From: an uncultured Synechococcales cyanobacterium
GTDB taxonomy: Bacteria > Cyanobacteriota > Cyanobacteriia > Thermosynechococcales > Thermosynechococcaceae
Assembly (NCBI GenBank): GCA_902806435.1
Contig: CADCWO010000104.1
Span: 1 to 58,057, forward strand
Reading direction: 5' to 3'
Length of the DNA stretch: 58,057 nt
Shown here: positions 1 to 58,057 of the stretch, piece after piece
Layout of the letters: the number at the start of each line of letters is the position of its first letter
How positions within the stretch are numbered: position 1 is the first letter of the stretch
The notes under the pieces: model-generated
Seen by the model: the letters and a program-made list of their open reading frames with translations, nothing else
What the model was told of the DNA's origin: nothing
Databases searched by the model: none
Program-made: the position numbers and the translations under genes

Positions 1-135
1 CTATCAGTGTAGCGATCGCGGCTAAGGATACAGCAAGCCAGCCACGGGCGCAGGCTGCCTGAGTCATTGGTACGGCTGCTGATTCTATTGCTTTGCCTCC
101 AACGACTGGTGGCTGGACTGTTAGCTGTCTGCACT

Positions 136-990
136 TTACTTTAGAGTAGCCGTCATAGCTGCGATCGCGATCGGGCCTACCGGCTGAGAACTGGGTAGTA
201 ATGCCAGCCAGTCAGCGACACTAGCGGGTCGCTGGTCAGCATCCACGGCCATGCCCCAAACTACAGCCTGATTAGTAGCTGGATCAAGTTGAGGTTGTAA
301 GCTACAACGAGGCACAAGCGGCTGTCGTTTTCGCAGAGTCGAGGTAATCGGCACCTGAGCTGTCAATAACGTGTAAAGGGTTGCCGCCAGACCATATATA
401 TCTATAGCCGGAGTCCGTTTTACCTTAGGTAGATACTGTTCAACCGGTGCATATCCTTGGGACAATAATCTCGTGTATCTCTGGGTCAGCCCTGCGATAA
501 ACTCCCTGGCAATCCCAAAGCCAATTAACACCACCTCCTGAGTATCCTGAAGCAGCATGATGTTTTGAGGCTTAACATCATGATGGAGTAGGCCATTTTG
601 ATGCACTACCTTTAAGGCTGCACCAACCTGCCGAATATAGTAGATTGCGGTTTCTTCTGGTAATGGAGATGACAGGACAAGCCTATCTAAGGATTGCCCC
701 TGAATATACTCCATCACCATATAGGGCAATCCATCTTCACTGAAAATATCACTCACTCGAACAATATTAGGGTGAATACACAACGCTAGTCTTCTCGCTT
801 CCTCCTGAAATTTTTGCTGCAGTTGCCGAAATTTTGGGTGCTGGCACCAAGATTCCTCAATCGTTTTAATCGCTACAACTTGATTCAAGGCGTGGTGCGT
901 GGCTTGAAACGTAACTCCAAAGCCGCCTCGTCCTAACTCCCGCTCTAGAGTGTACTTACCCTCCTGTAATGTCTTGCCAATTAACTTCAT
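136..990 (-). CDS. Serine/threonine protein kinase with altered DFG motif, possibly frameshifted
   Basis: Hanks-type kinase domain, 284 residues from the ATG at 990. An in-frame TTG at 1023 would add 11 residues unlike the family, so I prefer the ATG. Visible motifs: glycine loop GRGGFG (20-25), VAIK lysine (K42), catalytic loop HHDVKPQN (Asp138 kept) and an APE-like GYAPVEQY. The metal-binding DFG reads GFG (157-159); the codon at 520-522 is GGC, one transition from an Asp codon. Cyanobacterial kinases of this type usually continue into a linker and a membrane segment, but this frame stops at 136. The -1 frame stays open from the end of the kinase domain to the window edge and encodes a Pro-rich linker followed by a membrane-like segment (WLAVSLAAIATLI). 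The gene may be frameshifted and edge-truncated, and may encode an impaired or regulatory kinase. Confidence 0.8.
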
Positions 991-1120
991 GTGTTTGCTT
1001 GGCGCATCACCCTGTACCCCCAAAGTGCTCGCTCAGGTAAATCAAATCTTACAGGTTTTGCCAGCTTTCAGTGTACAAAGGCTATGATAGGCAGCCAACA
1101 GAGCTAAAGGAAGATAGGCG

Positions 1121-1387
1121 ATGCCCTGGTTTGTCAAAATTGAGCGAGGTCTGGTCGATAAAGCCACGTTTGACCAACACGTACCGGCTCACAAAACCTA
1201 CGTAGAGCAGTTGATTGAGTTAGGCCATCAAGCCCGGACAGGTTATTGGGCTGAGCAAAGGGGCGGTATGATGATATTCACCGCCGTTTCCATAGAAGCG
1301 GCTGAAGCAATTATTGCCGCAGACCCCTTGATCAAGCATGGTTGTGTAGATTATGACCTACACGAATGGCGGATTGTTGTGGAGTAA
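1121..1387 (+). CDS. YciI-like small protein (YCII-related domain)
   Basis: An 88-residue protein spanning one YCII-type ferredoxin-like fold. The N-terminal half carries the PAHKTYVEQL helix and the C-terminal half AAEAIIAADPLIKHG, both typical of this family. Its biochemical role is mostly unknown; some relatives are dehydrochlorinases or enzyme add-on domains. The ATG follows an AAAGGAAG ribosome site. It is divergent from the kinase gene and converges on ftsH, so it is probably transcribed alone. Confidence 0.75.
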   Translation: MPWFVKIERGLVDKATFDQHVPAHKTYVEQLIELGHQARTGYWAEQRGGMMIFTAVSIEAAEAIIAADPLIKHGCVDYDLHEWRIVVE

Positions 1388-1418
1388 AATTTTGGTCGTA
1401 GGTTATTAGAGGTGCTGC

Positions 1419-3293
1419 TCAAGACGGCATGACAGGCTGCTTGACCGGAGCATGGGTGTACTCAGCAACAATTTGCCGGAACTGTTCACCCTCAATCGTT
1501 TCTTGCTCCAAGAGAATTTCTACTAGTTTGTCGACTAGCAATCGATTTTCGCGGATCAGCTTGCGGGCCTGCTCATAACCGTGCAAGGCAATTTGGCGGA
1601 CTTGGTGATCAATTTTCACAGCCAGGTCTTCTGAGTATTCAGAACGTGGGGATAAGTCCCGGCCTAGAAACACCTCACTCTCTGAAGAGCTTTCTAAAGC
1701 GATGTGGCCAAGATCAGACATTCCATAGCGCGTTACCATCTCCCGGGCTAAGTTGGTCAAAGCCCGCAGGTCACTACTGGCACCCACCGTGACTTCCGCA
1801 TCACCAAATATTTCTACCTCAGCAGCGCGTCCACCTAGGGCGATCGTAATTCGATCTAGCAACCAGGCGCGGGTGTACAAACCACTGTCGATTAAATCTT
1901 CACTATGCACTTGCTGGGCAAATCCGCCCACACCGCCAGAACGGGGGATAATCGTTACCTTATTTAACGGGTCAGAGTTTTTCAGCAACGTCATCAGTAG
2001 CGCATGGCCAACTTCATGGTAAGCAATCAGCCACTTCTTCTTGCTGTCGAGCAAAGGGGTGAGGGTAAGACCAATTGTTACCCGGTCAATCGCATCGTCA
2101 ATTTCTAGGGGAGTGATTGCTTCTTTGCGTCGCCGTGCCGTCAGAATTGCCGCTTCATTCAGCAGGTTGGCAAGCTCAGCACCAGAAAACCCTGGGGTGC
2201 GGCGGGCGATCGCTTCTAAGGAAACTTCCGGCGCTAGCTTTTTCTCGCGGGCATGGACGTCTAAGATCCCCAAGCGGCCTTTATAGGTCGGTAGATCAAT
2301 AATGACCTGCCGATCAAAGCGGCCAGGACGTAGCAGGGCAGAGTCAAGCACATCGGGGCGGTTGGTGGCCGCAATGATAATGATGCCCGTGTTGCCTTCA
2401 AACCCATCCATCTCGGTGAGCAACTGGTTCAAGGTCTGCTCTCGCTCGTCATTACCACCCCCAATTCCTGCACCGCGCTGCCGCCCTACAGCGTCAATCT
2501 CATCAATGAAGATAATGCAGGGGGCGTTGTCTTTCGCTTTTTTGAATAGGTCCCGTACTCTAGAGGCACCTACGCCCACAAACATCTCTACGAACTCAGA
2601 GCCGGAGATGCTGAAGAAGGGCACCCCTGCTTCTCCGGCAATCGCTTTAGCAAGCAGGGTCTTGCCGGTGCCTGGTGGTCCAACTAGCAGCGCACCTTTA
2701 GGAATCTTTGCTCCGACAGCCGTAAAGCGCTCTGGCTTCTTCAAGAAGGTGACGACTTCTTGGAGTTCTTCCTTGGCTTCTTCAATTCCGGCCACATCAT
2801 CGAACATCACCCCAGTCTTTGCTTCCATTTGAAACCGGGCTTTCGACTTGCCAAAGTTTAAGACTTGCCCTGGCCCACCGGGGGCATTTCCAGCACGCCG
2901 GAGGATTAGTAAGAGCCCAGTGATGATGAAAAAGCCCAATAGGATATTGAACAATAGACCGGTGATTGCATCATCACCACTCGTCCGGACGATGTCCGTC
3001 TCAACTTTATTTTTTCGTAGCGTCTCGATCAGCTCAGGATTGCGCTCAAACAACTCAACTTCATAAGGTGCTTCTTTACTCTTTTGATCAGCAAGCTTGA
3101 CCTTAGCTAAGTGTTGATCCTCATAAAGATCAACCTTAACCACTTGCCCTGATTGCAACTTTTCCCAAAGCTGACCGTATGTAAGCGTCTGCTTCTCTGC
3201 CTGGGCTAGTCCAGGAGCTGCTTGTGAGATGGCAAGACCAATCACCATTGCAGATAAACGCCTGAGCAATGCTTTATTCCAAGAAGCTTTCAT
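1419..3293 (-). CDS. ftsH: ATP-dependent zinc metalloprotease FtsH
   Basis: Membrane AAA+ protease of 624 residues, the usual FtsH length. In order: an N-terminal hydrophobic segment resembling a signal peptide (to about residue 31), a small lumenal/periplasmic domain, a second membrane segment near 115-135, Walker A GPPGTGKT, Walker B IIFIDEID, the second region of homology ending [10 protein letters not shown], and the zinc site HEVGH in the C-terminal peptidase domain. The stretch [18 protein letters not shown] recalls the cyanobacterial FtsH3 (slr1604-like) branch more than FtsH2; this is from memory. FtsH complexes degrade damaged thylakoid and plasma membrane proteins. The ATG at 3293 is chosen over the adjoining GTG at 3296. 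It is monocistronic, with a non-coding stretch of about 500 bp upstream. Confidence 0.95.
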
Positions 3294-3512
3294 CACCTGG
3301 ATTATCCCTTGCTGTTATCGTGACTCAACATTTTCAAAAAACTGACAAGCAAATTTGAAAACGCTTCTAAAGACTAGTGTAACCTCACCCGCTTAGTCCT
3401 TAGTTTTCCCAAAGTTGAGCGATTAAATGGATCAACGACTATTTTGAAGTCGTGGCACAAGAAACCCTGTAGTTTAGGCTCTTTAGAAAGCAGTAATACA
3501 TCCTTAACAAGC

Positions 3513-3518
3513 TATAAT
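3513..3518 (+). promoter_or_regulatory. Probable -10 element of the ssb promoter
   Basis: A perfect TATAAT lies four bases upstream of the LexA-type palindrome, which would therefore cover the transcription start. No good TTGACA-type -35 is visible at 16-18 bp spacing, which would suit an activator-dependent or weak promoter. The start site is inferred. Confidence 0.45.
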
Positions 3519-3521
3519 AGT

Positions 3522-3535
3522 AGTACATTTGTACT
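3522..3535. promoter_or_regulatory. LexA-type operator upstream of ssb
   Basis: The sequence AGTACATTTGTACT has 5-bp perfect arms AGTAC/GTACT around four bases. From memory, it fits the cyanobacterial LexA consensus AGTACWNWTGTACT at every position. It sits immediately downstream of TATAAT and about 260 bp before the ssb ATG. Binding there would block initiation, giving DNA-damage control of ssb. Confidence 0.65.
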
Positions 3536-3793
3536 ATATCTATAGTCAGTAGTTCAAGCTTAGATTCTTATACACTGCTTGACGGGATGTTTTCTCTGCC
3601 CCCAGCATCAATAGTGCCTGTAGTAGATAGTAGTCTGCTTCGTTAAGGCCGAGAGTAAAAGCATCTTACCGATCTTGAGCCTTCTGGCAAGCTCTAGCGT
3701 TGCTGACTAAGCACTAAGTACTTGTCTAGAGAAGAGGTACTTTATTGAGAATGTCTGCTGTAGCAGTTGGCATTAATTCTGAGGATAAAATTT

Positions 3794-4174
3794 ATGTCTC
3801 TTAACATCGTTTCTCTAACTGGCCGCGTTGGTTTCGATCCTGAAGTCCGTTACTTCGAGAAGGGTATCGTGAAAGCTGCTGCTAATTTAGCAGTTGACGA
3901 GTACAGCAGCGGGGAAAGGAAGACCCATTGGATTCCTGTAGAGTTTTGGGGTAAAACAGCAGAGACCGTTGCTCACTATGTGCACAGAGGCAAACTTATT
4001 GGAGTGCAAGGAAGTCTCAAAGCAGATACATGGACTGACAATCAGGGAAAGCTTCATAAGCGTCTGTACGTCAGGGCTGAAAGGGTTGAACTTCTAAGCT
4101 CCCCCAATGGAGACAGTTCAATTGAGACGGAAGCTAAATTTCCTAAAACTGAATTGGTAGATGCCAAGTTCTAG
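3794..4174 (+). CDS. ssb: Single-stranded DNA-binding protein
   Basis: A 126-residue SSB consisting almost entirely of one OB fold: N-terminal NIVSLTGRVGFDPEVRYF, then THWIPVEFWGKTAE and the GKLIGVQGSLK strand. It coats single-stranded DNA in replication and repair. The ATG at 3794 is preceded by GAGGA with good spacing; the upstream in-frame TTG at 3767 lacks support. The C-terminus is short and ends VDAKF, without the acidic DDIPF-like tip that recruits partner proteins in E. coli SSB. A LexA-type box lies in the promoter region. Confidence 0.92.
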   Translation: MSLNIVSLTGRVGFDPEVRYFEKGIVKAAANLAVDEYSSGERKTHWIPVEFWGKTAETVAHYVHRGKLIGVQGSLKADTWTDNQGKLHKRLYVRAERVELLSSPNGDSSIETEAKFPKTELVDAKF

Positions 4175-4339
4175 AATATTGTTTTAATGGTGCTGAGCCA
4201 TTGGTGAGATACGTGAACTAGAAAAGACACTACTCACACTCATCATAAAAAGCGGAAATCGGTGGTAGTTGTGTGGTCGAAGAGAAGGTTCTCAGCTTTA
4301 ACTTAGGCTACTGTTGTAAATTGGCACAAATTAGATTAG

Positions 4340-4352
4340 GAAGAAATTCTTC
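4340..4352. repeat. Short palindrome before the 4362 gene
   Basis: GAAGAA and TTCTTC flank a single A, nested inside GCACA (from 4325) and TGTGC (to 4357). As RNA this could fold just before the start codon of the next gene and cover its GGAAG ribosome site. A chance palindrome is possible. Confidence 0.3.
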
Positions 4353-4361
4353 TGTGCAACT

Positions 4362-4862
4362 ATGGTTCAGTACACATTCGCTCAAGCTCCAGAAGTTATT
4401 CTCACTGTCCCAGGTAAAAATTCAGCCAAAGCGCGTGACAAGGCGATGGACCAACTGGTCGAACTCATGGATGCAGGCAAGTTACCGACTGATCTGTCAG
4501 AGGGCTTTAGCTCTAAAGAACTTATTGAGGTGAAAGAGCTAGAAACCATTACTAATGCTGACGAAGACGTTGTTACCCAGGCCGTGCAAGTTCTCAATGG
4601 CCTTGCCACTTCGAAGCTAAAGGTGCAGGAGTTACGTACGGAAGCCCTGCAAATTCGCGATCAAATTGACATTTTGTTCAGTGATCAGCCGGTAACTGAA
4701 GAGGAGATTGCACAACTTAAGGAAGGCTTTAAAGTGCTAAAAGCATTTGCTCAGGCTGATTTACGCTACCGAGAGGCTAGATCCCAAGCTGATAAGGCCC
4801 GTGCTGTGCTAGATGATGCCCTGCGATCGCCTAATCCTCAACTCAAGCCGGAAGAAGCCTAG
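4362..4862 (+). CDS. Conserved-looking hypothetical protein, helical
   Basis: A 166-residue soluble protein without signal peptide or membrane segment. I do not recognise a family. The N-terminus (MVQYTFAQAPEVILTVPGK) looks like a short beta region, followed by long charged helices with coiled-coil character from about residue 85 to 155. HIP1 occurs near the 3' end and codon use matches its neighbours, so it looks like a resident gene. It lies alone between ssb and asnS on the same strand. Function unknown. Confidence 0.7.
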   Translation: MVQYTFAQAPEVILTVPGKNSAKARDKAMDQLVELMDAGKLPTDLSEGFSSKELIEVKELETITNADEDVVTQAVQVLNGLATSKLKVQELRTEALQIRDQIDILFSDQPVTEEEIAQLKEGFKVLKAFAQADLRYREARSQADKARAVLDDALRSPNPQLKPEEA

Positions 4863-5122
4863 CAAGTAGCTTCTTGTCCTGCTTTACAGTGCCGCGCTAA
4901 ATATTGGTTCGGTGCCCGGTCAGGATAGAGGCCTGCAACCCCAACAAGCTACGTAAAAGTTGCTTGCAATAAGGCTTCCAAGCGCTCGCAGAACCTCTTT
5001 GACGCTAATCTAGGTATCGAGAGGCTTAGAGTGGTAGAGCTTCTAGTTCTTAAAATACAACGAACTTTTCCCGACACAGCCTAGTTTAAACTTGAAAAGA
5101 TTGCACTTGTATTCAAAGCGTT

Positions 5123-6511
5123 ATGACAACTCGACGGATTGCAGAGCTCTTGCGAAGTGGTCAACCGGAGGAAGTAGTAACAGTTCAGGGTTGGGTACGT
5201 ACCAAGCGTGAACTAAAAGACTTTGCCTTTGCTGAGGTGAATGACGGTTCATGCTTAGCCAACTTACAAGTTGTAATCAATCCAGACTTGCAAAACTATG
5301 CAGAAGTTGCAAGGAAGCTAAATACAGGTGCCTCTGTGGAAGTGGCCGGGGTGTTAGTCCCTTCCCTTGGGAGAGGCCAGCGGATTGAGTTAAAAGCACA
5401 GTCAATTATTGTTTGGGGTGAAGCAGATCCAGAAACCTATCCGCTGCAAAAGAAACGTCACTCTTTTGAATTTCTACGCACGATTGGACACTTGCGATCG
5501 CGTACTAATACCCTAAGTGCCGTATTCCGAGTGCGTAATGCCTGTGCCAACGCCATCCACCAGTTTTTCCAGCAGCGAGGATTTTTGTGGATACACACAC
5601 CGATCATCACCACCAGTGATTGTGAAGGGGCAGGGGAATTGTTTAACGTTACCAGCCTAGACCTAAAGCAAGTTCCTTTCACGAAAGAGCAAGTTGACTA
5701 CAGCAAAGACTTTTTTGGTAGACCCACCTACTTAACTGTCAGCGGCCAAATGGAAGCGGAAATAATGGCGATGGCCTTTGGTAATGTCTATACCTTTGGT
5801 CCCACCTTCCGGGCAGAGAACTCCAACACCTCGCGGCACCTGGCTGAGTTCTGGATGGTAGAGCCAGAGATGGCTTTTTGTGATTTAGAAGGTGATATGG
5901 ATTTAGCGGAGGCTTTCCTGAAGCATATCTTTCAGACAGTTCTGGAATCTTGCCCAGAAGATATGGAGTTCTTCAACCAGCGGATCGACCAATCAGTTTT
6001 AGAGACAGCCCACAACATCATTGACCATCAGTTTGAGCGGCTGACTTATACAGAGGCGGTAGCTCAACTGGAAAAAGCCAATCGCCGGTTTGAATTTCCC
6101 GTTCAATGGGGGCTGGATTTGCAATCAGAGCACGAGCGTTATCTAGCGGAAGAACTGTTTAAGAAGCCCGTGATTGTTACCAACTATCCCACCGAGATTA
6201 AAGCCTTCTACATGCGTCTGAGTGAGGATGGCAAAACAGTCCGGGCAATGGATGTGCTAGCACCTAAGATTGGGGAAATTATTGGTGGTTCCCAACGGGA
6301 GGAGCGTCTAGATATTCTAGAGCAACGAATACGCACCGCAGGTCTAGACCCTAAAGATTACTGGTGGTATCTGGACCTCAGACGCTATGGTACCGTACCC
6401 CATGCCGGTTTTGGCTTGGGATTTGAACGTCTGGTTCAGTTTATGACTGGCATGAGCAATATCCGTGATGTCATTCCTTTTCCTCGTACCCCTTTGAGCG
6501 CAGAGCTTTGA
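5123..6511 (+). CDS. asnS: Asparaginyl-tRNA synthetase
   Basis: Class IIb aminoacyl-tRNA synthetase of 462 residues that charges tRNA-Asn. The N-terminal OB-fold anticodon domain (about 1-105, [18 protein letters not shown]) is followed by the catalytic core: motif 2 [17 protein letters not shown] and motif 3 [12 protein letters not shown] near the C-terminus. The insert between the first catalytic strands ([21 protein letters not shown]) is of the bacterial AsnRS type. Length and ends are normal. The 260-bp gap upstream holds no gene I can support. Confidence 0.96.
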
Positions 6512-6659
6512 GCGATTTAAATAATGCTACTTCGCGCCGGTGCAGTTTCCATGGGTTGAAATTGCCTGCTAGGCATTTTGTATAGGATTATGCCTTCGGA
6601 AAATTTCAACTATGGGAGGATGTAGCGGATTTATCTCACATTGGTACGGAGTAAAATTT

Positions 6660-7004
6660 ATGACGCCTGATGAGCTTTCACAGCAGTATAAAGTGGGAGA
6701 AAGGGACTTCCAGGATGCCCAGCTGAATCAAGCAGAGCTCAGTCATGCCAACCTCGCCAGAGCTGATCTGAGTCACGCCTACCTTAACCATGCCGATCTC
6801 CGTCATGCAGACCTAAGTGATACAGATTTGAGCCACGCTTACCTAAGTCAGGCAGACTTAACAGGTGCCAACCTTAGTGAAGCAAACTTGACAGGGGCAA
6901 ATCTTAGTTGGGCGGAGTTGCCGGATGCAAATTTAAGTGAGACAGACCTCACAGATACAAAGCGGCGAGGTGCAGCCATGCCAAATGATATAACCGATGA
7001 GTAG
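6660..7004 (+). CDS. Pentapeptide-repeat protein
   Basis: 114 residues, of which about 25-100 form uninterrupted A(D/N)LxX-type pentapeptide repeats (QAELS HANLA RADLS HAYLN and so on). These predict a right-handed quadrilateral beta-helix of about three to four coils. Such small proteins are abundant in cyanobacteria and mostly without known role. The ATG at 6660 has a GGAG ribosome site eight bases upstream. The alternative ATG at 6612 adds 16 residues outside the repeat and lacks an obvious site. The C-terminal tail is charged. Confidence 0.85.
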   Translation: MTPDELSQQYKVGERDFQDAQLNQAELSHANLARADLSHAYLNHADLRHADLSDTDLSHAYLSQADLTGANLSEANLTGANLSWAELPDANLSETDLTDTKRRGAAMPNDITDE

Positions 7005-7058
7005 TTATTCTCTAACTGTGACAGTTCTCTATCTGAGTCAATCACAGAACCAGAAGAT

Positions 7059-7126
7059 GTCCTGATCGCTGTGACAGTTGAGTGGGTGGATGGTACGATC
7101 CATCTGCCCGAACTATCGATCAGGAC
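7059..7126. terminator. Long imperfect hairpin between converging genes
   Basis: GTCCTGATCG (7059-7068) pairs perfectly with CGATCAGGAC (7117-7126). Inside, AGTT/AACT, GGG/CCC and GGAT/ATCC can continue the stem around the loop GGTACG. It lies after the pentapeptide gene (plus) and over the stop codon of the small minus-strand ORF. A two-way terminator is likely; a small structured RNA is possible. No T-run follows either side. Confidence 0.45.
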
Positions 7127-7317
7127 AACAAGATCAACCAACCAGCACCAGCAGCCGTGAATCCTAAAGCCAAACAAAACAACAGAACCATGATTTTTCG
7201 CCCTCTTAGTAAGGATTCATAAGAGCCAGGAGGGGGAGGATCAATCTGGCTCTTTATTGTTCTTCTATATATCAAAGCTACGTGACCTATACAGGTTTGG
7301 CAGTGTGAAAAAGTCAT
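7120..7317 (-). CDS. Possible small membrane protein
   Basis: A 65-codon frame ending in a convincing membrane helix (IMVLLFCLALGFTAAGAGWLILL), preceded by a proline-rich and basic cytoplasmic stretch (PPPPGSYESLLRGRK). The first 25 residues look unlike coding sequence, so a later start is possible, giving about 40-45 residues. I do not recognise it. It has no same-strand neighbour close by. The hydrophobic segment and Pro-Gly motif argue for a real gene, but the evidence is thin. Confidence 0.4.
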   Translation of the reverse strand: MTFSHCQTCIGHVALIYRRTIKSQIDPPPPGSYESLLRGRKIMVLLFCLALGFTAAGAGWLILLS

Positions 7318-7380
7318 AAAAGGTCAGAACTTCTGGCTATTGAGTAACGCGACAGCTTACTTTGATCTTTAGGAGGAACA

Positions 7381-7434
7381 GTGGCGTTTCCGAAGTGGTG
7401 CGAAGCACAATTAAGCCACGCCTGCAATCTTTGA
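7381..7434 (+). CDS. Possible 17-residue leader peptide
   Basis: A perfect AGGAGG (7371-7376) sits four bases before GTG, followed by 17 codons (MAFPKWCEAQLSHACNL) and TGA. The frame overlaps a hairpin: GTGGC (7381-7385) with GCCAC (7415-7419), and an inner GTGC-GAA-GCAC (7398-7408). It lies about 130 bp upstream of the FHA-PrsW gene. It could be a regulatory leader or a chance frame. Confidence 0.25.
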   Translation: MAFPKWCEAQLSHACNL

Positions 7435-7567
7435 AACTTTGGTAGAACACTGCTATCCTGGAGAACTTGTTATAGAGCTATGAAGCAGCGCTTCCTAGAT
7501 GCGATAGCTTGAGCTGTTTGTTGGGTGCCTGTAGGGCTTTTGCTAGTTCGCGGGCAGTGGGGAAAAT

Positions 7568-8800
7568 ATGGCAGCAATCCTCAAAGACCTTTCATCACAA
7601 TTCGTCTCACACCCAGATTTTTCGCTGCAAGAATCAGTAATCATTGGTCGTAGTTCAAGTTGCCAGCTTCGCTATCCTAGTAATTCACCCTCCGTTTCTC
7701 GCCACCATGCCCGAATTTTTCCGTTAGGGAGTAGCTGGGCGATTGAAGACTTAGGCAGCCGCAACGGTACCTTCGTTAATCAGCAGCCGGTGAAGGACCG
7801 AGTTCTCTTAGAGCCCGACAGCAAAATTATGCTGGGTTGGGGAGGACCCGAACTGTTATTTACGACGGCAACCGCTAATCACAATACCAGAACCGCATCA
7901 ATGGTTCACTCGTCAGGTCATACTTCCCCGTTCTCACATACCGTGCTCTTTCCCTTTGCCTCCGTGCGTCAAGATATTTTGGAGGGAGGCTATCTTTTAC
8001 CTGTTGGCACCACAGCCATTTCTGGCGTGTTGATCGCGTTGGCAAACAACACCCAAAATGTCTCACTAGCTCAGCTCACTTTTAGTCTGCTCGCTTGCAC
8101 TCTGGGGTGTCTCGGCTTTTATCAGCTTTGTAACCGCCGAAAACCGCTGCCGTTTGTCTTCTTGATTTTGTTTGGGATGGCAGTAGCTGCCTATGGGTTG
8201 ATATCGCTACATCGCTCAACCTGCACTGCCACTAGCCGGGAGCTGTGGTGTAGTGAAGCCTTTACATCAATTGTCGCGGAAGAGTTGTTTAAGAGCATCC
8301 CGATTTTAATTTGCCTATTTGTCGACGGATGGTTCACTGGCCTATGGCGTAAACGCCTACAAATTGAGGAACCTTTAGATGGGATTCTAATCGCTGGTGC
8401 TTCAGCTACGGGCCTCCGCTTGGGTCAAGCAATCTCCACTTCCCTGGGGCTAACCGAATTCAATTTAGATTTATTCTTCATTTTGCTGGGGTTAGGCCCG
8501 ATTGCCTACAGCAGTCTGCTGGGCTACTGTGCCGGGCTATTTGCACCCTATGCCCGCAAGCTGGCACACCGGCGGCAAAAGTTAGCCCTGCTACTCTATG
8601 GCTATGCCGGCGCATTAGGACTAAAGGCAATGAAGTTCGGTATTGACAGCTTGCCAGAAATGGGTGGATGGCTAGTTGTCTCGATGGGTCTAACCATAAG
8701 CTATACCCTCCTCTGTGGATACATTCTGTATGCTTATATTCTTAAGGCTAAGAAGCTTTCAGAACGAATTGCCCGCTCTCGAGCAATCCAGACAAAATAA
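7568..8800 (+). CDS. FHA domain fused to PrsW-like membrane protein
   Basis: 410 residues in two parts. Residues 1-100 form a forkhead-associated phosphothreonine-binding domain with the full signature GRSSSCQLRY, SVSRHHAR and DLGSRNGTFVN. From about 135 on there are eight or so membrane segments with the PrsW glutamate motif EELFK (near 238) and the family stretch EEPLDGILIAGASATGLR. PrsW proteins are intramembrane metalloproteases, for example site-1 cleavage of an anti-sigma factor. Two further conserved positions look changed: GQAI stands where relatives have an ENI-type motif, and AYSS where a His is usual. Activity is therefore uncertain. The FHA part suggests control by Ser/Thr phosphorylation. 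Confidence 0.8.
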   Translation: MAAILKDLSSQFVSHPDFSLQESVIIGRSSSCQLRYPSNSPSVSRHHARIFPLGSSWAIEDLGSRNGTFVNQQPVKDRVLLEPDSKIMLGWGGPELLFTTATANHNTRTASMVHSSGHTSPFSHTVLFPFASVRQDILEGGYLLPVGTTAISGVLIALANNTQNVSLAQLTFSLLACTLGCLGFYQLCNRRKPLPFVFLILFGMAVAAYGLISLHRSTCTATSRELWCSEAFTSIVAEELFKSIPILICLFVDGWFTGLWRKRLQIEEPLDGILIAGASATGLRLGQAISTSLGLTEFNLDLFFILLGLGPIAYSSLLGYCAGLFAPYARKLAHRRQKLALLLYGYAGALGLKAMKFGIDSLPEMGGWLVVSMGLTISYTLLCGYILYAYILKAKKLSERIARSRAIQTK

Positions 8801-8815
8801 GTTACCAAGCATGGC

Positions 8816-9631
8816 TCAGTTGAGGGGCCAAAACCAGCGGAGATAAATTGATAGCATTGCCTCTCCCCAAAAGGTTACAAAGACTGCTCCTAGGGCAAGG
8901 AAGGGCCCAAAAGGTACTGGTTGCCGTCGATCTATCCAGCCTAAACCAATCGCTGCCCCACCAACTACCGCTCCAACAGCACAGGCTAGTAGAGCTGCTA
9001 GGAGCAAATATTGCCATCCTAACCAGGCGCCAATCATTGCCGCGAGTTTAGCATCACCCCCCCCCATCGCTGGCTGACCCAGGGCAAGGGTGCCAACACA
9101 ACTCATAATGTCAAACATCCAAATACCCAGCACCGCGCCAAGGATCCCCATAGCTAGCTGATGAGCGGGGCCACTACCTAGATTGAATGACCCAGCGATC
9201 GCCTGGAATCCTAGGCCTGCGACTAACCCTGTTTGAGTTAATGAGTTGGGAAGCATCATTGTGTCTAGATCAATCAGTGCCAGGGCCAGCAACCAACTAA
9301 AAAATACCCAGTAACCAAAGGTTTGTGCAGAGATACTAAATGCCCAGAAGACCAACAGAAAAAGAATGCCAGTAGCAGCTTCCACTAGGGGATAGCGGGC
9401 GGAAATTGGAGCAAAACAATAACGACAACGCCCTCGTAACCATAACCAGCCCAACACGGGTATGTTTTCGGAGGCTTGCAACTGGGTGTGACAACGAGGG
9501 CACCGGGAAGATGGTAAAACTATAGATAACCCTGCTGGGAGACGATGAATAACAACATTTAGGAAGCTACCCACAGCAGATCCCAGCATGAAAATAATTA
9601 AAACTCCCACCAAGGGTATTCCAGTTGTCAT
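8816..9631 (-). CDS. pilD: Type 4 prepilin peptidase / N-methyltransferase
   Basis: 271-residue polytopic membrane aspartyl protease that removes prepilin leader peptides and methylates the new N-terminus. The cytoplasmic zinc-type cysteines are present as two CxxC pairs (CPRCHTQL and CRYC, about 43-73). Both catalytic aspartates are visible in LIDLDTMMLPN and GGGDAKLAAMIG. Length is normal. It converges on the FHA-PrsW gene with only 15 bp between stops. With the pilI-pilJ-pilL operon 2 kb away, this supports type IV pili in this organism. Confidence 0.95.
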   Translation of the reverse strand: MTTGIPLVGVLIIFMLGSAVGSFLNVVIHRLPAGLSIVLPSSRCPRCHTQLQASENIPVLGWLWLRGRCRYCFAPISARYPLVEAATGILFLLVFWAFSISAQTFGYWVFFSWLLALALIDLDTMMLPNSLTQTGLVAGLGFQAIAGSFNLGSGPAHQLAMGILGAVLGIWMFDIMSCVGTLALGQPAMGGGDAKLAAMIGAWLGWQYLLLAALLACAVGAVVGGAAIGLGWIDRRQPVPFGPFLALGAVFVTFWGEAMLSIYLRWFWPLN

Positions 9632-9750
9632 GGTTGCCCTTAACCCAGTGCTAAGACATCCTACGATTTCCCTGCTCAGTCACACAGTTAAAGCCAACCT
9701 CCTATTGTTTGGCTAGTTTGGGTGAGTAGTTAGACCGCTGTTACCAACTA

Positions 9751-10032
9751 CTACCAGTTAGTCTGAACTTCCGGTTCGAGCACTTCAATCTCTTCAAACG
9801 GCACAAAATATTCCCGCGGCAATAATATCGGCTTACCTTTGAAAATAAGTTGCCCACGCTGGCTCGCGTGGTTGATTACCGCTCCGACAGGGCGTCGGGG
9901 ATTCGTACCATGGTTTTTACGATAGGTACTGTAAATCTCACGCGCTACTGTAATAAACAAGGAGCGTAGCCCAACCATATCTTCATGGCTGCGGCTTGGG
10001 TTATTCACCAACTGCTCAGTAACATATGCCAC
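9751..10032 (-). CDS. Hypothetical protein, 93 residues
   Basis: Small soluble protein without membrane segment or signal. Features seen: an N-terminal helical region (HEDMVGLRSLFITVAREIYSTYRK), a basic central turn (GTNPRRPVGAVINHASQRG) and a C-terminal beta-like part rich in acidic residues. I do not recognise the family but its composition and HIP1-like codon use fit a resident gene. It lies between leuB (78 bp upstream, same strand) and pilD, so it may be cotranscribed with leuB. Confidence 0.65.
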   Translation of the reverse strand: MAYVTEQLVNNPSRSHEDMVGLRSLFITVAREIYSTYRKNHGTNPRRPVGAVINHASQRGQLIFKGKPILLPREYFVPFEEIEVLEPEVQTNW

Positions 10033-10110
10033 TGTCTTAATACCTAATTTTTTAGTTTGAATCTAATCTATTTGTCGTTGTCCTGCAACCGTATGTTGTT
10101 TAGGTAACCC

Positions 10111-11205
10111 TTAGGCAGTTTCTGTCAGCGCTTGAATCAGGGCTTCTCCCATGGCACGGCAGCCGAGCAGGTTCATCCCTGGAGACATGATATCAGCCGT
10201 GCGATCGCCACGATCTAATACTACTTGTACTGCCTGTTCGATTCGTTCTGCAGCCTCGGGCTGATTCAAACCGTAGCGCAGCATCATCGCTGCACTTAAA
10301 ACCTGCGCCAAAGGATTAGCTTTGTCAGCCCCAGCAATATCTGGAGCAGATCCATGTACGGGCTCAAACACCCCTACTGTCCCCTCTGGGCCCAAGCTGG
10401 CTGAAGGTAACATACCAATACTCCCTGTGAGCATTGCCGCAGCATCTGAGAGAATATCACCAAATAGATTTCCGGTAACAATCGTGTCAAACTGCTTCGG
10501 CCAGCGCAGCAGTTGCATCGCTGCATTGTCAACATATAGATGAGACAGCTCTACATCCGGGTAGTCCTGAGCCAATTGAGTTATCTGATCACGCCAGAGT
10601 TGCGACACTTCTAGAACATTGGCTTTATCAACAGAACACAGTTTGCCCCGACGCTGGCGGGCAGCTTCAAAAGCAACGCGGCCTACCCGCTCAATTTCTA
10701 CCTCCGTGTAGGCCATTGTGTTCACCCCTCGCTTTTTGCCCAACTCAGTCTCAAAGATGCCCTTCGGCTGCCCGAAGTATATCCCCCCTGTTAGCTCTCG
10801 CACCACCATAATATCCACGCCTTCAACCACATCCCGCTTCAGGCTGGACGCATCGATCAGTTGCGGGAAAATTTTAGCCGGGCGCAGGTTGGCAAATAAG
10901 TCTAGTCCAGCCCGGAGGCCTAGCAGGCCCTGCTCCGGACGCAGGTGCGCTGGTAGATTATCCCACTGTGGGCCTCCGATCGCTGCCAGCAAGACCGCTT
11001 CACTATTGCGGCACAACTCCAAGGTGTCGGCAGGCAGGGGCTCACCCATTGCATCAATGGCTGCACCACCAATCAAGGCGGACTTAAATTCAAAGCTTAA
11101 ATCAAGCTGTTGTCCAATAACCTGTAGAACCTCTACGGCGATCGCCATGATTTCTGGACCAATGCCGTCACCCGGTAAAGTTGCAATGCGGTAGTGCTGT
11201 GCCAT
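10111..11205 (-). CDS. leuB: 3-isopropylmalate dehydrogenase
   Basis: 364 residues, full length. It oxidises and decarboxylates 3-isopropylmalate to 2-ketoisocaproate in leucine synthesis, using NAD and a divalent metal. Seen: N-terminal [10 protein letters not shown], substrate-binding [10 protein letters not shown] (the Arg cluster specific to LeuB), the active-site ELTGGIYFG with its Tyr, the metal-site [11 protein letters not shown] and the NAD-site [12 protein letters not shown]. It is divergent from the chemosensory operon across 285 bp. Confidence 0.96.
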
Positions 11206-11490
11206 GCGATCGCCTTAACGTTAAAATCTCAGCTCCAAAGTTGAAGCTGCTTAGAAGTGCTCACAGGTTATCTATCATACCGGGGAAGCGGACCCGACGG
11301 TGAAAGGTTCCTGGTAGAAAATTTTCGGGGGAAGTTTAGCTTATTGCAAACGCTTAAAGGTATGAGAGCAGGACTGCAATTTGCAAGCTTGGGAAGGGTA
11401 CTCTAAGTCAGCGTAATCTTGCTATCGCAAACCAATGATCAGCAATAAATAGGCTGTCAGGGGCAGGTAACTGCTGGAGTATGGAGGGTT

Positions 11491-12021
11491 ATGGTAAGCA
11501 ATCCCGACTTTTTGATACAGGAACGCCAAGAGCAGGGTTTGGAGTCCCAGGAGGTACAAAGCCCAGCCGGGGAGTTATACCTTCGATTTCATATCACTTC
11601 AGGGTATGAGCTAGCTTTGCGCGCGGCTAGTATCCGGGAAGTCTTGGCGCTTTCACCAGATAGAATCACACCGATTCCTAACACATCCTCTTTACTATTA
11701 GGAACGATTAATTTGCGGGGGCAAGCAGTGTGGGTTGCTGACCTAAGCCAATTTCTAGGCCATCTAGAACCTTTAGATACAGAGCGATCGGAGATTCCTG
11801 TAATTACCGTTGAAGATCAAGAAGTAGTAGTTGGTCTAGCTGTTGACCAAATTATCGGTATGGGCTGGCTTGAGCTGGATCAAATTCAACCAGCAAATCA
11901 TATCCCTGATAACATGGCTCCCTTCTTAAAAGGTGGGTGGTTAGTCAATCAAGTAACTAACGATTGGCTGCATTTACTCGATCCAACAACCATTCTTCGC
12001 TCGGCACGATGGGCAGCTTAA
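11491..12021 (+). CDS. pilI: CheW-like adaptor (PilI type)
   Basis: 176 residues with a single CheW domain covering about 28-170 (YLRFHITSGYELALRAASIREVL, then GTINLRGQAVWVADLSQFLG). It should couple the receptor encoded next to the CheA-type kinase two genes down. The ATG is preceded by GGAGGG. It opens a three-gene operon whose order CheW, MCP, CheA matches cyanobacterial pilI-pilJ-pilL. The response regulators pilG and pilH, often at the start of such clusters, are not in this window. Confidence 0.88.
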   Translation: MVSNPDFLIQERQEQGLESQEVQSPAGELYLRFHITSGYELALRAASIREVLALSPDRITPIPNTSSLLLGTINLRGQAVWVADLSQFLGHLEPLDTERSEIPVITVEDQEVVVGLAVDQIIGMGWLELDQIQPANHIPDNMAPFLKGGWLVNQVTNDWLHLLDPTTILRSARWAA

Positions 12022-12124
12022 ATGAGCTCTAATCCAGGGCATCTCTAGCCAAATCAGTATTCTTAACAATTAGCTTTAGCAATCAACTCATCCAGAAGCA
12101 GGACATACGTACAGGAGTAGGTAG

Positions 12125-14716
12125 ATGGCACCAAGTACCCAATACGCACAAGAATACCAACAAGCAGTTAGTGCATACATGAAAGGGGGCTATCAGGAAG
12201 CTGCAGCTATCACTGATCAACTTGTTGAGAACTATCCAGATGACCCCAATCTCCGCCTGCTGCGAGGCCATGTCTACTGCTGCCTCCAACAGTATGAAAC
12301 TGCCCGTGAACAATATCAAATGGTTTTGGGATTGACCGCTGATCCAGAGGTACTTGAATGTGCAAATCACAGCTTGGCAGATACTGAGCACTTTCGCTTC
12401 CAGGGAGCTGCGTCTCCCCAGCAGCCTGACGCCAATCTTGATCAGACCTATCTTGCCGGCGATTTACCAGCAGGCCAACCTCTAAATAACTTCAAAGTAC
12501 CAGAAGCAGACCTAGCAAATAGATTTGACCCCGCTAGCTATGAACCAATTGCACTTGAGGTTGAAGAGGGTTTTAATCCTGCTCAGGTAGAGCCAGAATT
12601 TGTCGATCCCTTTTCCAGTCACTCTAAGCCCTCTTCACAAAGCACTCGAATTTCGCGCACTACTCCTGAGACTGACCTTTTCGCTTTTGTGGAGACACCA
12701 TCAGAAGGCACGGAGATTAGAAAGGACATCCATTTTTCCCAGGGTAAGCCGGCAGCAGATACGATTGCGTTTGAGCAACCTTTAATTTCAATTGATGAGA
12801 AATCTGAGAACAAGTTTGACGACCAAGGCAACAAGGCTAGCCCCGGTGAGGCCAGCTCAAACTTTGAGGAATTTCTGCCTCAACCTGTTGCAATTGATGA
12901 CTCAGATATCACTCTTTTTATGGCTAAACTATCAATTGATGAGGGTTCAAGCTCAGAGAGTACAGTTAACTCATCCAGTAATGCTCAGGACGCTAGCGTC
13001 GGTAATGATTCTGGCTCTGCTAGCACACATGCCCTTACCAATGCTCCAAATGCCTTTGATTTCTCCGATGACCTAGGAAATCTGCCTGATTTTCTTGAGC
13101 AACCAGCTACCAACTCTAGCGATGGAGAAGACTTTACTTTTGTCTCACCTGTCTCATTGAGAGAGGATACTTTATCAGGTGACAACACCAGTCAGCCGAT
13201 CATTCCAAACCAAGAATCCCACCAGGGTATTCCATCACAGCTACAGCATTTCAACTCTAAGAGTCGACAGGTTAACCCTACGCTCACGAATCGAGGAGGG
13301 TTCTTTAGCAAAACTTCTTTGAGAACGAAGCAACTGATTACTGCTGGAATGACAGGTTTGGTCTCAGCTGTGGCAGTTGTTGCAGTGAGCCAACTGCCCC
13401 AAGCTGAGCAAAAAGGTCCAACGTCTCGACTGACAGATATCGGTTTGGTAGCCTTGGCTGCGGGTGTCGCAGGCGGCATTACAACTTTTGGCTGCGGACA
13501 ACTGACCACGAAACAAATTAAGCGTACCAGTACCGATCTACAATCCCAGTTCGATGCGGTTGCCCTTGGCAACTTAGGAGCTAAGGCTACGGTGTACTCG
13601 CAGGATGAACTTGGAAAACTTGCTGGCAGCTTTAATCAAATGACCCAAACTATTTCATCCATCATCAGTAGCGGTCAACGAAGGGCGGAGGAACAAGAAA
13701 AGGGTAAAGAAGAGTTACAGCGTCAAGTGATCCGGTTGCTGGATGACGTTGAGGGAGCTGCACGAGGTGACCTGACGGTTCAAGCCGAGGTGACAGCCGA
13801 CGTGCTAGGAGCTGTCGCGGACTCCTTTAACCTGACTATTCAAAACTTACAAAAGCTGGTGCAGCAAGTGAAAGTTGCTGCTCAGCAGGTTGGCAAAGGA
13901 GCGGCTGAAAATGAAACCTTTGCCCGAGATTTGTCTGTTGATGCGTTGCGTCAGGCGGAGGAGTTAGCCGTAACATTAAACTCCGTTCAGATGATGACCA
14001 ATGCAATTCAACGGGTTGCAGAGAGCGCACGAGAAGCCGACAAAGTTGCGCGGGAAGCTTCTACCAACGCTCTTAAAGGGGGTGATGCTGTAGCGCAAAC
14101 CGTTACTGCTATTTTACAAATCCGGGGTACTGTAGCGCAAACAACTCGAAAGGTTAAGCGTTTAGGTGAGTCTACTCAAGAGATTAATAAATTTGTGGGA
14201 GTGATTGCACAAATTGCATCCCGAACAAACCTGCTGGCCCTTAACGCCAGTATTGAAGCTGCGCGGGCGGGGGAAGCAGGTCGTGGTTTTGCGACAGTAG
14301 CCGACGAGGTTCGCCAGCTTGCGGATCGAGCCGGAAAGTCTTCCAAGGAAATTGAGCAAATTGTTCTGCAAATTCAAAGTGAAACAGGTCAAGTAATGAT
14401 GGCCATGGAAGAGGGAACCCAGCAGGTAATTGAGGGTACCCGTCTAGCTGAACAAGCCAAGCAATCCCTAGAAGATATTATTCAGGTCTCCAGTCAGATC
14501 GATGCTTTAGTCAGCTCGATTACAGCGGCGACTGTAGAGCAGACAGAAACTTCTCGCTCAATGGCTCAAGTCATGCAAACAGTTGAGTTAACAGCCCAGG
14601 AAACTTCTCAGGAAGCTCAGCGGGTGTCAAGTTCCCTTGAGCACTTAGTTGGGGTTGCTCAAGCTTTACAAGCCTCTGTAGAACGATTCAAGCTAGAAAG
14701 CACAGAAATCAGTTGA
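12125..14716 (+). CDS. pilJ: Methyl-accepting chemotaxis protein, PilJ-like, with N-terminal TPR
   Basis: 863 residues. Order: TPR-like helices (about 10-90), a long acidic Ser-rich linker (90-390), two membrane helices (about 405-425 and 440-460) separated by only some 15 residues, a HAMP-like region (470-520), then the signalling coiled coil with the highly conserved hairpin tip [20 protein letters not shown] and [16 protein letters not shown]. No periplasmic sensor domain exists, so input is probably cytosolic, via the TPR/linker or the membrane itself. AGGAG precedes the ATG. In cyanobacteria such receptors act in type IV pilus phototaxis and pilus biogenesis; the exact role here is inferred. 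Confidence 0.9.
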
Positions 14717-14799
14717 CAGTACTTTGAGGCTTTACCTCTTTACTAAATTGCGGTCGTTTACAAGTCAATCTCAGTAAGAGAACTCTAGGGGGAGCGGCG

Positions 14800-17700
14800 A
14801 TGCAGCCAGAACAACGCATCATGGGCTATTTCATTGAGGAAGCTAAGGAACACCTTACTACCATTGAGCAGGGCTTACTGAATTTGCAAGGCATGCTCGA
14901 AGACTCTGAGATGTTGAATGAAATCTTCCGAGCAGCCCACTCTATAAAGGGGGGTGCAGCAATGTTAGGAATCGATAGCATTCAGCAAACTGCCCATGGT
15001 TTAGAAGATTACTTTAAGGTCTTGAAAGAACAGCCAACTAAGGTTGATCCAAAACTCGAATCACTGTTCTTTCAGGGGTTCGATATCTTACGAGATCTGT
15101 TAGAGCACCTTCAGAATTCCTTTAGCCTTAGCGATCAAGTCGCAGCTGATGCAAAAAATCAAGCTGAACTAGTCTTTGCAGAATTGAAGGCTCATTTAAC
15201 CGTTTTAGGGAGGCAAAATGGTGCTGAGCTGCCGTTACAATTTGAGCCTTTTCAGGCTGAGCGAGCCACACCTAAGTTCCCTGCCCCTGAAAGAACAATT
15301 CTCTCAACGTTTCAAAATAATGTACCGGCTCAATTGCGAGCAATGTTGCAGCTGTTCAAGCAGGCTGACAATCTGGCAACCCGGCAAGAGTTACAAAATA
15401 TTTGCCAACATTTAGCTCAATCAGGAGCACAACTTCAGTTATCCCGCTGGGAGGTGCTAGCTGAGGTAGCCCGTTTAGCGATCGCGAATTCTCTGAATTC
15501 CTATGCGGTCTTAGCCCCAGTTTTGATTAAAGATATTAAAGCAGCCAGTGATCTAGTTTTGGCGGGTCGCGCAGCCGATATTCATCCTAGTCAGCAACTC
15601 CAGGCACTCCTGTCAATGCCAGTAACGCCAGCTCTTGCCCCTGAGCGATTCTTAATTGATGAGGATGAATTCTTACTCCAGTCCATCCCAGAGCCTAACC
15701 CAGAGCCAGAAGAAGCTCAGTCACAACAAATGGGAAACACCCCCTTGGAGCCAGCTTCATTTTCATTGGCTCTGCCAGCAAACGATTTTGAAGTAGAGAC
15801 AGCAGCGATTAACGATTTGGCTGACTTTTTTGAAGGAGCCTTACCTGAGCTAGAAACGACTTGGGAAGTAGTAGTAGACGACCCGGATGAGAATAAGAAC
15901 GGGTCTATCCAGGGCTCCGACGCTGAGCTGTTAAGCCGAGGCATTGAGTATCCTTCTGGCCTTGAAACTCCACCCGTAGCCTCTACTGATTCAGGGAGTG
16001 CAGAATTTGCTAGTTTCTTTGATAGTGAACCTGGTAATGAGGCGCCAGATGAGCAGCAGCTGGAGGAGTTTTTTGCAGAACTTACTGCTCCCCCATCAAC
16101 AGGCACTTGGTTAGAGCTTTGGGAGTCACCGTCAGCAGCTGCAACCTCAGGTGATGATTCTAGCTCTGAGCTACTGAGTGATCAAAGTGCGGCAGTAACT
16201 GAAACAGAGCTGGAGCAGCTTTTTAACAGCGAGGAAATGATAAAGAGTGAAGGTGCTGGTGCTGAGGATTTTTGGCTGAATCAGCCTCCAGCAGACTCTC
16301 AAAGCCTAGAAGAATTTATCCTAGCCGACCTCACTTCCACACTGCCAGAGGGTGGATTAAACCCACAAGATGCAGAGCCACAGCCTGCGGATTTTCTTGA
16401 ACTGAGCGATGAACCGGCTGCGATCGCTCATGGTGTGTCGCAACAAAACCCAAGCGCAGATTTGGAAGTGTCCGAGTTTTCCCTAGCAGTCCCCCTGGCA
16501 GAGGAGCCTGATTTAGGCATACCAATCATTTCTCAAGCAGAGATGGTTGGGGAGACTTCAGAAGAAACACTTTCTACTGAATCCTTATTCTATACCTTGG
16601 CCGAGATAGAGGATATCGATACCGCGAGTGAAAGTACGCCCACAGATTCTTCTGAGGGCGAATTAGCATTTCCAAACAATTCTCTGGAGACTAGGAAGAC
16701 TGAGATCGAAAGTTTAGTTTCTGACATTGAAAAATTAGAACAATCAGAAGCACTGGACGAGGACGAGTTGACCAACCTTGAGGTTGATCCACCTGACATG
16801 AAAATCGAGTTGAAAACAGCTGATACATCAGATAGCTATGACCGTGGAAGTGCTGACGATCAGGAAGAGACAGAAGCACGAGACAGCGAGCAAGACCATC
16901 TGCTTCCTGTAGAGCTAGTTGATGATCTACATCAAACTGGTGAGACAACAACCAGTGTTGATGCAGTCACCGATTTATGGGAACTAGAAACGCTACTAGA
17001 AGAAATACCTACCATAGCCGCCCCAACCGAGCTGAGCGATGAGACTGGAGATATCCCAACAAAACCACCAAAAGTGGCTACGTCCTCATCGGAGCCCGGT
17101 TTGAATGATAATTTTTCAGAATTAGAAGCGCTGCTTGCGCAACCAAGCCCAGTTCCTACTCAACCTCCAGAGACAACCGCTCAAATTCGGCCTAATGTTG
17201 AGTTTGGAGATCTAGAAAAGCTACTTGAAGATGCTGAGAAAGGCGTAGGAGGTACGGTTAAGCCCGCCTCAAGAAGCCAGATTCCTCCAGTAAGGCCACA
17301 AAAATCCCGCCGCGCAGGGGGCAACTTTGTTGAGCAGACAATGCGAGTTCCGGTTAAGCATCTTGACACCATGGGTAACTTGGTTGGGGAACTGGTGGTA
17401 GACCGCAACAGCCTAGAACAAAACCAAGAACGGCTACACCAGTCTTTAGACAATCTGTTGTATCAGGTACAGCGGTTAACGGATAGCAGTCAGCAAATGC
17501 AAGACCTCTATGAGCGATCGCTGCTGGAAAGCTCTTTGGTATCAACTCGCCCTAACGCCCAGTCATTATCTACCCATGCCTCTACCAGAGCTGATGCCAT
17601 GATGGGTCAGGCCAGCCATGCAACCGGTACCCAGTTCGATGCCTTAGAAATGGATCGCTTTACTGGCTTCCATACCCTTTCTCAAGAAATTATTGAACGG

Positions 17701-19275
17701 ATTGTCCGCCTGCGCGAGGCGGCCTCTGATATTGAGTTTACGGTGGAAGAAACTGATCAAGTTACCCGCATGTTCCGGCAGGCAACAACACAACTACAAG
17801 AAGGGTTAACCCGCTCCCGGATGATTCCTTTTTCCGAAACCGCTGACCGCTTGCCTCGTGCTGTTCGGGATTTGGCCCTTAAGTGCGGTAAACAGGCCAA
17901 CCTGAGAATTGAAGGTCGAGAAACCCTAGTTGATAAAGGAATTTCTGAACGACTGTACGATCCCATGACCCACCTCGTGAACAACACTTTAGCCCACGGG
18001 ATTGAGCTTCCTGAGGTGCGTCAGGCGCTGGGTAAGCCACCTGAGGGGCAAATCACGATCAAAGCCTTTTACCAGGGAAATCAAACAATCATTTCTGTCT
18101 CGGACGACGGTGCTGGGATTGACCCAGAACGAGTTAAAGCAAAGGCGATTGAAAAGGCTTTAATTTCTGCGGATGCAGCTGCGAAACTGTCTCAGATTGA
18201 GGTCTACAATCTTTTGTTCCACTCTGGCTTTAGTACCAAGGACGAAGCTGATGGCTTGGCTGGGCGAGGGGTTGGGATGGATGTGGTTCGAACTAGTTTG
18301 GATGAAATTCGTGGCACCATTACCACTGAATCAGCGGTGGGAAGAGGAACCACGTTTACAATCCGGTTGCCACTCACCCTAAATATCACAAAAGCTCTGT
18401 GTTGCGCGAATAATCAAGGCCGGATCGCTTTTCCGCTTGATGGTGTTGAAGATGTAATTGATGTGCTACCTGAGAATATTTTGACTGATGACGTAGAGCA
18501 TCCTGTAATTGCTTGGCGAAACTTACATATCCCCTGCCATCCTTTATCAAAGCTATTGATACCTCAGCGTGCCCTTGGTCGTAACCTTGGGTACACTAGT
18601 AAGCCGGATCATAGCTTAGTGACTGTTATTGTTCTGCGTAGTCAAGGCAATTTCATTGCTGTCCAAGTTGACCAGGTGTTGGGTGAGCAAGAAATCGTGA
18701 TCAAGCAACTGACAGGACCTGTACCAAAACCAACAGGTGTGGCAGGGGCCACGGTATTAGGTGATGGCCGAGTTATGCCGATTGCTGATGTCTTAGAGCT
18801 GATGGATTTAGCAACTGGGAAGTTAGCAGTTAGAGGGACTCTTTGGCATAGCAATACTCCTGTAGAAGCACCATCGTCAAAGACAGAACCGCTGGTTTTA
18901 ATTGTGGATGACTCAATTACCGTTCGGGAACTGCTTTCAATGACGTTCAAGAAAGTTGGTTATCGGGTCGAGCAGGCACGAGATGGTCAAGAAGCTTGGG
19001 AGAAGCTGCGGGCAGGGCTACCGTGTGATTTAGTACTTTGCGATATTGAAATGCCCCGGATGGATGGGCTAGAGTTACTGTCGCGCGTCCAACAAGAGCC
19101 AATGCTTAGTGACATCCCAATCGCTATGCTGACTTCTCGAGGAGCTGAGCGCCATCGCCAGATGGCGACTCAACTTGGAGCGAGGGGTTACTTCACCAAA
19201 CCTTATTTAGAAGAAGCTCTACTGGATGGGGCTCATCGCCTGCTGAATGGGGAGGTTTTGGTTGGTAAGTCATAG
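14800..19275 (+). CDS. pilL: Hybrid CheA histidine kinase with receiver (PilL type)
   Basis: 1491 residues. An Hpt domain holds the phospho-acceptor in FRAAHSIKGGAAM (about residue 48). A long acidic linker (about 290-840) carries repeated LExLL/LExFF short motifs. Then come the dimerisation helices, the ATP-binding domain (N-box LVNNTLAHGIE, G1 SDDGAGIDPE, G2 GLAGRGVGMDVV), a CheW-like regulatory domain, and a C-terminal receiver with VDDS, the acceptor Asp in LCDIEMPRMDG, and TS/KP. The N-box has Ala where most CheA proteins have Asp before HGIE. GGGGGAG precedes the ATG. It is the third gene of the pil chemosensory operon and should pass phosphate to its own receiver and to PilG/PilH-type partners encoded elsewhere. 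Confidence 0.92.
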   Translation: MQPEQRIMGYFIEEAKEHLTTIEQGLLNLQGMLEDSEMLNEIFRAAHSIKGGAAMLGIDSIQQTAHGLEDYFKVLKEQPTKVDPKLESLFFQGFDILRDLLEHLQNSFSLSDQVAADAKNQAELVFAELKAHLTVLGRQNGAELPLQFEPFQAERATPKFPAPERTILSTFQNNVPAQLRAMLQLFKQADNLATRQELQNICQHLAQSGAQLQLSRWEVLAEVARLAIANSLNSYAVLAPVLIKDIKAASDLVLAGRAADIHPSQQLQALLSMPVTPALAPERFLIDEDEFLLQSIPEPNPEPEEAQSQQMGNTPLEPASFSLALPANDFEVETAAINDLADFFEGALPELETTWEVVVDDPDENKNGSIQGSDAELLSRGIEYPSGLETPPVASTDSGSAEFASFFDSEPGNEAPDEQQLEEFFAELTAPPSTGTWLELWESPSAAATSGDDSSSELLSDQSAAVTETELEQLFNSEEMIKSEGAGAEDFWLNQPPADSQSLEEFILADLTSTLPEGGLNPQDAEPQPADFLELSDEPAAIAHGVSQQNPSADLEVSEFSLAVPLAEEPDLGIPIISQAEMVGETSEETLSTESLFYTLAEIEDIDTASESTPTDSSEGELAFPNNSLETRKTEIESLVSDIEKLEQSEALDEDELTNLEVDPPDMKIELKTADTSDSYDRGSADDQEETEARDSEQDHLLPVELVDDLHQTGETTTSVDAVTDLWELETLLEEIPTIAAPTELSDETGDIPTKPPKVATSSSEPGLNDNFSELEALLAQPSPVPTQPPETTAQIRPNVEFGDLEKLLEDAEKGVGGTVKPASRSQIPPVRPQKSRRAGGNFVEQTMRVPVKHLDTMGNLVGELVVDRNSLEQNQERLHQSLDNLLYQVQRLTDSSQQMQDLYERSLLESSLVSTRPNAQSLSTHASTRADAMMGQASHATGTQFDALEMDRFTGFHTLSQEIIERIVRLREAASDIEFTVEETDQVTRMFRQATTQLQEGLTRSRMIPFSETADRLPRAVRDLALKCGKQANLRIEGRETLVDKGISERLYDPMTHLVNNTLAHGIELPEVRQALGKPPEGQITIKAFYQGNQTIISVSDDGAGIDPERVKAKAIEKALISADAAAKLSQIEVYNLLFHSGFSTKDEADGLAGRGVGMDVVRTSLDEIRGTITTESAVGRGTTFTIRLPLTLNITKALCCANNQGRIAFPLDGVEDVIDVLPENILTDDVEHPVIAWRNLHIPCHPLSKLLIPQRALGRNLGYTSKPDHSLVTVIVLRSQGNFIAVQVDQVLGEQEIVIKQLTGPVPKPTGVAGATVLGDGRVMPIADVLELMDLATGKLAVRGTLWHSNTPVEAPSSKTEPLVLIVDDSITVRELLSMTFKKVGYRVEQARDGQEAWEKLRAGLPCDLVLCDIEMPRMDGLELLSRVQQEPMLSDIPIAMLTSRGAERHRQMATQLGARGYFTKPYLEEALLDGAHRLLNGEVLVGKS

Positions 19276-19376
19276 AGAGTGATGACAGAAAATACTGTAT
19301 TTATCTGGTCTCCAGTGGTCTTGGTCTAGAATAAGCTTACTAGCTGGGTAATTTCGAGACGTCTGGACTTTTGGGT

Positions 19377-22130
19377 GTGATTTCTTCTGATTCGCTGGAT
19401 TTTGACTTTAAAGCGCTTTTTCCGTTTAAGCTTGACGACTTCCAGCAAGCGGCGATCGCATCCCTAGAAGCCAATCGTTCAGTTGTGGTTTGCGTTCCGA
19501 CTGGGTCTGGAAAAACTCTGATTGGGGAGTATGCGGTTTACCGCGCTTTAGCACGACAGCGCCGGGTCTTTTACACAACACCCCTCAAGGCCCTGTCTAA
19601 TCAAAAATTTCGCGACTTTCGCCACCGCTTTGGCGTAGAACAGGTAGGCCTGCTGACTGGTGATATCTCAGTCAACCGAGATGCTCCCGTGTTGGTGATG
19701 ACGACAGAGATTTTCCGCAACATGTTGTACGGCACGCCGATTGGCGAAGTAGGCACCTCCTTAACTGGCGTTGAGGTTGTGGTCTTGGATGAGTGCCATT
19801 ACATGAACGATCGCCAGCGGGGCACCGTTTGGGAAGAATCAATTATCTACTGCCCAGCTGAAATTCAATTAGCAGCGCTTTCGGCGACAATTGCCAACAG
19901 TCAGCAGTTGACCGATTGGATTAATTTGATCCATGGCCCCACAGACCTCATCTACTCCGAGTTCCGGCCTGTGCCGCTCCGGTTTCACTTTTGTAATCCG
20001 AAGGGATTATTTCCCTTGCTCAATTCGGAGCAAACGAGGATCAATCCACGACTACAGCCCCAGAAAAAACACGGTCCCCGGATCAAAGGCAGTCATCGCC
20101 GGGACGGACGACCCGATAGCCCTAGTTTGTCTTACGTGATTAGTCAGTTGCAGCAAAGGGATATGCTGCCAGCCATCTACTTTATCTTCAGCCGTCGCGG
20201 TTGCAATCAAGCGTTGGCCGAGATAGGGGCGATGAAGCTCGTCAACGAATGGGAAGCCGCGCAGCTAAAAACCCAAATTGATCAATTTATTACCCACCAT
20301 CCAGAACTGGGTACAGCAGAGGGAATTGCACCGTTGTACCGAGGGGTGGCCGCTCACCATGCTGGACTGTTACCGCTGTGGAAAGGACTGGTAGAGGAAT
20401 TATTTCAGCAGGGCCTAATCAAAGTTGTCTTTGCCACAGAGACCTTGGCTGCCGGGATTAATATGCCAGCTCGCACAACCATCATCTCCAGCCTTTCGAA
20501 GCGAACTGATAGCGGCCACCGGCTTTTAACGCCTTCTGAATTTCTCCAAATGGCAGGTCGAGCCGGGCGGCGGGGCATGGATACTCTAGGTCATGTGGTA
20601 ACGCTCCAAACCTCCTTTGAAGGAGCTAAAGAAGCTGCCTATCTAGCCACCGCTAGTCCTGATCCTTTGGTGAGCCAGTTTACCCCTAGTTATGGCATGG
20701 TGCTGAACTTACTCCAAACCCATACTCTAGACGAGTCTAAGGAGTTGATTGAACGTAGCTTTGGTCAATATCTTGCCACTTTGTACCTCACACCCCAGAG
20801 GCAAGCGATCACCGATCTGAGCACTGAGCTTCAGCAAATTCAAGGACGATTGGCAACCGTTGATTTAGCAGACTTAGCCAGCTACCAAAAGTTGCGGGAA
20901 CGACTCAAAGAAGAACAACGATTGTTGAAGATTTTACAACAGCAAGCAGATGAATTGCTGACCAGTGAACTAGCAATTGCCGCTGCGTTTGCCCTGCCAG
21001 GAACCGTGCTCAGTCTTAAAGCCCCTGCCCATCGCTCAACAGAGGGGAATCGCAGCCAACCCGAGGAAGCGATTGCTAGCACGTCTCCTGAGATAGAGCA
21101 GTCATTGAAAATTACCAATGGGTACCGGTCGGTATTGCCCGCCGTTATCATCACTAAAGTGCCAGGATCGGGAAAATTTCCTCACCTAATTTGTCTCGGG
21201 CAAGATAACCGCTGGTACGTCGTCAACCCGGCGGAAGTTCTTGGCTTACACAATGAATTGCCTAGCTTGTCATGGGCCGAACATCTGGTGCCACCAGCCT
21301 TGGTGATGCAACCTGGCCAATCACGTCGGGGCGATCAGGTAACCGCAGCCCTAGCCGAGCAGATCCCTCAGTGTCGGGTTGAGTTAGCGCCAGAGGTATT
21401 CATCCAACTCCACCAAGTAGAGGAGCTCGAAGCGCAGTTACAGTCTCATCCTGCCCACCAGTGGAAAAACCCAGCGGCCTTGCTCAAACTTCAACGGCGC
21501 GCCGCTTATCTTCAAGAGCAACTCCAAGATCGCCAGACAAAACTCCAACAGCAATCCGGGCATCATTGGCAAGAATTCTTATGCTTAATTGAAATCTTGC
21601 AAGGTTTTGGCGGCTTGGATACTCTGACTCCAACTCCACTTGGGCAAGCAATTGCAGCTATTCGGGGAGATAATGAGCTCTGGTTAGGTCTAGCCATGAT
21701 GTCGGGAGAGCTTGATCACCTAGACCCCCATCAACTGGCAGCGGCCTGTGCTGCCCTTGTTGCGGAAGTATCACGTTCAGAGGGGTGGACCCACTACCCT
21801 ATCTCGACAGCTGTCGAAGAAGCTCTTGCTAGCCTACGACCTTTGCGGCGGCAACTTTTTCAACTTCAGCACCGACGGGGGGTGGTGTTTCCAATTTGGC
21901 TAGAGTACGAATTGACAGGGCTGGTAGAGCAGTGGGCCCTAGGAATTGAGTGGTCAACGCTTTGTACTGGAACTAGCCTAGATGAGGGAGATATTGTGCG
22001 GATTCTGCGTCGCGCCCTTGATTTTTTATCGCAACTGCCCTACGTTCCTCACCTATCAAGGGAAGTGCGGCAGAATGCCCATCGGGCCGTGCACCTCATT
22101 AATCGCTCTCCGATTAATGAGGTACTTTAG
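19377..22130 (+). CDS. DEAD/DEAH-family RNA helicase, Ski2/ISE2-like
   Basis: 917 residues. Superfamily 2 helicase core: motif I PTGSGKTLIG, motif II DECH, motif III SATIAN, motif VI QMAGRAGRRGMD. These are followed by a long C-terminal extension including coiled-coil and DSHCT-type helical regions. The architecture is that of Ski2/Mtr4-like RNA helicases, and the nearest plant relative I know is chloroplast ISE2, which works in organelle RNA processing. A role in RNA processing or ribosome assembly is inferred. Start codon is uncertain: GTG at 19377 or TTG at 19371, neither with a clear ribosome site. Confidence 0.85.
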   Translation: MISSDSLDFDFKALFPFKLDDFQQAAIASLEANRSVVVCVPTGSGKTLIGEYAVYRALARQRRVFYTTPLKALSNQKFRDFRHRFGVEQVGLLTGDISVNRDAPVLVMTTEIFRNMLYGTPIGEVGTSLTGVEVVVLDECHYMNDRQRGTVWEESIIYCPAEIQLAALSATIANSQQLTDWINLIHGPTDLIYSEFRPVPLRFHFCNPKGLFPLLNSEQTRINPRLQPQKKHGPRIKGSHRRDGRPDSPSLSYVISQLQQRDMLPAIYFIFSRRGCNQALAEIGAMKLVNEWEAAQLKTQIDQFITHHPELGTAEGIAPLYRGVAAHHAGLLPLWKGLVEELFQQGLIKVVFATETLAAGINMPARTTIISSLSKRTDSGHRLLTPSEFLQMAGRAGRRGMDTLGHVVTLQTSFEGAKEAAYLATASPDPLVSQFTPSYGMVLNLLQTHTLDESKELIERSFGQYLATLYLTPQRQAITDLSTELQQIQGRLATVDLADLASYQKLRERLKEEQRLLKILQQQADELLTSELAIAAAFALPGTVLSLKAPAHRSTEGNRSQPEEAIASTSPEIEQSLKITNGYRSVLPAVIITKVPGSGKFPHLICLGQDNRWYVVNPAEVLGLHNELPSLSWAEHLVPPALVMQPGQSRRGDQVTAALAEQIPQCRVELAPEVFIQLHQVEELEAQLQSHPAHQWKNPAALLKLQRRAAYLQEQLQDRQTKLQQQSGHHWQEFLCLIEILQGFGGLDTLTPTPLGQAIAAIRGDNELWLGLAMMSGELDHLDPHQLAAACAALVAEVSRSEGWTHYPISTAVEEALASLRPLRRQLFQLQHRRGVVFPIWLEYELTGLVEQWALGIEWSTLCTGTSLDEGDIVRILRRALDFLSQLPYVPHLSREVRQNAHRAVHLINRSPINEVL

Positions 22131-22148
22131 GCTGTACCGGGTACTTAC

Positions 22149-22901
22149 CTAGTGCGAGTTCGATGCGCGATCTATGCCGGAGTGCGGAATTTGCTCAAGG
22201 CTTGGTAGCTCTAAACAGTATCCAGCACCATAAACAGTTTTAATATAACGGGGACGGCGAGAATCAGGTTCTAGCTTTGTCCGTAAATGTCTGACGTGAA
22301 CCCGGATAGTCTCAACATCATCATTTGGCTCGTACCCCCAGACTTCCTTCAGGATTTTGCTAGGAGAGACAGTCTGACCATGCTGTTGTAGCAGGCAGTG
22401 AAGTAGTTCAAATTCTAAGTGGGTTAGCTTCACAACTTGATTGAACCAGATCACTTCAAACCGCTCAGGTATCAACGTTAAGGGCCCATAGCTTAAAATT
22501 TCACTATGCTTAGCAGCTTGGGGAATGCGGTCAGTTCTACGCAGTAAAGCTCGCACTCGTGCGAGCATCTCTTCGACTTCAAATGGTTTTGTTAGGTAAT
22601 CATCTGCCCCAGCATTAAAGCCTTCAACTTTATTCGTGGTCTGACTTAAAGCAGTCAGCATCAACACTGGAATATGACTAGTGCGCTGATCTCGACGCAG
22701 CCTTTGGCATACAGTCAAGCCATCTACCTTAGGCAACATGACATCCAACATAAGCAGGTCAGGCAATAGTTGCACAGCCAGGGCTTGACCATTAATGCCA
22801 TCTGCCGACTGGATAACCTCGTATCCTGCCATTTCTAAGTTAATAGCGATTAATTCTGAAATGGCAGGCTCATCTTCAATTACCAGTATCCGGGGCTTCA
22901 T
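22149..22901 (-). CDS. rpaA: OmpR/PhoB-family response regulator, RpaA-like
   Basis: 250 residues. The receiver domain (1-120) has acidic pocket EDE, acceptor Asp in [12 protein letters not shown], and the TA and KPFEVEEM signatures. A winged-helix DNA-binding domain (about 145-235) contains [13 protein letters not shown] and [15 protein letters not shown]. The linker [12 protein letters not shown] and the ending [15 protein letters not shown] match cyanobacterial RpaA as I remember it. RpaA is the master output of the circadian clock and influences phycobilisome coupling. RpaB is the main alternative but differs in the linker. The gene converges on the helicase with 18 bp between stops. Confidence 0.8.
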
Positions 22902-23269
22902 TCAATGTTTTAGCTACAACAAGAGATAGGCAAAAGCGATTAAGTGAAACACTATGGTGCCTGTAAAGATTATAAGTGTGATCTTAAAATCTTCCTAAAG
23001 AACCGGCAAGCTCTCCAGGAATGATCAGGAACGGTAATTGGGTCAATCCCGATGGGATGACAACGGGGTTAACTTGATCACCAAATTGATCCGAAGACTG
23101 ACTAACAGCCCTCCAAATTCAACAGTAAGCTCGAATTACAAGCTTGCAGTTGAGCTAATGTAACCCAAGCAAGGCGTTGCAATTGCTAAGGCAGCAATGC
23201 TAGGACCTAGCAACAGTCGGGATATTACAGAACAGTACGATACGATAGGGAAGTCACTTCACATTTTCT
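22902..23269. other. Non-coding stretch between rpaA and the DUF6464 gene
   Basis: About 370 bases between divergent genes, so promoters for both are expected. A TACGAT close to the right end (from about 23237) could be a -10 for the rightward gene. I see no tRNA, no long palindrome and no open frame worth calling. Confidence 0.5.
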
Positions 23270-23635
23270 ATGGAGCCATCTTCGCTACCGACTGAGGTAC
23301 TGCTGACCCATCCGCGGAAATCATTAGGAAAGGTTTATTTAGACTGGAACCCGCAGCCAGGGGCATATTTAGACTTTAAAGACCAAACCTACGCTGTTTT
23401 AGAGCGCCGCCACCGCTACCAGCTCAAGGCCGGTCGATATCACCTCTCTAAAGTTGCGCTGTACGTTCAAACAGCCCAGCGGCCCGCAGAGCGTAGTTTA
23501 ATCGATGGGCGCTGGGTTTTAGGAGACGCCAGCTGTCGATTTAATGCTCATTCAGAACTACTCCGGTGTGCGGTTAATCCCTTTGGTCCTTGCGATCGCT
23601 GCCATGCCTTTGAGCGAGCAGTAATTGAGGATTAG
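23270..23635 (+). CDS. DUF6464-like small protein
   Basis: 121 residues. It begins with a short variable segment, then KVYLDWNPQPGAYLDFKDQTYAVLERR and a domain ending in CAVNPFGPCDRCHAFE. The C-terminal cysteines (C-x-F-G-P-C-x-x-C type) may bind metal. This matches a small cyanobacterial family I know as DUF6464, of unknown function. Its stop overlaps the end of fmt on the other strand by four bases. Confidence 0.7.
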   Translation: MEPSSLPTEVLLTHPRKSLGKVYLDWNPQPGAYLDFKDQTYAVLERRHRYQLKAGRYHLSKVALYVQTAQRPAERSLIDGRWVLGDASCRFNAHSELLRCAVNPFGPCDRCHAFERAVIED

Positions 23636-24627
23636 CCACCAAGTACGTCATTAACACTTAGGTGTACCCCATTCGCAAAGTCCCAGCCTGATTGGGGTCG
23701 TTTGCCAGCTAGTTGAACTGTCCGTAGTAGTAATCCGCCTTGACCCGTCGCAATGATCGGTCCAAATGGCTTGACAATGCCTAAAATCTTACCAGGAGGA
23801 TCAGAATAAAGCTGAACATCCGGCCATTCCGGTTGGAGGGCTTGGAGTTCTGGGGGAAGTTGGCACCAGTAATTGAACCCTAACGGTGCCGTAGCCATAA
23901 TCTTCAAGGAAGTGCCGTGAAATAAAGTTACGCCGTTGCTAAACCCCCGAATTTGATTATGAAGTTCAACTGCGGAACGCCGCCAATCCAAATCATAGTC
24001 CTGCTTATGAACTAGAGGAGCATAAGTTGCCTCAGCATCATCTTGAGGAGTGGGCTGTAGTGCTTGTTGCTCCAACTGTAGCAAGGTTTCGATTAACAAC
24101 TCTGCGCCTTGATTGGCCAGAGTTGTAGCTACCTGTTGATAGCTATCTAGCAGCCCAATTGAGAGATGAGACTTGAGAAGGATGGCGCCGGTATCCATAC
24201 CAGCATCCATCAGCATTGTGGTTACTCCCGTTACCGTCTCGCCATGATAAAGTGCCCACTGAATCGGTGCCGCCCCGCGATACTTGGGCAGAATTGAACC
24301 ATGGCAATTAATACACCCCAAGCGGGGCATATCTAAAATTTCCTGGGAAAGAATTTGCCCATAGGCAACAACCACGAACACATCAGCATTAAGCGATCGC
24401 AGTTGGGCTAAATTTTCAGAATCTTTTTTGAGATTTGGTGGTTGCCAAACTGGCAGATGATAGCTTGTCGCTGCCGCTTTTATGGCAGCCGGTGTCACTT
24501 GGTTACCTCGGCCTCGGCGTCGATCTGGCTGAGTGACAACGCCCAATACGTCAAATTTAGGATGGCTAACTAGGTGTCGAAAGCTTGGTAAAGCAAACTC
24601 AGGTGTACCAAAAAAAACTACCTTCAT
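23632..24627 (-). CDS. fmt: Methionyl-tRNA formyltransferase
   Basis: 331 residues. It formylates initiator Met-tRNA using 10-formyltetrahydrofolate. N-terminal MKVVFFGTPEFALPSFRHL, the catalytic region with Asn-His in GCINCHGSILPKYRGAAPIQWAL, and the Asp in LMDAGMDTGAIL are all present, followed by the C-terminal tRNA-binding domain. The ATG at 24627 is chosen because the protein then starts at the canonical strand. An upstream ATG at 24681 would add 18 residues foreign to the family. Confidence 0.95.
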   Translation of the reverse strand: MKVVFFGTPEFALPSFRHLVSHPKFDVLGVVTQPDRRRGRGNQVTPAAIKAAATSYHLPVWQPPNLKKDSENLAQLRSLNADVFVVVAYGQILSQEILDMPRLGCINCHGSILPKYRGAAPIQWALYHGETVTGVTTMLMDAGMDTGAILLKSHLSIGLLDSYQQVATTLANQGAELLIETLLQLEQQALQPTPQDDAEATYAPLVHKQDYDLDWRRSAVELHNQIRGFSNGVTLFHGTSLKIMATAPLGFNYWCQLPPELQALQPEWPDVQLYSDPPGKILGIVKPFGPIIATGQGGLLLRTVQLAGKRPQSGWDFANGVHLSVNDVLGG

Positions 24628-24996
24628 GCAGCACTTTAGACAGTTCTCTGCCCTGTAGACAAAAGAAGCTACCCATCGCATAGGACAATGTTACATACAA
24701 CCAGATGGATAAGCTCTAAGGATATTGTACAGAGCCTATTTGAGAAGATAGTTAATTATGCAAAACCTCAGCCAAAATTCCTGCTGGCTCTAGTTTCCCC
24801 AATTTTGTTCATGCTACGCAAAAATGAACTTGACCAATCTCAACTGAATCCAGCCAGCGATCGCCCATGAATTCAACAGGTAATTCTGTCAACAGCTAGG
24901 CAAGTGATTGTGGTGGGCTGCTCGTCCATAGCAATACCCTTTTTGAACTAATGAAGGCAGTAGTTGAGTTATCTAAGTTCCTTAGTTTAGGGCCAG
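24628..24996. other. Non-coding stretch upstream of fmt
   Basis: About 370 bases between fmt and the end of the next minus-strand gene. One HIP1 copy is present near 24858. A 60-codon plus-strand frame here is not convincing. I see no RNA gene or terminator of note. Confidence 0.45.
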
Positions 24997-25590
24997 TCAA
25001 TTGCTCGCAGGAAGGGAGTTAGCATGACAATCGCGTAACCAGATGCGAATAGCCTCAGCTATGCTGCCCTCACTACTATCTTGAGGGGGCGAAGGGGGGT
25101 GCCCGGCTGGATAGGGACCAACCATAGAATACATGAGCGCTAAGCGCCAGCCGTCATCAGTTTGCGTCAAAAATAGCCAGTGATAGAGTTGGAGATTTGC
25201 GAGCTTGCCGCCATGATAGTTACGTTCCAGCGTGGTGATAAACACTTGATGCGGATCACCCGGTTCTGGAGGTGTCTCTGAAATTGTTGCCCGTTGACCA
25301 GCACCCAAAGGAAGCGGTTCAAAGTCTGGGCGGCTGGCAACCAGCATGTAGCTGTTGGAAAGCCGAAAGCGTTGATAAACCCGATTGGTGTAGCTAGGTA
25401 AATCCCTCACCAGTAGGCTTGCCAGTATTTCCGCACTGCTAGGGCAACTAGAGCGCTTAGTAGGAGGTATTTTTTGAGACAGTAAAGGTTCAACAAGCGG
25501 AGGAACCTTAGCCTCAGCAACAGTCCCGCTAGCCAGACTCAACAAAATACTGCTGGATAAAAGGTAGTCCCATCGACACCGCTCCATCAT
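24997..25590 (-). CDS. Secreted hypothetical protein
   Basis: 197 residues with a Sec signal peptide: basic start MERCRW, hydrophobic YLLSSSILLSLASG, likely cleavage after VAEA. The mature part has two cysteines (SCPSSAE near 48 and RDCHAN near the end) and a conserved-looking middle with PDFEPLPLG and WLFLTQTDDGWRLALMYSM, resembling a small beta-rich fold. No family recognised. It begins nine bases after the pyrF stop, so it is very likely cotranscribed with tyrS-pyrF. Two adjacent ATGs (25590 and 25587) are possible starts. Confidence 0.75.
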   Translation of the reverse strand: MMERCRWDYLLSSSILLSLASGTVAEAKVPPLVEPLLSQKIPPTKRSSCPSSAEILASLLVRDLPSYTNRVYQRFRLSNSYMLVASRPDFEPLPLGAGQRATISETPPEPGDPHQVFITTLERNYHGGKLANLQLYHWLFLTQTDDGWRLALMYSMVGPYPAGHPPSPPQDSSEGSIAEAIRIWLRDCHANSLPASN

Positions 25591-25599
25591 ATAGCTGCC

Positions 25600-26355
25600 T
25601 CAACCTGACAAAGCGGTGGTGAGTTCCTGGCAAATCTGTTCAAATATAATGCCAGGATCGGTAGCAGTTGTAATCGGACGGCCAATCACTAAGTAATCAG
25701 CTCCGGCATTGATTGCAGCCGATGGAGTTAGCGATCGCTGCTGGTCTCCTGATCGTGATCCCGTAGGTCGCACTCCCGGACACACTAGTAAAAAATTTTC
25801 TCCACACACTTGCCGTAGTTGGGCCACTTCCTGCGGAGAACAGACTGCTCCCTTCAGGCCGCTGGCCTGCGCCAGCAGTGCCATCTGGAGGGCATATTCC
25901 GGCAACTCCAACGGGATTTTTAGATCAAAGGCCAACTCCCGCGATGAGAGGCTGGTAAGGACAGTAATTGCAAGTAGGGTGGGCGGTGTCAATTTCACCT
26001 GCTCTGCTTCTGCCTGGACCGCCACCTGCGCTGCCTGTAACGCTGATTTCCCAGCTGTGGCGTGAAGAGTTAGTAGATCAACACCGTAGCGGGCTGCAGC
26101 GCGACAAGCCCCCGCTACCGTATTCGGAATATCATGCAGTTTTAAGTCCAGGAAAATTCGCTTCTGGCGGGACTTGAGGATGTCCAAAATCGCCGGACCG
26201 CTGCTGACAAAGAGTTCTAAACCAACTTTCCAGAAAGTTACCTGGGGGAGTTGATCCATTAGGGCGATCGCCGCTGCCTGCGTCGCCACATCCAAAGGCA
26301 CAATGATCCGCTCCGCCGGAGACAGTTGGCCAGAATTCAACTGAGTGGATGTCAC
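25600..26355 (-). CDS. pyrF: Orotidine 5'-phosphate decarboxylase
   Basis: 251 residues. It makes UMP from OMP in the last step of pyrimidine synthesis. Signature residues: IIVPLDV near the start, WKVGLELF, and the catalytic Lys-Asp cluster [13 protein letters not shown]. The phosphate-binding loop near the end reads [14 protein letters not shown]. The start is a GTG at 26355, with no downstream alternative before the first strand. It sits 50 bp after tyrS on the same strand and nine bases before the secreted-protein gene. Confidence 0.95.
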
Positions 26356-26405
26356 AAGATGATTAAAGTATTTGGTTATCCAGATCTTAATCCCAGCCGC
26401 CCAGC

Positions 26406-27626
26406 TTAAGCTGAGGCCACGAAGCGGACAAACTTTTTCTTACCCACCTGAAGGACCTTACCTTCCAGCTCAGCTATGGACTCAAAACTGAGATCTACTT
26501 GGTCCACCCGTTGCCCATCAAGCTTCACCGCACCTCCTTGAATTTGTCGTCGCGCTTCACTACTGCTCTGGCATAAACCACTGGCACTGATCAGGTAAAA
26601 CAACTTGGCTGGAAACTGCACCTGTGAGAGAGAAAACTGGGGAACGGTACTGGAGGCTTCATCTTGATTACCACCTATCACTAGGTTTATGGCAGTCTGT
26701 TGCGCTTGCTGGGCAACTGCTTCCCCGTAGTATTGGCGCACGACTTCAAAGGCCAATAACTTCTGGCGATCGCGCGGGGCGACTGGCAACTGGTCCAGAG
26801 GTAGATCAGTCAGTAGCTCAAAGTACTGCATCAACACAGAGTCAGGAGTTTTCTCTAACTTTGAGTACATAGTCAGCGGATCTTCTGCCAAGCCAACGTA
26901 GTTATTGAGGGACTTAGACATCTTCTGCACCCCATCGGTTCCCAGCAAAATTGGCACCAACAGACCAAACTGGGGTGGTTGTTGGAAATATCGCTGCAGG
27001 TCGCGACCGGCGGCAATATTGAACTTTTGATCTGTCGCTCCCAATTCCACATCTGCCTGTACGGCAACAGAATCGTACCCCTGCATCAGCGGGTAGAGAA
27101 ACTCGTGCAGGTAAACCGGCTCACCTTTTTCATAGCGTTCCGCAAAGCCTTCTTTGGCCAGCATCTGCCCCACAGTCATTGTCGCTAGCAGTTCGGAAAT
27201 TTTGCTCAGATCCAACTGAGCCAACCACTCCGAGTTGTAGCGCACTTCTAATCTGCCAGGGGTATCGAAGTCCAAAATAGGCTGTAGCTGCTCGAGATAA
27301 GTACGGGCATTTTCAGCTACCTCCGCATCTGTTAACTGGCGGCGCACCTCAGATTTTCCAGTCGGATCACCAATTCGCGCTGTAAAGTCACCAATGATTA
27401 ACACAGCAGTATGTCCAACATCTTGGAAAGCACGGAGCTTTCGAATTGGAATACTATGGCCTAAGTGGATTTGCGCTCCTGTCGGGTCAATCCCAAACTT
27501 GATCCGCAGGGGTTGAGTGGCTTGCATCAAGCGCTGGGCAAAGTTTTCCTGAGAATCAATAGACTCAGAATTGTTTGGGAATATTTCACTCACACCCCGC
27601 CGTAATACTGAAGGAATGGTATCCAT
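26406..27626 (-). CDS. tyrS: Tyrosyl-tRNA synthetase
   Basis: 406 residues. Class I synthetase: HIGH-type [11 protein letters not shown] (about 57-67), KMSKS loop in [14 protein letters not shown], and a C-terminal S4 RNA-binding domain (about 335-400, [17 protein letters not shown]). It belongs to the longer TyrRS form with the [14 protein letters not shown] signature. ATG at 27626. First gene of an apparent operon with pyrF and a secreted protein. Confidence 0.96.
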
Positions 27627-27959
27627 TAACTAACAACTACTTAAGTCTGTGACTGTTACAGCTACTGCTACAACAAGATTTAGTGAGAAGCTACTCAAAT
27701 TTGATTGGGTGACGGCTCACTACTCCATCGCAGGCGTGGTAGCCAGAATATTATAATTGCAAGAATATTTTTAGGTAGGTTAGCTAACGCCCTCGGCCTG
27801 ATTTTCTGAAACCGCTGAATTGTGTGTAATGTTGTAGGCTTGTGATGCCGTAGGGCTAAGCATAGACAATCACAACTGGCTCCTTTGCCGCTTCTGACAT
27901 TATTTCAAGGCAATTAGTTAGGCCAAGCGTACTCTAGTTCAGCTTTTTGAGGAGTTGTT
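27627..27959. other. Non-coding stretch between tyrS and the PBP gene
   Basis: About 330 bases between divergent genes, expected to hold both promoters. The right end has GAGGAG five bases before the GTG start of the PBP gene. I see no tRNA or strong palindrome. Confidence 0.45.
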
Positions 27960-29870
27960 GTGTCATCTAACAGTGTCAGTCACAAGCATTCTGGTTCAGA
28001 ACCTTTGCCGTTTGTCCAATCCGTCGGCAAGATCGCCGGGACAACCATGCTGGGAGCGACAATGCTGGCTAGCGCCGCGATCGCTGGTGGTCTAGTTGGG
28101 TTAGCGATTAGCTTTCGCAACTTGCCAGACGTTCGTTCCTTGCGCGGCTACGTGCCCAGCGAAACCACGCATATCTATGATATCAAAGGCAAACTCCTAG
28201 CCAGCGTTCATGATGAAGCAAACCGGGAAGTTGTACCTTTAAATAAAATTTCTCCGCAGTTGAAGCGGGCAGTGTTAGCGATTGAAGATAGCAATTTTTA
28301 TCAACACCACGGAATCAACCCGGTAGGAATTGTCCGGGCCTCCATTGTGAACTTTACTGAGGGTAAAACCGTTGAAGGTGGCTCCACGCTCACGATGCAG
28401 TTGGTGAAAAACCTGTTTTTATCTCCAGAGCGCGCCCTGAGCCGCAAGGCAGTTGAGGCAGTCTTAGCAATCCGCCTAGAGCAAATCTTCAATAAAGACG
28501 CGATCTTGGAGATGTACCTGAATCAGGTGTATTGGGGGCATAACACCTACGGCGTAGAAACTGCAGCCCAGAGCTATTTTGATAAATCTGCGTCACAGTT
28601 GAACCTGGCTGAGGCGGCAATGCTAGCTGGTATCATTCAGGCTCCAGAGAGCTTTAGCCCCTTCATCAATCTTGAGCTTGCTAAGCAGCAACAGGGTTTG
28701 GTCCTCAATCGGATGGAGCAATTACGATGGATCACCCCAGAGGAAAGCCAGGCCGCTCGAAAGCAACCCATTAAACTGGGCACAATCACTTCCTTCCAGC
28801 AGAGCCGCGCTCCTTATGTCACCAATAGTGTGGTTCAGGAACTCAATAAACGGTTTGGCCGCGAGGCAGTCCTTAAGGGCGGCATGCGAGTCCAGACCAC
28901 GATCGATATGAGGCTGCAGAAGATCGCAGAAGATAGCGTCCGTTGGGGCCACGAAACTTTGCTCAGTTCTGGAGTATACGCCGATCAGATGGCTCTGGTT
29001 GCCGTCGATCCACGGACCCACTATGTTAAAGCAATCGTTGGCGGTGTAGATCAAAGCAAAAGCCAATTCAACCGGGCGACACAAGCGCTACGTCAGCCGG
29101 GGAGCGCCTTTAAGCCTTTTGTCTACTACACGGCCTTTGCCTCTGGCAAGTATACGCCTAGCTCCACAATTAATGACAGTCCGGTCAGCTACCCGGATGG
29201 AGATAGCATTTACTCACCCAAGAACTACGACGGCAGTTTCAGCGGGCCAATGTCGATTCGCCAAGCCCTTGCTCTTTCCCGTAATATTCCAGCGATCCGC
29301 TTGGGGCAGGAAGTTGAAATCAATAAAATTGTTGAAGTTTCCCGCACCCTAGGAATCGAAAGTCCCATCGAGCCTGTAACTTCTTTGCCCCTAGGGTCAG
29401 TGGATTTGACACCTTTAGAGATGGCTAGTGCCTACGCTACATTTGCTAATAATGGCTGGCAGTCAGACACAACCATGGTTGTGCAAGTCACTGACAATAG
29501 TGGCCACCTGCTGTTGGATAACACGCCTAAACCTAAACTGGTTCTTGATCCTTGGGCTGCCGCTTCCCTGAATGATGCTTTGCAGGATGTCATTAATAAC
29601 GGGACTGGGGTCGCGGCCCAAATTGGTCGCCCGGCAGCCGGGAAGACGGGTACAACCTCTTCTGAGCGTGACATCTGGTTTGTCGGGTATGTACCCCAAT
29701 TAGCGACTGCTATTTGGGCAGGCAATGATGATTACGGCCCCTTAGGGCATGGTGCGACTGGGGGCGGTTTTATGGCCCCGATCTGGCGCGACTTTATGTC
29801 AAAAGCACTCAAGGGTGTCCCTGCCCAAAAGTTTACGCCTGCCTCTAAGTTTGATCGACCTTCTCCTTGA
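27960..29870 (+). CDS. Class A penicillin-binding protein (PBP1A family)
   Basis: 636 residues. A bifunctional peptidoglycan synthase with one N-terminal membrane segment (about 28-50). The glycosyltransferase GT51 domain has IEDSNFYQHHGINP, EGGSTLTMQLVKN and LNQVYWGHNTYG. The transpeptidase domain has the active-site serine in PGSAFKPF (SxxK), SRN and KTGTT. All catalytic residues are present. It is shorter than E. coli PBP1a and lacks a large C-terminal add-on. GTG start supported by GAGGAG. Confidence 0.93.
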   Translation: MSSNSVSHKHSGSEPLPFVQSVGKIAGTTMLGATMLASAAIAGGLVGLAISFRNLPDVRSLRGYVPSETTHIYDIKGKLLASVHDEANREVVPLNKISPQLKRAVLAIEDSNFYQHHGINPVGIVRASIVNFTEGKTVEGGSTLTMQLVKNLFLSPERALSRKAVEAVLAIRLEQIFNKDAILEMYLNQVYWGHNTYGVETAAQSYFDKSASQLNLAEAAMLAGIIQAPESFSPFINLELAKQQQGLVLNRMEQLRWITPEESQAARKQPIKLGTITSFQQSRAPYVTNSVVQELNKRFGREAVLKGGMRVQTTIDMRLQKIAEDSVRWGHETLLSSGVYADQMALVAVDPRTHYVKAIVGGVDQSKSQFNRATQALRQPGSAFKPFVYYTAFASGKYTPSSTINDSPVSYPDGDSIYSPKNYDGSFSGPMSIRQALALSRNIPAIRLGQEVEINKIVEVSRTLGIESPIEPVTSLPLGSVDLTPLEMASAYATFANNGWQSDTTMVVQVTDNSGHLLLDNTPKPKLVLDPWAAASLNDALQDVINNGTGVAAQIGRPAAGKTGTTSSERDIWFVGYVPQLATAIWAGNDDYGPLGHGATGGGFMAPIWRDFMSKALKGVPAQKFTPASKFDRPSP

Positions 29871-29991
29871 TCAGGCCTGAGGATTAAGACTATCCCAAAG
29901 GCGGTTACTGGCCCCATCATAGATGCCGCATTTTCCTCTCCGTTTGGGGAAGCTCTTACAATGTAAGTAGTTTCATTAAGAACGTTATCTT

Positions 29992-30300
29992 ATGCCCCCT
30001 CGTTGGCCGCGTCAACCTGACCGTCATGATTCTGCCTACCGTCGTCTTGCAGACCGGATGAACTTTGCTGTTCATGTCGCTGCCTTTGGCGCTTGCAATT
30101 CTACGCTTTGGTTCTTCCAATTGGTGCAAACTGAGGCGTGGCCATGGATTCTCTGGCTGACCGGAGGATGGGCAGCAATCTTGCTAGCTCATGGTGTCTA
30201 CATTTTCACAGTTGCAGACTACAGCCAACCCAGCGGTCCAACAACTGATTCGGATTCAATAAAGGCTGTTGATGCGTCTACAGAGGCAATAAATCGTTAG
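29992..30300 (+). CDS. 2TM-domain small membrane protein
   Basis: 102 residues: a basic N-terminus (about 1-22), then a membrane hairpin (NFAVHVAAFGACNSTLWFF and PWILWLTGGWAAILLAHGVYIF), and a short polar tail. The arrangement matches the small 2TM domain family found alone or attached to histidine kinases; here it stands alone. Function unknown. It follows the PBP gene by 120 bp on the same strand. Confidence 0.75.
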   Translation: MPPRWPRQPDRHDSAYRRLADRMNFAVHVAAFGACNSTLWFFQLVQTEAWPWILWLTGGWAAILLAHGVYIFTVADYSQPSGPTTDSDSIKAVDASTEAINR

Positions 30301-30386
30301 AGAAGCTTATGTCCTGAGGACCTAGTTATTAAACAGCGAACTCCGCTAGCTTTAATTCAAAACTAGTTTCAACACAATTAACTCCC

Positions 30387-30692
30387 ATGGCTAAAAATTC
30401 TACTGAAAACATTGAAGCCCTAGCTGCAGAAATTGGCCAGAATGTCTATATTGATGTCGCGAAATGGCATCTTTATCTTGCTGACGCTCACCTACATACC
30501 AGCTTGGCTGAGCAGCTATACCCAATGCTGGGATCTGGTTCGATTAAGAAAGACCAAGTTGAGCAGGTTCTGGCAAACATTTCGGTAAAACTGGGGGGCG
30601 GACGGCGCGAAGTTCCTTTAACAGACCTGCTACCACAGCATTCTCTGGTAGCTTTAATGGATACTCTGGAGGAATATCAGCGTAATCTTTAA
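30387..30692 (+). CDS. DUF3181-like cyanobacterial protein
   Basis: 101 residues, soluble, mostly helical. NVYIDVAKWHLYLADAHLHTSLAEQLYPML and VSVKLGGGRREVPLTDL-type sequence agree with a small conserved cyanobacterial family I remember as DUF3181. Function unknown. It lies between two other conserved hypothetical genes on the plus strand, with gaps of 86 and 150 bp. Confidence 0.7.
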   Translation: MAKNSTENIEALAAEIGQNVYIDVAKWHLYLADAHLHTSLAEQLYPMLGSGSIKKDQVEQVLANISVKLGGGRREVPLTDLLPQHSLVALMDTLEEYQRNL

Positions 30693-30842
30693 TTCTACTG
30701 GCTGATGAATTTTCAGCAACTCGTTGCGCTTCAATCGCAGACGGGTACCTTTAGTTACAGACCCTTGGCGCGATGTTCTGCTGACTTCGCATATCCAGCG
30801 TCATTGAGTTGGTAATTTTAGGCAAGTCGCAGCGAGCTGAAT

Positions 30843-32603
30843 GTGGGGATACGCGCTAAAAGGTCTGCTCATCCTAAAAATGGCACTTGGTGTGGCACTT
30901 GTGCTCAAGTCCAAACACCGGCAAGCAATAGATTAAAACCGCCAGAGCGCCGTTGCTCAGGATTCAGGTGGATAAATGCCCAGTGTTTAATCCCACTGAC
31001 ACTGCTTGGAGCTGTTGTTGGCGTTACGTCAGGAGGATGGTTAAGTGCACAAGCAATCCTCAATCAAGATGTTGCATTTTGGCTGAGCCAGCAACTACCA
31101 GGTTTAAGCCCGTCCAAGCTAGCAGAGGGCACGCCCCGAACACTTAAACAAGTTCGAGCTGATATTCGCGCTAGTAACCAAATTACTGGTGAAGCATTCA
31201 GGCTCACCTCAAGCTTGCCATCTCAGCCTGCAGTCAGTACAACCCACGAGCTATTAATACCGGTTTATAACAGCCAGTCAAATTGCCAAAAAGCTTGTCC
31301 AGCGATCGCTGAGCTGCAGGTTTACCGTCCCCTCAATTTGCCATATTTATTGCGTCTACTTAAGACAGAGCAATACTTTCGATTAATTGATCGATTAGAA
31401 GTAGCTAGACCAGAGGAGTCGCAGATTATGACGCCTTTAGGGGATCCTAAACTGGCAAATTATGGCTCTAGCAGGACTTTGCCGCTGACTGAACTGGAGC
31501 AATATCCGAATTCCTCAACGACCACAGGCATTTGGTTAAATCTAGTTGGTCTTTTGAGCAGTAGCGAATCACCCACAAGCTATGGACAGATACTTTACTA
31601 CAACCGCGATCAAGGCCGCTTGAATTTAGTCTTGACCTGGAGTAGCCCTGCCGGAGATAAACCCCGTTGGCAAGAGGTGGTCGGTGGAGGAACCCCAGAA
31701 CTTGTGCTTAACCAAACAATAGGCTTAGACCCTGAGTTCGTGGTTTACCAAGTCCAGCCTGCAATGAACACCCTGCGGTTGGTGCCAATTTCTTTAGCTG
31801 AACCAGCAATCAAGAATCAAACCTACCTCAACGGTTTAGTTCTGGCTCGCGGCGGCCTCTGGTCCTTAGCCTCGCAGTGGTTGAAGACTAACCAGGGGTC
31901 AAGAGTGGCTCAAGCGCAAATTGACTTGATCCGGTTTCATGCCCAAGTGACGCGTACTCAGGCAGAACAAGTCTGGATGAATCCGGCTCAACAGGTATTG
32001 GTGTATTTGATTGATGGTCGCTTCACCAAAGCGTTACACACTTTCAAAGCTGCCCCAGAAACCAACTATGAAGTCGCTAGTATTCTGCAAACAGATGGCG
32101 ATCGCTTCTGGAATCGCGTTACAGCCGCTTTACAGGTCAATTCTACCCAACCAGATGTAATTGCTTGGGGAGCCTTAGTCTTAGCTGCTCAATATGGGAA
32201 GCCAGACGCATTAGCCTGGTTACAAGCACGGGAAGCAAAGACTTCCTCTGTATACATCCAGACTGTGAAAATGCTGAAACAGCTTGAGGATGCCAATGCC
32301 ATGTTCTCAGAACAGCCGCTTAATGCTGGAAAAAAAGTAAAGCCTCCCGCCCAACAGAAAGTATCTCCCCAAAAGTTCAACAATCCAAACCGAAAACTGC
32401 CAATGCCTCTCCTACCGGATCAGTCGCCAGATCGACCTGCACCTATACCGTCTTCCCAGAGGAAACCAGCTGCCCTTGATCCTATGCGTGAACTTCACAT
32501 TTCCCGGCCTAGACAGCCTCTGCCGGAATCATTCGAGCCTCTACAGCCGAGTGATCCAGCAGTAGCAGAACCAATCAGACCTGATCAGACCCAAGCACAC
32601 TAA
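30843..32603 (+). CDS. Membrane-anchored hypothetical protein
   Basis: 586 residues. One membrane segment near 48-70 (LIPLTLLGAVVGVTSGGWLSAQA) follows a basic N-terminus, so most of the protein (about 75-586) should be outside the cytoplasm or in the lumen. The large domain has a short CQKAC motif near 143 and conserved-looking beta-rich blocks. The last 100 residues are Pro/Gln-rich and disordered. No family recognised. Start is uncertain: GTG at 30843 gives a long polar N-terminus, and a later start nearer the membrane segment is possible. Confidence 0.7.
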   Translation: MGIRAKRSAHPKNGTWCGTCAQVQTPASNRLKPPERRCSGFRWINAQCLIPLTLLGAVVGVTSGGWLSAQAILNQDVAFWLSQQLPGLSPSKLAEGTPRTLKQVRADIRASNQITGEAFRLTSSLPSQPAVSTTHELLIPVYNSQSNCQKACPAIAELQVYRPLNLPYLLRLLKTEQYFRLIDRLEVARPEESQIMTPLGDPKLANYGSSRTLPLTELEQYPNSSTTTGIWLNLVGLLSSSESPTSYGQILYYNRDQGRLNLVLTWSSPAGDKPRWQEVVGGGTPELVLNQTIGLDPEFVVYQVQPAMNTLRLVPISLAEPAIKNQTYLNGLVLARGGLWSLASQWLKTNQGSRVAQAQIDLIRFHAQVTRTQAEQVWMNPAQQVLVYLIDGRFTKALHTFKAAPETNYEVASILQTDGDRFWNRVTAALQVNSTQPDVIAWGALVLAAQYGKPDALAWLQAREAKTSSVYIQTVKMLKQLEDANAMFSEQPLNAGKKVKPPAQQKVSPQKFNNPNRKLPMPLLPDQSPDRPAPIPSSQRKPAALDPMRELHISRPRQPLPESFEPLQPSDPAVAEPIRPDQTQAH

Positions 32604-32771
32604 ACCCCAACTCAAACGTGAACTGAGTCTAACGCTCTATTTACACGCTACCCGTTACAGGAGAACCCTTCACACCTCAATATAGGCAATACAGACTCCT
32701 TTCAGGTGCAAAACAATGTCTCTACTTCTGGTCTTTACCCAAGGCTACCGGAGGTGGACAAATAATTAGCT

Positions 32772-32809
32772 GTGTGAGGCTGATTCTCTAAAGAGAATCA
32801 GCCTCACAC
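32772..32809. repeat. 38-bp perfect palindrome at a gene end
   Basis: Two 18-bp perfect arms, GTGTGAGGCTGATTCTCT and its complement, flank AA. The TAG stop of the minus-strand gene at 32788 lies at its centre, so the last codons of that gene form one arm. It sits between two converging genes and probably ends transcription or protects mRNA 3' ends. There is no T-run after it. Confidence 0.7.
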
Positions 32810-33168
32810 GATCCTGTCTCATTCCGTGTTCTATATTTTTTCTCCAACATCTGATTGAGCAACTGCGAATACTGATCGAGCGCCTGGATATGCTCTTGCG
32901 ATGCTAGCAGATGCCACTTTACAGCTTCTTCGTAGTTCTTAGTAGAATTGCCATACTGTGCCTCGTGAGCGTATACCTGGGATAGCAGAGCGTATTTCTG
33001 AGCTACTCTGCCATGTCTTTCTATGGACTTAGCTAGGGCCCGGCTCTCGATTGACTCTAAGCGGTTCCAGGCATCCTGGCCGTACTTCTCTACTACTCTG
33101 CCATGTTCTTTTGCTAGCTTTGCGTGTTGTTGGGCTGCCTCAATAGTCTCCTGAGATATTTCATGCAT
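32788..33168 (-). CDS. Hypothetical helical protein
   Basis: 126 residues, nearly all helical, with two related segments: AKEHGRVVEKYGQDAW (about 17-32) and IERHGRVAQKYALLS (about 49-63). These suggest an internal helical repeat akin to TPR or a coiled coil. No signal or membrane segment. An AAGG ribosome site precedes the ATG. The C-terminal eight residues are encoded by one arm of a long palindrome. I do not recognise it. Confidence 0.6.
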   Translation of the reverse strand: MHEISQETIEAAQQHAKLAKEHGRVVEKYGQDAWNRLESIESRALAKSIERHGRVAQKYALLSQVYAHEAQYGNSTKNYEEAVKWHLLASQEHIQALDQYSQLLNQMLEKKYRTRNETGSCEADSL

Positions 33169-33254
33169 AAATGCCTTGCGACTAGGGCTTGAAAATAGTT
33201 GGTACTTTCTCCAAATGTAGTAGTTGTATTTTCACGGTTAACCTACCTCAAGAC

Positions 33255-33710
33255 TTACCTTTGGTGGTGTACTTCAATTACTGTGTGAACATTGCCTCTA
33301 GGTGAAAAGTCTCCTTTAACCGTCGCTTCTATTGGGTCACAAGCTGCAACGAAATCATCCAGGATTTGATTGACCGATTCTTCATGGGAGATGTAGCGAT
33401 CGCGGTAGCTGTTGATGTAAAGTTTTAGGGCTTTCAGCTCAACCACCCGCTGATCGGGCACATAGCTCAGGTGGATAGTGGCAAAGTCAGGATAGCCAGA
33501 GAAGGGACACTTGCAGGTAAATTCTGGCAGTGTGATGTTAATGGTATAGTGCCGCCCGATGCGCGGATTGGGGAAGGTAATCAGTTTCCCTTCCAGAATC
33601 TGACGTTCGCCATATTTCATTTCACTAATCTGGCCATTAGAAGTTGGCTCAGTAGTGGCTGCTTCCAGAAAATCGGGAGTAGGGTTTTGATAGATCGAGG
33701 GTTGGCTCAT
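33255..33710 (-). CDS. queF: NADPH-dependent preQ0 reductase (QueF)
   Basis: 151 residues, the single-domain type of T-fold reductase that converts 7-cyano-7-deazaguanine to preQ1 on the way to queuosine in tRNA. Present: the catalytic Cys in TCKCPFSGYPDFATI, ELKALKLYINSYR and the substrate-binding SHEE near the middle, and RGNVHTVIEV at the end. No recognisable preQ1 riboswitch in the short upstream region. Divergent from the Deg protease gene across 145 bp. Confidence 0.93.
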   Translation of the reverse strand: MSQPSIYQNPTPDFLEAATTEPTSNGQISEMKYGERQILEGKLITFPNPRIGRHYTINITLPEFTCKCPFSGYPDFATIHLSYVPDQRVVELKALKLYINSYRDRYISHEESVNQILDDFVAACDPIEATVKGDFSPRGNVHTVIEVHHQR

Positions 33711-33855
33711 GGCAGTATAAAAAGTCTAGACAAGTCGTGATGCAGCCTGATGGGTTAAGTATTTCGGCCAGAAGATTCTATCTATAGCTTACTGAGCAAT
33801 TAGGATGGTGTTTAGTAGGATAGTTAATCTACAGCAGCGTCAATAGGGCAACAGG

Positions 33856-35070
33856 ATGACGAGGATAAACTTACAGCAGCGCCATTGGCTTACCGCACTA
33901 GGCATTATTTTAGGCATTGTCTTCACGATAGGGTTACTAGGGCTACCTGTACAGGCAGCACCTCTCACCTCAGCAACTGAGCTGTTAGCCCTGCGTCAAA
34001 CTAGTGCCCAACCGTCTCTTCCAGACGCCCCCATTGCCAGCCCGTCCCACTTTGTCGCTAGAGCTGTGGATCAGGTAGGACCAGCTGTCGTGCGGATTGA
34101 CACGGAACGAACAGTTGTTCGTCCAGCGCCTGATCCGTTTGGTAGCGACCCCTTATTTCGGCGCTTCTTTGGGGAAGGAGGTTTTCCCCAGATGCCGGGG
34201 GAGGGCCTCCTGAGAGGTCTGGGTTCCGGCTTTATTGTTGATCACTCTGGTATTGTCTTGACCAATGCCCATGTGGTTAGTGGTGCTGACACCGTGACGG
34301 TAACTTTAAAGGATGGCCGCTCCTTTGAAGGGGAAGTCCGGGGAGCGGATGAAGTATCTGATTTGGCTGTAGTCAAAATTAAGGGGGCAGGCGGTGATCT
34401 CCCGGTGGCGCCTCTGGGGAACTCAGATCAAGTTGAAGTTGGAGACTGGGCGATCGCCGTTGGCAATCCAGTTGGTTTAGACAACACCGTCACCTTGGGT
34501 ATTATCAGCACCTTGCATCGCTCCAGTGCCCAGGTGGGAATTCCTGACAAACGCCTTGATTTTATCCAAACCGACGCTGCGATTAATCCAGGTAACTCCG
34601 GTGGTCCTCTCCTCAACGACCTTGGTCAAGTGATTGGGATTAACACTGCGATCCGGGCCGGGGCTCAGGGCATTGGGTTTGCCATCCCCGTAGATAAAGC
34701 CAAGTCGTTAAAGGATCGCTTGGCACGGGGAGAAAAGATTGATCACCCCTACCTAGGTGTTCAAATGGCTACTTTAACGCCACAAATTGCCAAGGACAAT
34801 AATCGCAATCCTAATTCCCCGCTCCAGATTCCAGAAGTTACTGGTGTCCTGGTTGTGAGTGTTTTACCCAATACCCCAGCTGCCTCTGCCGGGCTGCGCT
34901 TGGGTGATGTGATCGTTGAAGTTGACGGGCAGGCCGTAACTAATGCCGGTGAATTACAAACGATTGTGGACAACAGCCGGGTGGGGCAACAGCTTCAGAT
35001 TAAAGTCAAGCGGGGAAATCAAACCCAGCAGTTAGCTGTTCGGACTGTTGAACTGCAAAACGCAGCTTAA
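33856..35070 (+). CDS. HtrA/Deg-family serine protease
   Basis: 404 residues. An N-terminal signal or membrane segment (about 10-35, ending VQAA) exports it. Trypsin-like domain with His in LTNAHVV, Asp in SDLAVVKI and Ser in NPGNSGGPLL, then one PDZ domain (about 300-395) with YLGVQM and GLRLGDVIVEVDGQ. It is a periplasmic or lumenal quality-control protease. It resembles cyanobacterial HhoA/HhoB/HtrA, and which paralog it is cannot be settled by eye. Confidence 0.92.
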   Translation: MTRINLQQRHWLTALGIILGIVFTIGLLGLPVQAAPLTSATELLALRQTSAQPSLPDAPIASPSHFVARAVDQVGPAVVRIDTERTVVRPAPDPFGSDPLFRRFFGEGGFPQMPGEGLLRGLGSGFIVDHSGIVLTNAHVVSGADTVTVTLKDGRSFEGEVRGADEVSDLAVVKIKGAGGDLPVAPLGNSDQVEVGDWAIAVGNPVGLDNTVTLGIISTLHRSSAQVGIPDKRLDFIQTDAAINPGNSGGPLLNDLGQVIGINTAIRAGAQGIGFAIPVDKAKSLKDRLARGEKIDHPYLGVQMATLTPQIAKDNNRNPNSPLQIPEVTGVLVVSVLPNTPAASAGLRLGDVIVEVDGQAVTNAGELQTIVDNSRVGQQLQIKVKRGNQTQQLAVRTVELQNAA

Positions 35071-35132
35071 ACATAAAGCTAGCTAGAGTAACAACGGCCA
35101 AAGTAACCTGATACTCTAGTCTTGACCTAGAG

Positions 35133-36593
35133 ATGCTGCGATTACTGACTGTGAGTTCTAGAAAGCTGCTACCTCGTTCCTCCTGGTTTTGGCTTGGTTT
35201 AGCTGGTGTCGTCTGCTTGGCAGCTGCACTGCGCTTCTGGGGCCTAGGACGGTTCAATACCCTGGTGTTTGATGAAGTTTATTTTGCCAAATTTGGGTAT
35301 AACTACCTGAACGGGACGCCTTTTTTTGATGCTCATCCCCCTTTGGGGAAGTACCTGATTGCCCTGGGCATCCGGTTAGGGGGGTTCAATCCGTTTGGGT
35401 ATCGTTGGATGAACGCCCTCACGGGGTCCTTGATTCCTCTACTAATCGCCGCAATTGCCTATGAGTTGAGCCGTCGTCGCAGTTATGCGCTGATTGCAGG
35501 CTTGTTTGCAGCTGTGGATGGCTTGCTACTAGTCGAGTCGCGCTATGCCCTGATTAATATATATTTACTATTCTTTGGGCTGCTCGGGCAGTGGTTGTTC
35601 CTGCTGGCGCTGACCACTAGGGGAGCCAAGCGCTGGTTACGGTTGAGTCTGGCAGGAGCCAGTTTGGGAGGCGCGATCGCAGTTAAGTGGAATGGCCTTG
35701 GGTTTTTATTGGGAATTTATCTAATCTGGATCTGTGCTTGGGGCATTCAAAAATTTATCTCTCCTCGCTCTTCTGCCTTCCCAGAAGTCAGTGATTCTCT
35801 GAGCGAGGGAACGCCTTTGCAGAAACTGGGAGAAATTCATTTCCTGCAACTGTTCCTGTATATCCCGATTATTGCCTTTTTGGTTTATCGCCTAGAGTGG
35901 GGGCTCCACTTACGGCAAAACCCATCTGTCGGGTTTTGGCAACTGCAACAGCAGATGCTTTCCTACCACGAACGGATTGGCAATGGTCCCAGTGTCCATC
36001 CTTACTGTTCAGCCTGGTTTACCTGGCCTTTAATGATTCGGCCTGTAGACTACTTTTACCAAACTGCACTTACGACCTCAGAGCCAGTACCTGTGGTCGG
36101 GCCACGTCTACCTCAGAACGCCGCCAAAGTTATCTATGATGTGCACGCGATGGGTAACCCGGCTTTGTGGTGGTTATCTACCGCCGCAATCGTGATCTTG
36201 ATTTGGGCGCTCGTCCGGCGAATCGAGGCCTGGTTTGTTGTTGAGCCAAACGCTGCTGTTCACCTTGGCCAACGCTATATGATGAGTGGAGCTGAGTTCT
36301 GGCTACCTTTGTATTTAGTGTTGAACTATAGCGCTAATTTACTGCCTTGGATTGACGTCAGTCGCTGTACTTTTCTCTATCACTACATGCCCGCTTCCCT
36401 CTACAGCCTAATGGCGATCGCTTGGCTGGTCGATCGCTGGGTGCAAAGTGTTCATCCCCTATTCCGAGGCTTGGGTATCACGATAATTTTCCTAGTCTTG
36501 CTTGCTTTTGTCTTCTGGCTGCCGATCTATCTGGGCTTGCCCCTATCTCCAGAGGGATTCCGAATGCGGATGTGGTTTCCCTCCTGGATTTGA
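35133..36593 (+). CDS. PMT-family protein mannosyltransferase (GT39)
   Basis: 486 residues with about ten membrane helices. The first loop has the family signature FDEVYFAKFGYNYLNG with the catalytic Asp-Glu, and DAHPPLGKYL. The C-terminal half carries the NPALWWL and FLYHYMPASLY motifs of the dolichyl-phosphate-mannose type. Such enzymes O-mannosylate exported proteins using a polyprenyl-phosphate sugar. It follows the Deg protease by 62 bp on the same strand and may be cotranscribed. Confidence 0.88.
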   Translation: MLRLLTVSSRKLLPRSSWFWLGLAGVVCLAAALRFWGLGRFNTLVFDEVYFAKFGYNYLNGTPFFDAHPPLGKYLIALGIRLGGFNPFGYRWMNALTGSLIPLLIAAIAYELSRRRSYALIAGLFAAVDGLLLVESRYALINIYLLFFGLLGQWLFLLALTTRGAKRWLRLSLAGASLGGAIAVKWNGLGFLLGIYLIWICAWGIQKFISPRSSAFPEVSDSLSEGTPLQKLGEIHFLQLFLYIPIIAFLVYRLEWGLHLRQNPSVGFWQLQQQMLSYHERIGNGPSVHPYCSAWFTWPLMIRPVDYFYQTALTTSEPVPVVGPRLPQNAAKVIYDVHAMGNPALWWLSTAAIVILIWALVRRIEAWFVVEPNAAVHLGQRYMMSGAEFWLPLYLVLNYSANLLPWIDVSRCTFLYHYMPASLYSLMAIAWLVDRWVQSVHPLFRGLGITIIFLVLLAFVFWLPIYLGLPLSPEGFRMRMWFPSWI

Positions 36594-36659
36594 GGGATGT
36601 AGGCTGCTCTGGGAAGGTTCAAAGAAAGGCTCCTCTTCTCTCCCCATCTCTCTATTTCC

Positions 36660-39287
36660 TCATTCCTCCATCTGCATCTGCGACGCAGCTTCTGGTTGGC
36701 GAGTGTCCAGATCCAACTGGAGTGGCTCTGCTTGCCAAATCTCTTGGCAGTACTCCTGGATCGTCCGATCTGAGGAGAACTTACCCATGCGAGCGGTATT
36801 GAGGATGGACATCCGCGTCCACGCTTCTTGGTTTTGGTAGGCTTGGCTCACCCGCTGCTGGCATTCAATATAAGCAGCATAGTCAGCCAAGAGCAGGTAC
36901 TGATCACTGTAGAGCAGCGAGTCCACAATCGGCTGGAACAGCCCGGGATTACCGGCAGAAAATCGTCCAGCGGCAATCGAGTCGATCACCATCTTTAGTT
37001 CCGGGTTGGCATGGTAGTAGTCTTGCGGGTTGTACCCCCCTGCTTTTAACAAGTAGACTTCATCCGCATTCAACCCAAACAGAAAGAAATTTTCTGCCCC
37101 CACGGCTTCTCGAATTTCGACATTAGCTCCGTCAAGGGTGCCGATAGTCAAGGCTCCGTTCATCGCAAATTTCATATTTCCGGTACCGGAAGCTTCCTTG
37201 CCAGCCATGGAAATTTGCTCCGAGAGGTCCGCTGCTGGGTAAGCCAGTTGGCCGATCGAGACGGAAAGGTTCGCCAGGAACACTACCTTCAGGCGCCCCC
37301 CGACGTCCGGATCGTTGTTCACCACATCGGCAACTGCAGTAATTAGCTTGACGATCAGCTTTGCCATGGTGTAGCCGGGGGCTGCCTTGCCTCCAAAAAT
37401 AAAGGTGCGAGGCAAGAGGTCCAGGTGAGGATTCTGTTTGATCCGGTTGTAAAGCGTAATGATGTACAGCACATTCAGGAGCTGCCGCTTGTACTCGTGC
37501 ATCCGTTTGATCTGGATGTCAAATAAAGAATTCACATCAACAGTGATCCGATTGTGCTGCTGAATGTAATCGGCCAGGTCCTGCTTGTTGGCTTGCTTTA
37601 CTTTTCGCCAGCGATCGCAAAACTGCGGATCATCGACAAACGCTTCCAGTTGCTGCAGCTCCTCCAGATTCTTCAGCCAGCTTTCGCGCAGTATCCCACC
37701 CTCAGAATCGCCAATTTTCTCGCTGATCAGGGTCGCCAGCCGGGGATTGCTGATCAGCATCCAGCGGCGTGGGGTGACGCCATTCGTCTTATTACTGAAC
37801 TTCTGCGGCCATAGTTCATAGAAGTCTGGCATCACATTTTTTTTAATCAGCTCAGTATGTAGGGCGGCCACACCATTAAGGGCATGACTACCCACACAGG
37901 CTAAATGGGCCATCCGTACGTGCTTTTGGGGGCCTTCACCAATGATTGACATCCGCGTTAGCCGCGCTTCCTCACCAGGATATGTGGCGCGGACAAGTTG
38001 TAAAAAGCGGTGATTGATCTCATAGATAATCTCTAAGTGCCTAGGCAACAGACGGCCAAACAGCTCCACCGGCCAGCACTCTAAAGCTTCGGCCAGCAAA
38101 GTATGGTTAGTGTAGGCAAAGGTATTTTGGGTAATCGTCCAGGCGGTGTCCCAATCTAGAGAGTACTCATCCACTAGCAAACGCATTAATTCTGCCACGC
38201 CAATCGAGGGGTGGGTATCGTTCAGCTGGATGGCTACTTTCTCCGGGAAGGCATCGAAAGTATCGTGGTTCCGTAGGTAAAGGCGGATGATGTCTTGGAG
38301 GGAGCAAGCAACAAAAAAGTACTGCTGCTGGAGCCGTAACTCCTCGCCTTGGGGCGTATTATCGTTGGGATAAAGGACCTTAGAGATATTTTCCGAAAAG
38401 GTCTTATCGGCAACGGCACGGGCGTAGTCACCGGCATTGAAAATTTGGAAGTTAAATTCCTCGCCAGCGCGGGCGCTCCAAAGACGCAGCTTATTAACGG
38501 CACTACTTTGATACCCAGATACGGGTGTATCGTAGGGGGTGCCAAAAATAATTCGGGAGGGCACCCAACGCACCTGGTAGTAGCCCCGGTCGTCTGTGTA
38601 AGTTTCTGTGTGCCCTCCAAATTTGACTTCTACCCGGTACTCTGGGCGGGGAATTTCCCACGGGTTACCAAACCGTAGCCACTCATCCCGGCGTTCCACC
38701 TGCCAGCCATCTTGAATGGACTGGTAAAAAATACCAAATTCGTAGCGGATGCCATAGCCCATCGCAGGAATTTCCAGGGTAGCAAGAGAATCTAGGAAGC
38801 AAGCCGCCAAGCGTCCCAAACCACCATTTCCCAACCCTGGTTCATCCTCACGCTCCAGCAGGTCATCCAGGTCCAGCCCCGATTCTGCCAGTGCCTGACG
38901 AATAGGTTCGTAAAGCCCTAGGTTAATCAAGTTGTTGCTAAGTAGGCGACCAATCAGGAATTCTGCTGACAGGTAGTAAACCGTTTTAACATCTTTTTCT
39001 AAGCAGGCTTCCGCAGTTTTGATCCGACGGTGGAGCAGGCGATCGCGGACGGTGTGCGCCAAGGCCATGTAATGATCATGGGGCGTGGCAAATCGTTTTG
39101 CCTTACCCTGGATGTAATAGAGGTTATCGGTCAAGGCACGCTTCAAAACTTCTACCGATATGCCTGTACGGTCATCCTCCACCTGGACAGCTTCTGGCTG
39201 GTTAGGTCTCAACTCCAGGCCATCGATCGATAGGGTTGCATCAGGATGCTTACCGTTGAGCTGCTCGTTGAGAGACGTTGTAGACAT
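36660..39287 (-). CDS. glgP: Glycogen phosphorylase
   Basis: 875 residues. It releases glucose-1-phosphate from glycogen with pyridoxal phosphate as cofactor. Strong signatures: [35 protein letters not shown], the [12 protein letters not shown] block, and the PLP lysine in [19 protein letters not shown]. It is slightly longer than average for bacterial enzymes. The ATG at 39287 follows AGGAATCC; the TTG at 39305 is unlikely. It converges on the mannosyltransferase gene with 66 bp of C/T-rich DNA between. Confidence 0.96.
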
Positions 39288-39643
39288 GAGGATTCCTAGT
39301 AGCAACTAACTAGCATGGGCTGCCGACAGGCCAGGTTTGCTGGCTCTCCTGGGCTGAGACCATACAAAACAGCAGACCTGCTGACATTCCAATCCACGCT
39401 ATCGGGATTGCTGCCAGGAGATTGTACCGTAAGTTACAGGCTTAACGGTTTGTCAGGATTCGGTTAAACTTTTGAACGACCGCTGATAGCTGAGAAAGTA
39501 CAAGTAGCCTATCCTACCCGCTTGAGCCTTGAAGCAGGGATGCAGCACTGGGACAGTCGTCGTAATCAGTAAGCACACCCATCTGCTGTTCAGCGCGGGC
39601 TGGGCCTGCAATCCATAACTTGTAGCACCTTGCCGTGACGAGA
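39288..39643. other. Non-coding stretch between sufS and glgP
   Basis: About 355 bases, both neighbours on the minus strand. It should hold the glgP promoter and the end of the suf transcript. I see no tRNA, open frame, or strong hairpin. Confidence 0.45.
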
Positions 39644-40903
39644 CTAGCCAAAGATACTAGCGAAAAAATCAACTGCTTCCCTTAGGGCAGCAATAAATAC
39701 ATCAATCTCTGCCTGGGTGTTGTAAAAGTAGAGACTGGCACGGGCGGTTGATTGAACTTTCAGGTAGCGGTGTAAAGGTTGAGTACAGTGATGACCAGCC
39801 CGAATAGCAACCCCGGCTTCATCCAAAATGGTCGAGAGATCATGGGGATGCACTTCCCCTGCGGTGAAGGCAGCGAGGGCCGCTCTGCCCTTGCCCTCTA
39901 AAGTAGGCCGAGGGCCGTAAATTCGTAGTTCTGGAATTTGCTGAAGTTGCTGGAACAGGTAGGCTGTCAGTTGCTCTTCATAAGCATGAATTTTATCCAT
40001 GCCCAGGCTAGAGAGATAGTCCACCGCCGCACCTAGAGCGATCGCCTCCCCGATTGCCGGAGTTCCTGCCTCAAACTTGTGGGGCAGATCCGCGTAGGTA
40101 GCATGGTCTAGAAAGACATCGGCAATCATTTCTCCGCCCCCTAAAAAAGGTGGCATCGAGCGTAGCAGGTCTAGCTTGCCATAGAGAAATCCTACCCCCG
40201 TTGGCCCACACATTTTGTGACCAGACGCAACCAGCCAGTCGCAATCCATTGCCTGCACATCTACTGGCATGTGGGGAACACTCTGGCAAGCATCCACCAA
40301 AACCCTAGCACCGTAGTGGTGGGCGATCGCTGTAATTTCAGCCACCGGATTGATATAACCCAGTGTATTAGAAACATGCAGAATTGAGACTAACCGCGTC
40401 TTGTTAGAAATTAAAGCCTTGTACTGCTCTAGGTTAAATTCTTCATTAGCGTTTGGCTCCACAAACTTGAGCACTGCCCCCGTGCGTTGGGCCACCATTT
40501 GCCAGGGTATCAAGTTACTGTGGTGCTCCATTACCGAGAGAATGATTTCATCCCCTTGCTTGAGGGTAGACCCCCAGGCGTAGGCGACCAGGTTAATGGC
40601 TTCACTCGCATTTCGGGTAAAGACAATTTCCTGCCGGGAAGCAGCGTTGACAAATTTGGCAATTTTATCCCGCGCCCCCTCATAGGCATCGGTAGCCCGC
40701 GAACTCAGGGTATGTACCCCCCGGTGGACATTGGCATTGTCCCGCTCGTAGTAGTCTCGCAGAGCATCGAGCACGACCAGCGGTTTTTGAGAGGTGGCGG
40801 CATTGTCTAGGTAGACCAGCGGTTTACCATTCACCTGTTGGTGCAAGATCGGGAAGTCAGGACGCACCTGGGCAGCAAGCGTTTTTTCCTGGGTGAGGGT
40901 CAT
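39644..40903 (-). CDS. sufS: Cysteine desulfurase SufS
   Basis: 419 residues. Group II PLP enzyme that takes sulfur from cysteine for Fe-S assembly. PLP lysine in [12 protein letters not shown], catalytic Cys in [11 protein letters not shown] (about 370), and the N-terminal [14 protein letters not shown] at 40903; the TTG at 40912 lacks support. Last gene of sufBCDS, 39 bp after sufD. Confidence 0.95.
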
Positions 40904-40942
40904 GGGTACCAAGCAAGGATTAAGAAGTAAGGGACGACGGAA

Positions 40943-42307
40943 TCAAATTTCAACCATTACAGACTGCGTTAGAGTTTGCCGCAGTGAAAAAATAGGAAGC
41001 CGCTCAATCACTTCCGCGGCAAAAGCCCGAATTAGCAGGTTGGTAGCACGAGTACTATCTAAGCCCCGGCTTTGTAAGTAAAAGACTTCTTCAGGATCAA
41101 GTTGGCCTACGGTGGCACCATGGGTGCATTTCACATTGTCAGCCACAATCTCTAACTGGGGCTTTGTATCCATCCGCGCTTTTGGAGACAGCAACAAATT
41201 ACGGTTCAACTGGGCTGCATCCGTAAGCTGCGCGGCTTGCGGTACAAATACCTTACCGTTAAAGACAGCGTGGGCACGGTCATTCACAATACACTTATGC
41301 AGTTGATCACTCTTGCCGTAAGGCCGGGTAAAGGTGATCGCACTATGGGTATCGGCCAATTGCGTATCCCCAATCACGGTTAGGCCATTCAGGGTGGTTT
41401 CCGTTTGTTCACCCGTAGATAAAACGTCTAAGTTATGGCGGCTCAGGCCTGCCCCCATACTAATCGCGTTACAGGTATAGCGACTATCTCGCGCTTGGGC
41501 GATCGCAGTTCTACCGACATGAAAGGCACCCTGATCCTCTCGCTGAATCCGACTATGGTTAACCTGGGCATTGTCTTTGAGCCAGATCTCGGTAACCGCA
41601 TTCGTCCAGTAAGGGCAAGCGGCAGCTGCGTCACTACCAACTGAGGTGTATTCCTCAATCAAGGTCAGGGCACTACTAGCCTCAGCAATTACTAGGCAGC
41701 GAGGCTGCGTAATGATCGGCGACTCCCCAGCAATCGACACAAACAAAAGCTGGATTGGCTGTTCAATTACCTCATTTTTAGACACCCAAATCACAGCAGC
41801 ATCAACGAAACCAGCCGTGTTAAGGGCAGTGAATACTTCAGTAGAATTCTGCTGCTGAGCCAGATAATCTTGTATCTGCTCCTGATACGCCGCTGGCAAT
41901 TGGGCTAAGTTACCCACAAAAACACCAGCGGGTAAACTAGTTAGGGAGGAGAGGTGAGGCGCATAGAGCCCATTCACAAACACCAACCGACTATCCACAT
42001 CTGGCAAGGTAAGCTCAGCAATATTTGGCTCAGGAATATTAACCTGGGCTGGAGCTTGGAATGTGGCTTGCCGCAGGGATGAAAGGTCAGTGAATCGCCA
42101 TTCTTCATGCCGGGTGGAGGGAATGACTGACTGGCGCACCTGTTCAGCGGCGCGATCGCGCAATTTCTGCAACCACTCCCTAGCTCCCAGGAGTTGAGGT
42201 AGTACTTGCCGCTGGCTTAACAAAGCAGCTAAATAGGCATCTGGCTGGGCCAAAGTAGGCTTAACCCCTGATCCGGGATTAAAACTTGGTGAAACACCGA
42301 TAGTCAT
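40943..42307 (-). CDS. sufD: Fe-S cluster scaffold subunit SufD
   Basis: 454 residues. It partners SufB in the SufBC2D scaffold. The conserved C-terminal beta-helix region has [17 protein letters not shown] and [22 protein letters not shown]. The ATG at 42307 overlaps the sufC stop (ATGA) and has AGGAG upstream, which settles the start over the longer reading at 42343. Confidence 0.95.
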
Positions 42308-43092
42308 GATGCTCCTACTCCAGCCTCTACCTCTCGCACCCATTCGTAGCCGCGAGATTCCAGCTCCAACGCGAGTTCTTTCGGACCCGTGGTGAGAATC
42401 CGTCCACCTTCCATCACATGAATAAAGTCAGGCTCAATATAGTTGAGCAGTCGCTGGTAGTGGGTAATCAACAGCGTCGCGTTCTGCGGATTGGCTAACT
42501 GGTTAACGCCATTGGCAACGATCTTCAAAGCATCAATATCTAGCCCAGAGTCTGTCTCATCTAAAATGGCTAGGGTTGGTTCCAGCAGTGCCATCTGCAA
42601 AATTTCATTCCGCTTCTTTTCACCGCCGGAGAAACCTTCATTTACACTCCGGTCTAAGAATCGGGCGTCCATTTTGACTACTTCTAGCTTTTCACGCACC
42701 AGGTCATCAAAGTCAAAAGCATCTAGTTCTTCTAGGCCTTGATGCTGGCGGCGAGAGTTATAGGCAACTCGCAAAAAGTCTAGGTTGCTAACTCCCGGGA
42801 TTTCTAGAGGATATTGAAAGGCAAGAAATACACCAGCTCTAGCTCGTTCTTCCGGTTCCAACTCTAGAAGATTCTGCCCTTGAAACAACACTTCGCCTTT
42901 TGTAACGGTGTAATCTGGGTGACCTGCTAACACCTTGGAGAAGGTGCTTTTACCAGAGCCATTCGGCCCCATGATTGCGTGGATTTCTCCCGCCTTGATT
43001 TCTAGGTTCACACCCTTGAGGATTGGGGCTGCCTCGACTTCAGCGGTTAAATCTCGCACCGAGAGAATGACTTCACTGTTCTCACTGATCAT
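42304..43092 (-). CDS. sufC: Fe-S assembly ATPase SufC
   Basis: 262 residues. ABC-type ATPase: Walker [10 protein letters not shown], signature [12 protein letters not shown] (the SufC form), Walker [13 protein letters not shown]. It drives the SufB-SufD scaffold. Its start overlaps the sufB stop and its stop overlaps the sufD start, both by ATGA, so the three proteins are translationally coupled. Confidence 0.97.
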
Positions 43093-44525
43093 CCAACACT
43101 TCCTTCCAACTTCAAACTCAACAAGCGATCGGCTTCTACGGCAAATTCCATGGGTAGCTGGCTAAAGACATCTTTGCAAAAGCCACTGATCATCATGGAA
43201 ATTGCATCTTCTGTAGAAATTCCCCGCTGGGCAAAGTAGAACAGTTGGTCTTCACCAATCTTAGAAGTGGAAGCTTCGTGCTCTACCTTAGCGGTGTTGT
43301 TTTGCACCTGAATGTAGGGGAAAGTATTGGCCCCCGCATCACTGCCAATTAACATCGAGTCACACTGGGAGTAATTCCGCGCCCCTGCTGCCTTGGGACC
43401 AATTTTAACCAAGCCCCGGTAGCTGTTGTTAGAACGCCCCGCAGAAATGCCCTTGGAGATAATTGTGCTGCGGGTGTTCTTACCAATGTGGACCATCTTC
43501 GTACCGGTATCCGCCTGCTGCATGTTGTTTGTCAACGCCACAGAGTAAAATTCCCCCACGGAGTTGTCACCCACCAAGACGCAACTAGGATACTTCCAGG
43601 TAATCGCAGAACCCGTTTCTACCTGAGTCCAGGAGATCTTAGAATTCACGCCAGCGCAAAGCCCTCGCTTCGTCACGAAGTTATAGATACCACCCTTGCC
43701 GTTTTCATCTCCGGCAAACCAGTTTTGCACGGTGGAGTACTTGATTTCTGCGTTATCAAAAGCGACTAATTCAACCACCGCTGCATGCAGTTGGTTGGTG
43801 TCAAACATCGGGGCGGTGCAGCCTTCTAAGTAACTAACAGAGCTGCCAGACTCAGCCACAATCAGCGTGCGCTCAAATTGGCCGGAATCCCCGTTATTAA
43901 TCCGGAAGTAGGTGGATAGCTCCATGGGGCACTGGGTGTCTTTAGGAATATAGACAAAGGAACCATCACTAAAAACAGCAGCATTGAGCGCAGCATAGTA
44001 GTTATCACCTGCCGGCACAACGCTACCCAGGTACTTTTGCACCAAATCAGGATGGTGCTGCAAGGCTTCTGAAATCGAGCAGAAGATCACCCCTGATTCC
44101 GCTAGTTTTTCCTTGAATGTGGTTGCGACGGAAACACTGTCAAAGATGGCATCCACAGCGACATTAGATAGTCGCTTCTGCTCGGAAAGCGGGATACCAA
44201 GCTTATCAAAGGTTTCTAGAAGTGTCGGATCAACTTCATCCAGACTGCCCAGCTTCTCCTTCTGCTTCGGTGCCGAGTAATAAACAATGTCCTGGTAGTT
44301 AATCTTGGGATACTTGACGTTATGCCAGTTTGGCTCCGTCATCTTCAGCCACTGACGATACGCTTTGAGGCGAAACTCCAGCATGAATTCCGGCTCGTTT
44401 TTCTTGGCTGAGATCAGACGAATCACATCTTCATCAAGCCCGCGCGGAATTGTCTCTGATTCAATATCAGTGACAAAGCCATACTTATACGGCTGGTTAA
44501 CGAATGTCTTAACCGTTGTAGTCAT
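43089..44525 (-). CDS. sufB: Fe-S cluster scaffold subunit SufB
   Basis: 478 residues, the usual length. Present: VYYSAPKQ near 85, the [19 protein letters not shown] block, [11 protein letters not shown], and the cluster-assembly region CQCD-like SQCDSMLIG with [21 protein letters not shown]. First of the four suf structural genes; 118 bp separate it from ftrC upstream. Confidence 0.97.
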
Positions 44526-44643
44526 CTGGGGTGTTCTCTTCCTTAAAGGGGTAGGTAGCTACTTGGGAGCTGTAGCCAGTTGTCGGGTTTGAACTGGACG
44601 GCAGCTACTCACATACTGCCTGACACTTATTAATTTAATAGCC

Positions 44644-45006
44644 TTAATATTTGTTGGTTTCAGCTCTAATCTGATCAAAGGTGATTTCTTGTTGATCACC
44701 AACAAAGGGGTTATCTGGGGTCAAAAACAGCATACAGTGGCACTCTTTGCGTTCTCGCATTGGGACGCAGGGGCAGTTCCAATAAGCCGCCTCAACTTCT
44801 GCAACCTTGTCTTCATAGTGGCGGCAGGGACACAGCGGTGCGCCAAGATCATCTTTATGCTTAGCGAGTCCCTCAATCACTACGGCAGTTGTGCCAAGAT
44901 CTACACAAAAGTAAGTGTCTGTTCGCTGGGCATACGTTTCAGAGAAATGGCGCATTGCCTCTAAGCTTTTGTCAGTGGCTTGTTGGGTTTTATCGGATGT
45001 GTTCAT
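44644..45006 (-). CDS. ftrC: Ferredoxin-thioredoxin reductase, catalytic (beta) subunit
   Basis: 120 residues. It carries the [4Fe-4S] cluster and redox disulfide that pass electrons from photosynthetic ferredoxin to thioredoxin. The family motifs CPCRHYEDK, YWNCPCVPMRERKECHCMLF (CPC ... CPC ... CHC) are complete. It lies between sufB and the SufR operator, on the suf strand, so it is the first gene after the shared control region and may be transcribed with sufBCDS. Confidence 0.95.
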   Translation of the reverse strand: MNTSDKTQQATDKSLEAMRHFSETYAQRTDTYFCVDLGTTAVVIEGLAKHKDDLGAPLCPCRHYEDKVAEVEAAYWNCPCVPMRERKECHCMLFLTPDNPFVGDQQEITFDQIRAETNKY

Positions 45007-45055
45007 TGGGCAGGATAATTAAGATGGCCAGGGCTATAACCTATAATTATTAAAA

Positions 45056-45069
45056 CAACATGTTTGTTG
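45056..45069. promoter_or_regulatory. SufR operator, perfect site
   Basis: CAACATGTTTGTTG matches the CAAC-N6-GTTG palindrome that I remember as the SufR site in Synechocystis. It lies 50 bp before the ftrC start and 86 bp before the sufR start, fit to control both directions. Confidence 0.75.
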
Positions 45070-45095
45070 CTTAACTCCATTTTAGGTTACTTTAG

Positions 45096-45109
45096 CAACA
45101 ATAAGATTG
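45096..45109. promoter_or_regulatory. SufR operator, weaker second site
   Basis: CAACAATAAGATTG keeps the left half CAAC and has ATTG instead of GTTG at the same N6 spacing, 26 bp after the perfect site. A strong-plus-weak pair is the arrangement known for SufR. Confidence 0.5.
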
Positions 45110-45155
45110 TCAAAGTGAAGACGAGTTAACTTGCTTCCAGTATTGAATTAGAACA

Positions 45156-45842
45156 ATGACAGCGACTCAGCAACCTTCGACTAAACAAGACATCTTGCAT
45201 CATCTACTGAAGCAAGGTCAAGCCACTGCTCAGGCGCTAGCTGACTCGCTAAATGTCAGCCCTCAAGCGATTAGACGTCACTTGAAAGATCTAGAGGAAG
45301 AAGAATTGATCTTACATCAGGTTGTTCAGTCAGGGGTGGGGCGGCCTCAACACGTTTATCAACTTAGTCGAGAAGGACGATCGCGCTTACCCGACAGCCA
45401 TGACGAATTTGCAGTTTCGCTGTTGGATACTCTGGCAGAAACGATGGGGTATGACCAGGTTAGCTCTATTCTGCGGCGGCAGTGGGAGCGCAAGGCAGTG
45501 GAATATCGTGAACATCTAGGTACGGGGTCGTTGCAAGAGCGAGTGGAAAAGTTGGTAGAACTGCGAAAAGCGGAAGGCTATATGGCAGAATGGCGTTCTG
45601 TGGCGTCTCAAGATACCAGTACTGGTACTGCTCTTCAATTTATGATCACGGAATACAACTGTGCTATTTCGCAGATCGCGGAGTCCTTTCCAAGTGTTTG
45701 TGGTCACGAACTAGAATTATTCACGACTGCGCTTCAAGATTGCAATGTTGAGCGGACCCACTGGATTATTAATGGTGAGACTCGTTGTGGTTATTTAGTT
45801 CGATCTGTAGAGAAAGCACCTAAGCCGAGTTTAGCAACTTAA
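45156..45842 (+). CDS. sufR: Iron-sulfur responsive repressor SufR
   Basis: 228 residues. DeoR-type winged helix (about 8-65, ATAQALADSLNVSPQAIRRHL) and a C-terminal domain whose cysteines (YNCAISQI, PSVCGHE, DCNVERTH, TRCGYL) include the Fe-S ligands. Holo-SufR represses the suf operon and itself; cluster loss relieves it. It is divergent from ftrC-suf and two CAAC-N6-type boxes lie between. Confidence 0.95.
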   Translation: MTATQQPSTKQDILHHLLKQGQATAQALADSLNVSPQAIRRHLKDLEEEELILHQVVQSGVGRPQHVYQLSREGRSRLPDSHDEFAVSLLDTLAETMGYDQVSSILRRQWERKAVEYREHLGTGSLQERVEKLVELRKAEGYMAEWRSVASQDTSTGTALQFMITEYNCAISQIAESFPSVCGHELELFTTALQDCNVERTHWIINGETRCGYLVRSVEKAPKPSLAT

Positions 45843-45875
45843 GTCCATCGTTGAGAAGGCTGTCGGAAATTAATC

Positions 45876-46130
45876 ATGACTGACCCACTGCAAGACAACC
45901 AGTTTTTTACACTGGAAGATGACACGATTATTAATCAGGCATTGGTTGCCTCCTACGAGAAGAACTTAGCGCGGGTAGCTGTTCACTCCCTTAGCTTATT
46001 AAGACAGATTGCCAAAGATACTGGAGTAGCAATTGAAGATCTGAATACTCAGAAAATTATGCAATGGTTTGAGAAAGAGGCCAAGATCCGGATCGAACAA
46101 GGTCCTGATGCAGCCTTTCTTAAGTGGTGA
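45876..46130 (+). CDS. Small hypothetical protein after sufR
   Basis: 84 residues, helical, acidic, soluble. Features: DDTIINQALVASYEKNLARVAV and a C-terminal KIMQWFEKEAKIRIEQGPDAAFL. No family recognised. It begins 33 bp after sufR on the same strand and is likely cotranscribed, which would tie it to Fe-S control. It ends 26 bp before the end of pfkA on the other strand. Confidence 0.65.
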   Translation: MTDPLQDNQFFTLEDDTIINQALVASYEKNLARVAVHSLSLLRQIAKDTGVAIEDLNTQKIMQWFEKEAKIRIEQGPDAAFLKW

Positions 46131-46156
46131 GAGCCCTTTGGTGCTTTAGTCTTGTC

Positions 46157-47239
46157 TTAATCTCCTAAACAAATACCCACGCCTCTAGCTGTTTTTACTA
46201 GGGTGCCTTCAGGGTCTACGGCTCTGTACTGGGCGATTGCAGAAGCGATCGGTACGCTGACGACCTGGCGGTTTTGCCAGGACACCATGTGGTCAAACTG
46301 TTGATTGGCAATTAGATCTACTGCTGCAACACCAAAAGCGGAAGCAATTAAGCGATCAAGGGGTGAAGGGGTACCACCGCGCTGGATATGGCCTAAAACG
46401 GTGACTCGTGTTTCGGCACCACAACTGGCACAGATTTGATCCGCTAGGTACTGCCCAATCCCTCCTAAGCGAGACTGGCCGAGGGAATTAGTGTTCATGA
46501 CCGGTTCCCCAGATTCGGTACGCACAGCCTCTGCCACAATCATCAAAGAATAGCTCTTGCCTTGCTGCTGGCGTTCCGCAATTCTGCGGCAGATGTTGGA
46601 AATTGTGTAGGGGACTTCTGGAATCAATATAATATCAGCGCCACCCGCAATCCCAGCACTGATCGCAATATGTCCAGCATCCCGGCCCATGACTTCTAAG
46701 ATCATCACCCGGCTGTGGCTCGCTGCATGAAAGTGCAGCCGATCTAAGGCTTCTGTCGCGGTGTTGACGGCTGTATCAAAACCAATCGAGCGCTCCGTCA
46801 CACCAACGTCATTATCAATCGTCTTTGGGATAGCGATCAGGTTCAGGTTGCCTTGCACGGCAAGCCGGCGGAGGATCGCCATGCTGCCATCTCCACCAAT
46901 GCCGATTAAAGCTTCCAGGCCGAGTTGGTGATAGCCAGCAATGATATCATCGGAGCGATCGCATAGTGTTCCATCCGGCATCGGGAAGGCAAAGGGGTTG
47001 CCTTTATTTGTGGTTCCCAGGACGGTACCGCCAGCCGTGAGGAGCGGCCCCACTTGATGAATGTCGAAGACTGTAAATTCTGGTGGAGATGACATCAACC
47101 CTTGCGTAGCTTGACGGATGCCATAGACTTCCCAGTCGTAAGTGCCTACAGCCCGGTGGACTACTGCCCGCATCACGGCATTAAGTCCAGCGCAGTCTCC
47201 ACCACTGGTTAAAACACCAATTCGCTTCTGTGCTCCCAT
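46157..47239 (-). CDS. pfkA: 6-phosphofructokinase
   Basis: 360 residues. It phosphorylates fructose-6-phosphate. Seen: LTSGGDCAGLNAVMRAVV, GIGGDGSMAI, the catalytic PKTIDNDV (TID motif), EVMGRDAGHIA and GHIQRGGTPSPLDR. The GGDGS form (Gly after GGD) is typical of the ATP-using enzymes; PPi-dependent relatives usually have an Asp there. ATG at 47239. Confidence 0.93.
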   Translation of the reverse strand: MGAQKRIGVLTSGGDCAGLNAVMRAVVHRAVGTYDWEVYGIRQATQGLMSSPPEFTVFDIHQVGPLLTAGGTVLGTTNKGNPFAFPMPDGTLCDRSDDIIAGYHQLGLEALIGIGGDGSMAILRRLAVQGNLNLIAIPKTIDNDVGVTERSIGFDTAVNTATEALDRLHFHAASHSRVMILEVMGRDAGHIAISAGIAGGADIILIPEVPYTISNICRRIAERQQQGKSYSLMIVAEAVRTESGEPVMNTNSLGQSRLGGIGQYLADQICASCGAETRVTVLGHIQRGGTPSPLDRLIASAFGVAAVDLIANQQFDHMVSWQNRQVVSVPIASAIAQYRAVDPEGTLVKTARGVGICLGD

Positions 47240-47396
47240 GGAACTTTATAGATTTTTCTGATTGGCTTACAGTACCACAGGGCTTCCCCATCTAGATCAA
47301 ACAAAACGACTGGAAGCTTAAGATTGACAAATTTATCTCAGTCGTGGCTCTTATCATAGATACAACCATCAGACTGACCCGCACCCCCTGAACTTC

Positions 47397-48578
47397 ATGC
47401 TGCCTCGCATCAAAGACTTAGCTGCCACCCTTTCTCCGCGACTGATTGAAATTCACCGTCATCTTCACAGTCATCCTGAGCTGAGTGGTCAAGAGCACCA
47501 AACTTCAGCTTATGTTGCTGGGGTTCTCTCCTCTTCAGGACTGCACATTCGTGAGACCGTCGGCAAGACTGGAGTTGTGGGTGAGATTACGGCCCAAGGA
47601 CCCGACCCCCGACTACTAGCGATTCGGGCTGACATGGATGCCTTGCCGATTCAGGAAGCCACAGGTTTAGAGTATGCCTCCCGCCGCCCAGGCATTATGC
47701 ACGCTTGCGGCCATGATGTGCATACAACTGTTGGGCTAGGTACAGCGATGATTTTGTCCCATCTGCGAGATTCTTTACCTGGGAATATTCGCTTTTTGTT
47801 CCAGCCGGCAGAGGAAACGGCTCAAGGGGCCAGGTGGATGATTCAGGATGGTGTGATGGAGAACGTCAGTGCGATCTTGTCGCTGCACGTTTTTCCCTCC
47901 GTGCCAGCTGGTTCTGTGGCAGTTCGCTACGGCGCATTAACGGCGGCGGCAGACAATCTAGAGATTACAATCATTGGGGAATCGGGCCATGGGGCGCGTC
48001 CCCACGAAGCGATCGATGCGATCTGGATTGCCTCCCAGGTGATCACATCACTCCAACAGGCAATTAGTCGGACCCAAAATCCACTGCGACCAGTTGTATT
48101 AACCATTGGTCAAATCAAGGGTGGTCGGGCCCCAAATGTGATTGCTGACCAAGTTCGGTTACGCGGCACTGTGCGATCGCTGCACCCAGAGACCAGTGCC
48201 GCCTTGCCCCAGTGGGTGGAAGAAATTGTTGCCAGTATTTGCCGTCCCTACGGGGCTCGCTATGACATCAACTATGAACGGGGCGTGCCTACAGTCCAAA
48301 ATTCCCATCAGCTATCGCAATTAATTGAGGTTGCGGCTCAGGAAGCTTGGGGCTACGAAGGCGTACAAGTTTTACCAGAGCCTTCTCTGGGGTCAGAAGA
48401 TTTTTCGCTTTACCTAGAGCATGCTCCTGGAGCCATGTTTCGCTTAGGGGTAGGCCGGAAAGACAAACCCAACTATCCGTTGCACCATCCCCAATTTGCG
48501 GTTGATGAATCTGCGATAGTGACTGGCGTAGTCACTATGGCCTACGCTGCTTACAGGTATTGGCATCAGTGTTCTTAA
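47397..48578 (+). CDS. M20-family amidohydrolase
   Basis: 393 residues. Metal-dependent aminoacylase/hippurate hydrolase type. Metal-site residues in ACGHDVHTT, the EE pair in QPAEETAQGA, and a late His in PLHHPQFAVDE; dimerisation lid domain between about 185 and 300. Substrate is unknown: N-acyl amino acids or, in other bacteria, IAA conjugates or diaminopimelate derivatives. It converges on the transporter pair with 11 bp between. Confidence 0.9.
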   Translation: MLPRIKDLAATLSPRLIEIHRHLHSHPELSGQEHQTSAYVAGVLSSSGLHIRETVGKTGVVGEITAQGPDPRLLAIRADMDALPIQEATGLEYASRRPGIMHACGHDVHTTVGLGTAMILSHLRDSLPGNIRFLFQPAEETAQGARWMIQDGVMENVSAILSLHVFPSVPAGSVAVRYGALTAAADNLEITIIGESGHGARPHEAIDAIWIASQVITSLQQAISRTQNPLRPVVLTIGQIKGGRAPNVIADQVRLRGTVRSLHPETSAALPQWVEEIVASICRPYGARYDINYERGVPTVQNSHQLSQLIEVAAQEAWGYEGVQVLPEPSLGSEDFSLYLEHAPGAMFRLGVGRKDKPNYPLHHPQFAVDESAIVTGVVTMAYAAYRYWHQCS

Positions 48579-48589
48579 GCCCGCCCATC

Positions 48590-48889
48590 TTAGGGATCTT
48601 GAGACTTTTGCGGTGATTCGGCAGTCGGCCACAGTAGACACAAACCCATAAATGCGAAACCAATAGCCGCAATCGCCTTTAAAAAGTAGGTTGGTAATAA
48701 TTGGGCAACCCCTTCCCCGGCCAGCACACCCAAAAAACTGGTAAAAATCAATGCCGCTGCTGTTCCCAGAAATACAATCCGAGGGGATTTTGAGCGGCTA
48801 CTGAGAGTGATAGCTGCCAGTTGACTTTTGTCTCCCAGCTCCGAGAGGAAGACCATCATAAAACTGATTCCCAGAAGATGCCAGTTCAT
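48590..48889 (-). CDS. UPF0016/GDT1 half-transporter, second gene
   Basis: 99 residues, three membrane helices. It carries one copy of the ExGD(K/R)(S/T) signature (FLSELGDKSQLAAI). GDT1/TMEM165/Mnx proteins move Mn2+ or Ca2+ and usually have two such halves in one chain. Here each half is a separate gene and they probably form a heterodimer. The ATG at 48889 lies one base after the stop of the preceding gene; the longer frame reaching 48928 is rejected. Confidence 0.88.
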   Translation of the reverse strand: MNWHLLGISFMMVFLSELGDKSQLAAITLSSRSKSPRIVFLGTAAALIFTSFLGVLAGEGVAQLLPTYFLKAIAAIGFAFMGLCLLWPTAESPQKSQDP

Positions 48890-48890
48890 A

Positions 48891-49280
48891 CTACAGGTGA
48901 GTGATATCCCATAACAGCAACACGGCAATTAGAAGTAGACTAGCTCCGGCGGCTGTCCTAAGGACATCTGGTGTGAGCCGTGAAGCCAGCCACCGTCCTA
49001 GGATTACCCCCACCAAACTCACTAGAACCAGAGCAGAAGCTGCTCCTGTAAAGACAATCCAAGGCGATTGCGATTCAGCAGCCATCATTAAGGTTGCTAG
49101 CTGGGTTTTGTCTCCCAATTCTGCTAGAAAAACAGTAAAAAAGGCCATGAAGAAGGAGCGACCCAATTCCTTTGGAGATTGCTTTTCGGCAGATAGCTTA
49201 AGGGAGGTGGGCTCTTGATCTTGAAGCTTATTACTGATAGTAGTGCGCGGTGGCAGTTCTGGCTTGATAAAGTTTGGCAT
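48891..49280 (-). CDS. UPF0016/GDT1 half-transporter, first gene
   Basis: 129 residues: a polar N-terminal tail of some 40 residues, then three membrane helices with the signature FLAELGDKTQLATLMM. It pairs with the next gene, one base downstream. ATG at 49280; the GTG at 49289 would add three residues. Cation (Mn/Ca) export is the known family function, and substrate is not decidable here. No yybP-ykoY manganese riboswitch is recognisable upstream. Confidence 0.88.
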   Translation of the reverse strand: MPNFIKPELPPRTTISNKLQDQEPTSLKLSAEKQSPKELGRSFFMAFFTVFLAELGDKTQLATLMMAAESQSPWIVFTGAASALVLVSLVGVILGRWLASRLTPDVLRTAAGASLLLIAVLLLWDITHL

Positions 49281-49331
49281 GGAAGCCACAGTATGGCTAA
49301 AGAATAAGCTGGTTCAGCTTGAAATTAAAAC

Positions 49332-49347
49332 TTTGCAGGACTGCAAA
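49332..49347. repeat. Palindrome upstream of the UPF0016 pair
   Basis: TTTGCAG and CTGCAAA flank GA, 16 bp, about 50 bp before the ATG of the first half-transporter gene. It has the size and place of a repressor operator. No regulator is identified. Confidence 0.35.
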
Positions 49348-49431
49348 TTTCATATTTGCTTCATTTTACGAGCAAATAACCGACAAATAGCACTTTGGAT
49401 AACCATCCCGACTTATCCGTTCCGCATCGGA

Positions 49432-49788
49432 TTAATTGGAACCTGCAATCGTACGTTCAAATTGCAGCTTTTCTAAACTGGTTTCACCGTATACGCCATC
49501 AATTTGCTGCTCACAGCAGGCGATCGCAAAGTCATTGAGTTCTGCTGGTGCGATGTCATAGAGGTCACGAAAAACTTCAGGTGCAACCCGACAAAAGCGG
49601 GGACGTTCTGCATAAATCTTACAAGTACGAGTGCCAGGCTCAAAGTTGATACACCAGCCATCTTTACCAACCATGCTTAGGTAGAGCTGAAGTTCAGACG
49701 CAGACAAGTACTTATCTAAATCTGGACGCTCTGCCGGGTCAAGGTGACAGCAGGCACCACAGCGACTGATACAACTCCAGATTGCCAT
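49432..49788 (-). CDS. YkgJ-family cysteine cluster protein
   Basis: 118 residues. Cys-rich cluster CISRCGACCHLDPAERPD at the start, then GWCINFEPGTRTCKIYAERPRFCR, and a late CC pair. This is the pattern of the YkgJ/CxxCxxCC family thought to bind Zn or Fe. It lies apart from clear partners; the next gene on the left is the transporter pair on the same strand, 150 bp away. Confidence 0.85.
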   Translation of the reverse strand: MAIWSCISRCGACCHLDPAERPDLDKYLSASELQLYLSMVGKDGWCINFEPGTRTCKIYAERPRFCRVAPEVFRDLYDIAPAELNDFAIACCEQQIDGVYGETSLEKLQFERTIAGSN

Positions 49789-50096
49789 TGGTATTAATTG
49801 GTTATAGAAAGCTGGAGCCTTGAGTCTAACAGTAGCTAGTACTCACGGGGAACATAAAATCTCAACTAGCACCCTATCTTGAGCGCAAACCAACAGGTCA
49901 GAGAAACTGATTGCAACGGGTTACGTGGAGATAAGTGAAATATATTAATCAGTTAATAAACTTCAAAAACTTTTATCAGATAGAGCTCTAAATAGGCTTT
50001 ATTGTAACATCTATAGCTATTGTATTTTTAGATTTTTGATGTATCCTATGACTGCATCTTATTTAAATTTTTTATGCTAAGCAAAAGCTATTACCT
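49789..50096. other. AT-rich non-coding stretch before the acylation cassette
   Basis: About 310 bases between divergent genes, distinctly AT-rich from about 49930 onward, unlike the rest of the window. Many TATA-like hexamers are present, so no single promoter can be chosen. No terminal repeats or integrase traces. Confidence 0.5.
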
Positions 50097-51359
50097 ATGA
50101 TATTTGGAGAGATATTTTATGCCATATTTCTAATTTTATCGCTGTTTATTTACTGGGCTGTAGATAGCAAATTAAGAGTTGGTGTAATTGCAGCTTCTGG
50201 TGTTGCTTTTTATGCTTACTATGCTAACTATTGGGTACTTTTACTAGTTGGAATAACTTTAGTATCGTGGGCTACATTGCTTTGGTCACCGCTACAAGTT
50301 GCAGTAGGTAATGGTACCGCAGCTTCTTCTGCGCCGCTTCAGAACAACCGTCATAGTAACGCACTAGCCATAGCATTCCATGGGAAAACCGAAAGCAACT
50401 TCAGCCAAGGGTTAGCGCTCGCAACGATTCCAATATTTGTATGTATCCTTGGCTACTTTAAATACGGTGGTTTTATTCGAAGCATATTTACGGGAGGAGA
50501 AGTGCAGCCCGTTATTGTTCCTTTAGCAATTTCATTTTTTACTTTTGAATTTATTCATGTTGCCTATGAAAAATACAAAGGCAATTTAGAAAAAGTAAGT
50601 TTATTAGACTATTTTTCTTTTATTTTCTTCTTCCCAACAATGATTGCTGGCCCGATAAAAAGGTACGGCCAGTTTTCGCAGCAGCTTGAGGCAGCAACAT
50701 TAACAGCCAAAGATTTTTTGGAGGGTTTGTTTAGAATTATCCTCGGGCTTACTAAGAAGGTTGTTATTGCCGATAATTTGAACACCTACATTCAAGAGAT
50801 CGGCTCTCCAGAAAAAACCCAAAACACAGTTTTATTAAGTGGGGCAATTTTTTTGTACGGTTTTCGGATTTACATGGATTTTTCTGGATATAGTGATATT
50901 GCGATCGGCAGTGCCCGACTTTTTGGGATTAAAGTTCCAGAAAACTTCAACTACCCTTATTTACAAACCAACATTACTGCTTTTTGGCGGCACTGGCATA
51001 TTAGCTTGTATACCTGGCTAGTTGATTATGTTTACATCCCCTTAGGCGGAAGCCGGGTTGGTGTTTCTCGCGCCTTACTCAACGTTTTAATCACAATGGT
51101 GATTTCTGGGATCTGGCATGGTGCAGCTTGGAACTTCATTTTATGGGGTTTGTGGCACGGCATTTTGTTAGTCATTCACAAAATTTATGCTGATTCTGTC
51201 AAGCCGAACATTAAACCAGATGTCTTACAGGGTAAGTACTATCAAGTTTTAAGTTATTTACTGACTATGGTTGCTGTGTGGTTTGGCTGGTGTCTATTTA
51301 TGTGGCCCCTAGCTGATGTCAGCCGTTATTTACAACTTCTTGTGAGGGCAGTAACATGA
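50097..51359 (+). CDS. MBOAT O-acyltransferase (DltB/AlgI-like)
   Basis: 420 residues with about eleven membrane helices. Family signatures: FFPTMIAGPIKRYGQF, the FWRHWHISLYTWLVDYVYIPLGG block (His299, His301) and the catalytic His341 in ISGIWHGAAWNF. These enzymes take an acyl group from a cytoplasmic donor and pass it across the membrane to an outside acceptor. The 5' half is AT-rich, suggesting transfer from elsewhere. The stop overlaps the start of the 36-residue peptide gene (ATGA). No ribosome site is obvious before the ATG. Confidence 0.92.
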   Translation: MIFGEIFYAIFLILSLFIYWAVDSKLRVGVIAASGVAFYAYYANYWVLLLVGITLVSWATLLWSPLQVAVGNGTAASSAPLQNNRHSNALAIAFHGKTESNFSQGLALATIPIFVCILGYFKYGGFIRSIFTGGEVQPVIVPLAISFFTFEFIHVAYEKYKGNLEKVSLLDYFSFIFFFPTMIAGPIKRYGQFSQQLEAATLTAKDFLEGLFRIILGLTKKVVIADNLNTYIQEIGSPEKTQNTVLLSGAIFLYGFRIYMDFSGYSDIAIGSARLFGIKVPENFNYPYLQTNITAFWRHWHISLYTWLVDYVYIPLGGSRVGVSRALLNVLITMVISGIWHGAAWNFILWGLWHGILLVIHKIYADSVKPNIKPDVLQGKYYQVLSYLLTMVAVWFGWCLFMWPLADVSRYLQLLVRAVT

Positions 51360-51466
51360 GGCAGTTTTTGCTGGAGATCAGTCTCGCCTTTATCATGTTG
51401 TTTCACGTTTTTTTGATCTTAAGTTTGGGGGCCTCCAGTAGCGAGTTTATCTACATAGATTTTTAG
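51356..51466 (+). CDS. DltX-like micropeptide, probable acyl shuttle
   Basis: 36 residues, below usual gene-calling limits. A short N-terminus with Arg2, one membrane helix (ISLAFIMLFHVFLILSLGA) and the C-terminal sequence SSEFIYIDF, predicted outside. DltX of Gram-positive bacteria is a similar one-helix peptide encoded with dltB and dltD whose C-terminus reads FIYNEF as I recall, with the Tyr taking the acyl group. Here Tyr33 would be that residue. The start overlaps the MBOAT stop by ATGA, and the SGNH gene follows. The order MBOAT, micropeptide, SGNH supports the call. Confidence 0.65.
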   Translation: MRQFLLEISLAFIMLFHVFLILSLGASSSEFIYIDF

Positions 51467-51496
51467 TTGAATAGATTGAAAGGCAGGGGGGTTGTT

Positions 51497-52672
51497 GTGT
51501 CATCAAGACGGAATATCTATGTAGATTACCTGGGTTGGTTAAACCCAGCCTCTGCACAACGGATTTTAATCCTTTTTCTGATTGGCTTACTGGTAGCAGA
51601 GCTTTGTCTGCGCATTCTAAATCCGCAGTACTCGCGTACAGCCGTTAGTTCTCTGCACGGAACCCGTGCCATTTTCCAACAGGCTGTTGAATACCGTGAG
51701 GCCAAAATTATTGCTGTTGGGGACTCTACATTAGTTGGAGGTGGCGTCTACGACCACAACAAAACTGTCATGGGCCTCTTGGCAAACGCTTTAGAGACAA
51801 AACCCCGTTTGTTTAACTTGGCAGTTCCGGGAGGGGATGCCACGACTTCAGCGCTTCTTTTAGACAGTGTTAAGAAAGCAGGAGTAAAAAATGTAGAAAG
51901 GGTGATCATTGAAGTCATACCTAGCAAGTTTCGCGTCTATGAAGCAGGAGCGGTGACTTCTAAAGATACAGCTAAAGGTACGGCTGAGTCCCTGCAACGC
52001 TACATACCATTTATCAATCCTCAAGCTTTCGGTCTAGATGTGCCGAAGTTACCCTACACTGACCAGTTTGAAGTTGCAGCAGAGTGGATGCTGGGCAACC
52101 TGTCGATGCTTTACCGTCACCGAGATTTTTTGCGCACGGAATATGTTGGCAATTATCCAGCTCTCTGGTTTGTTGGTACGTTGATCCCCCGCCCGATGCT
52201 GGCACGCTTGTTTCCGAGTAAAGCGGAGGGCACCAATCGGTTAGCGGCCCGGACTGACGATTTTCCCTTTAAACCGGAGTTCGTCTCAGAACCGAATAGC
52301 CGTCTACCCCGATTTACACCCCATACGCAAGGTGATTATCTAGAACAGGCAGTCGCGATCGCTAAAAGCATCAGTTCTAAGCCGCCGATTATTCTTTCCT
52401 TTCCTACCCATTACGAGTATGACCAAATCAATACCGAACAACGGCACTACTATTTGAGGTCTTTGCAGGAGTATAAGCATTACTTACAGACCGTTGCGGC
52501 TCAATCTGGGAGTGAACTTGTGGTCATTCCCTCAGAAAAGTTTCAAGCCCCAGAACTGTGGACCCGTACTCCAGCTCACTTTAACGCCAGAGGATCAATG
52601 GTTATATGGAAAATGATGCAGCCCCAGCTTTGCTCGCTATATTCCTCTACCTGTAAGCCTCAAAGTGCCTGA
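51497..52672 (+). CDS. SGNH/DltD-like membrane-anchored acyl-transfer protein
   Basis: 391 residues from the GTG at 51497, which has AGGCAGGGGG six bases upstream. TTG at 51467, right after the micropeptide stop, is the alternative. One membrane helix near 23-43 (ILILFLIGLLVAELCLRIL), then an outside SGNH hydrolase-type domain: nucleophile in AVGDSTLVGGG (Ser77), Gly-Asp-Ala in VPGGDATTS, and His361 in TPAHFNARGS. The usual Asp of DxxH is Thr358. DltD and AlgJ/AlgX proteins of this type place acyl groups on outside polymers. It is the third gene of the cassette. Confidence 0.8.
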   Translation: MSSRRNIYVDYLGWLNPASAQRILILFLIGLLVAELCLRILNPQYSRTAVSSLHGTRAIFQQAVEYREAKIIAVGDSTLVGGGVYDHNKTVMGLLANALETKPRLFNLAVPGGDATTSALLLDSVKKAGVKNVERVIIEVIPSKFRVYEAGAVTSKDTAKGTAESLQRYIPFINPQAFGLDVPKLPYTDQFEVAAEWMLGNLSMLYRHRDFLRTEYVGNYPALWFVGTLIPRPMLARLFPSKAEGTNRLAARTDDFPFKPEFVSEPNSRLPRFTPHTQGDYLEQAVAIAKSISSKPPIILSFPTHYEYDQINTEQRHYYLRSLQEYKHYLQTVAAQSGSELVVIPSEKFQAPELWTRTPAHFNARGSMVIWKMMQPQLCSLYSSTCKPQSA

Positions 52673-52819
52673 AGTAAATGATGAAGCTACAGGCAACGAT
52701 TGTGATAGTACGCAAAACTAGGGAAAACAAGCAGATCGGCACGCCCCTTAACGGGTAAAATAAGTTTCTAGAAGCTCGTTATTTAGCACAAACAAAGCTG
52801 GATTAGGTTGAGAGGCACA

Positions 52820-52960
52820 ATGGATTTTTTAAATAGTTTTTTGAGTGGCTTTGGGAACGTGAACTGGGAAGTAATCGCTCAGCTATCAATGGTTGGTTTA
52901 ATTATTCTGGCTGGTCCAGCCGTAATATTTTTACTGGCAGCTAGAGGTGGTGATCTCTAG
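52820..52960 (+). CDS. psb30: Photosystem II protein Psb30 (Ycf12)
   Basis: 46 residues, one membrane helix. The sequence [20 protein letters not shown] followed by a [14 protein letters not shown] ending closely follows Psb30/Ycf12 as I remember it from Thermosynechococcus. It is a small subunit of the PSII core near cytochrome b559. Too short for default gene callers. GAGAGG lies five bases before the ATG. It converges on recJ with 13 bp between stops. Confidence 0.88.
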
Positions 52961-52973
52961 GGTTTGATTGTTC

Positions 52974-55424
52974 TCAAGCTTGCACCTGAACTGTGTGCAA
53001 GCTCATTGCTGACAACTGCTCAGCAGAAGAAAGATACCAGCACCGCAGCTGCTCTAGCTCTTGGGCTAAAGAGCTGGTTTCTGGAAACTCAGAGCAAGGA
53101 TAGCCAAGTTCACGCAAAGCCGAAACTAGGGTAGAAGGGGCAACCCACCATTGCTGACCAAGCTGAAGTAAGTTGAGCTGCTCAGGAGAGGTGCTTAAAA
53201 GTGCTTCTAACTGTGCTCGCAATTGAATAGCCTGAGGGAGTTCAGGAAGACCTTTGCGAACGTAGACTTGCTGAGGTTTGCCCAAAGCTAGAAGCCAGCC
53301 CAGATGAATCCATGAGGGGGGCAATGTCCACAGAATTAGCACTTCACAGCTCCGGCGGGGGCGATCGTATTCAATCAGTTTGGTAGTAGAACTCGATAAA
53401 CAAGGTCTTTGAGCGCCATAGAGCAAGATGTTTCCCTGGATTTGGGGCAGTAGCTCGTTGAGTGAATCTAAAGTAAACCAATCAGGCTTTGTCGTAATAG
53501 TGGGTGGTCCGGAACAGCATAAAGCTAAGTTGAAATTGGCTGTCTTAGCTACCGGTAGCATTGAAAGCATTTTTCCTTGTCTTATGGCTGCACTTCCCCG
53601 TTTAGGTTTAGTTTGCAGGATATCGAATTTGAGGGTCGGCTGGTGAGCATCTAGCTGGATACCAACCAGTTCTAACTCCAAATTACTACTACCATTCCAA
53701 CAATTTTCTCGCAGGCGATAGGCAACATCTACTTGCTCTGGTAGCGGATAGTATTGACCCCAGTTCCAAGCGATCGCTTTAATCGTAATTCCCTGGGAGT
53801 GAGCTTGGGTCAGTGTGAGTTTGAGGTGAGCCAGTCCTTTACCTATTCTTTTTTGCTCCCTCACTTGCACCTGCGGCATCCAGAATACAGGATCTGGGTT
53901 ATCAATTCCGCACGGATGCAGGGCATCGATTTGTTGGTAAAGCTCCAGATTAATTTGATCCAAGCTAGCCTGGACATCAACCTTAACCAGCGGTTTCAAA
54001 TGTTCTGGTTTCAGGTGCTGATGAGCAAAGGCACTCAGTCGCGATCGCACCTGCTCTAGCTGCTCTGCTAAAAAAGAGAAGCCCCCTGCCGCTCGATGTC
54101 CGCCAAATTTTTCCAATAAATCCTGGCAGAACTGTAAGGCTTCAAACACCGGGAATTCTGGAATGCTGCGAGCTGACCCCCGAATGTACTGTTGAGCGTC
54201 ATCTTCGTAGGTGCCAATAAATACAGGCACCCCGTAGCGTTCCACCAAGCGAGAGGCGACGATGCCAATTACTCCGTGATGCCAATCTGGCTGCACAATT
54301 ACCAGCACCCGGGTTTGCTGCAAATTAATTTCACTGCGCTCACACCAAGCGATCGCTTGCTGCTCAATTTGCTCACATAATTGCTGACGGTGTTGATTGA
54401 TTTGTTCGCACTGCATCGCCCGCTCCAAGGCCACTCCCCAGTCATCGGTTGTGAGTAACTCAATCACAATTGCTGGGTCCGCAATTCGGCCTACGGCATT
54501 GATCCGGGGCCCTAGTCGAAAGCCAATATCTTCTGGTTTTAAGGTTTTTGTCTCTCCACTTAGCCCTGCCACCTGGATTAATGCCTGCACACCTGCCAAT
54601 TTTGACTGCGGCAGCAGTTTTAAGCCCCGCCGTACCCAACGCCGATTCACCCCTGTCAGCGGGGCCAGATCCGCAATCGTACCCAGGGTGAACAATTCTA
54701 GGAGCGGGGTAATCAGTTCCTGAGTTTTTCCTAAGTGCTGAGCTAAAGTCACGGCCAGGATATAGGCAACTCCCACCCCAGCAAGACCTCGATAGGGAGA
54801 ACCTAACTGGATCAACTTTGGGTTGAGGATGGCATTGGCTGGCGGAACTTCCGGGGGAACATCGTGGTGGTCTGTGATAATCACAACTAAACCCAACGCC
54901 CGCGCAGCGGCGATTGGCTGCACAGCGGCAATACCGTTATCCACGGTCAAAATCAACCGTACCCCTTCTGCGTGCAACTCCTCCACAATCCGCTGGTTGA
55001 TGCCATAGCCCTCACTCATCCGGCTGGGGATGGCATAATCCACACAGGCACCCAGTAACCGTAGAGATCGCAGCAACAGAGCCGTACTGGTCATGCCATC
55101 TGCGTCGTAGTCCCCACAAATCGCAATTTTGTCCCTGGCGGCGATCGCGCTTTGCAATAACTCCAAACTGGTTGCAAGGTCAGGGAATTCTGCTAATGGT
55201 GAAGGCAGTACTTGAGACTCCGGCTCCAAAAATGCTTGCACCTGTTCCGGTGTAGTGACACCCCGATTAATCAACACCTGCGCCAATAAGGGAGATAAAC
55301 CTGTAGCCTCGGCGATCTGAGTTGCCCGTTCTACCTGAGTAGAGGAAATTTGCCACCGCTGTTTGGGCAATTGCCGGAATTGGCGGGGTTGATGGACAGG
55401 TTCAGGTGCGTTTGGCTCTAGCAC
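52974..55424 (-). CDS. recJ: Single-stranded-DNA-specific exonuclease RecJ
   Basis: 816 residues. DHH-family 5'-3' exonuclease: motif I GDYDADGMTSTALL, motif II VDNGIAA, motif III TDHHDVPPE, then the DHHA1 domain with FGGHRAAGGFSF and an OB fold. It is longer than the E. coli enzyme (577 residues), with about 200 extra C-terminal residues, as in other cyanobacteria I recall. Its last codons overlap a hairpin shared with psb30. An sbcD-like nuclease gene lies 93 bp upstream on the same strand. Confidence 0.94.
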   Translation of the reverse strand: MLEPNAPEPVHQPRQFRQLPKQRWQISSTQVERATQIAEATGLSPLLAQVLINRGVTTPEQVQAFLEPESQVLPSPLAEFPDLATSLELLQSAIAARDKIAICGDYDADGMTSTALLLRSLRLLGACVDYAIPSRMSEGYGINQRIVEELHAEGVRLILTVDNGIAAVQPIAAARALGLVVIITDHHDVPPEVPPANAILNPKLIQLGSPYRGLAGVGVAYILAVTLAQHLGKTQELITPLLELFTLGTIADLAPLTGVNRRWVRRGLKLLPQSKLAGVQALIQVAGLSGETKTLKPEDIGFRLGPRINAVGRIADPAIVIELLTTDDWGVALERAMQCEQINQHRQQLCEQIEQQAIAWCERSEINLQQTRVLVIVQPDWHHGVIGIVASRLVERYGVPVFIGTYEDDAQQYIRGSARSIPEFPVFEALQFCQDLLEKFGGHRAAGGFSFLAEQLEQVRSRLSAFAHQHLKPEHLKPLVKVDVQASLDQINLELYQQIDALHPCGIDNPDPVFWMPQVQVREQKRIGKGLAHLKLTLTQAHSQGITIKAIAWNWGQYYPLPEQVDVAYRLRENCWNGSSNLELELVGIQLDAHQPTLKFDILQTKPKRGSAAIRQGKMLSMLPVAKTANFNLALCCSGPPTITTKPDWFTLDSLNELLPQIQGNILLYGAQRPCLSSSTTKLIEYDRPRRSCEVLILWTLPPSWIHLGWLLALGKPQQVYVRKGLPELPQAIQLRAQLEALLSTSPEQLNLLQLGQQWWVAPSTLVSALRELGYPCSEFPETSSLAQELEQLRCWYLSSAEQLSAMSLHTVQVQA
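52977..53003. terminator. Hairpin between psb30 and recJ
   Basis: AGCTTGCAC (52977-52985) pairs with GTGCAAGCT (52995-53003) around a nine-base loop. It sits just after psb30 and inside the last codons of recJ, so it may end both transcripts. No T-run follows on the psb30 side. Confidence 0.45.
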
Positions 55425-55517
55425 GGGAACTTTAATTCAAGCATTTGGCTTAATTAATCTCTATAGAACAAATTTATCGCGAGCGCTGATCAGTGTGTAG
55501 ATTGAGCGATCTCAAAG

Positions 55518-56822
55518 TTAAAGCAGACGTAGTTGAGTTCCCTTATCTTCTACCACTACCTGGTCTTTAGAGGTGTCTTCCTCGCTAAGTGAATTCAACC
55601 ACGCCTCCCCGTCAGCAGCTAATAAACTTTGGGCTGCCTCGCGCATAGCGTCGGCAATGTTCTTCAGGTCTTCCCGACTGGTGAGATAAGCTTGCAAAGC
55701 GTCTAAGGGGGCAATACCACTGCCAGCCCCTAGCTCCGGCAACCGTGGCCGTGCCAGTTGACTGACTAGTTCAGGATGAATCGTGTAGCTGTGGGCGGTA
55801 CTTAAAGATTGGTGGAGTGGGGCTGTATCAATGTGATCCAGTTGATCAGCCCGGATTTTGTAGATCAGCCGGACGATCGCATCTTGAATAACTTCTGGTT
55901 TAATCGCCTGCATCAGGACCGATTGAGGGTCTTCAACTCCAGACAGATCAACATTTAGGGTTCGGAAAGAACGCACAGATAAGGGACAAAACTGGAACCG
56001 CGTTTGACCTCGCTCTACTTCCACTAGCATGAAGCCTTTATCTTCGTGTTCTTCGCCAAAATCGACACGTTCAATGCTGCCAGGGTAGACCACCGGAGGT
56101 TGGTAGCACAGGATTTGATGCTTGTGCACATGTCCTAGAGCCACATAGTCAAAACAGGGCCGAACCAGCAGGGACATGGGGACGGTAAACCCTTTACCAA
56201 CGGCCAAAAATCGCTCAGCCCCATAGTGGGCGGTATCGATCATTAAGTGGGCTAGCAGCACCGTGGGCACGTCAGCGTCTAATCGCCGGATTTCTCCTTC
56301 TAAGGCTACGACTAGACGGCTAATCAACAATTGGTTCACATCAGCCAGGGAAACTCCTTCCGTTTCAGGCCGTGTAAGAAGGGTGGAACGAGTAAGCCAG
56401 GGCAGCGTGATCACCTGCACAGGGCCGTTTTGGGTTTGAATTCGGTGAGTTTCCAGGCGGTCGCCAACCACAAATCCGGGTACCCCCAAGGTGCGGTAAA
56501 TGCACAAACTGGCTCCCCCTTGCCCTTGGGAGTGCTGGTCGTGGTTGCCTACTAGGAGAACTGTGGGGATGCCAGCATCAACCAAACGCCGAAACTGGTT
56601 GGCAAAGGCTTCCTGGACTATAGGTGGCGGGGTGGCATCTGGGAAGGCGTCACCGCCAAATAGCACTAAATCGACAGGTTCGGCGATCGCGCGGTCAATA
56701 CAACAACTCAGGGAACGAACAAAATCCTCAAATCGGGTATTTAGCCCACTGACTGGATTCAATCGCCCATGGGAAAAACCACTTCCCAAATGGACATCAG
56801 ATAGGTGAAGGATTTTGATCAT
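55518..56822 (-). CDS. sbcD: SbcD/Mre11-like DNA repair exonuclease
   Basis: 434 residues. Calcineurin-type metallophosphoesterase with HLSDVHLGS, LFGGDAFPD, LLVGNHDQH, LAHLMID and ALGHVHKHQ, giving the full two-metal site. A capping domain (about 290-400) follows. It is the nuclease half of the SbcCD/Mre11-Rad50 type complex. The ATPase partner sbcC, usually adjacent, is absent here. ATG at 56822. It precedes recJ on the same strand, so a repair pair. Confidence 0.88.
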   Translation of the reverse strand: MIKILHLSDVHLGSGFSHGRLNPVSGLNTRFEDFVRSLSCCIDRAIAEPVDLVLFGGDAFPDATPPPIVQEAFANQFRRLVDAGIPTVLLVGNHDQHSQGQGGASLCIYRTLGVPGFVVGDRLETHRIQTQNGPVQVITLPWLTRSTLLTRPETEGVSLADVNQLLISRLVVALEGEIRRLDADVPTVLLAHLMIDTAHYGAERFLAVGKGFTVPMSLLVRPCFDYVALGHVHKHQILCYQPPVVYPGSIERVDFGEEHEDKGFMLVEVERGQTRFQFCPLSVRSFRTLNVDLSGVEDPQSVLMQAIKPEVIQDAIVRLIYKIRADQLDHIDTAPLHQSLSTAHSYTIHPELVSQLARPRLPELGAGSGIAPLDALQAYLTSREDLKNIADAMREAAQSLLAADGEAWLNSLSEEDTSKDQVVVEDKGTQLRLL

Positions 56823-57012
56823 TGATTCAGTACCACATCCTTGAGTTACCTAGGACTCACTCACCAGTTGCAATCACAGCATTAAATTCCTGTTTTACTG
56901 AACTTCTAAGGCTGGAAGTCACTGTAGATAACTAGGAGTCTAACTTAACAACGTAGTGAAGACCTTAGGATTGAACTAAGGAGGGCTTGGTACTTTAGGC
57001 TAACTTATAATC

Positions 57013-57789
57013 TCATTTTTTCTTCACCAAAGCTTTTTCTGAAATTGCCCGCTCAATAAACTGAAGTTTTGGTCGTGGCACTTCTTCAATGCGAATTTGC
57101 AGGTTTACAGCTTTCACTTTCATTTGCAAGCTTATATACGACAGTAGGGCGTAGATAAAAACAACAATTCCCATCATCTCAAAGAATTCCTCGATGCTTA
57201 CTATCAGAACGTACGCCATGTTTTCCTGACCGTAGAAATCTGTCTGATATGCACCTACTAATTCCATGCCTAAGGCACCTGCAAGATAGACTAGCCCAGC
57301 CAGTAGAAAGAGACGCCTTGTCTTGCCAGGAAGATGGGCAAGGAATCTTAGATATGCCAATACAAACAAAAGAACAAGGGCAGCAGCAGGAATTACCCAA
57401 GCGAAATACAACAGGCCACTAGTATTGAGTGCAGATCTTACTGGGTTAATTGCTTCTTCATGGATGCTGGTTGCTTCGTCTACAGATAAATAGAGAAAGA
57501 TGATTGACAGGACCCACCAATGGAGGGAATAGCGGTCACCAGCTCTCTTCCTAATAGAGGCGATTAGGAAGAGCATGCTTGAACAAAATAGTAAGGCAAA
57601 GCAAGAGTATAACGTAGGGATGTTCCCCTCTCTATCAACACTGAAGAGCCGCACGAACCCTAAAAGAGTTTCATATCCTAGGACGAGCTTAGCGAACTGA
57701 CCAGTAATGCTTGCTAATACCAAGCATAAAACTACATAAGTTAAAACCTGGGTAACTCTCTTTGGAGAAACCGAGAACGAAAGATTCAT
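57013..57789 (-). CDS. Polytopic membrane protein of unknown function
   Basis: 258 residues, about six membrane helices. Acidic and His residues recur in or near helices: SVDEATSIHEEAIN (about 100-113), GALGMELVGAYQ, and VSIEEFFEMMGI. The pattern (DE-x4-HEE ... E ... EE-x2-E) might bind metal or a haem, as in some integral membrane hydrolases, but I do not recognise the family. The C-terminal 40 residues are cytoplasmic and basic. It is AT-richer than its left neighbours and borders a transposase remnant. Confidence 0.65.
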   Translation of the reverse strand: MNLSFSVSPKRVTQVLTYVVLCLVLASITGQFAKLVLGYETLLGFVRLFSVDREGNIPTLYSCFALLFCSSMLFLIASIRKRAGDRYSLHWWVLSIIFLYLSVDEATSIHEEAINPVRSALNTSGLLYFAWVIPAAALVLLFVLAYLRFLAHLPGKTRRLFLLAGLVYLAGALGMELVGAYQTDFYGQENMAYVLIVSIEEFFEMMGIVVFIYALLSYISLQMKVKAVNLQIRIEEVPRPKLQFIERAISEKALVKKK

Positions 57790-57857
57790 AGTAGGGTTTT
57801 CTCGATAGATGTAAGAGTTTGAAGCGAGCCCCCCAAATATCTTTTCTGCCTAGTACA

Positions 57858-57871
57858 TGGCATCCATGCCA
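57858..57871. repeat. Palindrome upstream of the 57789 gene
   Basis: TGGCAT and ATGCCA flank CC, 14 bp, about 70 bp before the ATG of the membrane protein gene on the minus strand. Operator-like in size and position; no regulator known. Confidence 0.3.
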
Positions 57872-57984
57872 ATGTCACTAAATGTGTTTACCTTTTCTTA
57901 AACTAATTATAATTTTTGCATAACTTTTGAGTGAAGGATAGCCACCAAAACTAGTATTACAACCGCACTTATCTAGTAGATTGT

Positions 57985-58057
57985 TTATTCGGCAGTTCGG
58001 ATAGCTTCAGAGATGCTTTGCCATACTCCTTGTTGTCGCCAGCGAAACAGGTAAGAA
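57985..58057 (-). pseudogene. Transposase fragment at window edge, IS5-like
   Basis: Read from the right edge, the minus strand encodes SYLFRWRQQGVWQSISEAIR then TAE and a stop. The YLFRWRQQGVWQ stretch resembles the helix-turn region of IS4/IS5-group transposases. The frames beyond the stop show no matching transposase continuation, so the element seems cut here. The rest lies outside the window. Confidence 0.5.

Follow-up and report, generated by a model that had tools for sequence, protein, structure and literature searches.

What is a 36-codon frame doing between the gene for an MBOAT acyltransferase and that for an SGNH protein in a cyanobacterium? In the window, by which we mean the whole stretch of 58,057 nucleotides analysed here, the MBOAT gene, the 36-codon frame and the SGNH frame follow each other on the plus strand (Table 1), an arrangement reminiscent of the split shuttle layout that has so far been described for the D-alanylation of Gram-positive teichoic acids. 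We conclude that this cassette very probably encodes an acyl-tyrosine relay that works like DltB-DltX-DltD and yet is not Dlt, and that it belongs to a patchily distributed lineage of split MBOAT-microprotein-SGNH cassettes found in several phyla. What is new is the Dlt-like layout in a non-Dlt lineage; the chemistry and the layout themselves are known.

Table 1. Features of the three-gene cassette (positions in the window).
Feature	Position	Strand	Remarks
MBOAT acyltransferase	50097..51359	+	420 aa, DltB-like length; PF03062 and comparison
Putative catalytic His341 codon, GIWHG	51117..51119	+	Homology to the conserved MBOAT His
Putative Shine-Dalgarno-like GAGGG	51344..51348	+	7 nt before the peptide ATG; from sequence
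One-helix microprotein, candidate DltX-like acyl shuttle	51356..51466	+	36 aa; ATGA overlap with the MBOAT stop
C-terminal hexapeptide FIYIDF (FxYxxF acyl-shuttle motif)	51446..51463	+	Motif scans and alignment
Tyr33 codon, proposed acyl carrier	51452..51454	+	Invariant in 22 aligned sequences
Putative Shine-Dalgarno-like AGGGGGG	51485..51491	+	Before GTG 51497; from sequence
Membrane-anchored SGNH/GDSL transferase-like protein	51497..52672	+	Likelier start GTG, 391 aa; frame open from TTG 51467
Gly-Asp-Ser nucleophile motif	51719..51727	+	Ser77 (391-aa numbering); Ser invariant in relatives
Late His361	52577..52579	+	Invariant; the Asp of relatives at H-3 is Thr here

A sequence-only reading of this DNA had described an MBOAT protein with a catalytic His341 and, overlapping its gene by ATGA, a 36-residue one-helix peptide ending in FIYIDF, and both descriptions were confirmed. 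The MBOAT protein matches PF03062 (E=8.5e-38; 130.9 bits, cut-off 27), His341 sits in the WHG block as GIWHGAAWN, and in a sequence comparison with the PDB the best relatives are DltB chains. It is the sole MBOAT of its own genome. Its C-terminus reads QLLVRAVT, without FxYxxF, and it lacks the motif and the two C-terminal helices found in the fused MBOATs, which carry FxYxxF on their own C-terminus. The peptide, MRQFLLEISLAFIMLFHVFLILSLGASSSEFIYIDF, is a single hydrophobic helix and corresponds to the last helix and motif of those fused proteins.

The same reading had seen in the third gene an anchored SGNH protein with a GDS motif and a late His. These elements stood, the anchor being one N-terminal hydrophobic helix, and Ser77 and His361 are invariant in the alignment (Ser77 in 13 sequences), while the GTG at 51497, preceded by the AGGGGGG, appears from its sequence context to be the likelier start. 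The usual catalytic motif of SGNH enzymes is D-x-x-H, and nearly all aligned relatives have it, whereas the window protein reads T-P-A-H; the absence of the triad Asp weighs against the relay reading, and the protein might possibly use a Ser-His dyad. Its score against PF13472 (22.5 bits) is below the family cut-off. A search for the SGNH protein in 58 relatives gave no match, more distant relatives surfacing only through an iterative profile. Judged by sequence, the genes that flank the cassette look unrelated to it. On the same basis, two overlapping half-size frames on the minus strand at 48590-49289, which have ELGDKS and ELGDKT motifs, look like Gdt1/UPF0016-type transporters in tandem, and on the plus strand at 52821-52960 there is a small hydrophobic frame that resembles the photosystem II protein Psb30/Ycf12.

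Is the small frame a gene at all? In an alignment of 22 microproteins (20 non-Dlt and 2 true DltX), Tyr33 and Phe36 are invariant. Codon comparison of 16 microprotein pairs placed most differences at third positions, and pN/pS was 0.16-0.62 in 15 of the 16 pairs, mostly 0.2-0.5, with a single pair at 0.78. This is the behaviour of a translated frame kept by purifying selection, and the small frame is a conserved gene. The less than 1 Mb of DNA gathered ahead of the pattern scans contained no frame of at least 25 aa ending in F[ILV]YxxF other than MBOAT tails, MBOAT-linked small ORFs and true DltX. The frame and its terminal motif are conserved in orthologous loci, so the lack of conservation that the sequence-only reading had named in advance as a refuting outcome did not occur. 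Neither Pfam nor NCBIfam has a family that takes in these short genes at threshold, and three matches checked in a scan of plasmids for an annotated split cassette were all fused.

How might the three products work together? PatA acetylates the Tyr of its own fused FxYxxF tail and the resulting acetyl-Tyr is the donor to PatB, and in Dlt the Tyr carrier has been described as DltX (PMC12148441). The window microprotein is DltX-like by layout, namely a one-helix peptide with a C-terminal FxYxxF and a conserved Tyr that is encoded with an MBOAT and an SGNH protein. Because the D-alanine supply is the one element of the Dlt relay that the cassette lacks, a relay from MBOAT His to peptide Tyr, SGNH Ser and acceptor is its best reading. 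By analogy with the tested Dlt and PatAB systems, from which we infer both the chemistry and the order of transfer, the three proteins would act as one complex in the membrane, the target of acylation being a polymer of the envelope or outside the cell. The MBOAT protein would take the acyl group from a cytoplasmic thioester, probably an acyl-CoA as for PatA, and, using His341, would load it onto Tyr33 of the peptide's FIYIDF tail. The microprotein would be a single-pass membrane peptide whose tail faces outwards, and this tail would swing to the SGNH protein, whose Ser would receive the acyl group and from which it would be transferred to the final acceptor. Acetyl is a guess for the cargo. 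Glycosyltransferases near some split loci hint at a glycan acceptor, the window itself carrying no such hint.

The cargo is the point at which another reading fares best. The same complex might handle an acyl group supplied by an acyl carrier protein, or a long-chain acyl group, instead of acetyl from acetyl-CoA, which we regard as possible though doubtful. At two Sericytochromatia-type loci (L183:1057-2892 and L184:1003-2847) an AMP-binding, acyl-CoA-synthetase-like enzyme is encoded around 100 bp upstream of an SGNH-MBOAT-microprotein cassette, suggesting a local acyl-CoA supply; the L183 frame matches PF00501 with E=9e-84 and that of L184 is similar by sequence. In Paenibacillus sp. SC116 (L181:802-12724) the cassette lies at the end of a cluster with an ABC-2 exporter, ATP-grasp, radical SAM/SPASM and Gfo/Idh proteins and, a few kb upstream, an 84-aa PP-binding carrier protein and a KASIII-like protein; this cluster may perhaps make a secreted natural product. 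Such AMP-binding, carrier and KASIII-like neighbours mean that the cargo may differ between lineages. They are, however, lineage-specific, and none is found beside the window cassette or at most of the loci.

It is unlikely that the microprotein has a purely structural role, with the acyl group passing directly from the MBOAT to the SGNH protein. What speaks for this is a fold of the homologous pair at L048, chosen because MBOAT and microprotein there share one frame and could be modelled by reading through the stop. This model (pLDDT 89, pTM 0.88), whose nearest solved folds are DltB, places the shuttle helix at residues 424-441 with a pLDDT of about 82-90; the tail was not seen docked, the last four residues having a pLDDT below 50. 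Nevertheless, the Tyr-containing motif is the very element that fused tails, DltX and these peptides have in common, and it is this Tyr that is acylated in PatA (PMC12148441).

Could the relay be, after all, a true D-alanylation system, with a dltA and a dltC that have diverged or are located elsewhere? It shares the MBOAT-microprotein-SGNH logic, and adenylation domains are numerous in its own genome, where 19 matches stay below the DltA cut-off, but we consider this very unlikely. Against the DltB equivalog TIGR04091 the window MBOAT scores 196.6 bits, with a cut-off of 375; no DltB exceeded the cut-off in 19 genomes (18 related ones and its own), no DltC did so in 23 (its own and 22 relatives), and no DltA did so in its own genome, in agreement with the earlier observation that neither dltA nor dltC is visible here. 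Among the 25 listed of 85 families for the 57 ORFs neighbouring cassettes, none was an AMP-binding or carrier domain, although some occur at further loci, such as the Sericytochromatia-type and Paenibacillus ones above. A regular expression for the carrier motif missed known dltC controls and was discarded. The window peptide has no match to PF12459 (gathering score 25 bits), against which the microproteins of two relatives reach 14.5 and 13 bits and true DltX proteins 73.5 and 58.2. In an unrooted MBOAT tree of 52 sequences, the DltB rows form a separate clade (100/100); these references were drawn from lactobacillus and Niallia plasmids, the Neobacillus genome's relatives having yielded none. 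With the searches for DltB, DltC, PF12459 and, in its own genome, DltA all below cut-off, Dlt membership was rejected.

The likeness to Dlt had been put in stronger terms, as a gene order that mirrors DltB-DltX-DltD. As an analogy this is supported, since the tail Tyr and the separate microprotein gene are conserved in six phyla, the small frame is under purifying selection, the MBOAT protein has DltB both as its best solved relative and as its closest fold, and DltD tops the matches to the SGNH model, a poor one (pLDDT 60; E=7e-5, TM-score 0.36). To the letter the order does not match, because in reference true dlt operons it is X-A-B-C-D, with the microprotein before dltA.

How widespread is the split form? 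MBOATs were gathered by MBOAT similarity alone, without use of the motif. The sources were 390 genomes of the class, a set covering bacteria and archaea in which each species is represented by one genome, and further genomes, and small ORFs were sought on the same strand within 3.5 kb in the DNA available around each. The collection fell into two groups. In 104 rows FxYxxF lies on the MBOAT C-terminus with no small ORF nearby; the other 39 rows, which represent 22 distinct loci including the window, have a tail-less MBOAT, and a separate same-strand small ORF ending in the motif was present in every one of them. No row had both a fused tail and a small ORF, or neither. The split loci come from Cyanobacteriota (Sericytochromatia), Bacillota, Verrucomicrobiota, Actinomycetota, Myxococcota and Planctomycetota, and their gene order varies (MBOAT-peptide-SGNH, SGNH-MBOAT-peptide or MBOAT-SGNH-peptide), the trio staying together. 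In a third split lineage (Opitutales, Myxococcota and Gemmataceae) the microproteins end in FIYVAF or FIYLAF, and their frames, with stops at L056:6257, L078:2534 and L086:2347, lie away from the MBOAT 3′ end. The Pelotomaculum genome (G394; L039 and L133) has, besides two split systems, another MBOAT that is longer.

Scanning for the peptide-end pattern added four split loci, all in the Sericytochromatia-type family, where the microprotein lies beside the MBOAT gene in five of five sampled genomes; the remaining Cyanobacteriia genomes of the sample gave no MBOAT-linked peptide match. Among the sampled cyanobacteria the cassette is confined to this genome and that family, and is not a general cyanobacterial feature. 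In Verrucomicrobiota a true match was found in 1 of 145 genomes, namely the centre genome. As AT-rich genomes yield many chance matches, those of the phylum scan were counted only when beside an MBOAT gene, and the counts exclude some matches listed without a locus. A spread as patchy as this, over six phyla and with one genome among the sampled Cyanobacteriia, hints at horizontal transfer or repeated loss.

The MBOAT tree agrees with this division. All fused rows form one group (100/99) and, DltB apart, the remainder are split; the window groups with 17 other split rows (92/98), the nearest being of the Sericytochromatia type, with up to 45% identity. AU tests rejected two placements of the window, one beside the main fused MBOATs of cyanobacteria (p=0.0024) and one beside the same-family fused MBOAT (p~1e-38). 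Forcing the window into the whole fused group gave a rejection that is only borderline (p=0.0507), a point against our main reading. That a normal fused cyanobacterial MBOAT recently lost its penultimate helix through a deletion and frameshift, leaving the peptide as a C-terminal scrap, is extremely improbable: fusion is the usual state of MBOATs in the class (390 genomes), their last helix and motif are what the peptide matches and the test against the whole fused group is borderline, but the same split is found at 21 further loci with differing gene orders, the microproteins are under purifying selection, and the existence of split orthologues in other phyla largely refutes a recent break. 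A broken cyanobacterial fused MBOAT was accordingly ruled out by the orthologues and by the AU tests for two fused sets.

Why does a separate microprotein matter? A 2025 paper states that MBOAT/SGNH pathways other than Dlt have no DltX-like microprotein (PMC12148441), and the occurrence of the split form in six phyla contradicts this statement. It also adds short genes that stand outside Pfam and NCBIfam families at threshold. A full-text literature search returned no description of a non-Dlt split cassette, although one 2023 paper on the DltX shuttle might mention one. We lean towards regarding these cassettes as a third class of MBOAT/SGNH acylation system, widespread but patchy, with a Dlt-like separate microprotein and no D-alanine activation, in diderm and monoderm bacteria, in which the separate microprotein is maybe the older state and the fused form a single later fusion. 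Since a single branch of the tree has every fused MBOAT on one side and every split one on the other, it becomes possible to test how the fused shuttle arose. The split form offers, in addition, a natural two-piece shuttle whose carrier can be mutated, tagged or exchanged apart from the enzyme.

Compared with known systems, the cassette stands closest in layout to Dlt. Like DltB-DltX-DltD, it has a short MBOAT without a fused motif, a separate one-helix FxYxxF microprotein and an SGNH partner, and DltB is the nearest solved structure to its MBOAT. Unlike the machinery of teichoic acid D-alanylation, it has no adjoining dltA or dltC, its MBOAT falls below the DltB cut-off, its peptide is not PF12459, its genes follow an order other than X-A-B-C-D, and its hosts include diderm bacteria. 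With PatA-PatB and AlgI-type systems it shares an MBOAT and an SGNH protein, a C-terminal Tyr motif and an expected acyl-CoA donor, whereas in those systems the MBOAT itself bears the motif, on extra helices before which the cassette MBOAT stops, and here the motif has a gene of its own. Finally, the cyanobacterial fused MBOATs, proteins of around 500 aa that end in YIYFDF and similar sequences, belong to the same superfamily, have the same type of tail and are 35-45% identical to the window MBOAT, but they occupy a different branch of the tree, and a grouping with the window was rejected for the two sets tested.
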